Part shown: one piece after another, positions 1 through 41,451 of the stretch
Layout: each line of letters opens with the position of its first letter
Position numbering within the stretch: the stretch's first letter is position 1
Source: a virus
Virus record (IMG/VR): IMGVR_UViG_3300031576_001290
Coordinates: 1 to 41,451 of that record
Direction: 5' to 3' (one strand)
Length of the DNA stretch: 41,451 bases
Position numbers and translations under genes: made by a program
The notes under the pieces: generated by a model
What the model saw: only the letters and a program-made list of their open reading frames with translations
The model's database searches: none
What the model was told of the DNA's origin: nothing

Positions 1-3000
1 TCAGATCGCCCTACGGACTGTCAACTCGATACCGATCAGCCGGGCGTCTCCCGCCAGAGTGTCCGAGAGAGTCGAAGTCTCGTTCGGGTCGCGCGAGATC
101 TGCAAATTCAGCATCTCGCCGGCCGCGCACCCCGTGATCGTGATCGCGGTATCCGCCGCATCGTTCGTCTGGTTCGTCGTGCCCTTCGTCGCGTCGGACA
201 CGCAGTTCCCGGTCGCCTGGGCCGCAAAGGACTGGCTGTCAGTCTCACTATCCGCGACGCACACGACCTGCGCGCACCACGTCACGTTCCCGGTCGTGAC
301 AGTCGACAGCCATTTGTAGGCGACATCGACGTTCCCGGTCCAGTCCGCCGGGAGCATCAGCGTCGTCTGCATCGTCTCGTCGGTCGTACCGTCGAAATCG
401 GCGACGCCCTTGCCGGTCAGGCAAGCGATCGCCGGAGCATTCGACGCCGGAAGGTCGAACATCGGCGCGGCTGTCGCGTTGTTGCAGCCCGCCGCCGGCA
501 ACCAGATCTTCGACGGGATCGTCAGGACGTTGCCAGTTCCATCGGCGTCATAGGTCTTGCCGGTGAGCGTGGCAGTATTGCTGGCGTTCAGGACGTCCAC
601 CCCGTCGACCTGCAATTGCGCGCTCTGCGTCCCGGAGTTGGTGAAATCGAAGATCGAATTTCCCACGTCGGAAAAGCGATCAAACGTCAGCGTCGTCGAC
701 CCATTCCACGCCAGCGTCATCTTCCCGGACGGCGAAGCCTGGGCCGATGGATCGAAGAGCAGCTTTGAGCCATCGCTACCGATGGCCGGCGCATTCGTGT
801 CGCCCGACATGCGCACGAAGTCGTCCGTGGCATCCGCGGGCCGCAGGATCGTGCCCTCGTCGGTGAACTCCGCCGTACCGGCCCCGCCATCATCATCAAT
901 ATCTTTCCACCCGGCAGCGCCACGACAGAACAACACCGAGCCATCGGTGTCCGCGTCGGGGTCGACGAGCAACCGCCCGGCTTCGCCCGCCGCGTCACAG
1001 TCCGTGCCCGTCGGTGTCGTCTCGTTGAGCAGCCGCGGCCACGCATTCGCTGTGCCGGCGTCGAAGTCGACCTCTACTCCATCGAGGACGAGCTCCGTGT
1101 CGATGTCACCGAGGCCCTGCAGATTGTCGACGTCACGCGTCGTGATCTGCGTCAGGTTCGTCAACGTGAGATCGTCGTTGACCTGCGTATCGGTCAGACC
1201 GTTGCCGACGTTGGCCGCAGGGAGAACCCCGGTAACGGCATCGGCGTCCGCGAGGTCGAGCTGGCCGTCGACCCAGTCTCCGGCGCTCTTGATGAGCGTC
1301 GCGCCCGTCGCGGGACTCGTGAGTGTCACGTCGGTCAGATCGGTGAGGGCCACGCTTCCACCACCGGTGTCGAGCACGGACACCACACCGTTCAGGCACT
1401 TCTTGAGCGTCGTCTCCGACAGGTCCGCAAAAATGTTGTAGTTCCCGGCCGCGCAACTCGGGTTGGTGTCCGAATCCTCGAACTCGATCCCCAGGTTGTC
1501 GGCGACGAGCTGACCTGTCAGCGTCCCGCCGGCCAGCGGCAGGTAGTTCGCCACAGTGATCGTGTCCGGGATATCCGAATCCGCGATCGCGCGGAACTGC
1601 GTCACCCCAGCGGTCGCCGTATCGAACAAAGGATAGGTCGCCGCAGTCGACGTCGCGGGAAAGCGCCAGCGCAACGACGTGCCGTCGCAAACGTCCCACT
1701 GGTCCGTTGCCGTCTCGTTGCTGTCGATGATCGTCAGCTCGCCGGAGAGGCCGCTGTTCGCGCACGTCGGGTCGTTGGTGAACGCCGTCTCGTTGTCGAA
1801 AATCCCGAGCTTGTTCCCTGGCTCCGTCGTTCGGTCGTCGGCCACGAAGCTGGGAGCGGTGACCGGCCCGTCGAAGTCGCTCGTGCCGGTGCCGTCGCTC
1901 GTGAGCACGCCGTCGATCTGCGTGTCGCCCGTCTCCTGGACCTCGAGCACGATCGCACTGGCACCGTCGAGCACCTGGAACGATTCCGAGCCGTTGCTGT
2001 CCGCGTCGACCTCGACCGTAACGTCCGTATTGGACAGCAGGGACGGCACCGTCAGGGCCGTGGCGCTCGACGTACCCAACACCCACCCCGTGACCGTCAC
2101 AGAGTCAGCAATCGTCGTCGTGCCGCTACCGGCAGACGCCGCGACCTCACCAGTCAACGCAGAGCGCTGGATACCGCCGCTGCCGCTGAACTCGACACCG
2201 CCACCCACGGTCAATTCCTCGACGTCGCCAGCGCCTGCGGTGTCTCTGCCGAGCAAGCGATCGGTGTTGGCGATGTTCTGGAACTTGGCGTACGTGATCG
2301 CGTCCGCATCGACCGTGCATCCGTCCTCCGCGCCTGTGCAGCTCCAGTCCCCGAAGTCCTCACCGAACATGTTCTCGTCGCCGAGCTTGCCCCACTCGGG
2401 GTCGGTTCCCGCGGCATTGGACTGCAGGACGGTGTCGGCGGCCCCGAGCGCGAAGCGCGCCCATGCCGGAGTCGAGTTGCCAGTGATCAAGTCGCCGCGC
2501 ACCACGGTGCCCGCAGCGCTGTCAGGGTGTGTCGTCGACAGTAGGTTGTGATTCGTCCCGCCCGTCGACGTGTTGTCGAGAAACTCCTCGCCGACGTCCT
2601 TGATGCCGTCGCAGTCGACGTCGCCGTACAACCGATCGGAGTTGGTGCCGGCACAGCTCGCCGTCGCGAGCGTCGCGCCACCGAGAGCCACGGGCCCGGG
2701 GAGGATCGCATGCTGTGGCCACGTCCTCGTCGGCGCGACCAGCGGGAAGCTCGCGACAGATCCAACGGCCTCGGGCGACTGGTTCCACGCGATCCAGTCG
2801 ACCTGTACGCGGCAGGTTCCCGTCGACGCGCTGTTGATCTCCGCCTGGACCACGAGCTGGGAGAGATCCGCGAAAGCAGCGTGGAACGGCGTCGTATCGA
2901 TCTGCCAGGCGCTCGCCTGGTTCGACCCGACCCCGCTGATCGTTGCGAGGAGTGTGCGATCCGTGACGAGCTCGCCGTCGTCGTCCCACCAAATCTTTCC

Positions 3001-5235
3001 GTCGTCCGACGTGCAATTGCCACTCGGATTCAGCCCGGAGAGCCGCCAACGAACCTGCAGGGCCCCGCCCTTCGCCGTGTCGTGCAGCCCGCCGTTGGCG
3101 AAGCTCCATGCATGCGTGAGCGTCTGCGGGTTCGTCGCCGATTGCACGGTGGCGATGCGGGTCTCGTAGGTGTCACGGACACGGTCGCCGTCGGTCGCGC
3201 TCCCGGTTCCCGCGCCCGTCGGGAAGATGTGCCGATAGGCGTCCTCCATCAGCCCGGCCGGGTTCTGCCACGAGGGACGTCCCTCGTACGGCCGGTAGAC
3301 CGGGACCACTGGCAGCCCGCTCGTGGGCTGCGCCTCCATGGGCCACTCGTACGCGTAGGGGTTCTGCCCGAGCGCGTTCGGTTGAACGGTGAGCTGATCG
3401 CCGAGCTTGATCGCACCGGCGAAATCGTGCTGCTCGCTGTGGAAGATCGTCGTCTCCGCTCCGCCCCAGTTCCCCTCGACCTCCGACCATAGAGCGAAGT
3501 TATCGGTCAACGGGCCGCCGCCAACGATCCTGTTCTCCACGAGCGCGCATCCGGTGCACGCGACGACCGCGGGGTCGAAGTCCACTGCGGAACTCGAGAA
3601 GCTCCCGCTCGCGATGACCAAGTCGTTGTGCTCGATCTTGAGGTTCTGCGGGTCGGTCGAGATGTTCCGGGCGATTTCGATCGCCGAACTCGATCCGGCC
3701 GGACTAGAAATCCTGTTCCCCAGGAGCGTGATGCGGTTCCCGCCAGCAATCTTGACCACGGAATTGGTGGTCGTGTGCTGTTCGAGATCATTCCCGATCA
3801 CGGTCGCGTCTTCGACTGCGGCGAGAAACAAGGGCGGATTGAAGTACTTCGTCGACAGGTGGTTGTTGGCGATGATGACGCGGCGGCTCCGCGTAACGGA
3901 GAAGTCGAGCGTCGCGGTGCCAACGGTGTCAGTCGTGCGAGCGATGTTGCCGACGGCCGTCAGGCCCTCGCCGAATGCAGTGGCAGCGTTGTCCGTCGGC
4001 AGGACGAGGATCGACTCGTCTCCATCGTTGTCGAGCGCGAAGATGTTCCGCGAGATATCGAGCGAGTCGAAGTCGATCAGGTACGACAGCTGATGGTTCG
4101 CGAAGCCGGTGAAGACGTTGTCAGCGATCCGGATTCCGCGGCCGAGGTTGAGGTTCGTCCACGGGAGTTCCGCCAGGTCCGATCCGAAGACGATCCATCC
4201 GAGCGGCCATTCCCCGGCGCTGGCGCCAAACCCGGCCGTGTAGTGGAATCGGTTGCGCGAGACATCGACGTTCGTGTATGTGATCGCCGGCTGCGAATCG
4301 CTTCCCCCGTCAAACGAGATCCCGGCCGACGAGTAATCGAACGAGTTGTCCGAGATCGCGGCCGAAGTCGCTGCCCCACGGACGTGCACGGTCTCGGAGT
4401 AGATCGCGGGCCCGCTCGCCTTGTATTTGAGCGGGCCGAAGCGATTGAACTGGATCGTGAACGTGATCTGGGTCGAACTGTCCGCCGTACCAGCACGGAC
4501 GTAGCCGCCGCCGCCGTCCGAGTTCCCGTTGACCGTGTCGATCGAGCCGGCTTCGGCGAACGTGCACCCGGTCACGGACCAGTTGGTCGAGGTCGACGGC
4601 ACATCGAAGAGCCAAACGCCAGCAGTGCGCGATCCGGGAAAACGAATCGTCGCCCCTGGCTCGCATCGGACGTGGCAGTTGGACGGGATCGCGTAGCCGG
4701 CGGCCGCGGAGCTCTCATAGATCCCCGCGGCGAAGATCACGACGCGATCGGCGGCCAGGTTGACGCTCCAGCCCAGCCAGGGGGACCCGGACGATCCCGC
4801 ACCGGTGGCGCCATCGGTCGCGTACTTGATGCCCAAGATTGGTGCCTGGAAATCGGTCCCGGACGTCGCGATCGACAGTACGCCCGTCCCGGTCGTGCTC
4901 TTCACGAGCCCCGTCGCGAGCGCGGCGAGCGCCTGCTCCGCGGTCAGCGTCCCGTGCGCGGTCTGCGTGATATAGGTCGCGTTGATCGGCGCGCCACCGC
5001 CTCCGCCCGCTGGATCGCACTGGGTCCACGTGCCGGGCGTCGAGGGCGGCGTGTAGCCGATGCAGCACCAGTGCTCGGTGACGCCCAGGTCGTTGAACTC
5101 CCAGATGACCTTCGTCCGGCACGAGCCCGCTGGCTGGCTCGTCGCCGTCTGCACCGGCCCTGCGGTCTGCGCCTGCGCTTGCCCCCAGAGCGCGAGCGCG
5201 ACTCCCAGAAGGAGCGCACGCGCTTTCATTTTCAT
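1..5235 (-). CDS. Giant tailspike/tail fibre with right-handed beta-helix and N-terminal signal peptide (1744 aa)
   Basis: Probable receptor-binding or polysaccharide-degrading tail protein. The start at 5235 follows a strong AGGAGGCGG site and overlaps the upstream stop by 4 bp (ATGA); reading further upstream only shadows the neighbouring gene. Residues 1-22 form a Sec-like signal peptide (MKMKARALLLGVALALWG, then AQAQ), which is unusual for a virion protein. A short Cys-containing region and a Gly run follow. Residues of about 200-585 carry repeated short strands with Asn/Asp turns (e.g. ISDNSFDYSSAGISF, VSRNRFHY) typical of pectate-lyase-like parallel beta-helices. A jelly-roll-like segment follows. 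From about residue 895, sequence such as HNLLSTTHPD...VVRGDLI resembles segments seen repeatedly in phage fibre proteins. The C-terminus (DARLIGIEL) is also fibre-like. The gene is complete and lies at the 3' end of the late operon. Catalytic residues cannot be assigned by eye. Confidence 0.85.
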   Translation of the reverse strand: MKMKARALLLGVALALWGQAQAQTAGPVQTATSQPAGSCRTKVIWEFNDLGVTEHWCCIGYTPPSTPGTWTQCDPAGGGGGAPINATYITQTAHGTLTAEQALAALATGLVKSTTGTGVLSIATSGTDFQAPILGIKYATDGATGAGSSGSPWLGWSVNLAADRVVIFAAGIYESSAAAGYAIPSNCHVRCEPGATIRFPGSRTAGVWLFDVPSTSTNWSVTGCTFAEAGSIDTVNGNSDGGGGYVRAGTADSSTQITFTIQFNRFGPLKYKASGPAIYSETVHVRGAATSAAISDNSFDYSSAGISFDGGSDSQPAITYTNVDVSRNRFHYTAGFGASAGEWPLGWIVFGSDLAELPWTNLNLGRGIRIADNVFTGFANHQLSYLIDFDSLDISRNIFALDNDGDESILVLPTDNAATAFGEGLTAVGNIARTTDTVGTATLDFSVTRSRRVIIANNHLSTKYFNPPLFLAAVEDATVIGNDLEQHTTTNSVVKIAGGNRITLLGNRISSPAGSSSAIEIARNISTDPQNLKIEHNDLVIASGSFSSSAVDFDPAVVACTGCALVENRIVGGGPLTDNFALWSEVEGNWGGAETTIFHSEQHDFAGAIKLGDQLTVQPNALGQNPYAYEWPMEAQPTSGLPVVPVYRPYEGRPSWQNPAGLMEDAYRHIFPTGAGTGSATDGDRVRDTYETRIATVQSATNPQTLTHAWSFANGGLHDTAKGGALQVRWRLSGLNPSGNCTSDDGKIWWDDDGELVTDRTLLATISGVGSNQASAWQIDTTPFHAAFADLSQLVVQAEINSASTGTCRVQVDWIAWNQSPEAVGSVASFPLVAPTRTWPQHAILPGPVALGGATLATASCAGTNSDRLYGDVDCDGIKDVGEEFLDNTSTGGTNHNLLSTTHPDSAAGTVVRGDLITGNSTPAWARFALGAADTVLQSNAAGTDPEWGKLGDENMFGEDFGDWSCTGAEDGCTVDADAITYAKFQNIANTDRLLGRDTAGAGDVEELTVGGGVEFSGSGGIQRSALTGEVAASAGSGTTTIADSVTVTGWVLGTSSATALTVPSLLSNTDVTVEVDADSNGSESFQVLDGASAIVLEVQETGDTQIDGVLTSDGTGTSDFDGPVTAPSFVADDRTTEPGNKLGIFDNETAFTNDPTCANSGLSGELTIIDSNETATDQWDVCDGTSLRWRFPATSTAATYPLFDTATAGVTQFRAIADSDIPDTITVANYLPLAGGTLTGQLVADNLGIEFEDSDTNPSCAAGNYNIFADLSETTLKKCLNGVVSVLDTGGGSVALTDLTDVTLTSPATGATLIKSAGDWVDGQLDLADADAVTGVLPAANVGNGLTDTQVNDDLTLTNLTQITTRDVDNLQGLGDIDTELVLDGVEVDFDAGTANAWPRLLNETTPTGTDCDAAGEAGRLLVDPDADTDGSVLFCRGAAGWKDIDDDGGAGTAEFTDEGTILRPADATDDFVRMSGDTNAPAIGSDGSKLLFDPSAQASPSGKMTLAWNGSTTLTFDRFSDVGNSIFDFTNSGTQSAQLQVDGVDVLNASNTATLTGKTYDADGTGNVLTIPSKIWLPAAGCNNATAAPMFDLPASNAPAIACLTGKGVADFDGTTDETMQTTLMLPADWTGNVDVAYKWLSTVTTGNVTWCAQVVCVADSETDSQSFAAQATGNCVSDATKGTTNQTNDAADTAITITGCAAGEMLNLQISRDPNETSTLSDTLAGDARLIGIELTVRRAI

Positions 5236-5747
5236 CCGCCTCCTGTCGCGAAGATGTCCCAGCGGTAGACGCCCGCACCATTCGGCAGACAGACCGCGAG
5301 GTAACTCGGGCTCCCATCGGTCGGATTCACGCGCAGAACGCGGCCCTGCCACTCCGAGCTCGCGGTCGGAAGCACGGTCACCGCGGGGACCTCGAAAATC
5401 CTCGGGTCGATCGGCAGCCCCGCGATGCTCGGGATCGCTCCGATATCGAGCGGCGTGCCGCCCGACGGAATATCCCACGAATCGCGCCAGGCGAATCCGT
5501 CGGGCAACCGTCCGGCTACCTGGTAGAACGTGCCCGCGGGCGTGATCGCGTCGTTCGGGATCAGGGCGAAGGCGACCGTTCCGTCCGTGCCGACGGCGAT
5601 CTTTACCATGCCTGCGGCCTTGTGGTTCGTCACTCCGTCTGAGACCTTGCCCTCGCGCGAGAGTGTGATCACGAGCAAGCCACCGACGGCTCCAGCGCCT
5701 GACGGGATCAGCACCTTGCCTTGGATCGTCCGAGTCGGTACGGGCAT
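5232..5747 (-). CDS. Small tail-tip/fibre-associated protein (171 aa), paralogue of the next upstream gene
   Basis: Unrecognised family. Residues 1-108 align along their whole length with the 108-aa product of the adjacent gene at 5758-6084. Shared features are GKV..P.G near the start, LS..G.VSDG, a DG.V.F.L.PN motif, PAGT.Y and IG.IP at the end. That pattern suggests a small beta-sandwich module duplicated in tandem. The extra C-terminal 60 residues (EWQGRVLRVNPTDGS...) look like a separate beta-rich extension leading into the tailspike gene. The start has a clear AGGAGG site. The gene overlaps the tailspike start by 4 bp, so the two are translationally coupled. The position suggests a fibre attachment or tail-tip component; this is inference from context. 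Confidence 0.75.
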   Translation of the reverse strand: MPVPTRTIQGKVLIPSGAGAVGGLLVITLSREGKVSDGVTNHKAAGMVKIAVGTDGTVAFALIPNDAITPAGTFYQVAGRLPDGFAWRDSWDIPSGGTPLDIGAIPSIAGLPIDPRIFEVPAVTVLPTASSEWQGRVLRVNPTDGSPSYLAVCLPNGAGVYRWDIFATGGG

Positions 5748-5757
5748 CGGTCCCTCC

Positions 5758-6084
5758 TCAGGGCACGATCGGGATATCGCCGATCGCGATCGGATCGGGC
5801 GTCGTACCGACGTTCCACTTCTCGGTCTTGCGCGTGCCGCCGAGGAACACGTACTCGACGACGTAGTGCGTGCCCGCGGGCGCGATGACCGAATTCGGGA
5901 CGAGCGTGAAGTCGACCGATCCGTCGGGCTCGATCAGGGCCACCGCCTGCCCAACGATCGTGTGCGTCTGGGTACCGTCGCTCACCGAGCCCGGCTCGGA
6001 CAATCGGATCAGGATCTCGCCGCCGGGCGCCGGGCCCGTCGGCAGGTGGACCTTCCCGTTCACACGCGTGGTCTCGAGCGGCAC
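5758..6084 (-). CDS. Small tail-tip/fibre-associated protein (108 aa), single-domain paralogue
   Basis: Single-domain version of the module found in the N-terminal part of the next gene downstream (5232-5747). It has the same order of motifs: NGKVHLPTG, LSEPGSVSDG, DGSVDFTLVPN, APAGTHY, IAIGDIPIV. Translation appears to begin at a GTG codon, since no ATG lies in a sensible place. The gene sits between two other tail-tip genes with only 1-11 bp of spacing. The function is unknown; a structural role at the tail tip or a fibre-connecting domain is the likeliest reading from position. Confidence 0.75.
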   Translation of the reverse strand: MPLETTRVNGKVHLPTGPAPGGEILIRLSEPGSVSDGTQTHTIVGQAVALIEPDGSVDFTLVPNSVIAPAGTHYVVEYVFLGGTRKTEKWNVGTTPDPIAIGDIPIVP

Positions 6085-6085
6085 G

Positions 6086-6673
6086 TCAGCCCTCCCAGCG
6101 CCAGTGGCGGCGCCGCTTCGTGGTCGGGTGAACGAGCTCCCAGACGAAGGTCTGGAGGTGGGTTCCGCCGGCCGAGTACTCGAGTTGCATCGTCTGGTGG
6201 GTGCCGAGCATGTTCGTCGGCGGTTCCCACAGCAGATCGCGCTGGAACCACGCGCCCGAGCTGGTATGGTGGCCGTCGGCGCCGGGAAAGGTCCCGAGGT
6301 CGACGAAGAGGCCCGTGTCGAGATCGCGCTCGAGGAGGCAGCGGAGTAGGAGCGGCAGCTCGGGACCCACGATGCCGCCGATGTTCAGGCGCAGCTTTCC
6401 GTGGCCTGTCACCCCCTGGTTCACGAGGGTGAGCGTCACCTGAAGCCAGAGCCACGCGTGGAGCCGCGTGGCGTACGGCGGTACCCAGATCTCGGACTGC
6501 CCCGTGGCGAACGTCCAGCCGGCCGCGCCGACTGACTGCGAGACCTCCCAGGGCGGGACCTCGACGTCCTTCAGCGAGTCCTGGCGCTGCTTCCACTTCC
6601 CGAGGAACGTCTCGTCGACGTTCGACCCGGCATCGCGTTCGGCTGCCGGCCATTCAGCCCACCCCGCCGTCAT
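6086..6673 (-). CDS. Hypothetical tail-tip protein (195 aa)
   Basis: Not recognised as a named family. It starts MTAGWAEWPAAERD and overlaps the stop of the upstream gene by 4 bp (ATGA). A longer in-frame reading upstream merely shadows that neighbour and is discarded. The body is rich in Trp, Leu, Gly and aromatic residues in alternating patterns (e.g. ATRLHAWLWLQVTLTLVNQG, LRLNIGGIV), suggesting an all-beta fold. The C-terminus is basic (TTKRRRHWRWEG). The upstream 163-aa neighbour has a comparable beta-rich layout. Position between the tail hub gene and the fibre modules suggests a structural tail-tip or baseplate component. Confidence 0.7.
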   Translation of the reverse strand: MTAGWAEWPAAERDAGSNVDETFLGKWKQRQDSLKDVEVPPWEVSQSVGAAGWTFATGQSEIWVPPYATRLHAWLWLQVTLTLVNQGVTGHGKLRLNIGGIVGPELPLLLRCLLERDLDTGLFVDLGTFPGADGHHTSSGAWFQRDLLWEPPTNMLGTHQTMQLEYSAGGTHLQTFVWELVHPTTKRRRHWRWEG

Positions 6674-7161
6674 GCGGCGCGCTCCAGGCGCGAGCTCGAG
6701 GAGAGGCAGCGGCCGAAGACCGTGCCGGCACCCGACACCCGGACGAGCGTCACCTCGAGCGTCGCGTGCGTACCCGCGACTGCCTTCACGTCCGTGCTCG
6801 AGATCGTCACCGTCACGAACCCCCAGGCGGTCACGCCGGTCGGCAGGTCCGAGCTGTCGACCGGCGTCCCCGCCCCGAGTTTGAATCGCAAGCGCCCGAC
6901 CGTGCCGACGTCCGCGTAGCCCTCGGCGCGGATCACGAGCGTGACCGCGCCCTCGAGCGTTGCAACCGCGGGCGGGATCCAGAGTTCGATGTTCGCGACG
7001 ACGGTCGCAGCCGCGGCTGCGGACGCCGCAGGGAACCGCGTGTCCACGGGGACCGAAATCAGAGCCTCTTGGTTCGAGTGGAACTTCCCGACGAGCGCCT
7101 CGATGAACGCGCTCTCGGCGTCGACCTCGGCCGCCGCGATGTTCTGCCACGCCTTGGCCAT
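6670..7161 (-). CDS. Hypothetical tail-tip protein (163 aa), beta-rich
   Basis: Unrecognised family. The start MAKAWQNIAAAEVDAE at 7161 shares one base with the stop of the large tail protein upstream (TGATG), and this fixes the start. The first 30 residues look helical. The rest alternates hydrophobic and polar residues with many Val/Thr/Gly (VVANIELWIPPAVATLEGAV, WGFVTVTISSTDVKAV), consistent with a beta-sandwich. It is in the same operon as the hub and fibre genes. Probably a minor virion protein at the tail tip; the function is inferred only from location. Confidence 0.7.
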   Translation of the reverse strand: MAKAWQNIAAAEVDAESAFIEALVGKFHSNQEALISVPVDTRFPAASAAAAATVVANIELWIPPAVATLEGAVTLVIRAEGYADVGTVGRLRFKLGAGTPVDSSDLPTGVTAWGFVTVTISSTDVKAVAGTHATLEVTLVRVSGAGTVFGRCLSSSSRLERAA

Positions 7162-9482
7162 CAGGCCTGCACGACGGTGTAAGCGGCCTCGCCGTCCGGG
7201 AAGAATTCGGTGTTCGGGCCGATGTACCCCTGCTGCTTGTCCGCGAGCGTGGCCGCGCCGTAGGTCGCGGCCACCGTGTTCGCCGCGACGATGCACGGCC
7301 GCGAGATCGGGCGGCGCAGGTGGAGCTCGAGCTCGACCATGGCCAGCTCGCGCTCGCCGGCCTCGACCTGGATCCGCCGGCGCGTGACCAGGAACGCATC
7401 GAGCTCACCGACACCGCGGGAGGCGGTCTTCAGGTTCGGGCACGTCGGAATGTCGATCGACACGACGTCGGCGATCGCCAGGTCCTTGTGCTTGTAGAAC
7501 GCTTTGACCCGGATCGGCGTCGGCGGGTTCGCGAGCTCGAACAGGATCTTCTGTCCAGCGAAGAGCAGATGCGCCTTGCTCCCGTAGTCCGGGAACCCGA
7601 GCCGTCCGGTGCGGGCGCCTCGCGCGTCGATCTGCTCGGGCTGCGCCTCGCCGTAGCGCGTGATCGACGCGGTCTGCGTCTGCGAGAAGGAGTAGTCGCT
7701 CTCGCCCTCGGACGGGTTCCAGTCCGACGACCACCGCAAATTGTTGACGCGGCCGCGGAACCCGCGTTTCCACTCGCTCGCCCGCCACTCGTCGACGCGC
7801 CACTCTTTCCCGATCGGCTTCGGCGTGACCGGCACGCGGAAGTACGTCTCGATCGCCAGGCGCTCGTCGGCGAGCACGCGCGGGAGCAGCGCGTAGGGCT
7901 GGAGGATGTGCTCCTCGATCCACGTCCGCAGGTTCCTGATCGGAGACTTGTCGACGATCAGGTTCGCCGTTCCGCCACCGAGGAGCGCGCCGGCGGATGA
8001 GAACGCGGGCCTCCGCCACAGCTCGTCGCGTACGAGCTCGATCGCGCGCAGGTCGAAGAAGTAGTCGCGGATCCCGAGGCCGTCGCCGTCGCCGACGTCG
8101 TACGGGCCGTTCGGTGCCGAGTCGAAGGGCCCGACGACGTCCAGGCCGTCGACGTAGAACACGCCTGCCGTCGAAAGCACGATCACGAGCTGGTAGGCGT
8201 CACCGCCCGCGAACGTCGGATCGACCTGGAACCAGTTCAAGCCGTGGCCCCAGGCGAGCGGTCTGAAGTTACGCGTCGCGTCCGTGAAGATGTCGAGCTG
8301 GCTCACACCGAACTGGGCGAAGAGCGTTCCGCTCCCGACGCCCGTGTTCACCCAGCTCCCGCTGCCGGGAGTCAGGAAGGTCTGCTCGTCCCACTCCTTG
8401 CCCCGCGTCGTGTTGCGGACGCGCATGTCGATCGCGCCCGTGTCGTTCCCGCCGGGCGAGTAGCCGTGGCAGTGGATCAGGTACCACTTGCCCGGGACGA
8501 GCGACGGTAGCGACCGCGAGAGCTGGCAATCGCCGAACCCTCCGGTCTTCGTGATCTTCGCGGACTTCGCGCCGCCGTGGATGCGCGTCGACTCCTCGGC
8601 GATCGTCGCGTTCGTCTCCGCCTCCGTCCAGCCGTCCGGCGACCCCGCGGTCCAGGCTTCGAGGTCGCCGTTCGCGTAGAGCGCCGCGGCCGCAGGGCCG
8701 CGGTTCGTCGTCATCAGCCATTCGAGTGCGATATCGATCGGGTTCCCGCGCTTGGCCCACACCTGGATGATCTGCGTGTCGCCAGCGAGGAACGTGTGCA
8801 CCGCACCGCCACCCCACTGCCGACGCGTGCAGCCCTGTAGGTCCTTGTTCCCGGTGCCGCCGATCGACGTGTAGCGCACGAGCTCGGCGCGCTTCGCGCT
8901 CGAGTCCCAGAGGAACGCGTAGCCGGGCTCGCGCCACTGACCCTTCGGCGACTCCCCGAGCGTGATCGTCGTGGCCGCACTCGAGAGTCCCGTTGGGTAG
9001 GTCACCGAGTCGAGCCGGAAGCTCTGGCCGTCGACGTCGTCGTAGAGGCCGCGGCTCATGTCGCCGAGTACGGATTCGAGCTCGAACGCCCAACCGCCGC
9101 CCGCTGGACCCGTCACCGCGACGTCCGAGACACGCCAGCGCGTCTCGTGGAAGTCCGCCTCGGCGAGATCGGCGAATCCCTCCTTGCGTGAGACGCGAGC
9201 GTTGTGCAGCGTCGCATCGTGCGCGGCGATCCATGCCGTGACGAGCTCGTCCGCATCGGGGATCGAGAACCCGGCGCTCCCGACCGTCAGCCGCGCTCGG
9301 CGAATGTCGAGCTGGTCGCCCGAATCTGGCTCGGGCACAGCACCCACGAAGAGCGTCCAGCCGCCAGGCGTTGCGATCCCCGGGAAGCGCCGCGAGACGA
9401 ACCTCGTTGCGAGGTCCGGGAAGTCGTAGACGAAGATCGCGCTCTTCGACTCTCGGTCGCGCGCCGTCTCGTAGTTCCCCAT
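7161..9482 (-). CDS. Large tail-tip/baseplate hub-like protein with a carbohydrate-binding-module-like insert (773 aa)
   Basis: Downstream of the tape measure and the 311-aa tail protein, where siphoviruses encode the tail hub. Residues 1-260 and about 460-740 look like the two halves of a beta-rich structural protein; the second half has WRVDEWRASEWKRGFRGRVN and VSIDIPTCPN. Between them (about residues 268-455) is an insert that opens NGDLEAW...PDGW and includes LVPGKWYLIHCHGYSPGG and YVDGLDVVGP. This is the familiar layout of family 4/9-like carbohydrate-binding beta-sandwiches that sit beside glycan-active domains. It shares one base with its upstream neighbour (TGATG). Catalytic motifs are not visible. 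Likely role: adsorption apparatus core, possibly glycan-recognising (inference). Confidence 0.7.
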   Translation of the reverse strand: MGNYETARDRESKSAIFVYDFPDLATRFVSRRFPGIATPGGWTLFVGAVPEPDSGDQLDIRRARLTVGSAGFSIPDADELVTAWIAAHDATLHNARVSRKEGFADLAEADFHETRWRVSDVAVTGPAGGGWAFELESVLGDMSRGLYDDVDGQSFRLDSVTYPTGLSSAATTITLGESPKGQWREPGYAFLWDSSAKRAELVRYTSIGGTGNKDLQGCTRRQWGGGAVHTFLAGDTQIIQVWAKRGNPIDIALEWLMTTNRGPAAAALYANGDLEAWTAGSPDGWTEAETNATIAEESTRIHGGAKSAKITKTGGFGDCQLSRSLPSLVPGKWYLIHCHGYSPGGNDTGAIDMRVRNTTRGKEWDEQTFLTPGSGSWVNTGVGSGTLFAQFGVSQLDIFTDATRNFRPLAWGHGLNWFQVDPTFAGGDAYQLVIVLSTAGVFYVDGLDVVGPFDSAPNGPYDVGDGDGLGIRDYFFDLRAIELVRDELWRRPAFSSAGALLGGGTANLIVDKSPIRNLRTWIEEHILQPYALLPRVLADERLAIETYFRVPVTPKPIGKEWRVDEWRASEWKRGFRGRVNNLRWSSDWNPSEGESDYSFSQTQTASITRYGEAQPEQIDARGARTGRLGFPDYGSKAHLLFAGQKILFELANPPTPIRVKAFYKHKDLAIADVVSIDIPTCPNLKTASRGVGELDAFLVTRRRIQVEAGERELAMVELELHLRRPISRPCIVAANTVAATYGAATLADKQQGYIGPNTEFFPDGEAAYTVVQA

Positions 9483-10417
9483 CAGCCCGTGCCCTCGGCG
9501 GGGGCGACGAATCGGAAGTCGTAGTCGCGGCGCAGCACGCCGGGCGGGAAGTCGATCCGGAGGTCATCGACGTGGGCCAGGCGCTGGTAGTGCCGGCCGG
9601 CGTTCGTGAGGTCGTCCGAGTCCGCCCACATGGCGAGGAAGCCCGTCCCGGTCTCGAGCCAGCGGACGAAGCGACGCACGGCGAGCTCGTCGTCTGAGCC
9701 GTGGAGCAGGTTCACGAGACGCACGTCGACGTCCGAGCGGACCTGGCGGACGCGCACGATCTCGGCGACGCCGTCGCCCTGGTTGATCGCGAGACCGGGG
9801 TCGGTGCGCGGGCGCCACTGTCGGAATCGCTTCTGGAGCTCGACGAGTCCGCCGCAGAAAACCCGATCCCACCAGGCGAAGGCACCAGACACGAATGGCT
9901 CGACGAGCTCGTAGCGCAGCGAGAGCTCGAGCCAGTCGCAGCTCGCGTGGACCTCCTGCGCGGTCCACTTGAGGAACCAGCCCGGGCCTGCGGTGACCCA
10001 GGACCGCGACGCCGGCGGCGTGAGGAGTGTTCCGCTGCCGATCGTCGCGGTCCCGCCCTGGTATTGCGCGAGCTTCAGGATCCCGTTCGCCATGGCCTCG
10101 GAGAGTCCGGGCCGGAAGGCCGCACCGGCCGCGAGCTCCCCGCCCTCGGCCTTCAGCACCGCGAGCACGTCCGCGAGCTGGAAGCGCTGGAGCGCGACGG
10201 CCTTGTTCCCGGCTGTCCCGTCGACGACGTGCTGCCGCATCGCGCGTGCCGACGGGATGCCGGGCCCCGCGCTGTGGAACACGTCCGCGACGACTTGCTG
10301 GGACGCGTTGACGCTCTGGCTCGTGTCCCAGCCGCTCGGTGCCGTGCCGCCGGCGTCTGACTCGAAGCTCGCGTTCACGAGCGGCGCCAGGCCGTAGAGC
10401 AGGATCGGCCGGCCCAT
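9482..10417 (-). CDS. Distal-tail-like minor tail protein with N-terminal CBM-like domain (311 aa)
   Basis: First gene after the tape measure, the usual place of the distal tail protein. The N-terminal half begins LVNASFESDAGGTAPSGW, which resembles the opening of family 4/9-type carbohydrate-binding modules (N-x-x-F-E...P-x-G-W). The C-terminal half (RLVNLLHGSDDELAVRRFVRW, RLAHVDDLRIDFPPG) is a mixed alpha/beta region without a known signature. Its start overlaps the tape measure stop by one base (TGATG). The next gene contains a similar carbohydrate-binding-like insert, so adjacent tail-tip proteins may share a glycan-binding theme. Assignment rests on position and the N-terminal pattern. 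Confidence 0.65.
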   Translation of the reverse strand: MGRPILLYGLAPLVNASFESDAGGTAPSGWDTSQSVNASQQVVADVFHSAGPGIPSARAMRQHVVDGTAGNKAVALQRFQLADVLAVLKAEGGELAAGAAFRPGLSEAMANGILKLAQYQGGTATIGSGTLLTPPASRSWVTAGPGWFLKWTAQEVHASCDWLELSLRYELVEPFVSGAFAWWDRVFCGGLVELQKRFRQWRPRTDPGLAINQGDGVAEIVRVRQVRSDVDVRLVNLLHGSDDELAVRRFVRWLETGTGFLAMWADSDDLTNAGRHYQRLAHVDDLRIDFPPGVLRRDYDFRFVAPAEGTG

Positions 10418-13400
10418 CAGCTGCGAGCCTCGGTCGGAAGCGCCCGGAGCACGCCGGCCTCGATCATGTCGTACAGGCGCTCGGCCACGGCCTCTACGAA
10501 CTCCCGCGGCACGCGCTCGGAGTAGATCGCGCCGAATTGCTGGTGCGTCACGTTCAGCGTGAGCTGGTGGTTCGCCCCGCCGTTGCGTCCGCGCAGGCCG
10601 AGAGCCTCGCCGGCGCGACGAGCCGCGGGACCCGACAGGGGAACGATCGCCTCGGGCCGCCCAAACTCACCGACGTTCACGACCTGCTCGCGATGCACGA
10701 CCGCACCCTCGGCGGCGCCTGGAACCGCGACGATCGACGTACCGAGCGCGGCGCCGGCGGCGGCTGAGGTAGCAGCACCAGCGGTCGCTACGCCCGTCGC
10801 GGCCGCGGCCGCAGCGGGAGCCGCCGGCGGGAAGATCGACGACCACCATGCGAACGTGTTCACGTAGACCGACGCCAGGCCCTTGGCGAGCTCGGCCGCG
10901 GCCTCGTGCGCGGTCGAGGCGACGCTGAGCTTCGAGACGATCAGGCGGCGGATCGCCCACTGGACGAGCAGGTTCACCGCGTCCGCGGCGAGCGACTTGC
11001 GCATCGCAGCGAAGCCCTCGGAGAGCTTGCGCTGGCCGGTGACAACCTGTCCCGCGAGCGCGCCGACCGATGCGATCCCGCCCTCGACGAACTGCGCCCA
11101 TGCTGTCCCGATCCCGTCGACGAACTCCTGGGAACGCACGTTCAGCACGCCGAAGAACTCGTCCCATTCCGTGAACTCGGGGGGCGTGAAGGAATTGCGG
11201 ACGCGCTCGAGCATGTCCTCGTCGAGCTGCTCCTCGTCGAACTCGAGGCCGATCTTGATCGGCTTGATTCGATCGGGCGTCGGGATTTCGACGTTCTCGA
11301 GCAGCTTTCCTAGTTCCTCCGGGATCGTCTGGCCCGCGCGCACGAGGCCGGTTGTGAGGTCCTCGATCTGCTTGCCGAAGGCCTTGTACACGATCGTGGC
11401 GTCGAGCCCCTGCGCGTTCGCGATCGCCATCGCGCGGTTGAAGTCGGTGAGCAGTGCGTCCGCCATCTTCTGCGTCGCGAACCCGCTCTTCGCGAGCGCG
11501 GCCTCGAGCAGCTCGGTCGCGGCCTTCAGCTCCTCCGCGCTGAGCTTGGCCTTTTCGTTTGCATCGCCGAGTTCCTTCGCTGCGTCCTTCTGGGAGCCGC
11601 GGAAGAGCTCGAGCGCGCGCTTCAGGACCTGCGCCGCGCTCCCGCCCTGCGCGGCTGCATCCGAGAACGCCTGGCGGAACCGCACGAGGTCCTGCTCGGA
11701 CATGTCGTTCACCAGGCGGCGGAGCGTCCCGAGCTGCGCCTGGAGGTCGTTGACCGTCTGGAACAGGGCGCTGGCGTCGGCGACGATCTTCACCTTGCCC
11801 GCGGCCGTCGCCATGATGCGGAAGCTCTCGAGCTCGCGCGCTGCGGCTTCCAGTCCACCCTCGAAGGTGATCTCGCCCTTGATCCGTAGACGCTCGCGGA
11901 GGAATTCCACGGTCCTCGGGTCGAACCGCAGCTCGCCAACGTCGATACCCTTCCCCGCGAGCTGCTCGAGCAGCTGGCCGATCTGGTCGGCCTGCTGGCC
12001 GAAGTTCTCTAGGCGCCGCGTCGCCCCCTCGACGTCGTGACCGAGCGCACGCTCGAACAAGTTGGTCATGACGGCGTCGAGGCCGGTCACCTCGGAGATC
12101 GCCCTCGTGAGGGCGAAGGACAGGCCCCCGACCGCTCCGACGAGGCCAAGGATCCCGAGCTTCTGGCCGACGGTCGCCGCGGTGAAGAGGTGCGCGGCCG
12201 ACGCGCTCGACGCCATCGCGATCGCGACCTTGTCGAAGCCGAGAGCCAGCGCGATCGCGCCCGAGGCGCCGCTCGCCAGGACCGGCAGCATCGCGCCGAA
12301 CGTTCGGATCACCTGCCCGCCGATGAACACGACCGGCCCGAGCGCCGCGGCGAAGGCGCCCATCCGGATCAGCGAATCCTGGACGGGCTCGGGGAGCTTG
12401 CCGAAGTGCGTCGCGAGCCGGGCCACGAACCGAGTCAGATCGACGACCGCAGGGGCCAGGTTCTCGCCCATCTCGATCGCGGCATCCCGGATCTGATTCT
12501 TCGCGATCTGCAGCTGCGAGGCCGTGGTCTCCATCCGCTTGCCGAACTCGATCGCGAGCGCGTTGTTCACTTTCCACGCGGTCTCGGCCGTGTCGAGGGA
12601 GCCGACCATCGTGTCGTTCGCCGATGCGAGACGCAGGAGCGCGTCCCGAACCCGCACGTTCTCGAGCTCGAGCCCCTCGAGCACGGTGAAGACGTCGCCG
12701 CCGGCCTTGGCCGTGTCGTCGAGCCCCTTGATGAACGCGACGATCGCGCCCTTCGCGTCCTGCTCGAATAGCTTCGAGAAGTCGGCGACCGATAGGCCTG
12801 CGACCTTTGCGAAGTCGTCGAGCAGATCGCCGCCCGAGCGCACCTGCTTGGCGATCTCGACGAACACGCGGGAGAGCGCGGTGCCGCCGGACTCGGCCTC
12901 GATCCCGACCGACGCGAGCGCGCCGGCGAAGCCGAACACCTGTGCCTCGGTCAGCCCGATCTGCTTTCCTGCGCCGGCGAGGCGCAGGCCCATTTCCACG
13001 ATCTCGGCCTCGGTCGCGGCGAGCTTGTTGCCGAGGTCGACGATCGTCGAGCCGAGCCGCTCCGCCTCCTGCTGCGGCGTGCGCATGATGTTGGCGAAGC
13101 GGGCGAGGCCGTTTGCGGCTTCCTCGGCCGAGAGATTCGTCGTCGCGCCGATCTGGGCCATGACGCGCGTGAACTCGACGATGTTCTCTTTCTCGATCCC
13201 GAGTTGGCCCGCGGCCTCGGCGATCCGGTTCAGGTCGTCGACGTTGATCGGGATCGCCTTCGGGCCCGCGGCGAGCTGGCGGATCCCCTGGGAGAGCTGC
13301 TTCAGCTCCTCGTCCGTAGCGTCGACGGTCTTCCGCACGCCGGCAAACGAGCTCTCGAAGTCGATCGCGGCCTTCGCCGCACCGAAACCGATGGCTGCGA

Positions 13401-13608
13401 TGGGGGCGGAGACGAGGAGGCCGAAGCGCGTCCCGAACTCGGTCAGCCTGCCGCCGAGCCGCTCGAGGTTCTGGCCGACGCGGGCGAAGTTCTCCGCGGC
13501 GACGCCGGCGAGCTTGTCCGTCTCAGCCCGCACCGCGCCCGAGAACTTCCGCACCGTCGCGGTGCCCCGGTCGTCGACGGCGAGTACGATCTCGACGAAT
13601 CGAGGCAC
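10417..13608 (-). CDS. Tape measure protein (1063 aa)
   Basis: Sets tail length and is threaded through the tail tube during assembly. Residues of about 90-310 match the minor tail/tape-measure core (ELKQLSQGIRQLA, DLNRIAEAAGQLGI, MAQIGATTNLSAEEAANG, ALASVGIEAESGGTALSRVF). Long helical stretches follow (VNDLQAQLGTLRRLVNDMSE), with hydrophobic patches around residues 400-500 that could cross the inner membrane during injection. The end is Ala/Gly-rich and then GEFGRPEAIVPL, a phrase frequently conserved near tape-measure C-termini. It is the longest gene between the tail tube and the tail tip, as expected. It starts with GTG just after the chaperone stop, with a GAGGAG site inside the chaperone end. 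The encoded length suggests a tail of moderate length. Confidence 0.93.
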   Translation of the reverse strand: MPRFVEIVLAVDDRGTATVRKFSGAVRAETDKLAGVAAENFARVGQNLERLGGRLTEFGTRFGLLVSAPIAAIGFGAAKAAIDFESSFAGVRKTVDATDEELKQLSQGIRQLAAGPKAIPINVDDLNRIAEAAGQLGIEKENIVEFTRVMAQIGATTNLSAEEAANGLARFANIMRTPQQEAERLGSTIVDLGNKLAATEAEIVEMGLRLAGAGKQIGLTEAQVFGFAGALASVGIEAESGGTALSRVFVEIAKQVRSGGDLLDDFAKVAGLSVADFSKLFEQDAKGAIVAFIKGLDDTAKAGGDVFTVLEGLELENVRVRDALLRLASANDTMVGSLDTAETAWKVNNALAIEFGKRMETTASQLQIAKNQIRDAAIEMGENLAPAVVDLTRFVARLATHFGKLPEPVQDSLIRMGAFAAALGPVVFIGGQVIRTFGAMLPVLASGASGAIALALGFDKVAIAMASSASAAHLFTAATVGQKLGILGLVGAVGGLSFALTRAISEVTGLDAVMTNLFERALGHDVEGATRRLENFGQQADQIGQLLEQLAGKGIDVGELRFDPRTVEFLRERLRIKGEITFEGGLEAAARELESFRIMATAAGKVKIVADASALFQTVNDLQAQLGTLRRLVNDMSEQDLVRFRQAFSDAAAQGGSAAQVLKRALELFRGSQKDAAKELGDANEKAKLSAEELKAATELLEAALAKSGFATQKMADALLTDFNRAMAIANAQGLDATIVYKAFGKQIEDLTTGLVRAGQTIPEELGKLLENVEIPTPDRIKPIKIGLEFDEEQLDEDMLERVRNSFTPPEFTEWDEFFGVLNVRSQEFVDGIGTAWAQFVEGGIASVGALAGQVVTGQRKLSEGFAAMRKSLAADAVNLLVQWAIRRLIVSKLSVASTAHEAAAELAKGLASVYVNTFAWWSSIFPPAAPAAAAAATGVATAGAATSAAAGAALGTSIVAVPGAAEGAVVHREQVVNVGEFGRPEAIVPLSGPAARRAGEALGLRGRNGGANHQLTLNVTHQQFGAIYSERVPREFVEAVAERLYDMIEAGVLRALPTEARS

Positions 13609-13612
13609 TCGC

Positions 13613-14379
13613 TCACTCCTCGCCGCGCGCCTCCCTGCGCGCGGTTGCGTAGCCGGTTCCGATCGCGTTCAGCTGGCGAAGGAGAATCCGCCCGTCGTCG
13701 CGCGTGAGCCCCCCGCAGAAGGCCTCGACCGCGAGATCCTGGAGCCCGAGCTCCTGCACGCCGGGGGCCGCGAGCTCGTGGTACAGGAGCCACGCGCGCT
13801 CCGTTCCGGGAGGGAGCGCGTTCTTCTGCCGCAGCTCGTAGAGACCGCACTTCATGCAGTCGGCCTCTCGGGCTGGGCCGAGCCCTCCTTCTGCTCGGAG
13901 CTCGGCGCAGCTTCGGCAGTCGCTTGGTCCGCGCCAGGTTCTCCAGAAATGCGCCTCGGCCCGCGCGTACTCCTGGAGCCCGCCCCCCCCATCTGGGCCC
14001 GCCTGCGCCCTTCGGCCTCCGCCATCAGGTAGCCGACGAGTGCGTTCGCGATCGCCGGCGTGACCGTGCCGTCCGTCAGGTACTCCGAACGGAACGCGAC
14101 GGGCTCACCCGTGGGCGAGAACACGTTCTCCCAGCCCACGACGTAGTCGCGCGCGAACTGGTGCAGGAAGTCGCGCCAGGCGCGAGCGCCCTCGCCCTCG
14201 GCCCTCTGCCCGGTCGGCACGCGGAGGATGAGCTCGAAATCCGGCTGCCGCAGGATGAACACGGCTACCGTCGCCTCGGGCGCAGGCTGATCCCCGATCT
14301 CGCGCAGGAGGTACGGGGTATCCGGGTCGTCCTGCTCTTCGAGCACGACCCGGATCGGTTTCGCTGGCTCGATGATCAT
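13613..14379 (-). CDS. Tail assembly chaperone frameshift fusion (gpG-T type, predicted 255 aa)
   Basis: Joins the upstream chaperone to the downstream reading frame by a predicted -1 ribosomal frameshift at the run of eight G (minus strand, 13990-13983). After residue 132 the -1 frame continues without a stop: GLQEYARAEAHFWRTWRG, a Cys4 motif (C154, C157, C174, C177), then LYELRQKNALPPG to the stop at 13613. Opening only the last 80 residues at the ATG at 13855 would start translation inside the second CxxC pair and destroy the zinc-like motif. Tail-chaperone frameshifting between the tail tube and tape measure genes is a conserved feature of long-tailed phages (lambda G/GT). A permanent frame error at the homopolymer is the main alternative. 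Confidence 0.7.
13852..14379 (-). CDS. Tail assembly chaperone, unshifted product (gpG-like, 175 aa)
   Basis: Located between the tail tube and tape measure genes, the position of lambda-G-type chaperones that coat the tape measure before tube polymerisation. Residues 1-125 look folded (MIIEPAKPIRVVLEEQ, FILRQPDFELILRVPTGQ, VTPAIANALVGYLMAEAEG). The last 43 residues after the G-run are Gly/Ala/Ser/Pro/Glu-rich and probably disordered, as expected when the conserved continuation lies in the -1 frame. The ATG at 14379 follows a GGAGGGGG site. The stop overlaps the ATG at 13855 (ATGA). Identification is by position and the frameshift arrangement, not by a clear family motif. Confidence 0.7.
   Translation of the reverse strand: MIIEPAKPIRVVLEEQDDPDTPYLLREIGDQPAPEATVAVFILRQPDFELILRVPTGQRAEGEGARAWRDFLHQFARDYVVGWENVFSPTGEPVAFRSEYLTDGTVTPAIANALVGYLMAEAEGRRRAQMGGAGSRSTRGPRRISGEPGADQATAEAAPSSEQKEGSAQPERPTA
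13983..13990 (-). other. Putative -1 ribosomal frameshift slippery site (G8)
   Basis: Eight consecutive G on the minus strand, read in frame as ATG GGG GGG GCG. Both tRNAs can re-pair after slipping back one base. From here the -1 frame stays open for 123 codons and completes a Cys4 motif. The site is at the canonical position in the tail chaperone gene. Confidence 0.6.
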
Positions 14380-14395
14380 TGCCCCCTCCGAAGCG

Positions 14396-15502
14396 TCAAG
14401 CCTGGTCGACCGAGTTGCCGTTGAACATGTAGGCGCGGAACGGCGCTCCGCCCGCGGTGACCCAGCTCCAGTCGGTACCGTTCGGGAGCCGGCCCGCCTC
14501 GGGCGTGGTCACCGAGAACGTGATCTCGACCGGGACCTTGCTCCCGGGCGAGGGTGCGTTCGTCGGCGCGTTCATGATCGTCATCGCCGGGAAGTCGAAC
14601 CGCATCAGATACGGGAGCGGGGGCGCGGACGTCGGGATCGTCGGGCCGGTCCAGATCAGCTGCGCTTTGTACAGCTTCTGACGCCGCCCCGTCTGCGGGA
14701 TCGACGCGGCCTTGATCAACGCGTCGACGGCCGCGGTGTACTGCGGGAACGTCAGCGTCACGTCGGCCGTCGGCATGCCGTTCGTGTCGGGCTCGTCGAT
14801 CTCGCCGTTCGACCCGGAAACGACGTCGCCGGCGATGTTGCGATTGATCGAGACCCGGCAGTCCGAGACCTTCAGGTCATCCGCGCCGTCGAGGTTGCCC
14901 TCGGCCCCCGTGACCTCGGTCGCGCGAACGGTGAGCGCGCTGAAGAGTGCGATCAGGCCGTCCTTCGGGATCGTGATCGCGCCGAACTGCGCCGCGCCGT
15001 TCACGGGCGCATTCCGCTCACAGCGATTGAACAGGCCGGTCAGCGTGCCCTGCAGCTTCCCGCCCTCGTGCCCGAGCTCGAGCTGCGAGTACTTGAAGGA
15101 CGGATACTCGTGCACGTTCGTTCCGAGCGCGCCGATCCCCTTGTCGAAGGCGAGGGTACCGAAGAGGCCGTTATTCGACGGCTGGAACCGCATGTCGTGC
15201 TCGAACACGATCCCGGCCTGGTTGATCACGACGGTATCGGCGCCCATCAGCAGTGCGAGATGGCGCTCGAAGCCCTCGAGGCGCGGCGCCATGACGATCG
15301 CGCCCTCGTGCTCCTCGATGTTGCCCTGGTAGTTCCCGCCCGAAAGGGAGTCGCCGACGTTGTCGTCCTTGATCGTCGCCGGGATCCCGGGGGGCAGGCT
15401 CTCCGAGATCAACTTGATCAAATCGCCGGCGCCGGCGGCGACGGCGGTGCCCCACGTTGCGCCCTTCTTGAAACACACCTTCCAGCCCGTGGTTCCCGCC
15501 AT
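14396..15502 (-). CDS. Major tail tube protein (368 aa)
   Basis: Predicted subunit of the tail tube. The sequence is dominated by beta-strand patterns and turns, with tail-tube-like phrases: LEGFERHLALLMG, SQLELGHEGGKLQGTLTG, VTLTFPQYTAAVDALIKAA, VPVEITFSV. It lies directly upstream of the chaperone pair and tape measure, and downstream of neck/terminator genes, which is the standard order. The ATG has a strong AGGAGGG site 8 bp upstream. It is larger than a minimal tube protein (about 200-250 aa), so it may contain an extra decorating domain. Confidence comes mainly from the order and beta-rich pattern. Confidence 0.8.
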   Translation of the reverse strand: MAGTTGWKVCFKKGATWGTAVAAGAGDLIKLISESLPPGIPATIKDDNVGDSLSGGNYQGNIEEHEGAIVMAPRLEGFERHLALLMGADTVVINQAGIVFEHDMRFQPSNNGLFGTLAFDKGIGALGTNVHEYPSFKYSQLELGHEGGKLQGTLTGLFNRCERNAPVNGAAQFGAITIPKDGLIALFSALTVRATEVTGAEGNLDGADDLKVSDCRVSINRNIAGDVVSGSNGEIDEPDTNGMPTADVTLTFPQYTAAVDALIKAASIPQTGRRQKLYKAQLIWTGPTIPTSAPPLPYLMRFDFPAMTIMNAPTNAPSPGSKVPVEITFSVTTPEAGRLPNGTDWSWVTAGGAPFRAYMFNGNSVDQA

Positions 15503-15514
15503 CGAAGTACCCTC

Positions 15515-16054
15515 CTATCGCGCGACTTCTTCGGAGTAGTGAACGAGCAGCTCGACCGCGTAGCCCTTCACGCCGCTCTGCAGCTGCGCACCGCGAACGG
15601 GGCCGAGCATCCGCGGCATCTGCTCGAGGTAACCCATGTATCCGTCCCCGATCCCGAGCGCCAGGTCCTCGAGCTCACACGTACGCGTGCCGAGCGCGTC
15701 GAGGATCTCCTCGGCCGCACGCCTCAGCGCGATCGCCTGGTCACGCTCGTCGTTGTGGCCGTAGAAGCCGACGATGCGCACCTGACCGTGGTACTCGTGC
15801 GAGCCGTTCGTGAAGGGCGAGGCGGCGACCTGACCCTCGAGGAGCCAGAAGCGCACCACGGGGCCGAAGTCCTCGGCCTCGGTGTCGATCACGCCTGCTG
15901 TGTCGACCACGACTACGGCGCCATCCGCACGCAGCTGCTCTTCCGTCGACCAGCGGCGCTCGGATATGAACACGGGCCCGAGGTTCGGCGGGTCGACCGC
16001 GTCGAGCTTGGCCTTCAGGTTCGCGAGGAACTGGCGGAGATGGTTGTCGGCCAT
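15515..16054 (-). CDS. Tail terminator/completion-like protein (179 aa)
   Basis: Position immediately before the tail tube gene is where siphoviruses encode the tail terminator. N-terminal helix (LRQFLANLKAKLDAV), central beta region (VVVVDTAGVIDTEAEDFG, GQVRIVGFYGHNDERDQAI), a helix (LRRAAEEILDALG) and a final strand (VELLVHYSEEVAR) agree with the small alpha/beta fold of that family. No diagnostic motif is visible. The start shares a base with the upstream stop (TGATG). Confidence 0.6.
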   Translation of the reverse strand: MADNHLRQFLANLKAKLDAVDPPNLGPVFISERRWSTEEQLRADGAVVVVDTAGVIDTEAEDFGPVVRFWLLEGQVAASPFTNGSHEYHGQVRIVGFYGHNDERDQAIALRRAAEEILDALGTRTCELEDLALGIGDGYMGYLEQMPRMLGPVRGAQLQSGVKGYAVELLVHYSEEVAR

Positions 16055-16596
16055 CAGCGCCCCTCGATCGTCTGCCGGAAAGAATCCGCGAGCGCCTCGA
16101 CCAGGTCCTGGAGCTCGCGCTCGGCCGTCTCCTTCGCGCGCTCGAACACGCCTCGAGGCGGGAGGCCGCGGCGCGAGATCGCGGCGCGGATCCGGAACGC
16201 CGCCGATTTCACGGCCTCGCGTCCCGTCTTCCCCGTCCAGCTGAGATCGAGCTGCCCGCGTTGCGCACGCAGCTGGACCCAGCGCTCGATCGGGCCCGGG
16301 GGCGGCCAGCGGGCGCCGGCGCGGCGGCCCGTGTCGACGATCGCGGCGTGCGGGATGGGGGAGAAGATCGCGTCGCGGATCTCGATCCCGTCTGGCGAGG
16401 GGCGGATGGACGGTCCCTCGGTGAAGATCCCGTTCGCTAGCTCGCCGGTGTAGAGCTTCTCCGCGGCCGCGATCCGGCCCTCGCGCATCCCGGCGCCCGC
16501 GGCGACCGCTACGCCCTCGACGAGCGCCTGGTCGAGCTCGGAGGCGGCGACGCCGGCGTCGTCCGCGAGCGCGCGCAGCTGGGACACGTCGATCAA
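16054..16596 (-). CDS. Neck/minor tail protein, HK97-gp10-like (180 aa)
   Basis: Begins at a TTG that overlaps the upstream stop (TTGA). The middle contains ELANGIFTEGPSIRPS...IEIRDAIFSPIPHAAIVDTG, a layout seen in HK97-gp10-like head-tail joining proteins, where a strand-turn-strand is followed by YA.xvE/D-G. Both ends are helical; the C-terminal helix is FERAKETAERELQDLVEALAD. Its neighbours are the connector and the terminator. Likely role is head-tail joining; the family assignment is tentative. Confidence 0.55.
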   Translation of the reverse strand: MIDVSQLRALADDAGVAASELDQALVEGVAVAAGAGMREGRIAAAEKLYTGELANGIFTEGPSIRPSPDGIEIRDAIFSPIPHAAIVDTGRRAGARWPPPGPIERWVQLRAQRGQLDLSWTGKTGREAVKSAAFRIRAAISRRGLPPRGVFERAKETAERELQDLVEALADSFRQTIEGR

Positions 16597-17327
16597 TGCG
16601 ACACGCGCGGGAAGCCGTAGCGATCGCGGCTCCGGTAGTCGACCGACGTGCCCGAGGCCGGCGCGAACTCAGTCGGGACGAACCGCTCGAGCGCCTGCTT
16701 CCGCAGGGACTTCTCGTTGTCGCGCCAGCGGCGGTCGATCGTGTCGTAGTCGACCTGATCGAGGCCCATGCTCTCGTTCTTCAGGTCGGAGGCCGAGCGC
16801 GCGACCCAGCCCGCGAGGTTCGCGAGCACGAGCAGCAGGAACCCCTCGACGTCTCCGTCGGGCACGGTCGTGCCGGGCGTCGCGTCCGTTCCGTCGAGGG
16901 TCTCGATCTGCTGCGGGCGCGTCCACGTGATCGAGAGCGTCTCGGACGTGCCGGGCGGCCGCAGGAGCCACAGCACCTCGTCGCCCGCGGCGTCGATCCG
17001 GACCTCCCACTCCTCGGCCTCGAGTTCGCGGCGGTGCTCGTCGTCGGTGTCCGGATCCTCGAGGATCTCGAGCGCTTGGACGCGCGACGTACGCGGCAGC
17101 CACACGGGCTCGGCGGAGAGGAGTGTCTTCAGGACCCAGCGCCGGGTCTGACCGTCCCCGGCGACGCGCTTCACGAGCTCACGCGGCCGGTGCGACGAGT
17201 ACTCGTCGAGCGCCGAACGGACCGCGGCGTCCTGCGCTTCTTCGGTGGGCTGGAGCTTCAGCGACTCGATCTTGCCGAGCCGCGTGATGGCCTTGGTCCT
17301 GACCTCTGCGAGCTTCCCGAGCGCCAT
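16593..17327 (-). CDS. Head-tail connector/adaptor-like protein (244 aa)
   Basis: First gene after the capsid gene. The helical N-terminus (LGKLAEVRTKAITRLGKIE, QDAAVRSALDEYSSHRPRE) is typical of portal adaptors. A beta region (WEVRIDAAGDEVLWLLRPPG) is followed by more helices (GFLLLVLANLAGWVARSASD, DTIDRRWRDNEKSLRKQALE). The ATG is preceded by GGGAG at 7 bp. Adaptors usually have about 110-200 residues, so this one is somewhat large. The call depends on gene order and helical content. Confidence 0.55.
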   Translation of the reverse strand: MALGKLAEVRTKAITRLGKIESLKLQPTEEAQDAAVRSALDEYSSHRPRELVKRVAGDGQTRRWVLKTLLSAEPVWLPRTSRVQALEILEDPDTDDEHRRELEAEEWEVRIDAAGDEVLWLLRPPGTSETLSITWTRPQQIETLDGTDATPGTTVPDGDVEGFLLLVLANLAGWVARSASDLKNESMGLDQVDYDTIDRRWRDNEKSLRKQALERFVPTEFAPASGTSVDYRSRDRYGFPRVSH

Positions 17328-17369
17328 CGAAGCTCCCGTGAGACGCGAAGGTGGGGTCGGCGCCGGAGG

Positions 17370-17407
17370 GGCCGCGCCAGCAAGGGGGGCACCTCACTGG
17401 CACGGCC
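17370..17407 (-). terminator. Hairpin after the capsid gene: possible attenuator or 3' stabiliser
   Basis: In the gap between the capsid stop and the connector start, the minus strand reads GGCCGTGCCAG, a 16-nt loop, then CTGGCGCGGCC. This gives an 11-bp stem with one G-U wobble. No U tract follows, so it is not a textbook terminator. It could partly terminate transcription or protect the capsid mRNA 3' end. Confidence 0.35.
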
Positions 17408-17431
17408 GAATCCGACGCCGATCCCAGGTCG

Positions 17432-19306
17432 TCAAGGCGACTGGATCAGGTACAACCCGCGGTAGTCGACGACGACGCCGTCGTCGTGAACGTGCCGCAC
17501 CTTGTACGTCACCCGGTCGTTCGTGAAGAACGTCCCGACGCGGTCGAGGTCCTGGATGAAGATCTCGGGCTCCTCGCGCCCCTGGAGGAATCCGACCTCG
17601 ATCACCTCGGTCTCGTCCGGCGAGGCCGCGACGATCACGTCGTTGTCGCGGTTGGCCACGCTGTCGAACTCGTGGACCTCGAAGAGGCTCAGGCCGTGCT
17701 TCGAGCGGATCACGTTGGCCTTCCGCTCGCTCTCCCGCGTGATCGTCTTGGCGGTACCCGCCGCCTGGTTCGTGTCCGTGTCGACCAGGTTCGGCTTGCC
17801 GTCCGAGAACACGTCCGCGTACACCGCGTCGTAGTTCAGCGGGCCGCAGAAGATGTTCCGCGACGTCACGACGCCGGCCTCGCGCGCGTCGATGTCCTTC
17901 TGCCGCGTCATCGCGCGCCTGGCGATCGAGAGCTCGGTGAACGAGTAGGCCACCGTCCCGAGGTTGGCGTGCGTGGCGTGGAAGATCGCGACGCCGTCGC
18001 CGCCATAGTTCCCGTTGTTGAGGAGCTTGCCCCAGACCGCGACGTTCAGCGTGCGCTCCGCAGCGCGCGCCATCCGGCCGGGGATCGAGCGGAACGTGCG
18101 CGTGTCGTCGTTGACGATCGACTCCCAGCTGATCGGGCCGAGTCCGCCGTGCTTGACGATCGACGCCGTGACCTCGTCCTCGGTCGGCAGTCCGAGATCC
18201 ACGTACGCCGCGTCCTGGGCGACCGTGGGCAGGTTCGCGAACTCACCGAACCGCACGATCGAGCGGCTCTTGAAGTCGTTCACCGGCGTGGTGCGCGCGA
18301 CCATCCGCCACAGGTGCGGGAGCATCGCGTAGTCGCGCATCATGCGCTTGTTGATCACGTTCGAGAGCAGCGCGACGAACCCGGTCGTCAGGATCGTCGC
18401 CTCGAGGCCGGCGACCGAGAACGCCGGCAGGAACGGGCGCAGGTCCTCGCGCTCCCAGTCGATCGACTCGAGGATGTCGGACGCGCGCCGGCGGCTGCGG
18501 ACGTAGCCGAGCCCCTCGCACAGCATGTCGCCCGTGATCACCTGGTACGCCTGCTTGATCCCATGAAACGCGGGGACCTTGACCTCGCTGTCCCCGTCCT
18601 TCACGATCCCGAAGCGCTCGCCCGAGATCAGCGCCTCGAGTGCGGCCTCGACGCGATCGCCCGTGGTGTAGGGCTGGCCGAAGCGCGGGCGCGGCTTCTT
18701 CTCTTCGCCCTCGAGGAGCGAGGTGATCCGCTCGGTCCCGCCGAGACCCTTCGTCAGGCCCTCGAGGAACTCCTTGATCGATCCGCGGCTGATCGTGCCC
18801 GCGGACTCGAGCATCGCGGCGAGCTGTTTGCCTGCGAACTCCCGCAGCTTCTTCGGCAGCTTGGAGGATTCGAGGACCGCATCGATCAGCTCGGTACCGC
18901 GCTCGAGCTCGAGCTTCGCCATCCGCGCGTCGTGGCGCTTCTTCCACGCCTCGAGGCCGCGGACGCGATGCTGGACGCGGGAGTCGTCGTCCGACGACTC
19001 GTCGTCCTCCTCGTCGTCCTCGTCCTCGACCAGGTCCTCGTCGGCGCGCTTCTTCGTCTTGCGCTTGTCGGGGCGCGGCTCGGGCGGATCGAACTTCGCC
19101 AGCGACTCGAGGACCTGGACGAGCGCGTCGCCTTCGAGGTCCTCGGGCAGGCCGAGGGCCTCGACGACCGCTTCGCGCAGGTCGTCGTGCTCGTCCTCGA
19201 GCAACGGCTTCGCTGAGTCGATCGGCTTCTCGGGGAACAGGGCCTCGAGCTGCGCGCGGCTCTTCTCCGGTACGAGCCGGAGCAGTCTCTGAAGCAGGTT
19301 CTTCAT
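17432..19306 (-). CDS. Nested in-frame scaffold-capsid product from internal start (624 aa, predicted)
   Basis: Inside the fusion gene, an ATG at 19306 (residue 199, MKNLLQRLLRLVPEKSR) is preceded by GGAGGA with about 5 nt spacing, a near-ideal ribosome binding site. It falls precisely at the junction between protease-like and scaffold-like regions. Independent initiation would give abundant scaffold-capsid subunits and few protease-containing copies. This resembles the logic of lambda C/Nu3, where a nested start yields scaffold. Predicted from sequence only. Confidence 0.45.
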   Translation of the reverse strand: MKNLLQRLLRLVPEKSRAQLEALFPEKPIDSAKPLLEDEHDDLREAVVEALGLPEDLEGDALVQVLESLAKFDPPEPRPDKRKTKKRADEDLVEDEDDEEDDESSDDDSRVQHRVRGLEAWKKRHDARMAKLELERGTELIDAVLESSKLPKKLREFAGKQLAAMLESAGTISRGSIKEFLEGLTKGLGGTERITSLLEGEEKKPRPRFGQPYTTGDRVEAALEALISGERFGIVKDGDSEVKVPAFHGIKQAYQVITGDMLCEGLGYVRSRRRASDILESIDWEREDLRPFLPAFSVAGLEATILTTGFVALLSNVINKRMMRDYAMLPHLWRMVARTTPVNDFKSRSIVRFGEFANLPTVAQDAAYVDLGLPTEDEVTASIVKHGGLGPISWESIVNDDTRTFRSIPGRMARAAERTLNVAVWGKLLNNGNYGGDGVAIFHATHANLGTVAYSFTELSIARRAMTRQKDIDAREAGVVTSRNIFCGPLNYDAVYADVFSDGKPNLVDTDTNQAAGTAKTITRESERKANVIRSKHGLSLFEVHEFDSVANRDNDVIVAASPDETEVIEVGFLQGREEPEIFIQDLDRVGTFFTNDRVTYKVRHVHDDGVVVDYRGLYLIQSP

Positions 19307-19900
19307 GGGCTTCCTCCGTGCGAGCGCTTCGAGGACCGGGACGATCCGTCCCCCGGCGCTGGGGAATGACACAACGTCGTAGCCCACGACCCGCGATACC
19401 GTCGTCGGCTCGCGGTCCCCGTTGTCGAGGGGCCTGCACTGGAATCCGTCGATCGGCAGATGAATCGAAAGACCGAGAGCGCGAGCGAGGCGCCGCGAGG
19501 CCTCGAGGAGCTCCGAGAGCAGTCCGCCACGATTCGCCGACGGCTCGAGATCGGCGACGACCCGGGCTTTGCCCGCCGCGTCCTCGACCCGCGGGTTCCG
19601 CACGGTCGCGACCTGGGCGTCACGCAAATGCTCGGGCAGCAAGCGCTGGATCGCTGGCGGGAGACCGCGGCGCAGGGCCTCCCAGTGGTGCAGGTAGCGC
19701 TTCGATCCGTCGGGCGAGAAGTCGTACACGTTGACGGGCGCGCCCTCGGACGCGGCGGCGATCTGCTCGAGCACGGGCTTCGTCCACACGTTCCCGTTCT
19801 TCGAGCGGCCCTCCTGGATCAGGACCGCGCGGAAGCGCCCGCCCGACTCGAGCACGCTCGAGCCCGGCAGCTGCTCCCGCATCGTGCGCTTGCGTCGCAA
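17432..19900 (-). CDS. Prohead protease-scaffold-major capsid fusion protein (822 aa)
   Basis: One polypeptide with three regions. Residues 1-198 resemble a capsid maturation serine protease: RFRAVLIQEGRSKNGNVWT, candidate catalytic His71/His72, Ser145 in ALGLSIHLP, and VVGYDVVSFPSAG. Residues of about 199-400 are charged and helical, with an acidic block at 285-308, as expected for a scaffold. From about 400 to the end is a gpT/HK97-like capsid subunit (RMARAAERTLNVAVWGKLLN, AIFHATHANLGT, VTYKVRHVHDDG). Protease/capsid fusions are known in some phages. The start is a TTG with AAGGA upstream; the first ATG (19882) lacks such a site. An internal ATG at residue 199 has a strong SD. The protease would trim its own scaffold during maturation. 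Confidence 0.85.
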   Translation of the reverse strand: MRRKRTMREQLPGSSVLESGGRFRAVLIQEGRSKNGNVWTKPVLEQIAAASEGAPVNVYDFSPDGSKRYLHHWEALRRGLPPAIQRLLPEHLRDAQVATVRNPRVEDAAGKARVVADLEPSANRGGLLSELLEASRRLARALGLSIHLPIDGFQCRPLDNGDREPTTVSRVVGYDVVSFPSAGGRIVPVLEALARRKPMKNLLQRLLRLVPEKSRAQLEALFPEKPIDSAKPLLEDEHDDLREAVVEALGLPEDLEGDALVQVLESLAKFDPPEPRPDKRKTKKRADEDLVEDEDDEEDDESSDDDSRVQHRVRGLEAWKKRHDARMAKLELERGTELIDAVLESSKLPKKLREFAGKQLAAMLESAGTISRGSIKEFLEGLTKGLGGTERITSLLEGEEKKPRPRFGQPYTTGDRVEAALEALISGERFGIVKDGDSEVKVPAFHGIKQAYQVITGDMLCEGLGYVRSRRRASDILESIDWEREDLRPFLPAFSVAGLEATILTTGFVALLSNVINKRMMRDYAMLPHLWRMVARTTPVNDFKSRSIVRFGEFANLPTVAQDAAYVDLGLPTEDEVTASIVKHGGLGPISWESIVNDDTRTFRSIPGRMARAAERTLNVAVWGKLLNNGNYGGDGVAIFHATHANLGTVAYSFTELSIARRAMTRQKDIDAREAGVVTSRNIFCGPLNYDAVYADVFSDGKPNLVDTDTNQAAGTAKTITRESERKANVIRSKHGLSLFEVHEFDSVANRDNDVIVAASPDETEVIEVGFLQGREEPEIFIQDLDRVGTFFTNDRVTYKVRHVHDDGVVVDYRGLYLIQSP

Positions 19901-19903
19901 CGG

Positions 19904-20347
19904 TCAGTCCTTCTCGGTCTTCTCGCCCTTCGCCTTCGGCTCGACGTAGGGAACCTCGATCGAGGTCCCGTCCTGGAAGCTGATCGAGACGAACGGCTCG
20001 AGCGGCTCGCCCTCCGCGTCGTGCTCCTCGAGGTCACGCGTACGCGTGAAGCGCTGGACCGTCGTCACGTGGTGGAGCTGGAGCTTCACCTGCTTCGCCT
20101 TCGTGATCGTCCGGTTTTTATCGGCATCGCGCGTCTTGTCGTACTCGGTGATCTCGAGCCGGTCGAAGTCCACGGTCCCCGCATGGCGGATCGACCGTGG
20201 CTTGACCTTGCCCTTCAGCACCTGGTCGACGAGCGCGCGCAGCGCGTCGCGCACGGGACCCGCGGCGATCCGCGCGTCTGCGACCACGCGCTCGTGCACG
20301 CCGACGAGGCGCGTCGTGTAGCCGGTGTCGAGTAGGACGAGATTCAT
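19904..20347 (-). CDS. Hypothetical head-module protein (147 aa)
   Basis: Not recognised. It starts MNLVLLDTGYTTRLV with an ATGA overlap onto the MuF gene and ends 3 bp before the protease-capsid fusion. The N-terminal half has helical stretches (VRDALRALVDQVLKG). The C-terminal half alternates strands (KQVKLQLHHVTTVQRFTRT, FVSISFQDGTSIEVPYVEP) and ends in a charged Lys/Glu tail. The gene lies between MuF and the protease, so it may be a small head or scaffold accessory. An immunity role for the neighbouring MuF-metalloprotease is conceivable from adjacency, but nothing in the sequence supports it directly. Confidence 0.7.
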   Translation of the reverse strand: MNLVLLDTGYTTRLVGVHERVVADARIAAGPVRDALRALVDQVLKGKVKPRSIRHAGTVDFDRLEITEYDKTRDADKNRTITKAKQVKLQLHHVTTVQRFTRTRDLEEHDAEGEPLEPFVSISFQDGTSIEVPYVEPKAKGEKTEKD

Positions 20348-22035
20348 GGTTCGCCTCCTAGCGTGTCGGTTCGGAGCACGCGCTCGACGAAGCGCTCGAT
20401 CTCCGGTGGAAGATCACCGGAGCGGTACCTCGGGCTCGTAACGCGAGAGAAGAGCTCGGCCCAGGCTTCGAGGCCGCCGGCTCGTCGTTCCCATGGGTAG
20501 ATGCGCGTCGCATATTCCGATCCGAAGATCTGTGCCCACCAGCTTGCTCGCCCCCCAGCGTAACCCTCGCCCCCAATCGAAAGCGCCGACCGAACGGGGT
20601 AGGCCTTCAGGATTGCGATCCATTCCGAGTCGTTCTGGAGGTCGATCGCGGCGTCGAGCACGTGCCCGAGCTCGTGGCGGAAGATGTCCTCGACCTCGGT
20701 GGCCGTGCGCACCTGCGACCATCCGATCCGGACGAGCTTCGTCCCGAGCGGGCCGGCGCCGACGACGTCGGCGCCGGGGAGCACGCCGCGCGCTGGAATC
20801 GCCGAAATGGTCGGTACGGCCTGCTCGTGGAAGCCCGCGTCGATCGCGTCCCAGCGCTCGCTGACCGTGCCGGTCGCCTCCCCACCGGCCCGCGAGCTCA
20901 GCAGCAGGCGCCGCAGCCGCGCCTCGGACGCCCCGGGATAGCGCGCCAGGAGCCGCTCCCACTCGGACCGCACGCGCTCCAGGCGCTCGAGATACATGCC
21001 CTCCGAGATCCCCTGCCGCGAGACCTGCGTCGAGGATCCCTTGCCGCCGAGCGGGTTGACGTTCGCGAGCTGCGCCTCCTCGAGCGCGATCCTCTGGCGG
21101 ACCGTGAGCTCGCGCGGCTTCGGGGCCAAGACCCTTCGAACGCGGGTCGGTGACGCGGCTCGCCGCCGCACTGGCGGGCGCCGGCGCTCGGGCCCGAGCG
21201 GCCAGGGCACGACGAAGCAGCCGCAGTTGGCGACGGCGCTCGCGGGCGCGCCGGGATCCCGCGGATAGAGCATCTCGACGAAACCGCCCTCGCGGACCGG
21301 AACCGTGAACCGGCCCGAGGCTGGCACGGTCTGGTCGTTGATCTGCCGGTGCTCTTCGCGCGAGATCCCGCTCCACTTCCAGCGCTTCCCCGTTGGGATC
21401 CGTGCGTTCAGCTGGCGGATATTCGACTCGGTCACGAGCGAGTGCGCCCGTAGCACCTCGGTCCGGTAGATCCGCTCGGCCTCGAACGACCAGCGCGAGC
21501 CGATCCCGAGCGCGCGCGAGATCTCTGCCGCGGCGTTGAACGGCGTGTCGCCGGCGCCGACGGCTGCGAGGCGCACGACGCGGTTGACTTCGGCGAGGAT
21601 CCGGGAGCTGAGACCGCCTGACGAGAGCCCGATCAACTCGGCCGAGAAGCCGGTCAGGATGTCGAGCGCGGCGATTGGTAGCCGCGCGGTCGCGATCCCG
21701 GCCATGCCTGGCAGGAAACGCTGGATGTACGCTTCGGCCATCGAGCGGGCGATCGCCTCTTGCTTCGCGATGCCCTCCCCGATCACGCCGCCGATCTCGC
21801 GGGAGAGGCGCTCGAGTTCGCGCGAGACGGCCGAGGTCACGGCGAGGATATTCGCCTGCGTCAACGCGTAGCGTTGCGGGACCGCGGCGAGCGCTTGCTG
21901 GCGGAAGAGGTCGAACCGCGCGCGGATGCGCCGTAGGTCGCGCGCCTGGATCGCGAGGCTGCGAGCGATCAGGCCTCGGAGCTGCTTCTCGTAGGCCGCG
22001 AGCTTCGCGACCTGCTCGGGCGTGAGCTCAGGCAC
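20344..22035 (-). CDS. MuF-like head morphogenesis protein fused to a C-terminal HExxH metalloprotease-like domain (563 aa)
   Basis: N-terminal two thirds match phage Mu F-type minor head proteins: a helical start (VAKLAAYEKQLRGLIARS), ERIYRTEVLRAHSLVTE, GKRWKWSGISREEHRQIND and the closing ANCGCFVVPW. A linker rich in Arg/Pro follows. The C-terminal region has IFRHELGHVLDAAID with zinc ligands H454 and H458 and catalytic E455, then EAWAELFSRV, where E523 or E527 could be the third ligand. This is the gluzincin pattern seen in anthrax-lethal-factor-like domains. MuF proteins with variable C-terminal toxin domains are known in temperate phages and can enter the cell with the genome. Starts with GTG, overlapping the portal end by 8 bp. 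The role of the protease domain is inferred. Confidence 0.85.
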   Translation of the reverse strand: MPELTPEQVAKLAAYEKQLRGLIARSLAIQARDLRRIRARFDLFRQQALAAVPQRYALTQANILAVTSAVSRELERLSREIGGVIGEGIAKQEAIARSMAEAYIQRFLPGMAGIATARLPIAALDILTGFSAELIGLSSGGLSSRILAEVNRVVRLAAVGAGDTPFNAAAEISRALGIGSRWSFEAERIYRTEVLRAHSLVTESNIRQLNARIPTGKRWKWSGISREEHRQINDQTVPASGRFTVPVREGGFVEMLYPRDPGAPASAVANCGCFVVPWPLGPERRRPPVRRRAASPTRVRRVLAPKPRELTVRQRIALEEAQLANVNPLGGKGSSTQVSRQGISEGMYLERLERVRSEWERLLARYPGASEARLRRLLLSSRAGGEATGTVSERWDAIDAGFHEQAVPTISAIPARGVLPGADVVGAGPLGTKLVRIGWSQVRTATEVEDIFRHELGHVLDAAIDLQNDSEWIAILKAYPVRSALSIGGEGYAGGRASWWAQIFGSEYATRIYPWERRAGGLEAWAELFSRVTSPRYRSGDLPPEIERFVERVLRTDTLGGEP

Positions 22036-23638
22036 CGCCGCGATCCCGGTCGCCCTCGTCCTGGGATCCGTCGTCGGTCCGGCTCTTCTGCCCCATGAGC
22101 TCGCGCACGCGGCCCTCGATCTCGCCCGCCATGTCCTCGAGCTGCGGCGGCAAGCCCTCGAGCTCCTTCGGCACGGCGAAGCCGGCCTCGCGGAGCGCCT
22201 GGACGAGGATCTGGTTCACGAGCTCGGGCCGTACGCCCTGGACAGAGGCGACGGAGGTCAGCGCGGCCGACAACGCCTTGACCACCTCGGTCCCGCGCTG
22301 GCGATCCTTGCCCCCGACCTCGAGCGAGGTCAGGGAGAACGGGAGCTCGGGGATCGTCGCGCCGGCGCGACGCCGGAGCTGGAGCTCGACGTCGAGCCTG
22401 CGGTGCCAGAACCGGAGCAGGCGCTTCTGCTTGCGCCGCAGGCGCCGCAGCGGCACGTAGTCGGCAGCCCTCGCACCTGCCAGGTTCTCGTCACCCTGGG
22501 AGCCGCGCCAGGCCTCGGGCAGACCCTTCGCGCCCATGATCCCGGTGCCCAGCTCGCGCGAGAGCCACTCGTCCCTCGCGTTCGCTCCCTTCTGCTCGCC
22601 TCCGACGAACTCGAGCGAGATCCCTTCGTTCGTCGCGATCGACTTCGGGTTGCGCGGCGGAGTCAAGAGCCCTAGATCCTTCAGGCGCTGCCGACCGTCG
22701 GCCGGGGTCTTGATCGACGCGTCCTTGACGTGGAGCAGGATCATGCGTCTGAGGTTCGCGATCTCGACCGAGCTCCAGAGCAGCTCGTCCTGGGCGTCAA
22801 CCCAGTCGAGCACTGAGCCGAGCTCGCCCCGTCCACGCGTCGCACGGTCGGGCCTGTTCCACGGCCAGTAGAAACACAGCCCGTCGACGAGCGCCTGGCG
22901 CACGACGAGCTCGACCCCCGAGGGCGACGTCGACGTCTCACTCACGAGCAGGCGCCCGCCCTCGTCACGCGTGAGCTCGATATCGGGGCCGAGGTTGTCG
23001 AGGATGAACCATCGCAGCGGCTTCATCGCCGGCCCCGCCGAGACCATCAGGTAGACGTCGCGGCCGTTCTTGTCCTTCACGACCTCGACGACCTGGAGCG
23101 GATCCACGTAGGCCGTCTCGATGTGCCCGTCGATCTCGGAGAGATCCGCGCGTTGCACGAGCTCGCCCTCGAGGAGCAGCGATCGCGTCAGGTCCTCGTG
23201 CCGCTCGTGCAGCCGGTTCCGCGGGTCGGTCCACAGCTGATCGAGCTGCTCCTGGAGCTGCTGCGCCTCCGGCGTCGTCCCCTCGCATCGCGGTTCGAGC
23301 CCGTCGCCGATCATGAAGTCGAGATGGATCTCGATCAGGTTCTCGGCCGTGCCGCGCATCGCGTAGGCCATGTGCGACAAGCGCAGGATCTGCCGGCGTT
23401 GCGGCTCCGAGAAATCGCCGTCGCCAGCCGAGGCCCCACCGACCCACTGCCGGTACAGGTTCTGGTTCTGCGCGCCGGGGAGCCGCGAGTCGGGATCGGT
23501 CGCGACGTCGAGCAGGCCTTCGAGGCGGCCCTTTTCACGCGCGAGCTCGTCGATCCGCTGTTGCTGCACGGACTGCCCCGAACGGAGCTCCTCGAGCTGA
23601 GCTTCGAGCGCCGCGGTCCTGCGTCCGAAGAGTCTCAT
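22028..23638 (-). CDS. Portal protein (536 aa)
   Basis: Predicted dodecameric DNA gateway of the capsid. It lies right after the large terminase and before the MuF gene, the standard packaging-module order. The ATG at 23638 overlaps the terminase stop by 4 bp. A further upstream in-frame start would run into the terminase gene and is rejected. Residues 5-45 form a coiled-coil-like helix (AALEAQLEELRSGQSVQQQR). Portal-like blocks follow: MAYAMRGTAENLIEIHLDFM, ETAYVDPLQVVEVVKDKNG, RGRGELGSVLDWVDAQDEL, ANLRRMILLHVKDA. The C-terminal region is helical and highly charged, ending in a hydrophilic Asp/Gly tail. Confidence 0.85.
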   Translation of the reverse strand: MRLFGRRTAALEAQLEELRSGQSVQQQRIDELAREKGRLEGLLDVATDPDSRLPGAQNQNLYRQWVGGASAGDGDFSEPQRRQILRLSHMAYAMRGTAENLIEIHLDFMIGDGLEPRCEGTTPEAQQLQEQLDQLWTDPRNRLHERHEDLTRSLLLEGELVQRADLSEIDGHIETAYVDPLQVVEVVKDKNGRDVYLMVSAGPAMKPLRWFILDNLGPDIELTRDEGGRLLVSETSTSPSGVELVVRQALVDGLCFYWPWNRPDRATRGRGELGSVLDWVDAQDELLWSSVEIANLRRMILLHVKDASIKTPADGRQRLKDLGLLTPPRNPKSIATNEGISLEFVGGEQKGANARDEWLSRELGTGIMGAKGLPEAWRGSQGDENLAGARAADYVPLRRLRRKQKRLLRFWHRRLDVELQLRRRAGATIPELPFSLTSLEVGGKDRQRGTEVVKALSAALTSVASVQGVRPELVNQILVQALREAGFAVPKELEGLPPQLEDMAGEIEGRVRELMGQKSRTDDGSQDEGDRDRGGA

Positions 23639-25206
23639 CGTGCCATCCGCAGCGAGACGCGGCGCCGAGCCCACGCCTGCTCCTCGGGGTCGTCTGCGAC
23701 CGTGCCCTCCCCTCGCGGATTCAGCCGCTCGCGCGACGCGGGCTCCGTGTCGTCACCCGAGGCGCCCGCGGCACACGGCACGAGCTCGTCGGCCCACGCG
23801 AGCGCGAGCGAGTCCCACGAGTCGGGCGATGCGCCGAAGCGGCCGATGAATTCGTCCTTGTCCTCGAGCTTCCTGCGCCCCGCCGTGTCGAAGCGGAACT
23901 TGAGGTTCGTCGCCTCGGCCTCGAAACCGTCGTCGCCGAAAGATCTCGGGAGCGAGATGCGACCCGCCTGGAATCGGTCGCGCAGGAGCCCCGCGATCGC
24001 CGAACGTTGGTTGACGAAGAACTCGGAGTCGACGCCCTCGCACGCGTTGACGGGCTCGACGGGATACCCGCCCCGGATCAGGAGATCGGTCACGCCGCCG
24101 CCGGCGCCGAGGTCGTCGACGAAGATCTTCCCGTGCCACGGCGGGCCCTTCTTTCCGCCGCCGAGAAACGATCGAGCGTGCTCCATCGCGAGATCGGCCG
24201 TCAGGTCGAGCCGCGGCTGCTGCCACGCTTCGTGCCTGACGACGAAGTCGCCCTCGCGAAACACGAGCACGTTCCGTGCTCGGCCTCTGCGTGCGACGTC
24301 GAGACCGAGCGATCGCGGAGCGCGCACGAGTGGCGTTCCGTCGATCGCGGCATCGCGGCCATAGGCGTCGAGCACGTCGGCGAGCGAGAGCACGCCCTCG
24401 GTGAGCGTGGTCGGGAATTCGGCGAAGACGTTCGTCATGACCCACGGGTTACGGATCCCGTAACGGGCGATCTGATCGAGCGCCCACTGCCGGCTGACGC
24501 GGTTCGTGCGCTTCGGATCGTTCGGGTCCGCGGTGATCGAGATCAACAGGTCCCACAGCTCGCGCTCACGGGTGAACGCGCGGTACAGCGGGCCCGACGC
24601 GTTCGTCGCGTTCCCCGCAAGGCCGAGCTTGCAGTCCTTGCCCGAGGCGAGCACGGCGTCCGCGGTGTTCGCGACGGCGTCCGGAATGCCCGAGGCCTCG
24701 TCGAGCACGAAGAACACGTAGTCGTCGTGCACGCCGGCGAGTGTCAGCTCCTGCTGCTCGGGATCCGCGGTCCGCGACCACTTGCGCGCGCTGATGAACC
24801 AGTTGTCCGGGTTCACGCCCCGCGGGTAGATGCGCTCGGCCCCCAGCTGCACGTTCGCCTTCAGGTACTCCGAGCGCTCATACCACTTGCCGAGCTCCTT
24901 CCACAAGCCGTCGCGCAAGTTGCCCTCGGTGATCGACGTCACCGGGATGTTCGCGAAGGGCCGCGTGACGAAGAAGTTCCAGATCAGCCAGGCGAGAAGG
25001 CACGTTTTCCCCGAGCCCTTCGCGGCCTTGAGCGCGAAGCGGCGCAAGCCAGGGAACGCGACGAGCGCCTCGAGCTGCTCGGGATCGGGCGCGGCGCCGA
25101 ACTCGTTCACGACCATCTCGACCGGGTTCAGGCGCCAGCGCGCGAGAACGATCTGCGCCTCGCGTTCGCGATCAGACGCGCTCGCCGAAGCTGCGAGCGC
25201 GGTCAC
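23635..25206 (-). CDS. terL: Terminase large subunit (523 aa)
   Basis: ATP-driven DNA packaging motor and nuclease. Walker A is KGSGKT at residues 63-68. Walker B is VFFVLDEAS with D169-E170. The C-terminal RNase-H-like nuclease has D303 (LGLDVARRG), D364-D365 (IFVDDLGAGGG) and an Asp at 462/465 (PDSWDSLALAWAD). The GTG start at 25206 overlaps the small-subunit stop by 4 bp (GTGA). Extending the frame upstream only reads the small-subunit gene backwards in another frame. Length is typical for the family. All catalytic residues are present. Confidence 0.95.
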   Translation of the reverse strand: MTALAASASASDREREAQIVLARWRLNPVEMVVNEFGAAPDPEQLEALVAFPGLRRFALKAAKGSGKTCLLAWLIWNFFVTRPFANIPVTSITEGNLRDGLWKELGKWYERSEYLKANVQLGAERIYPRGVNPDNWFISARKWSRTADPEQQELTLAGVHDDYVFFVLDEASGIPDAVANTADAVLASGKDCKLGLAGNATNASGPLYRAFTRERELWDLLISITADPNDPKRTNRVSRQWALDQIARYGIRNPWVMTNVFAEFPTTLTEGVLSLADVLDAYGRDAAIDGTPLVRAPRSLGLDVARRGRARNVLVFREGDFVVRHEAWQQPRLDLTADLAMEHARSFLGGGKKGPPWHGKIFVDDLGAGGGVTDLLIRGGYPVEPVNACEGVDSEFFVNQRSAIAGLLRDRFQAGRISLPRSFGDDGFEAEATNLKFRFDTAGRRKLEDKDEFIGRFGASPDSWDSLALAWADELVPCAAGASGDDTEPASRERLNPRGEGTVADDPEEQAWARRRVSLRMAR

Positions 25207-25829
25207 GCCGCCTCGGGCTCGGGCGAAGGAGCGAGCGCGAGCTGCCGGCGAGCCTCGGCCTCGATCGATGGCTGCATCGAGCCACGCACGAGCTGCGGAA
25301 ACACGTGCTTGTGGGTGTGCTCGGCCTCGAGCTTCGAGCGATCGCCGAATCCGAGGTACTTGGTCTGCTTCGATAGGAAAATCGCCGCGGCGACGTTCTT
25401 CCCGTCGGTCGCGAGCCGCACGAGAGACCGCTCGACCGACTCGTTCCGGATCGCGACCGCCATCGCCCACTGCTCGCCGAGCTCGGCATCGGACTCGAGC
25501 ATCCGGCGGAATTCGCCGAGGCCTCGGCCGACGAGCGTCGCCGCGATCGCGTGACCCCCGCCCGATGCGGCAACGCCGAGCACGAGACCGAGCTCGGCGT
25601 CGGTCAAGGGCTCCCCAGGTAACGGCGCGGCGAGAACCTCGCCCGATTCGGCCTGGCGCTTCACCAGCGCGTCGAGCGACTTCCCCAGCGCCTCGATCCC
25701 GTCGAGCAGCTGCCGCATCGGCTCGGGAGCCGAATCCGGCATCGGCGGCTCGAGCGGGATCACGCCACCATTCGCCGCCGCAGCCAGCAACGCCTGCTCT
25801 CGAGCTTTGCGCTTGGGACAGCCAGCCAT
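25203..25829 (-). CDS. terS: Terminase small subunit (208 aa)
   Basis: DNA-recognition subunit of the packaging enzyme. It precedes terL with a GTGA overlap. The first 75 residues are low complexity (Ala/Pro/Glu) with a short helix (MRQLLDGIEALGKSLDAL). Residues of about 75-170 carry helical HTH-like sequence: LGLVLGVAASGGGHAIAATL, VGRGLGEFRRMLESDAELGE, SVERSLVRLATDGKNVAAAI and IFLSKQTKYLGFGDRSKLE. The last of these, short acidic plus aromatic around a Leu-Gly-Phe, is typical of small terminases. The start ATG lies after a GGGGGTC site. Identity is supported by both motif pattern and position. Confidence 0.85.
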   Translation of the reverse strand: MAGCPKRKAREQALLAAAANGGVIPLEPPMPDSAPEPMRQLLDGIEALGKSLDALVKRQAESGEVLAAPLPGEPLTDAELGLVLGVAASGGGHAIAATLVGRGLGEFRRMLESDAELGEQWAMAVAIRNESVERSLVRLATDGKNVAAAIFLSKQTKYLGFGDRSKLEAEHTHKHVFPQLVRGSMQPSIEAEARRQLALAPSPEPEAA

Positions 25830-25868
25830 GACCCCCGAAGCGTAAACGGGCCGCCAATCGAAAGCGCC

Positions 25869-26348
25869 TCAGCGCCGCCGCCGGAAGAACCGACGCAACA
25901 TCCGCTCGAGCTCCAGATCGAGCGGACGATGCCCCGTCTCGATCCGCGTCAACACGAACTCGGACCGCAGACCGAGCCTACGCGCCAGCGCCTTCAGCGT
26001 CAGCCGACACCGCAACCGCTCCGCCCGCAACCACGACCCGAGCCCCGCGCTCCCCACGATCCGTGGCCGATGACTCCGAGCACGCGGCACACGCGCAGGC
26101 CGCGGCACCGGCGCCGCCACAACCGGCCGCGACCGCGCACCTCGGGCAAGCCCCAGCTCACAACCCCGACAGCCGTCATACTCGCCACCCTCGCAGGTCC
26201 TCACGCACGACACAGGAGAAATCCACGCCCGCCGCGGCGGACACGGCACCAACACCACAAGCAACTCCCCGACCCGCGCAAGCCGCCCACCACTCACCGC
26301 ACCAGGCAGGATCGACTCGTCGGCCTCTAGCTCGAACTCGAGCTTCAC
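25869..26348 (-). CDS. Zinc-binding/XRE-type HTH protein upstream of the terminase (159 aa)
   Basis: Possible regulator of the late operon. The C-terminal 60 residues have a Cro/CI-type helix-turn-helix (WLRAERLRCRLTLKALARRL, then LGLRSEFVLTRIETGHRP). The N-terminal half has a Cys cluster (C-x3-C-x7-C-x2-C in SCVRTCEGGEYDGCRGCELG) that could hold zinc. The middle is Pro/Arg-rich and probably flexible. A GTG start overlaps the previous stop (GTGA). Codon use is richer in GGT, GTG, TTG and GGG than in the flanking late genes, a slight compositional anomaly. Located just before terS. DNA binding is supported; the target is unknown. Confidence 0.65.
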   Translation of the reverse strand: MKLEFELEADESILPGAVSGGRLARVGELLVVLVPCPPRRAWISPVSCVRTCEGGEYDGCRGCELGLARGARSRPVVAAPVPRPARVPRARSHRPRIVGSAGLGSWLRAERLRCRLTLKALARRLGLRSEFVLTRIETGHRPLDLELERMLRRFFRRRR

Positions 26349-26554
26349 CCAAACTCCTCGACATCGACCCAGCGACGCCTCACACGAGCAGCCGCAATCC
26401 CCGTCTCAACCTCGCGCAACAGGTACAGCCGCCCAGCTCGACCCACAACACGGAACCGCGTCCCAGGAAGCCAGACCCGACCCGCGGACTCGATCGGCAC
26501 GAGCGACCGCACGATCGAGCCGGCAGGCGCAAGACGCTCTCGCCGGACGATCAC
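26345..26554 (-). CDS. Small hypothetical protein, start uncertain (about 69 aa)
   Basis: Unrecognised. The final 60 residues look coding: GSIVRSLVPIESAGRVWLPG, TRFRVVGRAGRLYLLREVET, then RRRWVDVEEFG, resembling a small beta-barrel. The frame stays open up to 26752, but codon third positions there lose their GC bias and there is no ribosome site, so I place the start at the GTG at 26554, with a GTG at 26596 as the alternative. It overlaps the next gene by 4 bp. Function unknown. Confidence 0.5.
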   Translation of the reverse strand: MIVRRERLAPAGSIVRSLVPIESAGRVWLPGTRFRVVGRAGRLYLLREVETGIAAARVRRRWVDVEEFG

Positions 26555-26639
26555 GGGGAGGCCCGGAAAACCTGAAAAAATTCCCTGGATACCCACATGG
26601 GGCGCCTGCGCCGCGCCGGGATTCGCGGCCCCCCTGGGT

Positions 26640-26661
26640 GCTCCGTGCCCGCTCCGTGCCC
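26640..26661. repeat. Two tandem copies of GCTCCGTGCCC
   Basis: Exact 11-bp direct repeat with no spacer, in the non-coding region upstream of the terminase operon. The second copy continues into CGGAG, making a short inverted repeat CTCCG/CGGAG. Could bind a regulator or small terminase. Confidence 0.5.
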
Positions 26662-26700
26662 GGAGTCCTCGCAACCCGTTGAGCCACCGAGAGAGACCCG

Positions 26701-26733
26701 GAGTTTCGTAGACCCATGGCCCCCACGAAACTC
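26701..26733. repeat. 9-bp perfect inverted repeat, 15-nt loop
   Basis: GAGTTTCGT (26701-26709) and its exact reverse complement ACGAAACTC (26725-26733) flank AGACCCATGGCCCCC. No T run follows, so an operator or a packaging-protein binding site is more likely than a terminator. Confidence 0.55.
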
Positions 26734-26798
26734 GCGCGATGATTCGCCGCACACCGATGGGGCTACCAGGCTTACCTGCCCTGCACCCTCACCGTTGC

Positions 26799-27032
26799 TC
26801 ATGGGGTGTGGCGTTGGTTCGCTGGTCTGGTGGCGCGGCTGGGCTTCTCGGTGGCTTCGGCTCGTCGCCTGGCCTCGCTGGCGATGAGTTCCTGGCCGTA
26901 GGTGCAGGCGTGGCAGGCTGTGCCGTAGAGGGCGAGGTAGCCGGTGCGTCTGGCGACGCGTTCTTCGAGCACGAGGCCGGTGTCCTGGCAGTCGTGGCAG
27001 CCGTACATGGGTTCGTCGGCTGGACGGGTCAT
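26799..27032 (-). CDS. Small zinc-ribbon protein (77 aa)
   Basis: The sequence has two CxxC pairs, C12/C15 (GCHDCQDTG) and C40/C43 (TACHACTYG), spaced by 24 residues as in zinc ribbons or DnaJ-like knuckles. The C-terminus is basic and helical (LIASEARRRAEATEKPSRAT). It overlaps the upstream replisome-organiser-like gene by 4 bp (ATGA), so it is translated with it. Possibly an accessory in replication or a transcriptional regulator; the exact role is unknown. Confidence 0.75.
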   Translation of the reverse strand: MTRPADEPMYGCHDCQDTGLVLEERVARRTGYLALYGTACHACTYGQELIASEARRRAEATEKPSRATRPANQRHTP

Positions 27033-27847
27033 GGGAGGTCCTCTGGTCCGTCGGGGTTCTCGTGGGCATCGGGTTGGGTGTCGCGTGCGAGCTTGAGCAC
27101 TCTGGCGCGGATGGCCTGCTCCTCGGGTGTGAGTTCGGGGAGTGCTGGGCCTTCGGGTTTGGGTGCGTCGCAGATCTCGCGCATGCGGCGGCGGTACTCG
27201 TCGTCGACGCCTCCGATTCCGCTGCGCGGCGAGGGGGGGCGCGCCGCCCCAGCGGAGCGCGCCGGGCCCCCGTCGCCGCGTGGAGATTCAGCAGAAGAGC
27301 CCGCTCTTCCTCCGCCCTCTGGAGGGCGGGAAGAGCGGGAAGAGCGGGAGGGAGCAGAGTGCCCGGCTGGATCCAGCCGGTTCACCAGCCGGGCACTCTG
27401 CTCGGCTGGACCAGCCGGATGGTTGACCGGCTGGTCCAGCTTGCTGGTACCAGCCGGCTGGAAGCGCCTCTTTCTTGGTTCGCGCTGGAAGGTCCCGTCC
27501 TCGCCTCGTTTGGCGTCTGCGGTTCGGGCTAGGCCGCCCAGGCGGGACATCGAGATTCGCTCCTCGGCGCCGGAGGCGTAGACGTTCCTTTCGTGCCACC
27601 CGTGGACCGTCAGGTCCTCATCGAGGAAGCCCGCCTCGATCAGTGGCCCGCGTAGTGCGTCGCTGCCGTAGACGGCCACGATATCGTCCTCGTCGAGGGC
27701 GCCGGACGGACGGAAGGCGCCGACCCAACACCACAGCCGGACGAGCTTGCCGGCCGCCTCGTCCTGGCTGATTCCCAGCGCTCGCGCGAGGCGCCGCAGC
27801 TTCCGATGGTGGAAGAGGCCTGTGCTGACCCTGACGTCTGTGTTCAC
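27029..27847 (-). CDS. Replisome organiser/replication initiator-like protein (272 aa)
   Basis: The N-terminal 95 residues (STGLFHHRKLRRLARALGIS, VRLWCWVGAFRPSGALDEDD, DALRGPLIEAGFLDEDL) resemble the winged-helix N-terminus of phage replisome organisers, the lambda-O-like class. Residues of about 120-215 form a Ser/Arg/Pro/Gly-rich linker encoded by DNA packed with inverted repeats (see 27298-27461). A short helical C-terminal domain follows (VDDEYRRRMREICD, PEEQAIRARVLKLARDT). It starts with GTG overlapping the upstream stop (GTGA). As in lambda O, the origin may lie within this gene. No helicase loader is recognised next to it. Confidence 0.65.
   Translation of the reverse strand: MNTDVRVSTGLFHHRKLRRLARALGISQDEAAGKLVRLWCWVGAFRPSGALDEDDIVAVYGSDALRGPLIEAGFLDEDLTVHGWHERNVYASGAEERISMSRLGGLARTADAKRGEDGTFQREPRKRRFQPAGTSKLDQPVNHPAGPAEQSARLVNRLDPAGHSAPSRSSRSSRPPEGGGRAGSSAESPRGDGGPARSAGAARPPSPRSGIGGVDDEYRRRMREICDAPKPEGPALPELTPEEQAIRARVLKLARDTQPDAHENPDGPEDLP
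27298..27461. repeat. Cluster of hairpins and CCAGCCGG repeats inside the initiator-like gene: candidate replication origin
   Basis: Three strong inverted structures occur within about 110 bp. First, 19-bp arms GAGCAGAGTGCCCGGCTGG (27352-27370) and their exact complement (27385-27403). Second, 14-bp arms GCTGGACCAGCCGG (27405-27418) and complement (27427-27440). Third, a 12-bp palindrome CCAGCCGGCTGG (27450-27461). The octamer CCAGCCGG, in either orientation, occurs exactly at 27363, 27373, 27385, 27411, 27427, 27450 and 27454, with one partial copy at 27403. A weaker hairpin with GC-rich arms precedes them (27298-27340). Lambda-type origins are iterons within the initiator gene. Confidence 0.6.
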
Positions 27848-28386
27848 CCTTCACCACTCTTCCCCACGTACCGCCCGTAGAGCTTCGACTCGCTTCGCTT
27901 TCCGCGCTCGGTCCGGAGGGCGAACTCGCAGTCCCGATGGCGCTTCCGTGATCGGCCCGCCTGGGCTCGTAATAGAGAGCTCTCATCGGTGCGCAGGAGG
28001 CGCCACAACCCAGGACGATCGCGGAGCTGGGCGATCTCCGGCTCGAGCATCCTGTCGGGCCCGCAATAGACCGGCGGCAGCTCGTCGAGCCACCCTCGCT
28101 CGTCGGTGGACACTGGCCCAGTTTGGTCTAGTCCATCGGCCGCTTCTGCTTTTTCGCCCTCATCCGAGGCGCCGTTTCCGGAAGCGCTGACCTCGGAGGC
28201 TAGCCTCCGGCCCTCGGGCGTCAGCCGCCACGAGACAACGCCGCCCTCGGTACGAGGCTCGATCAGCCTGCGTCGTGACAGCGACGCGGCCTTGCGCGGA
28301 TCTATAGCGTCTCGCCGGACGAGCGGCTCGTCGTCGAACAGCGCTAGTGCCTGGCGTAGTCGTCCCTCGGTCAGTTCCTCGATCAT
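27844..28386 (-). CDS. Hypothetical protein with winged-helix-like N-terminus (180 aa)
   Basis: Unrecognised family. Residues 1-65 could form a winged helix: LTEGRLRQALALFDDEPLV, SLSRRRLIEPR, then SWRLTPEGRRLASEV, the last of which resembles the wing of MarR/PadR-like proteins. An acidic linker follows. The C-terminal region is basic and may bind nucleic acid (LRAQAGRSRKRHRDCEFALR, SKLYGRYVG). The ATG overlaps the upstream stop (ATGA), and its own stop overlaps the initiator-like gene. Context suggests a replication or early-regulatory protein. Confidence 0.7.
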   Translation of the reverse strand: MIEELTEGRLRQALALFDDEPLVRRDAIDPRKAASLSRRRLIEPRTEGGVVSWRLTPEGRRLASEVSASGNGASDEGEKAEAADGLDQTGPVSTDERGWLDELPPVYCGPDRMLEPEIAQLRDRPGLWRLLRTDESSLLRAQAGRSRKRHRDCEFALRTERGKRSESKLYGRYVGKSGEG

Positions 28387-29207
28387 GGACTCTCCCGTAC
28401 CTGCCGCGGCGGACTGTCGCCGGCGTCGTCCTCAAGGTCCTCGTCCGTCTCTCTCTGGTCTGCCAGGGCGCGTCGCACGAGGCCTCCAGAGGTGATCAAA
28501 TCCATGAACCAGAACTGATCGACCTTGCGCAGCTCGAACGCCATCGGATGCGCCTTGATGAATCGCAGCAGGTCCTCGTCGGTGAAGTACCAGGCGTCCG
28601 CCGGGGCATTCCCGCCTTCCGTGCTGCGTCCCCCGGGGCCGGTCCTGTTGGTGCCGCGCCTATTGCCATTCAGCTTGCCCTCGTGGATCCACCGGCGGAT
28701 ACCGTGGTGGTCGCAGCCGAAGCAGAGTTCGAGCTCCCGCAGCGTGTACCCCTCACGCCAGCGCCGGCTGATCCCCCTGTGCTTCAGCGCGAGCACGATC
28801 GCGGTCTTCGACCGCCCGGACAGACGCTTCGCCATCCAGTCGATCGTGCGGCTCCCCGCATGCTCCCAGAGGAAGCCGACCTCATCGGGCGTCCAGTTGG
28901 CCGGCTTCGTGTAGCTCAGGCCGAGCGCCGTTGCGCGACGAGTGACGGCCCACTTCGGCCAGCCGAAGCCGTCCGCGATCTCCTGCGCTCGGCCCCTCTT
29001 ACGGCTGTCGTAGCGCTCGCGCAGGATCTCGTCGCGCTCCGGAGTCCAGCGGTACTTGATTCGATCGAGCGCCCAGCGCCGGCCGATGTACCGACACGCC
29101 GCGCAACGCTTCGGTGCAGGATTCGCCAGCCCCTCGAAGCCCTTCCCGCAGCCCTGGCAAACGTGCTCGGCCCGGGCGTGCTTGCGGTACTCCGAGCGAG
29201 TCCTCAC
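28383..29207 (-). CDS. Zinc-finger plus SANT/Myb-like DNA-binding protein (274 aa)
   Basis: Likely DNA-binding regulator or recombination accessory. Residues 17-38 contain a zinc ribbon (C17, C20, C35, C38). Two SANT-like helical repeats follow: WTPERDEILRERYDSRKRG with WAVTRRATALGL, and WTPDEVGFLWEHAG with KRLSGRSKTAIVLALKHRG. Next is an excisionase-like HTH (YTLRELELCFGCDHHGIRRW, then IHEGKLNGNRRG) and a helical C-terminus (WYFTDEDLLRFIKAHPM). The GTG at 29207 overlaps the RusA stop (GTGA). The frame extends further upstream, but that part only shadows rusA. Confidence 0.7.
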   Translation of the reverse strand: MRTRSEYRKHARAEHVCQGCGKGFEGLANPAPKRCAACRYIGRRWALDRIKYRWTPERDEILRERYDSRKRGRAQEIADGFGWPKWAVTRRATALGLSYTKPANWTPDEVGFLWEHAGSRTIDWMAKRLSGRSKTAIVLALKHRGISRRWREGYTLRELELCFGCDHHGIRRWIHEGKLNGNRRGTNRTGPGGRSTEGGNAPADAWYFTDEDLLRFIKAHPMAFELRKVDQFWFMDLITSGGLVRRALADQRETDEDLEDDAGDSPPRQVRESP

Positions 29208-29566
29208 GCGGTTTCCTCGATCTCGATCTCGACGCGCGGATGCGCCGGGTCGACCTGTTGCAGCACGGGTAGGTGGGTGAGGTACCGGTCGGTCGCGAGC
29301 ACGCCGGCATCCTGGAGCGCGTCGAATGCGCTCTTGAGCGCCGCGAGGCAGTTGTCCGGATCTCGCCGAGAGCGACGCGACCGGTAAAAGAACGTCGCCT
29401 GAATCGTTGCTCGTGGCCACGCCGGTTCTTTGCGCCGCCCGAGTGCCTCGAGCGCTCCGATGTGCGCATCGTGCCGGTACTCGGCCCTGGCGCGGGCTAG
29501 AGCCTGCCAGCACACGCGGTCATTCGGCCACAGGCCTTTCGGGGGCAGCTGGAGGACAATGCGCAC
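29204..29566 (-). CDS. rusA: RusA-type Holliday junction resolvase (120 aa)
   Basis: Resolves four-way DNA junctions, probably during phage recombination and before packaging. The length equals E. coli RusA (120 aa). The active-site motif RDPDNCLAALKSAFDALQ gives D69 and D71 with K78 nearby, and D93 in LATDRYL. These match in spacing the catalytic Asp residues and Lys of RusA. The start appears to be the GTG at 29566 with an AGAGG-type site upstream. It lies in the same operon as sbcC/sbcD-like genes, giving a recombination module. Confidence 0.9.
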   Translation of the reverse strand: MRIVLQLPPKGLWPNDRVCWQALARARAEYRHDAHIGALEALGRRKEPAWPRATIQATFFYRSRRSRRDPDNCLAALKSAFDALQDAGVLATDRYLTHLPVLQQVDPAHPRVEIEIEETA

Positions 29567-29602
29567 GAACCGGCCTCTCTCATACGTGAACAGGACAGGT
29601 AC

Positions 29603-29911
29603 TTACCGGACGACCTCGACCCCTCGCTTTGCGAGCCAGTCGTCGATCTGATCGCTCGCGACCTCGAACGGCATGTCCGTCGGCGCCTCGGCGAGGAACT
29701 CCCACTTGAATTGCTGGTGCCACGCGACAGCGACCTCGTCGCCCGCGTGCCTCGCCAGGATCGCGAGCGCGAGCTGCGCGGGCCCGCTACCCCCGTAGCC
29801 CCATTCGAACCCGGTCGGTGAGTGGTTCCACAGGTCGAGCCTGAGCGGCAGCGGCTTGCCGTCGACGGTGGCCCGGACTCTCTCAGACGTGCGTTCGGCC
29901 CGGTAGGTCAC
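29603..29911 (-). CDS. DUF6166-like conserved phage protein (102 aa)
   Basis: Function unknown. Contains the block YGGSGPAQLALAILARHAGD followed by HQQFKWEFLAE and the end IDDWLAKRG, which match my memory of the DUF6166 pattern found in many phages and plasmids. No catalytic residues are known. It starts with GTG overlapping the upstream stop (GTGA) and ends in TAA. The location between rusA and an unnamed gene gives no functional hint. Confidence 0.7.
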   Translation of the reverse strand: MTYRAERTSERVRATVDGKPLPLRLDLWNHSPTGFEWGYGGSGPAQLALAILARHAGDEVAVAWHQQFKWEFLAEAPTDMPFEVASDQIDDWLAKRGVEVVR

Positions 29912-30261
29912 GTCGGGATCTCCGCCTGCCGCTCGCTGGGCAGCAACGGCCGGCTGTCGAGCTCCTCGCCCGTCTCCGGGTCGAAGTAGAGCATGCGGCC
30001 TATGGCGTAGTCCGGCTCCGGCCGGAGCAGCCTGTCGACCTGCTCGCGTCCGAGCCGGAGCGCCCTGGCGATCGCCCCGAGCTCGCCACGCAGCTCCTTC
30101 TCCTGCTCGCGCGAGGGCAGCACGAACGCCGCGCGCTGTTCGAGGAGCGAGCCTAGATCCTCGGTCAGGCCCGCGACCTTGAGGCCGAGCTCGGCGCGCC
30201 GCCCTTCGGTGATCGCGACCTCGACCAAGCGGAGGGACAAGTGTCTCGTCTTGCGTGCCAT
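29908..30261 (-). CDS. Hypothetical phage protein (117 aa)
   Basis: Unrecognised. The first 85 residues are mostly helical and charged (SLRLVEVAITEGRRAELGLK, EKELRGELGAIARALRLGRE), suggesting a coiled-coil or small helical bundle. The end (AIGRMLYFDPETGEELDSRP) reads like a short conserved tail. The ATG is preceded by GGGGAGG, which overlaps the end of the upstream zinc-finger gene. Part of the early operon; function unknown. Confidence 0.7.
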   Translation of the reverse strand: MARKTRHLSLRLVEVAITEGRRAELGLKVAGLTEDLGSLLEQRAAFVLPSREQEKELRGELGAIARALRLGREQVDRLLRPEPDYAIGRMLYFDPETGEELDSRPLLPSERQAEIPT

Positions 30262-30265
30262 TCAG

Positions 30266-30574
30266 TTACCTCCCCTTCTTCGATCGTGTCTTCGCCGGCC
30301 TGCACGCGCTGCACAGGTCCTTTCCGACCCAGGTGCACGGCGCCCCCGTCTTCTTCACGCAGCCCGAGCAGTCGTCCTCGGTGCAGCCGCACACCCGGCA
30401 GCTGCGCACCGGGGGTGCCGCCGCATCGACGATCTTGGCGACGTCGACCCCGAAGGCCTTGGCTCGCTTCGGGAAGTCCCGCTGGGCGCTGTACTCGCCG
30501 ACGTCGGCGAGTATGGACATCATCGCTGCATGACGGATCAGGTCCTCTGCAGACGTCTGCGCGCTCTTCCCCAC
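30266..30574 (-). CDS. Zinc-ribbon protein (102 aa)
   Basis: The C-terminal half has the cysteine-rich block CRVCGCTEDDCSGC...PCTWVGKDLCSAC (residues 59-91), a zinc-ribbon motif seen repeatedly in small phage proteins. The N-terminal 50 residues are helical (AEDLIRHAAMMSILADVG, DVAKIVDAAA). The end is basic (KTRSKKGR). The GTG start is supported by a strong AGGAGGGG site. Probably binds DNA or RNA; the specific role is unknown. Confidence 0.75.
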   Translation of the reverse strand: MGKSAQTSAEDLIRHAAMMSILADVGEYSAQRDFPKRAKAFGVDVAKIVDAAAPPVRSCRVCGCTEDDCSGCVKKTGAPCTWVGKDLCSACRPAKTRSKKGR

Positions 30575-30585
30575 TCTTGCCCCTC

Positions 30586-30672
30586 CTATGCTGCTGCCTG
30601 CTGCTCCTGCACGACCCGCCCGCCGGCGATCTGGATCCGTGCGTCCGCGGCCTCGTGGATCACGCGTTTCAT
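30586..30672 (-). pseudogene. Orphan sbcC C-terminal tail (28 codons), remnant left by HNH insertion
   Basis: Short frame whose protein resembles the last 28 residues of the sbcC-like gene: EAADARI then GGRVV, against EAADARL and GGRVL. In DNA the two copies differ at many codon third positions (about 65% identical by eye), so this is a diverged homologue, not a recent duplicate. It begins immediately at the HNH stop (ATGA). Best explained as the original 3' end of sbcC, displaced when the HNH gene arrived with a replacement tail. Whether it is translated is unclear. Confidence 0.6.
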
Positions 30673-31205
30673 CGGTCGCCCCATGCAGTTATGCCGCCGG
30701 CTGCGTCGCCAGATCCCATTCCACGAGGACGCCTGTTCTGTGCCTGCTCGGATGCTGTGGCCCACCGGCAATTGCCAGGCTCGTAGTTGCCGTCGTTTTC
30801 GATCCGGTCGATCGAATGGCGGGACGACGGACGGGGGCCCATGTCAGCGAGGAAGTTCTCGAACGTGCCCCACCGCGCGCAGACGCGGATGCCCCGAGCG
30901 CCGTAGTAGCGGAAAGACAGCTCGTTGGGGTTCGAGCAGCGGTTTCTCATCCCGCACCAGATGCGGTACTCGTTGGTCTTTCGGCCCACGCGGGCTTGTC
31001 CGTGCCGAAGCCGGCACACACCCGAGAGCCTCAAGCATCGACACGACCTGGCCCTGCCGGATTTCAGGAGCTGTCCGGAGATGACCTTCTGGTTTCCGCA
31101 GTCGCAGAGACAGAGCCACCGTGACCCAGTGGAATCAGAGACGGCGGACCGCGCCAGCACGACGAGCATCCCGAAGCGCTGCCCCTCGAGCGATAGAGGC
31201 CTCAT
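30669..31205 (-). CDS. HNH homing-type endonuclease with N-terminal DNA-recognition domain (178 aa)
   Basis: Mobile-element endonuclease. The N-terminal region (EGQRFGMLVVLARSA, WLCLCDCGNQKVISG, LLKSGRARSCRCL) is the Cys-containing recognition module common in free-standing HNH nucleases. The C-terminal half (EYRIWCGMRNRCSNPNEL, YYGARGIRVCARW, FENFLADMGPRPSSRHSIDR, IENDGNYEPGNCRW) holds the HNH fold, with His/Asp in HSIDRIENDG and Asn/Cys in the final pair. The ATG overlaps the sbcC stop (ATGA). The gene separates sbcC from a leftover copy of its C-terminal tail. Codon use and GC are slightly lower than in neighbours. Confidence 0.88.
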   Translation of the reverse strand: MRPLSLEGQRFGMLVVLARSAVSDSTGSRWLCLCDCGNQKVISGQLLKSGRARSCRCLRLSGVCRLRHGQARVGRKTNEYRIWCGMRNRCSNPNELSFRYYGARGIRVCARWGTFENFLADMGPRPSSRHSIDRIENDGNYEPGNCRWATASEQAQNRRPRGMGSGDAAGGITAWGDR

Positions 31206-33664
31206 GGTGCGACACCGGCCTCGGTCAGCACGCGCCCGCCCTGTACAACGAGACGCGCGTCGGCCGCCTCCCAGATTTCCCGCTGGTGGGCCACGAAGAT
31301 CACCTGGAACGCGTGAGAGAGCTGGCGTGCGCGACGCAGCATCCGGACATACGCCTGTGCGTTCTCTGGGTCGAGTGCGCCTGCCGTTTCGTCTCTCCAC
31401 CAGGTGGCGTAACGGACGCCGAGCTTCCTCGACTGCAGAATGCCGATTGCCAGCGACAGGGCTTCACCGACCACGACACGCTCCCCACCGCTGAGCGCCT
31501 CGACTGATCTCTCTTGCCCCCGATCGAAGCACTTCAGGTCGAACGCCTCCGAGTATTCACCGTCGCGCTTCTCGCGTAGTGTCTCGAGCGTGACGGAGAA
31601 CCGCGGTCCGTAGCAGCTAGCCAGGAGCTCGTTGACGAGCGCGGTGACCTCGGGCGCCGCGGCGTCGATCTCGAGCGCCTGGACGCCGTCCTTGCCGAGC
31701 CCGCGTTCGAGCAGCTGCCAGTCGCCGAGCTCGGTCGCGGCTGCGGCCTCCTTGACCACCAGGTCCTCGAGCTCCTGCGCCTTGCGCGCGAGCTGCTCGA
31801 CGCGCTCCCGGGCTCGGGCCTCGGCGGCCACGGCAGCACGCTCGAGGATCTCGGTCGCCCGGAGTCTCTCGAACGCGGCCCCCTGCGCCTTTGTGAGCTC
31901 GGTGACGTCGCCGGCGTCGCGCCTCGCGGCCTCCCAGGCCTCGCGCGCGGCGTCCTCCCGCGTCGCCGCTGCGGAGATCTCCGCGGCGTGCATGGCGAGG
32001 TGGTCCGTGGTCACGCTCCGGAGCGCCTCGAGGTCATGGTCGAGCCTGGCTCGCTCGGCCGCGGCCTGCTGGACGTCCTTCCGCGCGGCCTCGAGCATCT
32101 CCTCGAGCGAGTCGTCGGCGGCATTCCGCTGCTCGGCGATCGCGGCGAGCTGCTCGCCGAGCGCGTCGCCGCTCTCGGCCCGGGCCAACGCGGCCTGCCC
32201 CGTGGCCACGGCCTGCTCGGCCGCCCGCAGGTCTGGCGGCGCGCCGAGCTCGGCGCGCGCTTTCTGCGCGGCCTCGCGGATGCGCACGGTCTCTCGGTAC
32301 GGCCCGGCGTCAGGTGGCTCCGCCTCGACCAGGTCGATGCGGTCCTGCGCGGTGCGGGCATCCGCGAGCAGCGGGCAGGTGCCGGCGAGATCCTCGGGGT
32401 GGACCTCGCTCTGTTCGCCCGCGGAGTGCCCAGCGTCGAGGCGCGCGTACCACGCGCCGGCCTGCGTGCACGGCACGCTCGCGAGCCGCGCGGCCTGCTG
32501 CCGCAGCCGGCTCAAGTCCGCGTCCCGGCGGTCGGCCGCGGCCTGGTATGCGCGCGAGGCCTCGCGTTCCGCCTCCTGCGCACCCCGTAGCGCCGCGTCG
32601 GCGTCGGCGCATGCGACTACACCCCCGTTCGCCTCATCGCGTGCGGCCTGGGCAGCGGCGAGCCCCGCGAGGGCCTCCTCGAGGACCGGCAGCGCTCCGA
32701 GCTGCGCGTGCAGCCGCTCGGCCCGGTCTTCGAGTGCGTGGACGGCCGCCGCGTGCCTCCGTCTGGCCGCGGGCTCCAGCTCCTCGACCTTCCGCGCGTC
32801 GAGGAAACGGATCCGCTCCGCGTGCTCCTTCTCCGCCGCCTCGAGGCGCTGCGCGGCCTGCGTCCGCGCGATGTGTAGCTGCACGGCCTCCCGCTTGGCC
32901 GCGGCCAGTGCGTCGTAGAGCGCAGCCGCGCGCTCACCAGCCGAGCGTGCGCGCTCGAGTACATTCGAGGAGGCAGCCTCAGCCTGCCGGGCGGATTCCA
33001 ACGTTGCCCCGGCCAAGGCCACCGCCTCGATCTCCTGGGCCAGCTCGGCGCGTGCGGCGTCGAGCGGCGCGATCTCGTCCCGGACCCGCGCGGCGAGCGA
33101 TCGCGCCCCCGCGAGCGCCTGCTCGGCGCTCGTGCGCTCTGCACGCGAGCGGCCCGCGAGCTGCTCGAGCAGCCCGAGGCCGAGCAGCTCACAGAACAGC
33201 GCTTTCCGATCACCTTTGCGGAGCGTGAGGAAGCTTCCGCCCTTGTCCTGCGCGGCGAAGACCGAGGCGAGCAGCAGATCGGGCGAGCCGAAGCGCCGCA
33301 GGACCTTCGCGTCGAACGCTGCAGCCTTCCCGTCGGTCACGGGCGCGCCGTCGACGAGGATGTAGCCATCGGTCGTCCGGCGCTCGGCGTCGATCGCCAG
33401 GCGCACGGAGATCTCCGCGCCCGCGCCGTCGAGGAACACCGCCTCGACGTAGGCGTCGGTCCCGTGACAGTGCTCGTAGAGAGAGCCCGCGCGCGTCGCG
33501 AAGCGCTTGAAGAGCGCGGCGAATGGGGCCTCGAGCAGTGTGCTCTTCCCCGCGCCGTTCGGGCCGACGACGGCCACGAGGCCCTCGCCGAGCGCGTCGA
33601 AGTCGATCGACACCGGCTGCGCGTACGTCGTCAGGCCGCGGAAGGAGAGCCGGAGGAGTTTCAT
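31202..33664 (-). CDS. SbcC/Rad50-like ATPase (820 aa)
   Basis: SMC-type partner of the SbcD-like nuclease encoded two genes upstream. Walker A is GPNGAGKST (34-42). The signature motif is ALSGGER (723-729). Walker B is degenerate (YATWWRDETAGALDPE, with D758-E759). The H-loop is H793. Between about 170 and 690 lie long heptad-like Ala/Glu/Arg helices, with a zinc-hook-like pair of cysteines near residues 398 and 431 (VPCTQ and GTCPLL). It starts with ATG overlapping the upstream stop. The C-terminal tail appears to have been replaced during HNH insertion. Phage SbcCD-type enzymes process ends during recombination and replication. Confidence 0.9.
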   Translation of the reverse strand: MKLLRLSFRGLTTYAQPVSIDFDALGEGLVAVVGPNGAGKSTLLEAPFAALFKRFATRAGSLYEHCHGTDAYVEAVFLDGAGAEISVRLAIDAERRTTDGYILVDGAPVTDGKAAAFDAKVLRRFGSPDLLLASVFAAQDKGGSFLTLRKGDRKALFCELLGLGLLEQLAGRSRAERTSAEQALAGARSLAARVRDEIAPLDAARAELAQEIEAVALAGATLESARQAEAASSNVLERARSAGERAAALYDALAAAKREAVQLHIARTQAAQRLEAAEKEHAERIRFLDARKVEELEPAARRRHAAAVHALEDRAERLHAQLGALPVLEEALAGLAAAQAARDEANGGVVACADADAALRGAQEAEREASRAYQAAADRRDADLSRLRQQAARLASVPCTQAGAWYARLDAGHSAGEQSEVHPEDLAGTCPLLADARTAQDRIDLVEAEPPDAGPYRETVRIREAAQKARAELGAPPDLRAAEQAVATGQAALARAESGDALGEQLAAIAEQRNAADDSLEEMLEAARKDVQQAAAERARLDHDLEALRSVTTDHLAMHAAEISAAATREDAAREAWEAARRDAGDVTELTKAQGAAFERLRATEILERAAVAAEARARERVEQLARKAQELEDLVVKEAAAATELGDWQLLERGLGKDGVQALEIDAAAPEVTALVNELLASCYGPRFSVTLETLREKRDGEYSEAFDLKCFDRGQERSVEALSGGERVVVGEALSLAIGILQSRKLGVRYATWWRDETAGALDPENAQAYVRMLRRARQLSHAFQVIFVAHQREIWEAADARLVVQGGRVLTEAGVAP

Positions 33665-34143
33665 GATCTCGCCTCCGGTAGGAGGCGAGACGCGTCGTGG
33701 ATCAGGATCTCGGGGAGCCGCGCGATCGCGACGTCGCCAAACGTGCGGCCGTCACGGCCGACGAGGAACGGGAGGAAGATCACCGCTGGGTCGATGATCC
33801 CGGCTTCGACCGCGTTGAGGGCCGCCTTGAGCCAGAGCAGGAGCACCCGATGCTCGTGCCGGCCAGCCCCCTGGCGGAGCCGCTCGAACTTCGCCGGGGA
33901 GAACGCGCCGTTCCGTCCGTCCCGAGCGACGGCTCGGAGCTGCGTCTCGTCAGGGAGTTGGAGGACGAAGCGTGCCAAGTAGGTCTGGTCGTCGCGCAGC
34001 CACTGGAAGTGCAGTTCGACGCGGCCGACTCGGTAGTCGTCGGCCCATCCGATCCTCTCGCAGCCCCACGCGCGCAGTAGGTCGTCCACCTCTGCACGGC
34101 TGCGGCCGACCGAGACGGTCGTGTCCTGCGCGTAGCGTCTCAC
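33661..34143 (-). CDS. Conserved phage protein, recombination-associated (160 aa)
   Basis: A protein family common in phages, of unknown function. The recognisable start is YAQDTTVSVGRSRAEVDDLL, followed by YRVGRVELHFQW and RFVLQLPDE. The second half has HRVLLLWLKAALNAVEAGI, FLPFLVGRDGRTFGD and the end IHDASRLLPEA. It lies between the SbcC-like and SbcD-like genes, with GTGA and ATGA overlaps, so it is co-translated with both. This placement suggests a role in the same recombination pathway, though I know of no assigned activity. Confidence 0.7.
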   Translation of the reverse strand: MRRYAQDTTVSVGRSRAEVDDLLRAWGCERIGWADDYRVGRVELHFQWLRDDQTYLARFVLQLPDETQLRAVARDGRNGAFSPAKFERLRQGAGRHEHRVLLLWLKAALNAVEAGIIDPAVIFLPFLVGRDGRTFGDVAIARLPEILIHDASRLLPEARS

Positions 34144-35324
34144 GCCGGCACCTCCTGGCCCTGCTCGATCTCCGCCAGCTTCGCGCGGAGGCGCTCGCGC
34201 ATCGGCTCGTCGGTCGCGATCTGTTTAGCCGCGAGCCAGGCCTCGACGCGCTCCCATGTGTCGCGCGCGGCCGAGATCTCCGCGCAACGCACGCGCGTGG
34301 CGTGCACGAGCACGGCCTCGATCTTGACTTCGTGCGCGCCGGCGTTCAGGAGACCTCGTTCGATGTCGGCCTCGTCGACGGCGTGCAGGGACTCCGCTCG
34401 GATCCGGTAGCGGAATCGCACGAGCGCGCCAGCGCATTCCGATCGATTCCACTGGTCGCCAGCGCCTACCGACTCCGTCCAGTCCCGCTCGATCAGCAGG
34501 ATCCGGCGAGCGGGCAGCTCGCGGAACTCCCAGCGCACGCCGCCCGGCTCGCGCCAGCGCTCCGGGTCGATCTCGACGTAGACCCAGCCCTTACTCTCAA
34601 GTTCTCCTAGATCGTGGCGCTGCGGCGAACCCGGGTAGCGCAGCCGATCCCAGCCCTGCCCCTTGTGGATGTGCGATAGGTTCACCCACGCGCAACCGAG
34701 GTCGATCAGATCACCCGGGGAGAACTCGACTCCCTGCCCAACGAGGACCTGCCCGGTCGAGGTCTCCGAGCCCGCGACGAGGGCGTGAGCCGCCAGGATC
34801 GGTATGCCTCCCGCCGCGGCGACGCGGTGCGCCTCCGCTCGGATCGCGACGAGCAGGCTCCTGGCGGCCTCGATCGTGAGATTGGTAGTCGATGCAACGG
34901 TCGTATCCGATGGGAGGGAGGCGCACAGGTGGGCTTTGGAGAACCAGCTGAGACCGAGCAGGCCGACGATCGTGCCGGCGAGGTCGAGCTCGTGCGCGCT
35001 ACCCGGTGCCGCTGTCGCACGCGTCTCGACGATCAGCCTGTGCTTCGTGCGCAGGCGGGCGAGAATATCGATGTCGCCCTCGACGTCGTGGTTGCCACGC
35101 ACGAGGAACACCGGGGCGACCTCGGTCATCGCGGTGAGGATCTCGACGGCCGCGTTCCGTTCAGTGGGCGTGCTGCGTCGATCGTAGAGGTCGCCACCGT
35201 GAAGGAACAGGTCGACGCCGGCGTCGCGCGCCTGATCGACGAGCGCCAGGTGCACGGCGACGTTGTCGTCGAGGCGCAGGCGTTCCGACAGGTGACTGTC
35301 CCCTGTACAGGCAACTCGCAGCAT
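34140..35324 (-). CDS. SbcD/Mre11-like nuclease (394 aa)
   Basis: Metallophosphoesterase nuclease partner of the SbcC-like protein. Motifs in order: GDSH (D9, H11), GGDLYD (D45), GNHD (N78, H79, D80), AAHAL (H180) and SHIH (H218, H220). This is the complete calcineurin-like set apart from a Ser replacing the first Gly of GHxH. The C-terminal third is a capping domain with several acidic helices. The ATG at 35324 shares one base with the upstream stop (TGATG). A longer frame is visible upstream but only shadows the preceding gene. Confidence 0.9.
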   Translation of the reverse strand: MLRVACTGDSHLSERLRLDDNVAVHLALVDQARDAGVDLFLHGGDLYDRRSTPTERNAAVEILTAMTEVAPVFLVRGNHDVEGDIDILARLRTKHRLIVETRATAAPGSAHELDLAGTIVGLLGLSWFSKAHLCASLPSDTTVASTTNLTIEAARSLLVAIRAEAHRVAAAGGIPILAAHALVAGSETSTGQVLVGQGVEFSPGDLIDLGCAWVNLSHIHKGQGWDRLRYPGSPQRHDLGELESKGWVYVEIDPERWREPGGVRWEFRELPARRILLIERDWTESVGAGDQWNRSECAGALVRFRYRIRAESLHAVDEADIERGLLNAGAHEVKIEAVLVHATRVRCAEISAARDTWERVEAWLAAKQIATDEPMRERLRAKLAEIEQGQEVPA

Positions 35325-36484
35325 CAGGCCCCCTTCGTCGTCGACCGTTTCCGCTGCTCCTCGGCCATCGCCGGCGTCATCGCCGGGTACTGCCGGAGCT
35401 GGAGCGTCGCCAGGTGCTTGTGCGGCTCGTAGCTGAACAGCCGGCCAGGGAAGCAGGCGCCGCAGCGCGGCGAGCCCGTGCGATCGATCGTCAGCTTCGC
35501 GATCTCCGCCGTGATCTCGGCCTGGCACGAGCAGGGACACCCGCAGATGTGCACCGGCGCCGCGGCCGCTGGCGGCTCGTCGAAGTCCAGGCCGTCGTCC
35601 CCGAGCTGCTCCGCGGGCGAGAGCGCGCGCTCCGGTGTCGCGTCCACCAGTACGCGCGCCTCCGGCAGCTCGCGGTCGACCGCGCTCTTGAGCGCGCCGC
35701 GCAGCCGATCCTTGTACGCCTCCTGCGGCGGCCGGCCGTACAACGCACCGGACGAGCCTTCGACGATCCGGATCAACGCGGCCTTCTGGTCCGGGTCCTC
35801 GGGATCGAGTGCCGGGACCAGCTTCGGAACGATGAACGGCTTGGCGAGGTCCTTCGCGCTGTACTTCTGGCGCAGCGAGAACAGGAGCCGGATCCCGCGT
35901 TCGATCGCCTTCGTCTCCGCGTGGCTCTGGATGTGCCGGCGCTTGTCCGCGAGCGCCGTGTCCTCGTACGGCACGAGCCGCCCGGTCTTCCCGCCCTGCG
36001 AGTCCTTCTCCGGCTTCATCGTTTCGGGCGCGCCGGAGCGGAGGTCCATCTCCTTCGTCGCGATGACCTGCCGCGGCGTGCCGTCGAAGTCTCGTACGCC
36101 GAGCACGACCTCGATCTCGCAGTAGTGCGGGTCCGAGCGGTCGTCGAGCCTGCGCTTATCGACGATCTGCACGCCCCCGGCGGCCATGATCTTCGAGAGC
36201 GCGTTCTTGCCGAGCGCGACCTCGTCGCCCTTGCAGAACCGCGGGTCGCGGTAGCACTCAGGGCCCGCGCCGTAGCTGTCGACCGTCGGGTCGACGACGA
36301 CCGCCCGCAGCGAGATCTGGTGCATCGGCATGATGTGGTCGACCGCGGCGATCGGACAGATGACGTTCGCGCTCGCGCTCAGCGCCTCGAACGCGGCACG
36401 TAGCTGCTCGACCGAGCCGACCGGCTGCGTCGGCAGGCCCGCGGCGACCGCTTTGGCCAGTGTGGCTAGTGTGGTGGTGCTCAT
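35324..36484 (-). CDS. Conserved phage protein, candidate ssDNA-annealing/recombination factor with Cys-rich tail (386 aa)
   Basis: I do not recognise a named family with certainty. Blocks VICPIAAVDHIMPMHQISLR, NALSKIMAAGGVQIVDKRRL, DKRRHIQSHAETKAIERGIR and LFSLRQKYSAKDLAKPFIVP give a layout reminiscent of phage annealing proteins of the RecT/Sak group: a beta core, then an AETKA.xR-type helix. That resemblance is loose. The C-terminal part has cysteines (ICGCPCSCQ, RCGACFPG) that could bind zinc. The adjacent sbcD/sbcC-like and rusA genes make a recombination role plausible. The ATG overlaps the upstream stop (ATGA). Confidence 0.6.
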   Translation of the reverse strand: MSTTTLATLAKAVAAGLPTQPVGSVEQLRAAFEALSASANVICPIAAVDHIMPMHQISLRAVVVDPTVDSYGAGPECYRDPRFCKGDEVALGKNALSKIMAAGGVQIVDKRRLDDRSDPHYCEIEVVLGVRDFDGTPRQVIATKEMDLRSGAPETMKPEKDSQGGKTGRLVPYEDTALADKRRHIQSHAETKAIERGIRLLFSLRQKYSAKDLAKPFIVPKLVPALDPEDPDQKAALIRIVEGSSGALYGRPPQEAYKDRLRGALKSAVDRELPEARVLVDATPERALSPAEQLGDDGLDFDEPPAAAAPVHICGCPCSCQAEITAEIAKLTIDRTGSPRCGACFPGRLFSYEPHKHLATLQLRQYPAMTPAMAEEQRKRSTTKGA

Positions 36485-36735
36485 GCGGTTTCCTTCTTCA
36501 GCCGCTCGGCGGCCTGGTGTTCGTGGTACTTGGAGCATGTCGCGTGGTGGCTGACGAGCGAACCACGCTGGCGCGTGCAGGTCTTCATGTCGGCCCACAA
36601 GCTGTACGTCGGGGGCGACGGATCGAGGCAGACGCCCGTCCCGTGCTCGTCCTTGGCGAACACGACCTTGCGGCCGCAGAAGCGGCACGGCCGAACTGCG
36701 GCGCCGCCCGCGGCGAGCTCATCCGCTCGGCTCAC
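36481..36735 (-). CDS. Small zinc-binding protein (84 aa)
   Basis: Contains CRFCGRKVVFAKDEHGTG followed by VCLDP, C53 and HHATC (Cys at 17, 20, 36, 53 and 67), a pattern expected of a small zinc-ribbon. The C-terminus is a charged helix (HEHQAAERLKKETA). It begins at a GTG two bases from the previous stop. Probably nucleic-acid associated; function unknown. Confidence 0.7.
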   Translation of the reverse strand: MSRADELAAGGAAVRPCRFCGRKVVFAKDEHGTGVCLDPSPPTYSLWADMKTCTRQRGSLVSHHATCSKYHEHQAAERLKKETA

Positions 36736-36737
36736 GC

Positions 36738-36965
36738 TCAGAATCTCCCTTGCTCGAGTGCCGCGACATTCGCTCGGAGACGGATCACGTCGAGCCGCGC
36801 GGCCGAGAGCTCGCGGTAGGCGTCCACCAGCGCCTCGACGGCGACGACACGCACGCGTGCGATCACCTCGGCCTGGCGGCGGATCACCTCGTCGCGCTCG
36901 GCGAGCGTGCGCTGCTGCGCGGCACGGCGGAGACTCTCAGCGTGGATCGAGCCGATCGACGCCAC
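36738..36965 (-). CDS. Small coiled-coil protein (75 aa)
   Basis: Start taken at the GTG at 36965, one base from the upstream stop. An earlier frame start would overlap the neighbour extensively. Almost entirely helical with heptad-like leucines and valines (RDEVIRRQAEVIARVRVVAV, AARLDVIRLRANVAALEQG). No family recognised. Unknown function in the early operon. Confidence 0.65.
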   Translation of the reverse strand: MASIGSIHAESLRRAAQQRTLAERDEVIRRQAEVIARVRVVAVEALVDAYRELSAARLDVIRLRANVAALEQGRF

Positions 36966-36966
36966 G

Positions 36967-37218
36967 TCAGCTCGCCGTCCCGAGGGCCCAGCCGATGAAC
37001 ACTCCAACGCCGATGCAGATCAGGTGCGTGACGACCTGGCCGCCGTGCCGTGCGAGCCACGTGCCGATGCGATCTGGCCGTGGCGCAGCGAGCCGCCGCG
37101 CCCCGGGGAAGCAGTCGCGGTAGTGCGCGGAACCCGAGCGGCCCCAGGACTCGCGGGCCGCGCGACGGTCGGTCGGGAGGTGGTACGGGAGTGTCGGGCG
37201 GAGCGAGCGGCTCTTCAT
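36967..37218 (-). CDS. Small membrane protein with one C-terminal helix (83 aa)
   Basis: Basic N-terminal region rich in Arg (PTDRRAARESWGRSG, RRLAAPRPDRIGTW), then one hydrophobic segment at the end (VVTHLICIGVGVFIGWALG). Predicted topology: tail-anchored inner-membrane protein. It overlaps the upstream excisionase-like gene by 4 bp (ATGA). It is not placed like a holin. An early membrane role, such as superinfection interference, is possible but unsupported. Confidence 0.65.
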   Translation of the reverse strand: MKSRSLRPTLPYHLPTDRRAARESWGRSGSAHYRDCFPGARRLAAPRPDRIGTWLARHGGQVVTHLICIGVGVFIGWALGTAS

Positions 37219-37460
37219 CGGTGCCTCCGCACGAGCTGCGGTCGTTCGGGGGCACCCTCGCGCAGCTGTTCGCTCTCCCGCTCCTCAAACTGCCGGATGT
37301 GCTCGGCGGAGAAGACGATCCGCTTGCCGTGCCGAGTCGCGGCGAGCCGGCCCTCGCGCACCCAGCGCCGGACGGAGCTCGTGTGCGCGCCGAAGTACTT
37401 GGCCATCTCCTCGAGCGTGTAGCGCTTGCCTGCGACGTCGGCGGGGTCCTGTGACTTCAT
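37215..37460 (-). CDS. Excisionase/MerR-like HTH protein (81 aa)
   Basis: DNA-binding domain typical of excisionase-like regulators: YTLEEMAKYFGAHTSSVRRW, then VREGRLAATRHGKRIVFSAE, closing with HIRQFEERE. The helix-turn-helix and the wing (RHGKRIVF) are both present. The ATG has a good GGGAGG site. It is in the early operon, so it could be the phage excisionase or a transcriptional regulator. The plus-strand HTH gene next to the integrase is the other excisionase candidate. Confidence 0.8.
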   Translation of the reverse strand: MKSQDPADVAGKRYTLEEMAKYFGAHTSSVRRWVREGRLAATRHGKRIVFSAEHIRQFEERESEQLREGAPERPQLVRRHR

Positions 37461-37474
37461 CTCGGGGCCTCCCT

Positions 37475-37711
37475 TCAGTCGTTGCCGGCGAGCTGGACCG
37501 GGAGCCGCTCGGGCTCCTCGACGTCGCCCACGTCCTGGGCGCGTGGCCCGCCGTTCGAACCGCGGGCCCGGACGGTCTGCCGGTAGCCGCGCAGGTACCG
37601 CTTGAGCGCGACGCTCAACGAGGCGGACTTCGTCGCCCCGGTCTCTTCGAGGAACTCCCGGAATCGGAGCGCGGTGTCGACGTCACACGCGAATTGGATC
37701 TGGACCTTCAT
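37475..37711 (-). CDS. Small ribbon-helix-helix-like protein (78 aa)
   Basis: N-terminal part (MKVQIQFACDVDTALRFREF, LEETGATKSASLSVALKRY) has a short strand plus two helices, as in ribbon-helix-helix DNA-binding proteins. The rest is Gly/Pro-rich and probably unstructured. The start is chosen at the ATG at 37711 because of the AAAGGTG site upstream; a GTG at 37717 is also possible. No family assigned with certainty. Confidence 0.65.
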   Translation of the reverse strand: MKVQIQFACDVDTALRFREFLEETGATKSASLSVALKRYLRGYRQTVRARGSNGGPRAQDVGDVEEPERLPVQLAGND

Positions 37712-37777
37712 GTGCACCTTTGCCCCCTAGGCCACCGCTGGCCGGTTTGGACGGACGGGAAACCAGAGAAAGCCGGA

Positions 37778-38206
37778 TCACCGCGCGCGCTCCCGCTCGT
37801 CGAGCTCATGGAGCACGGCCTCGGCGATCGACTCCTTCCCGAGGCTCACCCGGCGCTCGACCGCCGCGGCAAGATCCGCCGGCGTCGGCGTGAACATCCC
37901 GAGCAGGTGGTCGATCAGCGCGCCGCGGAACGGGTCGTGCGGCCCGGCAAGCCGCATCAGGAGCAGCAGGTCGTCGAGCCCTGGTAGGCCGCCGTCCCCT
38001 ACCCAGCGTCGGATCTGCGCGTAGCCGACGGGGATCTCCCCCGCGAGCGCCTTCGCGCCTCCGTGCGCCTTACAGACGCGCTCGACCAGCTCCGAGACGG
38101 CCTCGGACGGCCGAGCCAGGGGGTCGGGCGAGAGCGAGCGAGTTTCTCGCCTGTGCTCGCCTGACCCCTCCGGGGTACGTCTCGGCCTATAGAACGTGTG
38201 GTCCAT
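37778..38206 (-). CDS. Early HTH regulator (142 aa)
   Basis: The helical block SELVERVCKAHGGAKALAGE, then IPVGYAQIRRWVGDGGLPG has the character of a phage Cro/CII-like helix-turn-helix. Further helices follow (LDDLLLLMRLAGPHDPFRGA, DLAAAVERRVSLGKES). Among the first genes of the leftward early operon, 10 bp after a small ribbon-helix-helix gene. Likely an early transcriptional switch protein; the target is unknown. Confidence 0.65.
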   Translation of the reverse strand: MDHTFYRPRRTPEGSGEHRRETRSLSPDPLARPSEAVSELVERVCKAHGGAKALAGEIPVGYAQIRRWVGDGGLPGLDDLLLLMRLAGPHDPFRGALIDHLLGMFTPTPADLAAAVERRVSLGKESIAEAVLHELDERERAR

Positions 38207-38216
38207 GGGAGCTCGT

Positions 38217-38384
38217 TCAGGCGGCGCGCTGGTCTCGCCGGATGAACCGCCGAGCGAGGTCCCGGAGCACGCGGGAGATACCGCCCTTTTGTCGAGCGAT
38301 GCGCTTGAAGGCCTGGGCGTCGGACTTCGGGAGCCAGAACCCGAGGAAGGCCTCTCGCTCCCGTCGCTTGTTGGTGTTCAACAC
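38217..38384 (-). CDS. Very small ribbon-helix-helix-like regulator (55 aa), first gene of the leftward operon
   Basis: A gene missed by size filters. Its product (LNTNKRREREAFLGFWLPKS, DAQAFKRIARQKGG, ISRVLRDLARRFIRRDQ) has a short strand and two amphipathic helices with a basic end, as in Arc/MetJ-type proteins. It starts at the GTG at 38384 (TTG at 38381 is an alternative). No ribosome binding site is seen, but a promoter places the transcription start at about this GTG, suggesting a leaderless message. The start codon lies inside an operator-like palindrome. The 10-bp gap to the next gene indicates an operon. Probable Cro-like or autoregulatory factor. Confidence 0.6.
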   Translation of the reverse strand: MLNTNKRREREAFLGFWLPKSDAQAFKRIARQKGGISRVLRDLARRFIRRDQRAA

Positions 38385-38484
38385 AACGCGATATTGTGAA
38401 GAGTGTTGAACACAGAGTCAAGTGGAAATGTTCAACACCGCGCCACTTTTTCAACAACCCCAATCCTGCCAGCATGTTGAACGT
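38374..38484. promoter_or_regulatory. Operator array of GTGTTSAACAC palindromes in the divergent control region
   Basis: Sites: GTGTTCAACAC (38374-38384), GTGTTGAACAC (38403-38413), ATGTTCAACAC (38428-38438), a weak TTTTTCAACAA (38447-38457) and ATGTTGAACGT (38474-38484). Centres are 29, 25, 19 and 27 bp apart. The first site contains the GTG of the leftward 55-aa gene and the last contains the ATG of the rightward regulator. Likely binding sites for one of these two proteins. Confidence 0.6.
38393..38421 (-). promoter_or_regulatory. Leftward early promoter (TTGACT-17-CACAAT)
   Basis: Minus strand: -35 TTGACT (38421-38416), 17-bp spacer, -10 CACAAT (38398-38393), then 8 bp to the GTG of the 55-aa gene. 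Predicted transcription starts at or within a base or two of the start codon. One GTGTTGAACAC palindrome lies in the spacer, so a repressor there would block the promoter. Confidence 0.55.
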
Positions 38485-38869
38485 GGCAAATAGGGCCGGA
38501 AAAAACGTCGGCGGGTTCGTCGATCCGGAGCTCGCGGATGCTCTGCACCGGGAAGCCGAGGGGGCGCACGGAGCAAAGACCCGCATCCTCGAGGAGATGC
38601 TGCGGCAGCGCTACGGGAAGACCGCCCCACGCCCCTGGCAAACCAAAGTCGTCGAGGCGTTACGTCACCTGGAGCAGCTCAACGAAGGCCTGCACAGTGA
38701 CGTGATCAGGCTCGTACAGTCCGCCGCGGACAAGCGGAACGCGAGGACGATCAGGCTTCTCGCTGCCGGGCTCGATCATTTGGCTCGTTCCGAAGGAGCT
38801 CGAAGGCCTCGGCGCAAAGGCGCCGAATCGACTCGCGCGTCTCGGCCTCGGATGGTTCGGGGACGTTGA
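38474..38869 (+). CDS. Rightward regulator, ribbon-helix-helix-like (131 aa), probable repressor candidate
   Basis: The start ATG at 38474 lies in an operator-like palindrome. The upstream in-frame start at 38396 would run through the operators and promoter and is rejected. N-terminal part (GKNVGGFVDPELADALHREA, GAHGAKTRILEEMLRQRYGK) is consistent with a ribbon-helix-helix DNA-binding domain. The middle is helical (WQTKVVEALRHLEQLNEGL). The last 25 residues are basic and low complexity, where an opposite-strand gene (38751-38894) overlaps. Divergent orientation from the early operon and operators between them suggest the lysogeny repressor or its antagonist. Confidence 0.65.
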   Translation: MLNVANRAGKNVGGFVDPELADALHREAEGAHGAKTRILEEMLRQRYGKTAPRPWQTKVVEALRHLEQLNEGLHSDVIRLVQSAADKRNARTIRLLAAGLDHLARSEGARRPRRKGAESTRASRPRMVRGR

Positions 38870-38894
38870 CCGGGAAAGGTATGATCTTGGCCAT
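38751..38894 (-). CDS. Possible small protein (47 aa), convergent overlap with the rightward regulator
   Basis: Unrecognised. MAKIIPFPVNVPEPSEAETR, then ESIRRLCAEAFELLRNEP. Codon third positions show the strong GC bias of the coding regions, better than the overlapping plus-strand end, and a GAGG site lies 6-7 bp upstream. Its 3' end overlaps the plus-strand regulator by about 120 bp. Either this gene is real and the regulator C-terminus is unimportant, or it is a shadow. Confidence 0.4.
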   Translation of the reverse strand: MAKIIPFPVNVPEPSEAETRESIRRLCAEAFELLRNEPNDRARQREA

Positions 38895-38979
38895 GGCGGC
38901 CTCTGACCCGATCCCCGGCCGGGCTTGGGGCCCGCCCTCCCGGTCGTTACCGGGCCGGCGGGAAGCGTTGGGCTGTGGG

Positions 38980-39534
38980 GTGCCATTCTTGTACCGCGAA
39001 GCTCGGCGCTGGTCAAGGGTCGTCGTGCTCGTTGCCACCGCCGCTTTCCTCCCCTGCCTGGCGGACGACGACCCGTGCGCATTCGGTGGCTGGAAGCCGG
39101 GCATGGATGTGACAGGGCTCGACGACAAGAAGCGGTTCAAACTTGGGCGGTCCAAGATTCTGCAGACGCAGTGGAACGTCTACGAGACTGTCGGTACATC
39201 GCCCAACTACCGGCAGCTGATCGAGGTCCTGAGCGGGCGCGTGACCCGGGTCATTCGGGAGTACGACGCGGCGCACTTGGACGAGGCCTACACGGCGCTC
39301 GTGACTCGTCTCGGCGAGCCCGACGCACCGCCGGCGATGCTGCCAGAGGTCAAATCCACGATTCACCCGTTCGGGGGCTCGGTCACGACGACCTACCGCG
39401 CGACCTGGCACAACAGGGACTGCGGCCAGCGAATCCAATTCGCCAAGCAAGGGAAGATGGTCGTCTGGGGCTCAGGCGGCGATCGCGGTGCCCTACTCGT
39501 CGAGGAGCTTCGGGATCACGGCCTGGCGGATTGA
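38980..39534 (+). CDS. Exported hypothetical protein, cargo gene (184 aa, start uncertain)
   Basis: Accessory gene transcribed independently of the phage operons. The N-terminus has Arg residues then a hydrophobic stretch (VVVLVATAAFLP, then CLADDD), resembling a Sec signal peptide; the Cys is preceded by Pro, so a lipoprotein is less certain. The mature part (FGGWKPGMDVTGLDDKKRFK, VYETVGTSPNYRQLIEVLSG, EAYTALVTRLGEPDAP, YRATWHNRDCGQRIQFAKQG) looks like a soluble periplasmic alpha/beta domain of host type. The GTG at 38980 is my choice; the frame is open to 38866. It probably acts in the lysogen envelope. Confidence 0.55.
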   Translation: MPFLYREARRWSRVVVLVATAAFLPCLADDDPCAFGGWKPGMDVTGLDDKKRFKLGRSKILQTQWNVYETVGTSPNYRQLIEVLSGRVTRVIREYDAAHLDEAYTALVTRLGEPDAPPAMLPEVKSTIHPFGGSVTTTYRATWHNRDCGQRIQFAKQGKMVVWGSGGDRGALLVEELRDHGLAD

Positions 39535-39549
39535 AGGGGGGGCCGTTTC

Positions 39550-39897
39550 TTGAGCGACCTGGGAGATGCGCTTAAAGCGTTTGCGATCGATACCTGGTAC
39601 AAGGCGTTCGGGGTCGTCGGTGCGATAGCTTTCGTTGTCGCCCTATTCGTTGAAATGAAAGGGCTCAACAACGGCCAGGTGCAGCTCATAGGAGCTGGAG
39701 CTTTCCTGTTCGGCCTTGTTGGTCAGTGGAAGAATGAAACCACCGAAACGGCGATCAAGCCGCCGAACGCCTATACAGGGCCCGCTGCGATCATGACCCG
39801 GACTGTCCGCCGCGCCACGTTCCTCGGGGTCATTCTCGAGGTGGTCGGCGTTCTCCTCATGGTCATCGGTGTCTGGAAGATACTGATCCAAGACTGA
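39550..39897 (+). CDS. Small multi-spanning membrane protein, cargo gene (115 aa)
   Basis: Three hydrophobic segments: AFGVVGAIAFVVALFVEM, LIGAGAFLFGLVG and FLGVILEVVGVLLMVIGVW. Start is a TTG at 39550 with a strong AAGGGGGGG site. GC content is visibly lower than in the neighbours, a sign of separate acquisition. It follows the exported-protein gene closely (15 bp), so the two likely form a moron operon expressed from the prophage. A superinfection-exclusion role is a guess from the class of gene. Confidence 0.7.
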   Translation: MSDLGDALKAFAIDTWYKAFGVVGAIAFVVALFVEMKGLNNGQVQLIGAGAFLFGLVGQWKNETTETAIKPPNAYTGPAAIMTRTVRRATFLGVILEVVGVLLMVIGVWKILIQD

Positions 39898-39901
39898 CCC
39901 C

Positions 39902-39930
39902 TTGACAATTCCGCCTCGGGGGCGGATACT
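39902..39930 (+). promoter_or_regulatory. Strong promoter (TTGACA-17-GATACT) for the excisionase-like/integrase genes
   Basis: TTGACA (39902-39907), a 17-bp spacer, GATACT (39925-39930), then 7 bp to the ATG at 39938. The -35 is a perfect consensus and the -10 matches 4 of 6. Transcription would begin at or near the A of the start codon, so the message for the small HTH gene is probably leaderless. Confidence 0.65.
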
Positions 39931-39937
39931 CCGGCGC

Positions 39938-40153
39938 ATGGCACGAGAAGTCTCGGTCGGGGCCGCCGCCGGCGCGCTCCAGATCTCAGCGCGTAGGCTG
40001 CGCGAGCTCTGCGCCTCAGGCGACGTCGTCGGCGCTCGGCGGATCGGCGAGGGAAACCGTTCCACGTGGAGCGTCCCGGTGAACCGCGCCGGACGTCCGC
40101 AGATCCTCGACTGGCCGCGGAAGCGCGGGCCGAAGAAGAAGGGGGCACCATGA
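39938..40153 (+). CDS. Excisionase-like HTH protein (71 aa)
   Basis: Small DNA-binding protein: AREVSVGAAAGALQISARRL, then RELCASGDVVGARRIGEGNR, a helix-turn-helix with a short wing (STWSVPV) and basic tail (RKRGPKKKG). The ATG at 39938 is 7 bp downstream of a consensus -10, so translation is likely leaderless. The stop overlaps the integrase start (ATGA), coupling the two. Excisionases are often encoded next to integrases, so it may be Xis or a directionality factor. Confidence 0.75.
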   Translation: MAREVSVGAAAGALQISARRLRELCASGDVVGARRIGEGNRSTWSVPVNRAGRPQILDWPRKRGPKKKGAP

Positions 40154-41451
40154 GCGGACCGGGTTCGATCGCCACGACGAAGGACGGGACCAAGCGGGCG
40201 CGGATCCGGATCAACGGCCGGATGCACTCCCGCACGTACGAGACGCGCACGAAGGCCGCGGCCTGGCTGAAGCTGATGCGCAGCCGGAAGTTCCTCGAGG
40301 AGGTCGACGGCGTCACGGTCGAGACGCAGCCGAAGATCACGTTTCGCGTGGCCGCTCAGGGGATCCACGACCGGGACGGCAGGGTCGTCCAGGCCGGCTT
40401 CCTCGATCACATCGAGACGATCGGCAGCCTCGGGCGCAGGAAGCGCCGCCACACGCCGCAGACGCTCCAGGCCTACGGGAGCCAGGTCCGGCAGGTCCTC
40501 AGCTGGTGGGGCGACCGGCGGATCAAGGCGACGCGCCAGGAGGACCTCGACGACTACGAGACGCACTGCCGGGCCGAGGGCCTCTCGACATCGTCGATCC
40601 GGCACCGGTTCGATCGACTGGCCCAGATCGCCCGCTTCGCCGAGCGGAAGGGCTACGTGCGCGGCCTCTCCTGCCGGGTCGAGCGGCCGGCTCTGATCCT
40701 CGCGAGCAAGCCGCGCGTTGCCGGCGAGCTGCAGCTCGCGGACGTGCTCTGGGGCGCGCTGCAGATCGCGGCCGAGATCGACGACGTGCAGCCTGTCGTG
40801 GCCGTGCTCCTCGCCTCCCAGGCGGGGCTACGACGCGAGGAGATCCTCCGGCTCAGGCACCGGGACGTCACGATCGAGGCGGGCCAGGACGGCTCGATCG
40901 GGCGGATCCACGTCGCGGTCGAGGGCGAGTCCTTCCGCACGAAGAGCGGGAAGGGGCGCACGGTGCCGATCTGGTCGGCCGAGCTGAAGTCAGCGCTCGA
41001 GCCGGCCCGCTTCGGCTGCGACGGCCGCCTGATGGCGGTCAAGACTGTATCCGGGGTCACGGGGTTGCTCGATCGCGCGGTCGCACGGTCCCAGAGCCTG
41101 GTGACCAAGGCGCTCCCGAAGGCGCCAGCCGACGACCGGAAGATCCTCGAGCAGCTGCGCGCCGAGCTCGGGGCGCCGATCGGTCTCCACGACCTGCGGC
41201 ACCGCTACGCGACGCGGGTCGGGATGCTGACTCAGACGCCGTCCCCGCGGCTCCAGGCCTGGCTCGGCCACGCGAGCCTCGTCACGACCCAGCGCTACGT
41301 GCACGCGGACGCGGCACCTGCAGAGCTCCTCGACTGTCCGGCCGCCCTGGCGGTCGCGAGCTCGCGCCTCGTCCGCTTTGTGCCCGCTGTGTGCCCGCGG
41401 GCTGATTCGATCCAGGAGGATCCTTCTCCTGTTTCGTCAGCAAACCATTGA
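40150..41451 (+). CDS. int: Tyrosine recombinase integrase (433 aa)
   Basis: Catalyses site-specific integration and excision. Catalytic residues: R228 in AGLRREEILRLRH, Lys in FRTKSGKGRTVPI (265/268), H347 and R350 in LHDLRHRYATRVG, H374 in LGHASLVTT and nucleophile Y383 in TQRYVHAD. An N-terminal arm/DNA-binding domain (ARIRINGRMHSRTYETRTKA) and a core-binding SAM-like domain (RRHTPQTLQAYGSQVRQVLS) precede the catalytic domain. The start at 40150 overlaps the preceding small gene (ATGA). The reading frame ends exactly at the window edge; attP and the host junction are not visible. It is the only recombinase here. Confidence 0.95.
   Translation: MSGPGSIATTKDGTKRARIRINGRMHSRTYETRTKAAAWLKLMRSRKFLEEVDGVTVETQPKITFRVAAQGIHDRDGRVVQAGFLDHIETIGSLGRRKRRHTPQTLQAYGSQVRQVLSWWGDRRIKATRQEDLDDYETHCRAEGLSTSSIRHRFDRLAQIARFAERKGYVRGLSCRVERPALILASKPRVAGELQLADVLWGALQIAAEIDDVQPVVAVLLASQAGLRREEILRLRHRDVTIEAGQDGSIGRIHVAVEGESFRTKSGKGRTVPIWSAELKSALEPARFGCDGRLMAVKTVSGVTGLLDRAVARSQSLVTKALPKAPADDRKILEQLRAELGAPIGLHDLRHRYATRVGMLTQTPSPRLQAWLGHASLVTTQRYVHADAAPAELLDCPAALAVASSRLVRFVPAVCPRADSIQEDPSPVSSANH

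Follow-up and report, generated by a model that had tools for sequence, protein, structure and literature searches.

The tail gene region of the window

The DNA analysed here, referred to throughout as the window, is the whole of IMG/VR virus record IMGVR_UViG_3300031576_001290, 41,451 bases in length. On its minus strand an open reading frame assigned to a gpG-like tail assembly chaperone lies downstream of the tail tube gene and directly upstream of the tape measure gene (Table 1), a placement that the initial annotation had proposed from the letters alone and that the Pfam and PHROG matches on either side now bear out. The last 42 residues of this frame, beyond the putative slip site, form a low-complexity tail, as that annotation had also described for the unshifted product. 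The chaperone and its putative extension match none of the library families, those of gpG and gpT included, and a profile search of the frame-0 protein at E values up to 1 gave no match to PHROG 313.

The reading frames change their relation at a run of eight G residues at 13990-13983. Frame 0 crosses the run as CAG ATG GGG GGG GCG, with the ATG codon beginning at 13992; the first G of the heptamer is the last base of this codon, a tandem-slip phase that fits a -1 shift, and the eighth G, at 13983, falls past the heptamer. After a shift the reading would be GGC GGG CTC CAG and onwards for 123 codons to a stop at 13615-13613, giving a predicted fusion of about 255 aa. The extension reads GGLQEYARAEAHFWRTWRGPSDCRSCAELRAEGGLGPAREADCMKCGLYEL... 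and contains two cysteine pairs as CRSC-x16-CMKC. The second pair is encoded by C-ATG-AAG-TGC at 13858-13847, where the ATG for the methionine of CMKC is also the start of an 80-aa frame that conventional annotation calls as a separate gene. Run, codon context, open -1 frame, CxxC-x16-CxxC pattern and the straddling of the second CxxC over this ATG had all been reported in the initial annotation, and each was confirmed on the sequence.

Three other frames of the window deserve mention. An 822-aa frame with a TTG start (17432-19900, minus strand) has matches to head maturation protease families as well as to major head protein families and, judged from these matches, is apparently a protease-capsid fusion. 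A 502-codon frame on the plus strand (12524-14032) runs antisense to the chaperone and to the first part of the tape measure gene, and most likely owes its existence to high GC content. An 820-aa protein (31202-33664, minus strand) matches SbcC-like nuclease subunits.

Table 1. Positions of the tail chaperone features in the window and in two relatives (L084 and L137)
Feature	Position	Strand	Basis or remark
Tail tube protein	14396..15502	-	Pfam Phage_tube_2, E 1e-6; 40% identity to L084 counterpart
Frame-0 ORF, predicted tail assembly chaperone (gpG-like), 175 aa	13852..14379	-	Position, codon usage
Putative slippery heptamer G_GGG_GGG	13984..13990	-	Sole in-frame X_XXY_YYZ heptamer of the overlap
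Predicted -1 frame extension (gpT-like), 123 aa	13613..13984	-	38% identity to L084 extension, E about 1e-20
Predicted hairpin CUCCAG...CUGGAG, possible stimulator	13941..13978	-	About 5-6 nt past the heptamer
Cys4 motif C-x2-C-x16-C-x2-C	13847..13918	-	Four Cys invariant in window/L084/L137 alignment
80-aa ORF, separate call in conventional annotation	13613..13855	-	Start differs in relatives
Tail tape measure protein	10417..13608	-	PHROG 13339, E 5.6e-117; Pfam PhageMin_Tail
L084 frame-0 chaperone	19677-20186
L084 heptamer tcG_GGA_AAA, classical slip site	20069-20075		Only one in the overlap
L137 heptamer gcA_AAA_AAC	9914-9920		Sole in-frame heptamer; at extension start

Two relatives with the same arrangement

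Relatives of this tail module are scarce. Viral contigs scanned with the chaperone, the extension and the tail tube protein one at a time yielded no relatives, profiles of the extension and the tail tube protein run against viral contigs and bacterial genomes returned L084 again and nothing else, no credible match to the extension was found among isolated phages and plasmids, and a search with the Terminase_6N family was negative. Three candidates were discarded: a chaperone match in contig L002 that lies inside a tail tube gene and is due to chance, a match in Arthrobacter phage Pureglobe5 that falls among replication genes and is spurious, and an equally spurious match to a DNA ligase.

The closer relative, IMGVR_UViG_3300009788_000298 (L084), was reached through the capsid gene and is syntenic with the window, with identities of 50% for the capsid protein (MCP), 40% for the tail tube protein and 40-44% for three neighbouring genes. 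Its extension is likewise encoded in the -1 frame. Similarity between the two extensions begins within a codon or two of the heptamers, in L084 immediately past its G_GGA_AAA, and the heptamer positions in the two genomes are one codon apart. All four cysteines are kept, with a central spacer of 21 residues against 16 in the window, while the ATG that would start a separate gene is placed elsewhere, at residue 42, before the second cysteine pair. The segment of the -1 frame upstream of the window ATG is conserved between the two (18 of 41 residues identical, z 12, a score reached in none of 2,000 shuffles), as is the 80-aa part (z 22), whereas the body of the frame-0 chaperone shows no similarity (z 0.1), so that the extension is better conserved than the chaperone that precedes it. 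The frame-0 tail scores z 3 in low-complexity sequence, and the frame-0 part of the window has no detectable similarity to known chaperones either. In L084 the window gene at 15515-16054 has two homologues, at 13314-13841 and 17982-18473, the latter joined onto the end of a repeat-rich frame of 1,115 aa.

The second relative, IMGVR_UViG_3300035698_002824 (L137), was reached with a pattern describing the tape measure N-terminus; it is more distant and again syntenic. It shares 52% identity with the window over 31 aa at the tape measure N-terminus, 28% in the MCP and 26% in the homologue of the window gene at 16593-17327 (E 4e-14). Its frame-0 protein is a tail assembly chaperone of PHROG 313 (E 3.6e-18) and the positional counterpart of the window frame-0 frame. 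The -1 extension, beginning KKLADFARG, carries C-x2-C-x13-C-x2-C, and its first ATG, GTG or TTG comes no earlier than residue 61, which lies past all four cysteines, so that the Cys4 part of L137 cannot arise from a separate start of that kind. Pairwise similarity of this extension to those of the window and L084 is not significant; L137 therefore supports the arrangement by position and pattern rather than by sequence, and L084 is the one relative whose extension is significantly similar to that of the window.

These comparisons bear on how the initial annotation proposed that its reading be checked. Alignment of homologues finds the Cys4 segment conserved in the -1 frame of L084 behind a canonical heptamer at the same place, and the pattern that would have spoken against a fusion, a conserved upstream start for the 80-aa region, is missing: the ATG is moved in L084 and absent before residue 61 in L137. 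The proposal of a programmed -1 frameshift of the lambda G/GT type is thus supported by both relatives.

Putative slip site, codon usage and downstream structure

Several features of the site carry little weight when taken singly. The run of eight G is unique in the window, but about 1.7 such runs are expected by chance and the run by itself is not significant; similarly, of start points taken within real window genes, 73% also have a -1 frame with 43 open codons, so the length of the open frame is in itself no evidence. What does exceed chance is the presence of a sole in-frame heptamer in the overlap together with a switch in codon usage at the run. In-frame X_XXY_YYZ heptamers number nine in 8,004 codons, G_GGG_GGG is the only in-phase seven-base homopolymer among the genes tested, and the overlaps of the window, L084 and L137 each hold exactly one slippery heptamer. 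Immediately ahead of the run, codon usage in frame 0 scores +14 bits per 30 codons, and beyond the run this score turns negative; over the 80-aa part frame -1 reaches +34 bits, and the overlap between the two is intermediate, which is the expectation for two overlapping reading frames.

A predicted hairpin starts 5-7 nt after the heptamer in all three genomes, with differing sequences. That of the window is modest, with z -1.3 over 100 nt and -2.05 for the core 35 nt, ranking within the most stable 3-5% of nearby segments at 35-45 nt and 25% at 60 nt. The hairpins of the relatives are strong: in L084 the value is z -1.8 over 100 nt, within 0.3-1% of nearby segments, and in L137 it is z -3.7 over 100 nt, among the most stable 0.03-0.4% at 45-60 nt.

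Origin of the predicted fusion

A frame change at a homopolymer of eight invites explanations other than ribosomal slippage. Homopolymers are error-prone, the window is a metagenome contig and one extra G would join the frames, so that a wrong G count from assembly or sequencing could conceal a gene with one continuous frame. Against this, the frames of two contigs from other metagenomes stand in the same -1 relation at sites with no run of eight, and the third-position GC of the -1 frame in the overlap is 0.74, compared with about 0.90 in ordinary genes, unlike a plain single-frame gene. The same two sites, GGGAAAA in L084 and AAAAAAC in L137, bear on the idea that RNA polymerase slips on the run to produce mixed mRNAs, some with an extra G, and that the fusion arises from transcription. 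Programmed transcriptional slippage typically involves homopolymers of at least eight (PMC3711429) and the window run is exactly eight; however, the characteristic runs are of A or T (PMC3711429), and the sites of the relatives have the form of classical tandem-tRNA heptamers and lie in the phase that such a slip requires, a phase that the window run shares. Because the slip sites of the relatives are not runs of eight, both explanations are unlikely, polymerase slippage being improbable and a miscounted G more improbable still.

The remaining alternative keeps two separate genes, with the 80-aa frame translated from the ATG at 13855 and coupled to the frame-0 stop. The ATG overlaps this stop as ATGA, an arrangement to be expected of translational coupling as well, and a weak GAGAGG stands eight bases upstream. 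The -1 frame is nevertheless conserved ahead of this ATG, over a segment that includes the first cysteine pair and one cysteine of the second, and the start itself is not conserved, L137 lacking any start codon through the Cys4 region. Two independent genes are for these reasons very hard to credit, although some separate translation of the 80-aa frame may occur alongside the fusion.

We prefer to read the locus as a tail assembly chaperone gene, carried by an uncultivated tailed phage, that gives two products, as with gpG and gpGT of lambda, through a -1 slip of the ribosome, and we place the probability of this reading at roughly 0.92. That the slip is ribosomal rather than transcriptional we infer from the sites of the relatives, which are tandem-slip heptamers without a run of eight. 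Most ribosomes would stay in frame 0 and yield the 175-aa chaperone, while a minority, with two Gly-tRNAs on GGG_GGG, would slip back one base on G_GGG_GGG, probably aided by the hairpin just past the heptamer, and continue into the fusion of about 255 aa with its additional domain of four cysteines. In lambda, slippage at a low rate in the -1 direction produces gpGT; both gpG and the G part of gpGT attach to the tape measure protein, and the partner of the T part is the tail tube protein (PMC5009743). By analogy, the frame-0 part in the window would form a coat on the tape measure protein, and subunits of the tail tube would be brought in by the extension.

The cysteine motif

The four cysteines persist through central spacers of 16 (window), 21 (L084) and 13 residues (L137), and the second knuckle, CMKCGLY or CNKCGLY, resembles the CNACGLY of GATA fingers, with matches that are not significant (E 0.15-0.42). 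An AlphaFold model of the extension has a mean pLDDT of 72, falling to about 50 in the cysteine region. Structure comparison of this model with viral structures found nothing significant, and with solved structures only GATA fingers below threshold and unrelated chains. No paper tying the frameshift products of tail chaperones to zinc or to a Cys4 domain was found among titles and abstracts. We offer as a tentative suggestion, somewhat doubtful as it stands, that the extension is a metal-binding T domain, either a zinc ribbon or a knuckle of the GATA type, which several tail chaperone lineages have acquired or retained and which makes recruitment of the tube zinc-dependent. Were this true, only the minority protein made by frameshifting would bring the zinc module on which tail tube recruitment depends. 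In this genome and in similar phages, gene-calling programs would cut the Cys4 domain in two, and the four-cysteine feature of the extension is therefore easily missed.

Comparison with known tail chaperones

Two aspects of the locus had been called less familiar in the initial annotation, and both prove less unusual than it suggested. A survey of SEA-PHAGES tail chaperones with PRFect includes a six-base homopolymer motif among its backward slip sites, and its three-three motif takes all four bases at every position (PMC10885494). With six-base homopolymer sites already catalogued for tail chaperones, a site of pure G is not new in kind. Cys4 extensions are likewise present in other tail chaperone lineages: in a hand-picked, non-random sample, 9 of the 27 -1 extensions listed upstream of a tape-measure-like frame carry CxxC...CxxC, and seven of these nine belong to one group with mostly CCCTTTN sites.

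Two further phages of the comparison appear to contain frameshifts that their records do not annotate. In Streptomyces phage ZL12 (L140, GQ919031.1, positions 1462-2372) pZL12.53c and pZL12.52c are split, and a G_GGA_AAA at 1998 gives access to a -1 extension that has a Cys-rich segment and precedes the tape measure gene. Microcystis phage Mwe-JY26 (L143, PP438418.1, positions 1953-2743) likely has an unannotated -1 frameshift at GGGAAAC, at 2360 at the end of the chaperone frame, with a strong hairpin 7 nt downstream and an extension of 127 aa that is without a Cys4 motif.

The locus is well supported as a new example of the known tail chaperone frameshift, ordinary in kind, that extends this conserved device to a phage lineage that has hardly any relatives in the databases. 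The letters of the heptamer differ among L084, the window and L137 (GGGAAAA, GGGGGGG and AAAAAAC respectively), with its position and the Cys4 extension retained. As in lambda G/GT, the gene precedes that of the tape measure protein, holds a tandem-slip heptamer and has a downstream frame ending just ahead of the tape measure gene; in contrast to lambda, whose slip site is G_GGA_AAG, the window has the homopolymer G_GGG_GGG and a Cys4 motif in its extension. PHROG 313, which comprises T5-like tape measure chaperones and their relatives, counts the L137 counterpart as a member and has a profile of 258 positions, similar in length to the window fusion, although the window protein itself does not match it. 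The Cys-rich extensions of other tail chaperones (contigs L006, L014, L031, L033-L035 and L039, and the isolated phages ZL12 and Arthrobacter phage MidnightRain) share with the window cysteine pairs in the -1 frame before the tape measure gene, but differ in their mostly CCCTTTN sites and in the surrounding sequence CPxCGTRxxEWD...CxGC, with slightly altered cysteine spacing in ZL12 and MidnightRain, of which the latter has its frameshift annotated as a join and the former is annotated as two genes.

Follow-up and report, generated by a model that had tools for sequence, protein, structure and literature searches.

Why should an sbcC-like gene of a virus be followed immediately by an HNH endonuclease gene, and the latter by a second, diverged version of the sbcC tail? 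The question is raised by a virus record of 41,451 bases, referred to here as the window, in which all genes of the sbcC/HNH locus lie on the minus strand. The host gene (31202–33664) encodes an 820-amino-acid SbcC/Rad50-type ATPase that matches phrog_77 (SbcC-like, E 5.9e-46) and Pfam SMC_N. Its current C-terminus (EAADARL..GGRVL) ends in ...REIWEAADARLVVQGGRVLTEAGVAP before the stop codon. The last stretch, EAADARLVVQGGRVLTEAGVAP plus stop (31202–31270), aligns with SbcC C-termini and comes directly after the conserved FVAHQREIW segment; we call it the attached tail and argue below that it is probably the incoming one. The HNH gene (30669–31205, 178 amino acids, phrog_374 type) starts inside the sbcC stop codon through an ATGA overlap and has a GC content of 0.65, vs. 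0.73 in the sbcC body. A 28-codon frame, MKRVIHEAADARIQIAGGRVVQEQQAAA plus stop (30586–30672), starts in turn inside the HNH stop codon, again at ATGA. Its last 22 codons (30654–30586) are clearly homologous to the sbcC end, reading EAADARI..GGRVV instead of EAADARL..GGRVL, and the six codons before them match the sbcC copy at R and I only. This displaced tail, presumably native, lies where the original sbcC end would be expected, 11 bases from the next gene (30266–30574, GTG at 30574, 102 amino acids), with a GAGGGG motif resembling a ribosome-binding site in the gap (30580–30585). The sbcC end, the adjoining HNH gene and the frame with the diverged tail were thus all found, on the minus strand, at the place given in the earlier note.

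Over the last 22 codons the two tails, EAADARIQIAGGRVVQEQQAAA (displaced) and EAADARLVVQGGRVLTEAGVAP (attached), share 12 of 22 residues in a global alignment. In a 15-codon core they agree at 29 of 45 bases, distributed as 10/15 at codon position 1, 13/15 at position 2 and 6/15 at position 3 (Fisher p = 0.02 for position 2 vs. position 3). Chance similarity was dropped as an explanation on two grounds. First, in an ungapped search of both strands of the whole window with the 45-base core, the displaced copy is the best match after the core itself (29/45, next best 27/45). Second, in a frame-aware test the pair scores z 9.7, against a 99th percentile of 5.7 and a maximum of 12.6 among 592 non-cognate pairings. 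We take the codon pattern to mean that both tails have been under selection as protein for a long time, rather than having arisen by a recent duplication. A role of the 28-codon frame as a separate functional peptide was also considered and dropped, no support for it having been found and the frame being out of the native gene's frame context.

The HNH protein itself belongs by profile to phrog_374 (E 4.5e-58 over residues 2–161, spanning a zinc-finger-like and an HNH part), a family model that is silent on any carried gene end, and the conserved Cys, His and Asn columns are present. Its predicted fold has 151 matches in BFVD at E ≤ 0.001; a Foldseek search of the PDB returned no match at this threshold, PacI appearing at E 1.3 only.

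Were the displaced copy native, a close HNH-free sbcC would be expected to end EAADARIQIAGGRVV..AAA just before the gene starting at 30574. Single-protein scans of viral_contigs and genome_contigs returned no near relatives of the window sbcC, a single-protein scan likewise returned none for the window terminase, and phage and plasmid records held distant sbcC relatives only. A search with an alignment of sbcC relatives yielded 42 loci in viral contigs, among which the nearest HNH-free genes (L062–L065 and L068) are nearly full-length and only about 40–44% identical. All five carry, like the window, an sbcD-like partner (34140–35540 in the window, minus strand, phrog_100) beside sbcC and share the neighbouring gene at 35324–36688. 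No HNH relative was found next to sbcC in any of these five, weak matches about 3 kb away in L064 apart, and no second tail lies within 900 bases of any of the five genes. The tail of L062, whose gene is 43% identical, is closer to the attached copy (15 vs. 11 of 22), and that of L064 is slightly closer to the displaced copy (13 vs. 12 of 22). At such identities the five tails are too distant to give polarity in the window.

Two observations on gene content concern the same relatives. The region 34140–36688 of the window, with a 454-amino-acid protein (phrog_13782), sbcD and sbcC, represents a conserved module common to these otherwise distant environmental phages. Partial relatives of the 102-amino-acid protein encoded at 30266–30574 occur further downstream of sbcC in L062 and L063; in L062 its two halves have separate relatives (7003–7095 and 8444–8587).

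The arrangement was then surveyed among relatives of the HNH gene, taken from viral contigs (56 loci, then 80, then 73 new of 80) and from bacterial and archaeal genomes (80 loci). These 289 fetched loci were reduced to 260 by merging copies, and the test was applied to the 254 in which the HNH gene is flanked by 100 bases or more on either side. The 300 bases before the gene were compared with the 300 bases after it, as translations of both strands scored against shuffles, one side being required to lie in a frame of at least 80 codons; the thresholds of the survey were set after first results had been seen. Besides the window, 12 of the 254 distinct loci carry a diverged duplicate of the neighbouring gene end across the HNH gene, three at 3' ends and nine at 5' ends (6/176 viral and 6/78 genome loci). 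The arrangement is therefore recurrent and extends to 5' ends, which goes beyond the earlier note. At the other 242 loci no such duplication was found, nor in the named phages Magia and Tiff81, and end duplication is one outcome among several for this HNH family.

As a control, the same test was applied to the other ORFs of the first 210 testable loci, before merging of copies (n = 881). A z of at least 7 was reached by 2 of the 881 control ORFs vs. 8 of the 210 HNH genes (Fisher p 5e-5). On inspection by eye, seven of the HNH cases and none of the control matches were considered real. Both control matches are artefacts, a simple repeat in L118 and a gapped chance alignment in L028. The L118 ORF (5391–6069) consists of a short, tandemly repeated unit in which P, R, S and V are frequent, and both strands are open. 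The eighth HNH locus, L161, was rejected because the similarity there lies between two small membrane-type ORFs of the opposite strand that were taken to be paralogues. Three cases (L145, L159 and L257) lie below z 7 and were accepted by eye, L145 alone of these being verified independently. L136 and L314 were rejected because their similarity was scattered and either remote from the junction or out of frame, and four further loci (L008, L168, L175 and L191) reached z 5.3–5.9. The low-complexity off-frame alignments that a first crude scan had given for L012 and L003 disappeared in the refined test.

At 3' ends the affected genes encode a terminase (L145), an ATP-dependent DNA ligase as judged by its matches (L160) and a protein of phrog_874, a family of unknown function (L266). 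Those affected at 5' ends encode an exonuclease (L036), a RuvC-like protein (L159), NinB (L204), an endolysin (L230), another HNH type (L249), a minor head protein (L255) and two proteins with no family match (L234 and L257); the ninth (L265) is an 80-codon frame. In L159, L234 and L249 the HNH reading frame continues in phase from the stranded native start, which suggests that the nuclease borrows the host gene's start. At L249 (2920–3898) the host gene with the cassette at its 5' end is itself an HNH gene, of a different type. At L265 (2825–3834) the HNH gene is antisense to the gene with the duplicated 5' end, so that the cassette can lie in either orientation with respect to its host gene. 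The divergence at third codon positions noticed earlier in the window holds in all 13 cases, the aligned cores agreeing at 169/238, 186/238 and 81/238 of codon positions 1, 2 and 3.

To establish which copy is native, uninvaded alleles are required, and two loci provided them. For the terminase of L145, 80 relatives were fetched, of which 77 are without an HNH relative and three are the same invaded phage. Compared with the HNH-free L367 (protein 94% identical), the DNA is 94.8% identical and collinear up to base 2882 of L145 and 96.6% identical again from base 3524. The insert is a 627-bp block (bases 2883–3509) consisting of a foreign 3' tail, VSSAGGGAELASRRQVKAVSSMGWT, and the HNH gene, with the HNH stop codon TAG at its right junction. 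Against L369 the collinear blocks stop and resume at 3226 and 3232, about 5 native bases apart. The stranded tail of L145 reads ..SLDGIHNMQARTVKRVAAAGWT, of which the part ..DGIHNMQARTVKRVAAAGWT equals the tail of L367; uninvaded terminases end ..STDGIHNMQARTVKRVAAAGWT in L367 and ..SLDGTHNMQARAVKRVAAAGWT in L368–L371, and the stranded tail is 92–94% identical to the tails of these five HNH-free relatives. Read from these alignments, the junction is clean, the stranded tail of L145 is shown to be the native one and the functional tail to have come with the HNH gene.

L036 is the mirror image at a 5' end. In the uninvaded L446 and L447 (96% and 93% identical) the MANDRIITNNMNIPLPLAVW start runs straight into the exonuclease. 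In L036 the same MANDRIITNNMNIPLPLAVW is stranded upstream of the HNH gene, and the working gene starts MKERIVTNTFNMPLPLAVW. The flank with the stub has 0.75–0.93 identity to L447, compared with 0.66 in the first 50 bases of the new start. By this comparison the stranded start is shown to be native and the functional start to have arrived with the nuclease. At both loci the HNH gene is thus absent from the same site in otherwise collinear relatives. The proposal that the endonuclease brought a replacement gene end and left the old one behind, the old end being continuous with the gene in HNH-free relatives, is borne out at the 3' end of the L145 terminase and, for a 5' end, at the L036 exonuclease; by extension, we infer that the stranded copy is native in the window too. 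Elsewhere the comparisons were mixed or yielded no relatives. For L230, one Hymenobacter relative (L341) resembles the stub and another (L340) the functional end. A family-wide search of 150 genomes for NinB relatives returned L204 only, a genus search of three genomes returned L255 only, and the HNH gene of an Enterobacter MAG (L217) had no match in E. coli genomes.

We consider it very probable that the window holds a free-standing HNH cassette that spreads by homing and brings along a recoded replacement of the gene end it severed. A cassette of about 0.6 kb, made of a recoded foreign sbcC 3' end and the HNH gene, would have entered the sbcC coding sequence about 22 codons before the stop, just after the FVAHQ codons. 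The carried end would rebuild the reading frame and leave the host protein whole without splicing, the HNH gene following the restored stop as in the other 3' cases, and the native 3' end would have been pushed behind the HNH gene as a 22-codon relic before the next gene. The nuclease may recognise a conserved coding motif near the gene end, as judged from the junctions, which lie in SbcC at the FVAH segment, in the terminase at AEALQYLMLH and in the exonuclease at PLPLAVW. It would cut the uninvaded allele at the insertion point, and repair from the HNH-bearing genome would insert and spread the cassette. The re-spelled end could shield the rebuilt gene from its own nuclease, and the recoding could stop the two copies from recombining the HNH gene away. 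More generally, it is probable that such loci form a recurrent class of natural home-and-rescue elements in phages and prophages, in which HNH cassettes invade conserved motifs near either end of essential genes without splicing, each with a recoded substitute for the 12–35 codons cut off. In the 5' form (L159, L234 and L249) the stranded start can become the HNH N-terminus, and the nuclease may then be translated from the start of the host gene.

The same order of foreign end, HNH gene and stranded end would also result from one-sided recombination, in which a break in the native gene is joined on one side by homologous crossover with a donor phage whose gene precedes an HNH gene, and on the other side illegitimately; neither a defined cassette nor a specific site would be involved. 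The functional 5' end of L036, which regains native-like identity gradually (0.66, 0.80 and 0.90 over successive 50-base bins), would fit such a crossover. However, the left and right junctions of L145 map to one native position, to within about 5 bases, and the insert brought in no neighbouring gene; crossovers at arbitrary points would be expected to leave foreign tracts that are longer and of varying length. We therefore regard this explanation as unlikely. If an HNH gene had inserted between genes and the sbcC tail had been duplicated locally on either side of it and then diverged, two homologous tails 0.6 kb apart, as in the window, would also result. Against this history stands the divergence mostly at third positions (6/15 agreement vs. 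13/15 at second positions in the window, 81/238 vs. 186/238 over the 13 cases), which requires long separate selection as a working tail; moreover, no near-identical pair was found among the 13 cases or anywhere in the 254 loci, and in L145 and L036 it is the functional copy that is the odd one out with respect to relatives. Such a history appears very improbable. Hardly any weight can be given to a self-splicing intron, in which the new tail and the HNH gene would be intronic and splicing would join sbcC to the second tail, both tails being used, for although phage HNH genes often lie in group I introns, Rfam at gathering score has no match in the window, 30400–31600 gives PtaRNA1 only at a chance-level E of 2.8, and between the tails there is essentially the HNH reading frame only.

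The homing cassette that we favour has its closest precedent in the mORFs of fungal mitochondria with a carboxy-terminal duplication, described in Allomyces macrogynus atp6 and in Glomus atp6, atp9, cox2 and nad3 (PMC3630166). They too combine an endonuclease gene with a C-terminal end of foreign origin, which is joined to the host gene in phase and differs mostly at synonymous sites, the native end remaining downstream; the two Glomus atp6 ends are 63.5% identical in DNA, comparable to 29/45 in the window (PMC3630166). In the window the endonuclease gene is likewise preceded by an end in phase with its host gene, and in L145 and L036 the native end lies beyond the endonuclease and is continuous with the gene in uninvaded relatives. 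However, mORFs encode LAGLIDADG or GIY-YIG enzymes, in organelles and at C-terminal ends only (PMC3630166), whereas the present cases involve HNH enzymes, phages and prophage-like loci, and both 3' and 5' ends. As its nuclease is of the HNH type and the record viral, we do not file the window as an mORF, although it would work like one.

In the literature consulted, phage HNH genes are found between genes, in introns, hidden in frame (PMC11855218) and splitting genes (PMC2988022). The ShiLan and Pacc40 gp60 insertions are hidden HNH genes in phage methylases (PMC11855218), and the window HNH protein is 50% identical to the Pacc40 insertion. They differ from the window in lying mid-gene and being read through, and the paper describes no regenerated gene end and does not speak of duplication (PMC11855218). 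In ShiLan, the insert opens with 11 in-frame residues similar to the 11 that directly follow the insertion site (PMC11855218), perhaps, by analogy, an internal relative of the present arrangement. Free-standing homing endonucleases of T4-like phages are, like the window cassette, intron-less and interrupt or adjoin conserved genes, but where they split a gene the two pieces must reassemble, whereas here the end carried by the cassette would make the gene whole; neither duplication nor regeneration is mentioned in that review (PMC2988022). HNH homing has also been reported in Skunavirus (PMC12724721) and in Xanthomonas phages (PMC2248197), the present arrangement not being described in the accessible parts of either paper. 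The synthetic HomeR drives likewise place a nuclease cassette where the nuclease cuts and add a re-coded 3' end of the target gene; as an engineered Cas9 system in flies, HomeR is a logical analogue and not a relative (PMC7968924). A search by title or abstract found no phage description of the arrangement, in a literature where subscription journals are thinly covered and a prior description is possible. The principle is already known from fungal mitochondria and has been engineered in home-and-rescue drives; here it is seen repeatedly in phages, at both gene ends and with HNH enzymes.

If correct, this interpretation explains the persistence of an intron-less homing gene within an essential coding sequence, since the gene supplies a functional substitute for the end lost on insertion, and it shows a route for the exchange of phage gene ends. 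It would also explain odd short frames beside HNH genes, which annotators should not call genes. A stranded end would record an earlier homing event and so point to its target site. As both invaded and uninvaded alleles are available, the proposal can be tested by plasmid cleavage and phage crosses.

The terminase gene of L145 (679–2961, also in L364–L366) holds in addition an in-frame segment, CVAPDTLVLTEHGPI...TIHHN, which we take from its motif to be intein-like, so that this one gene would host two different selfish insertions.
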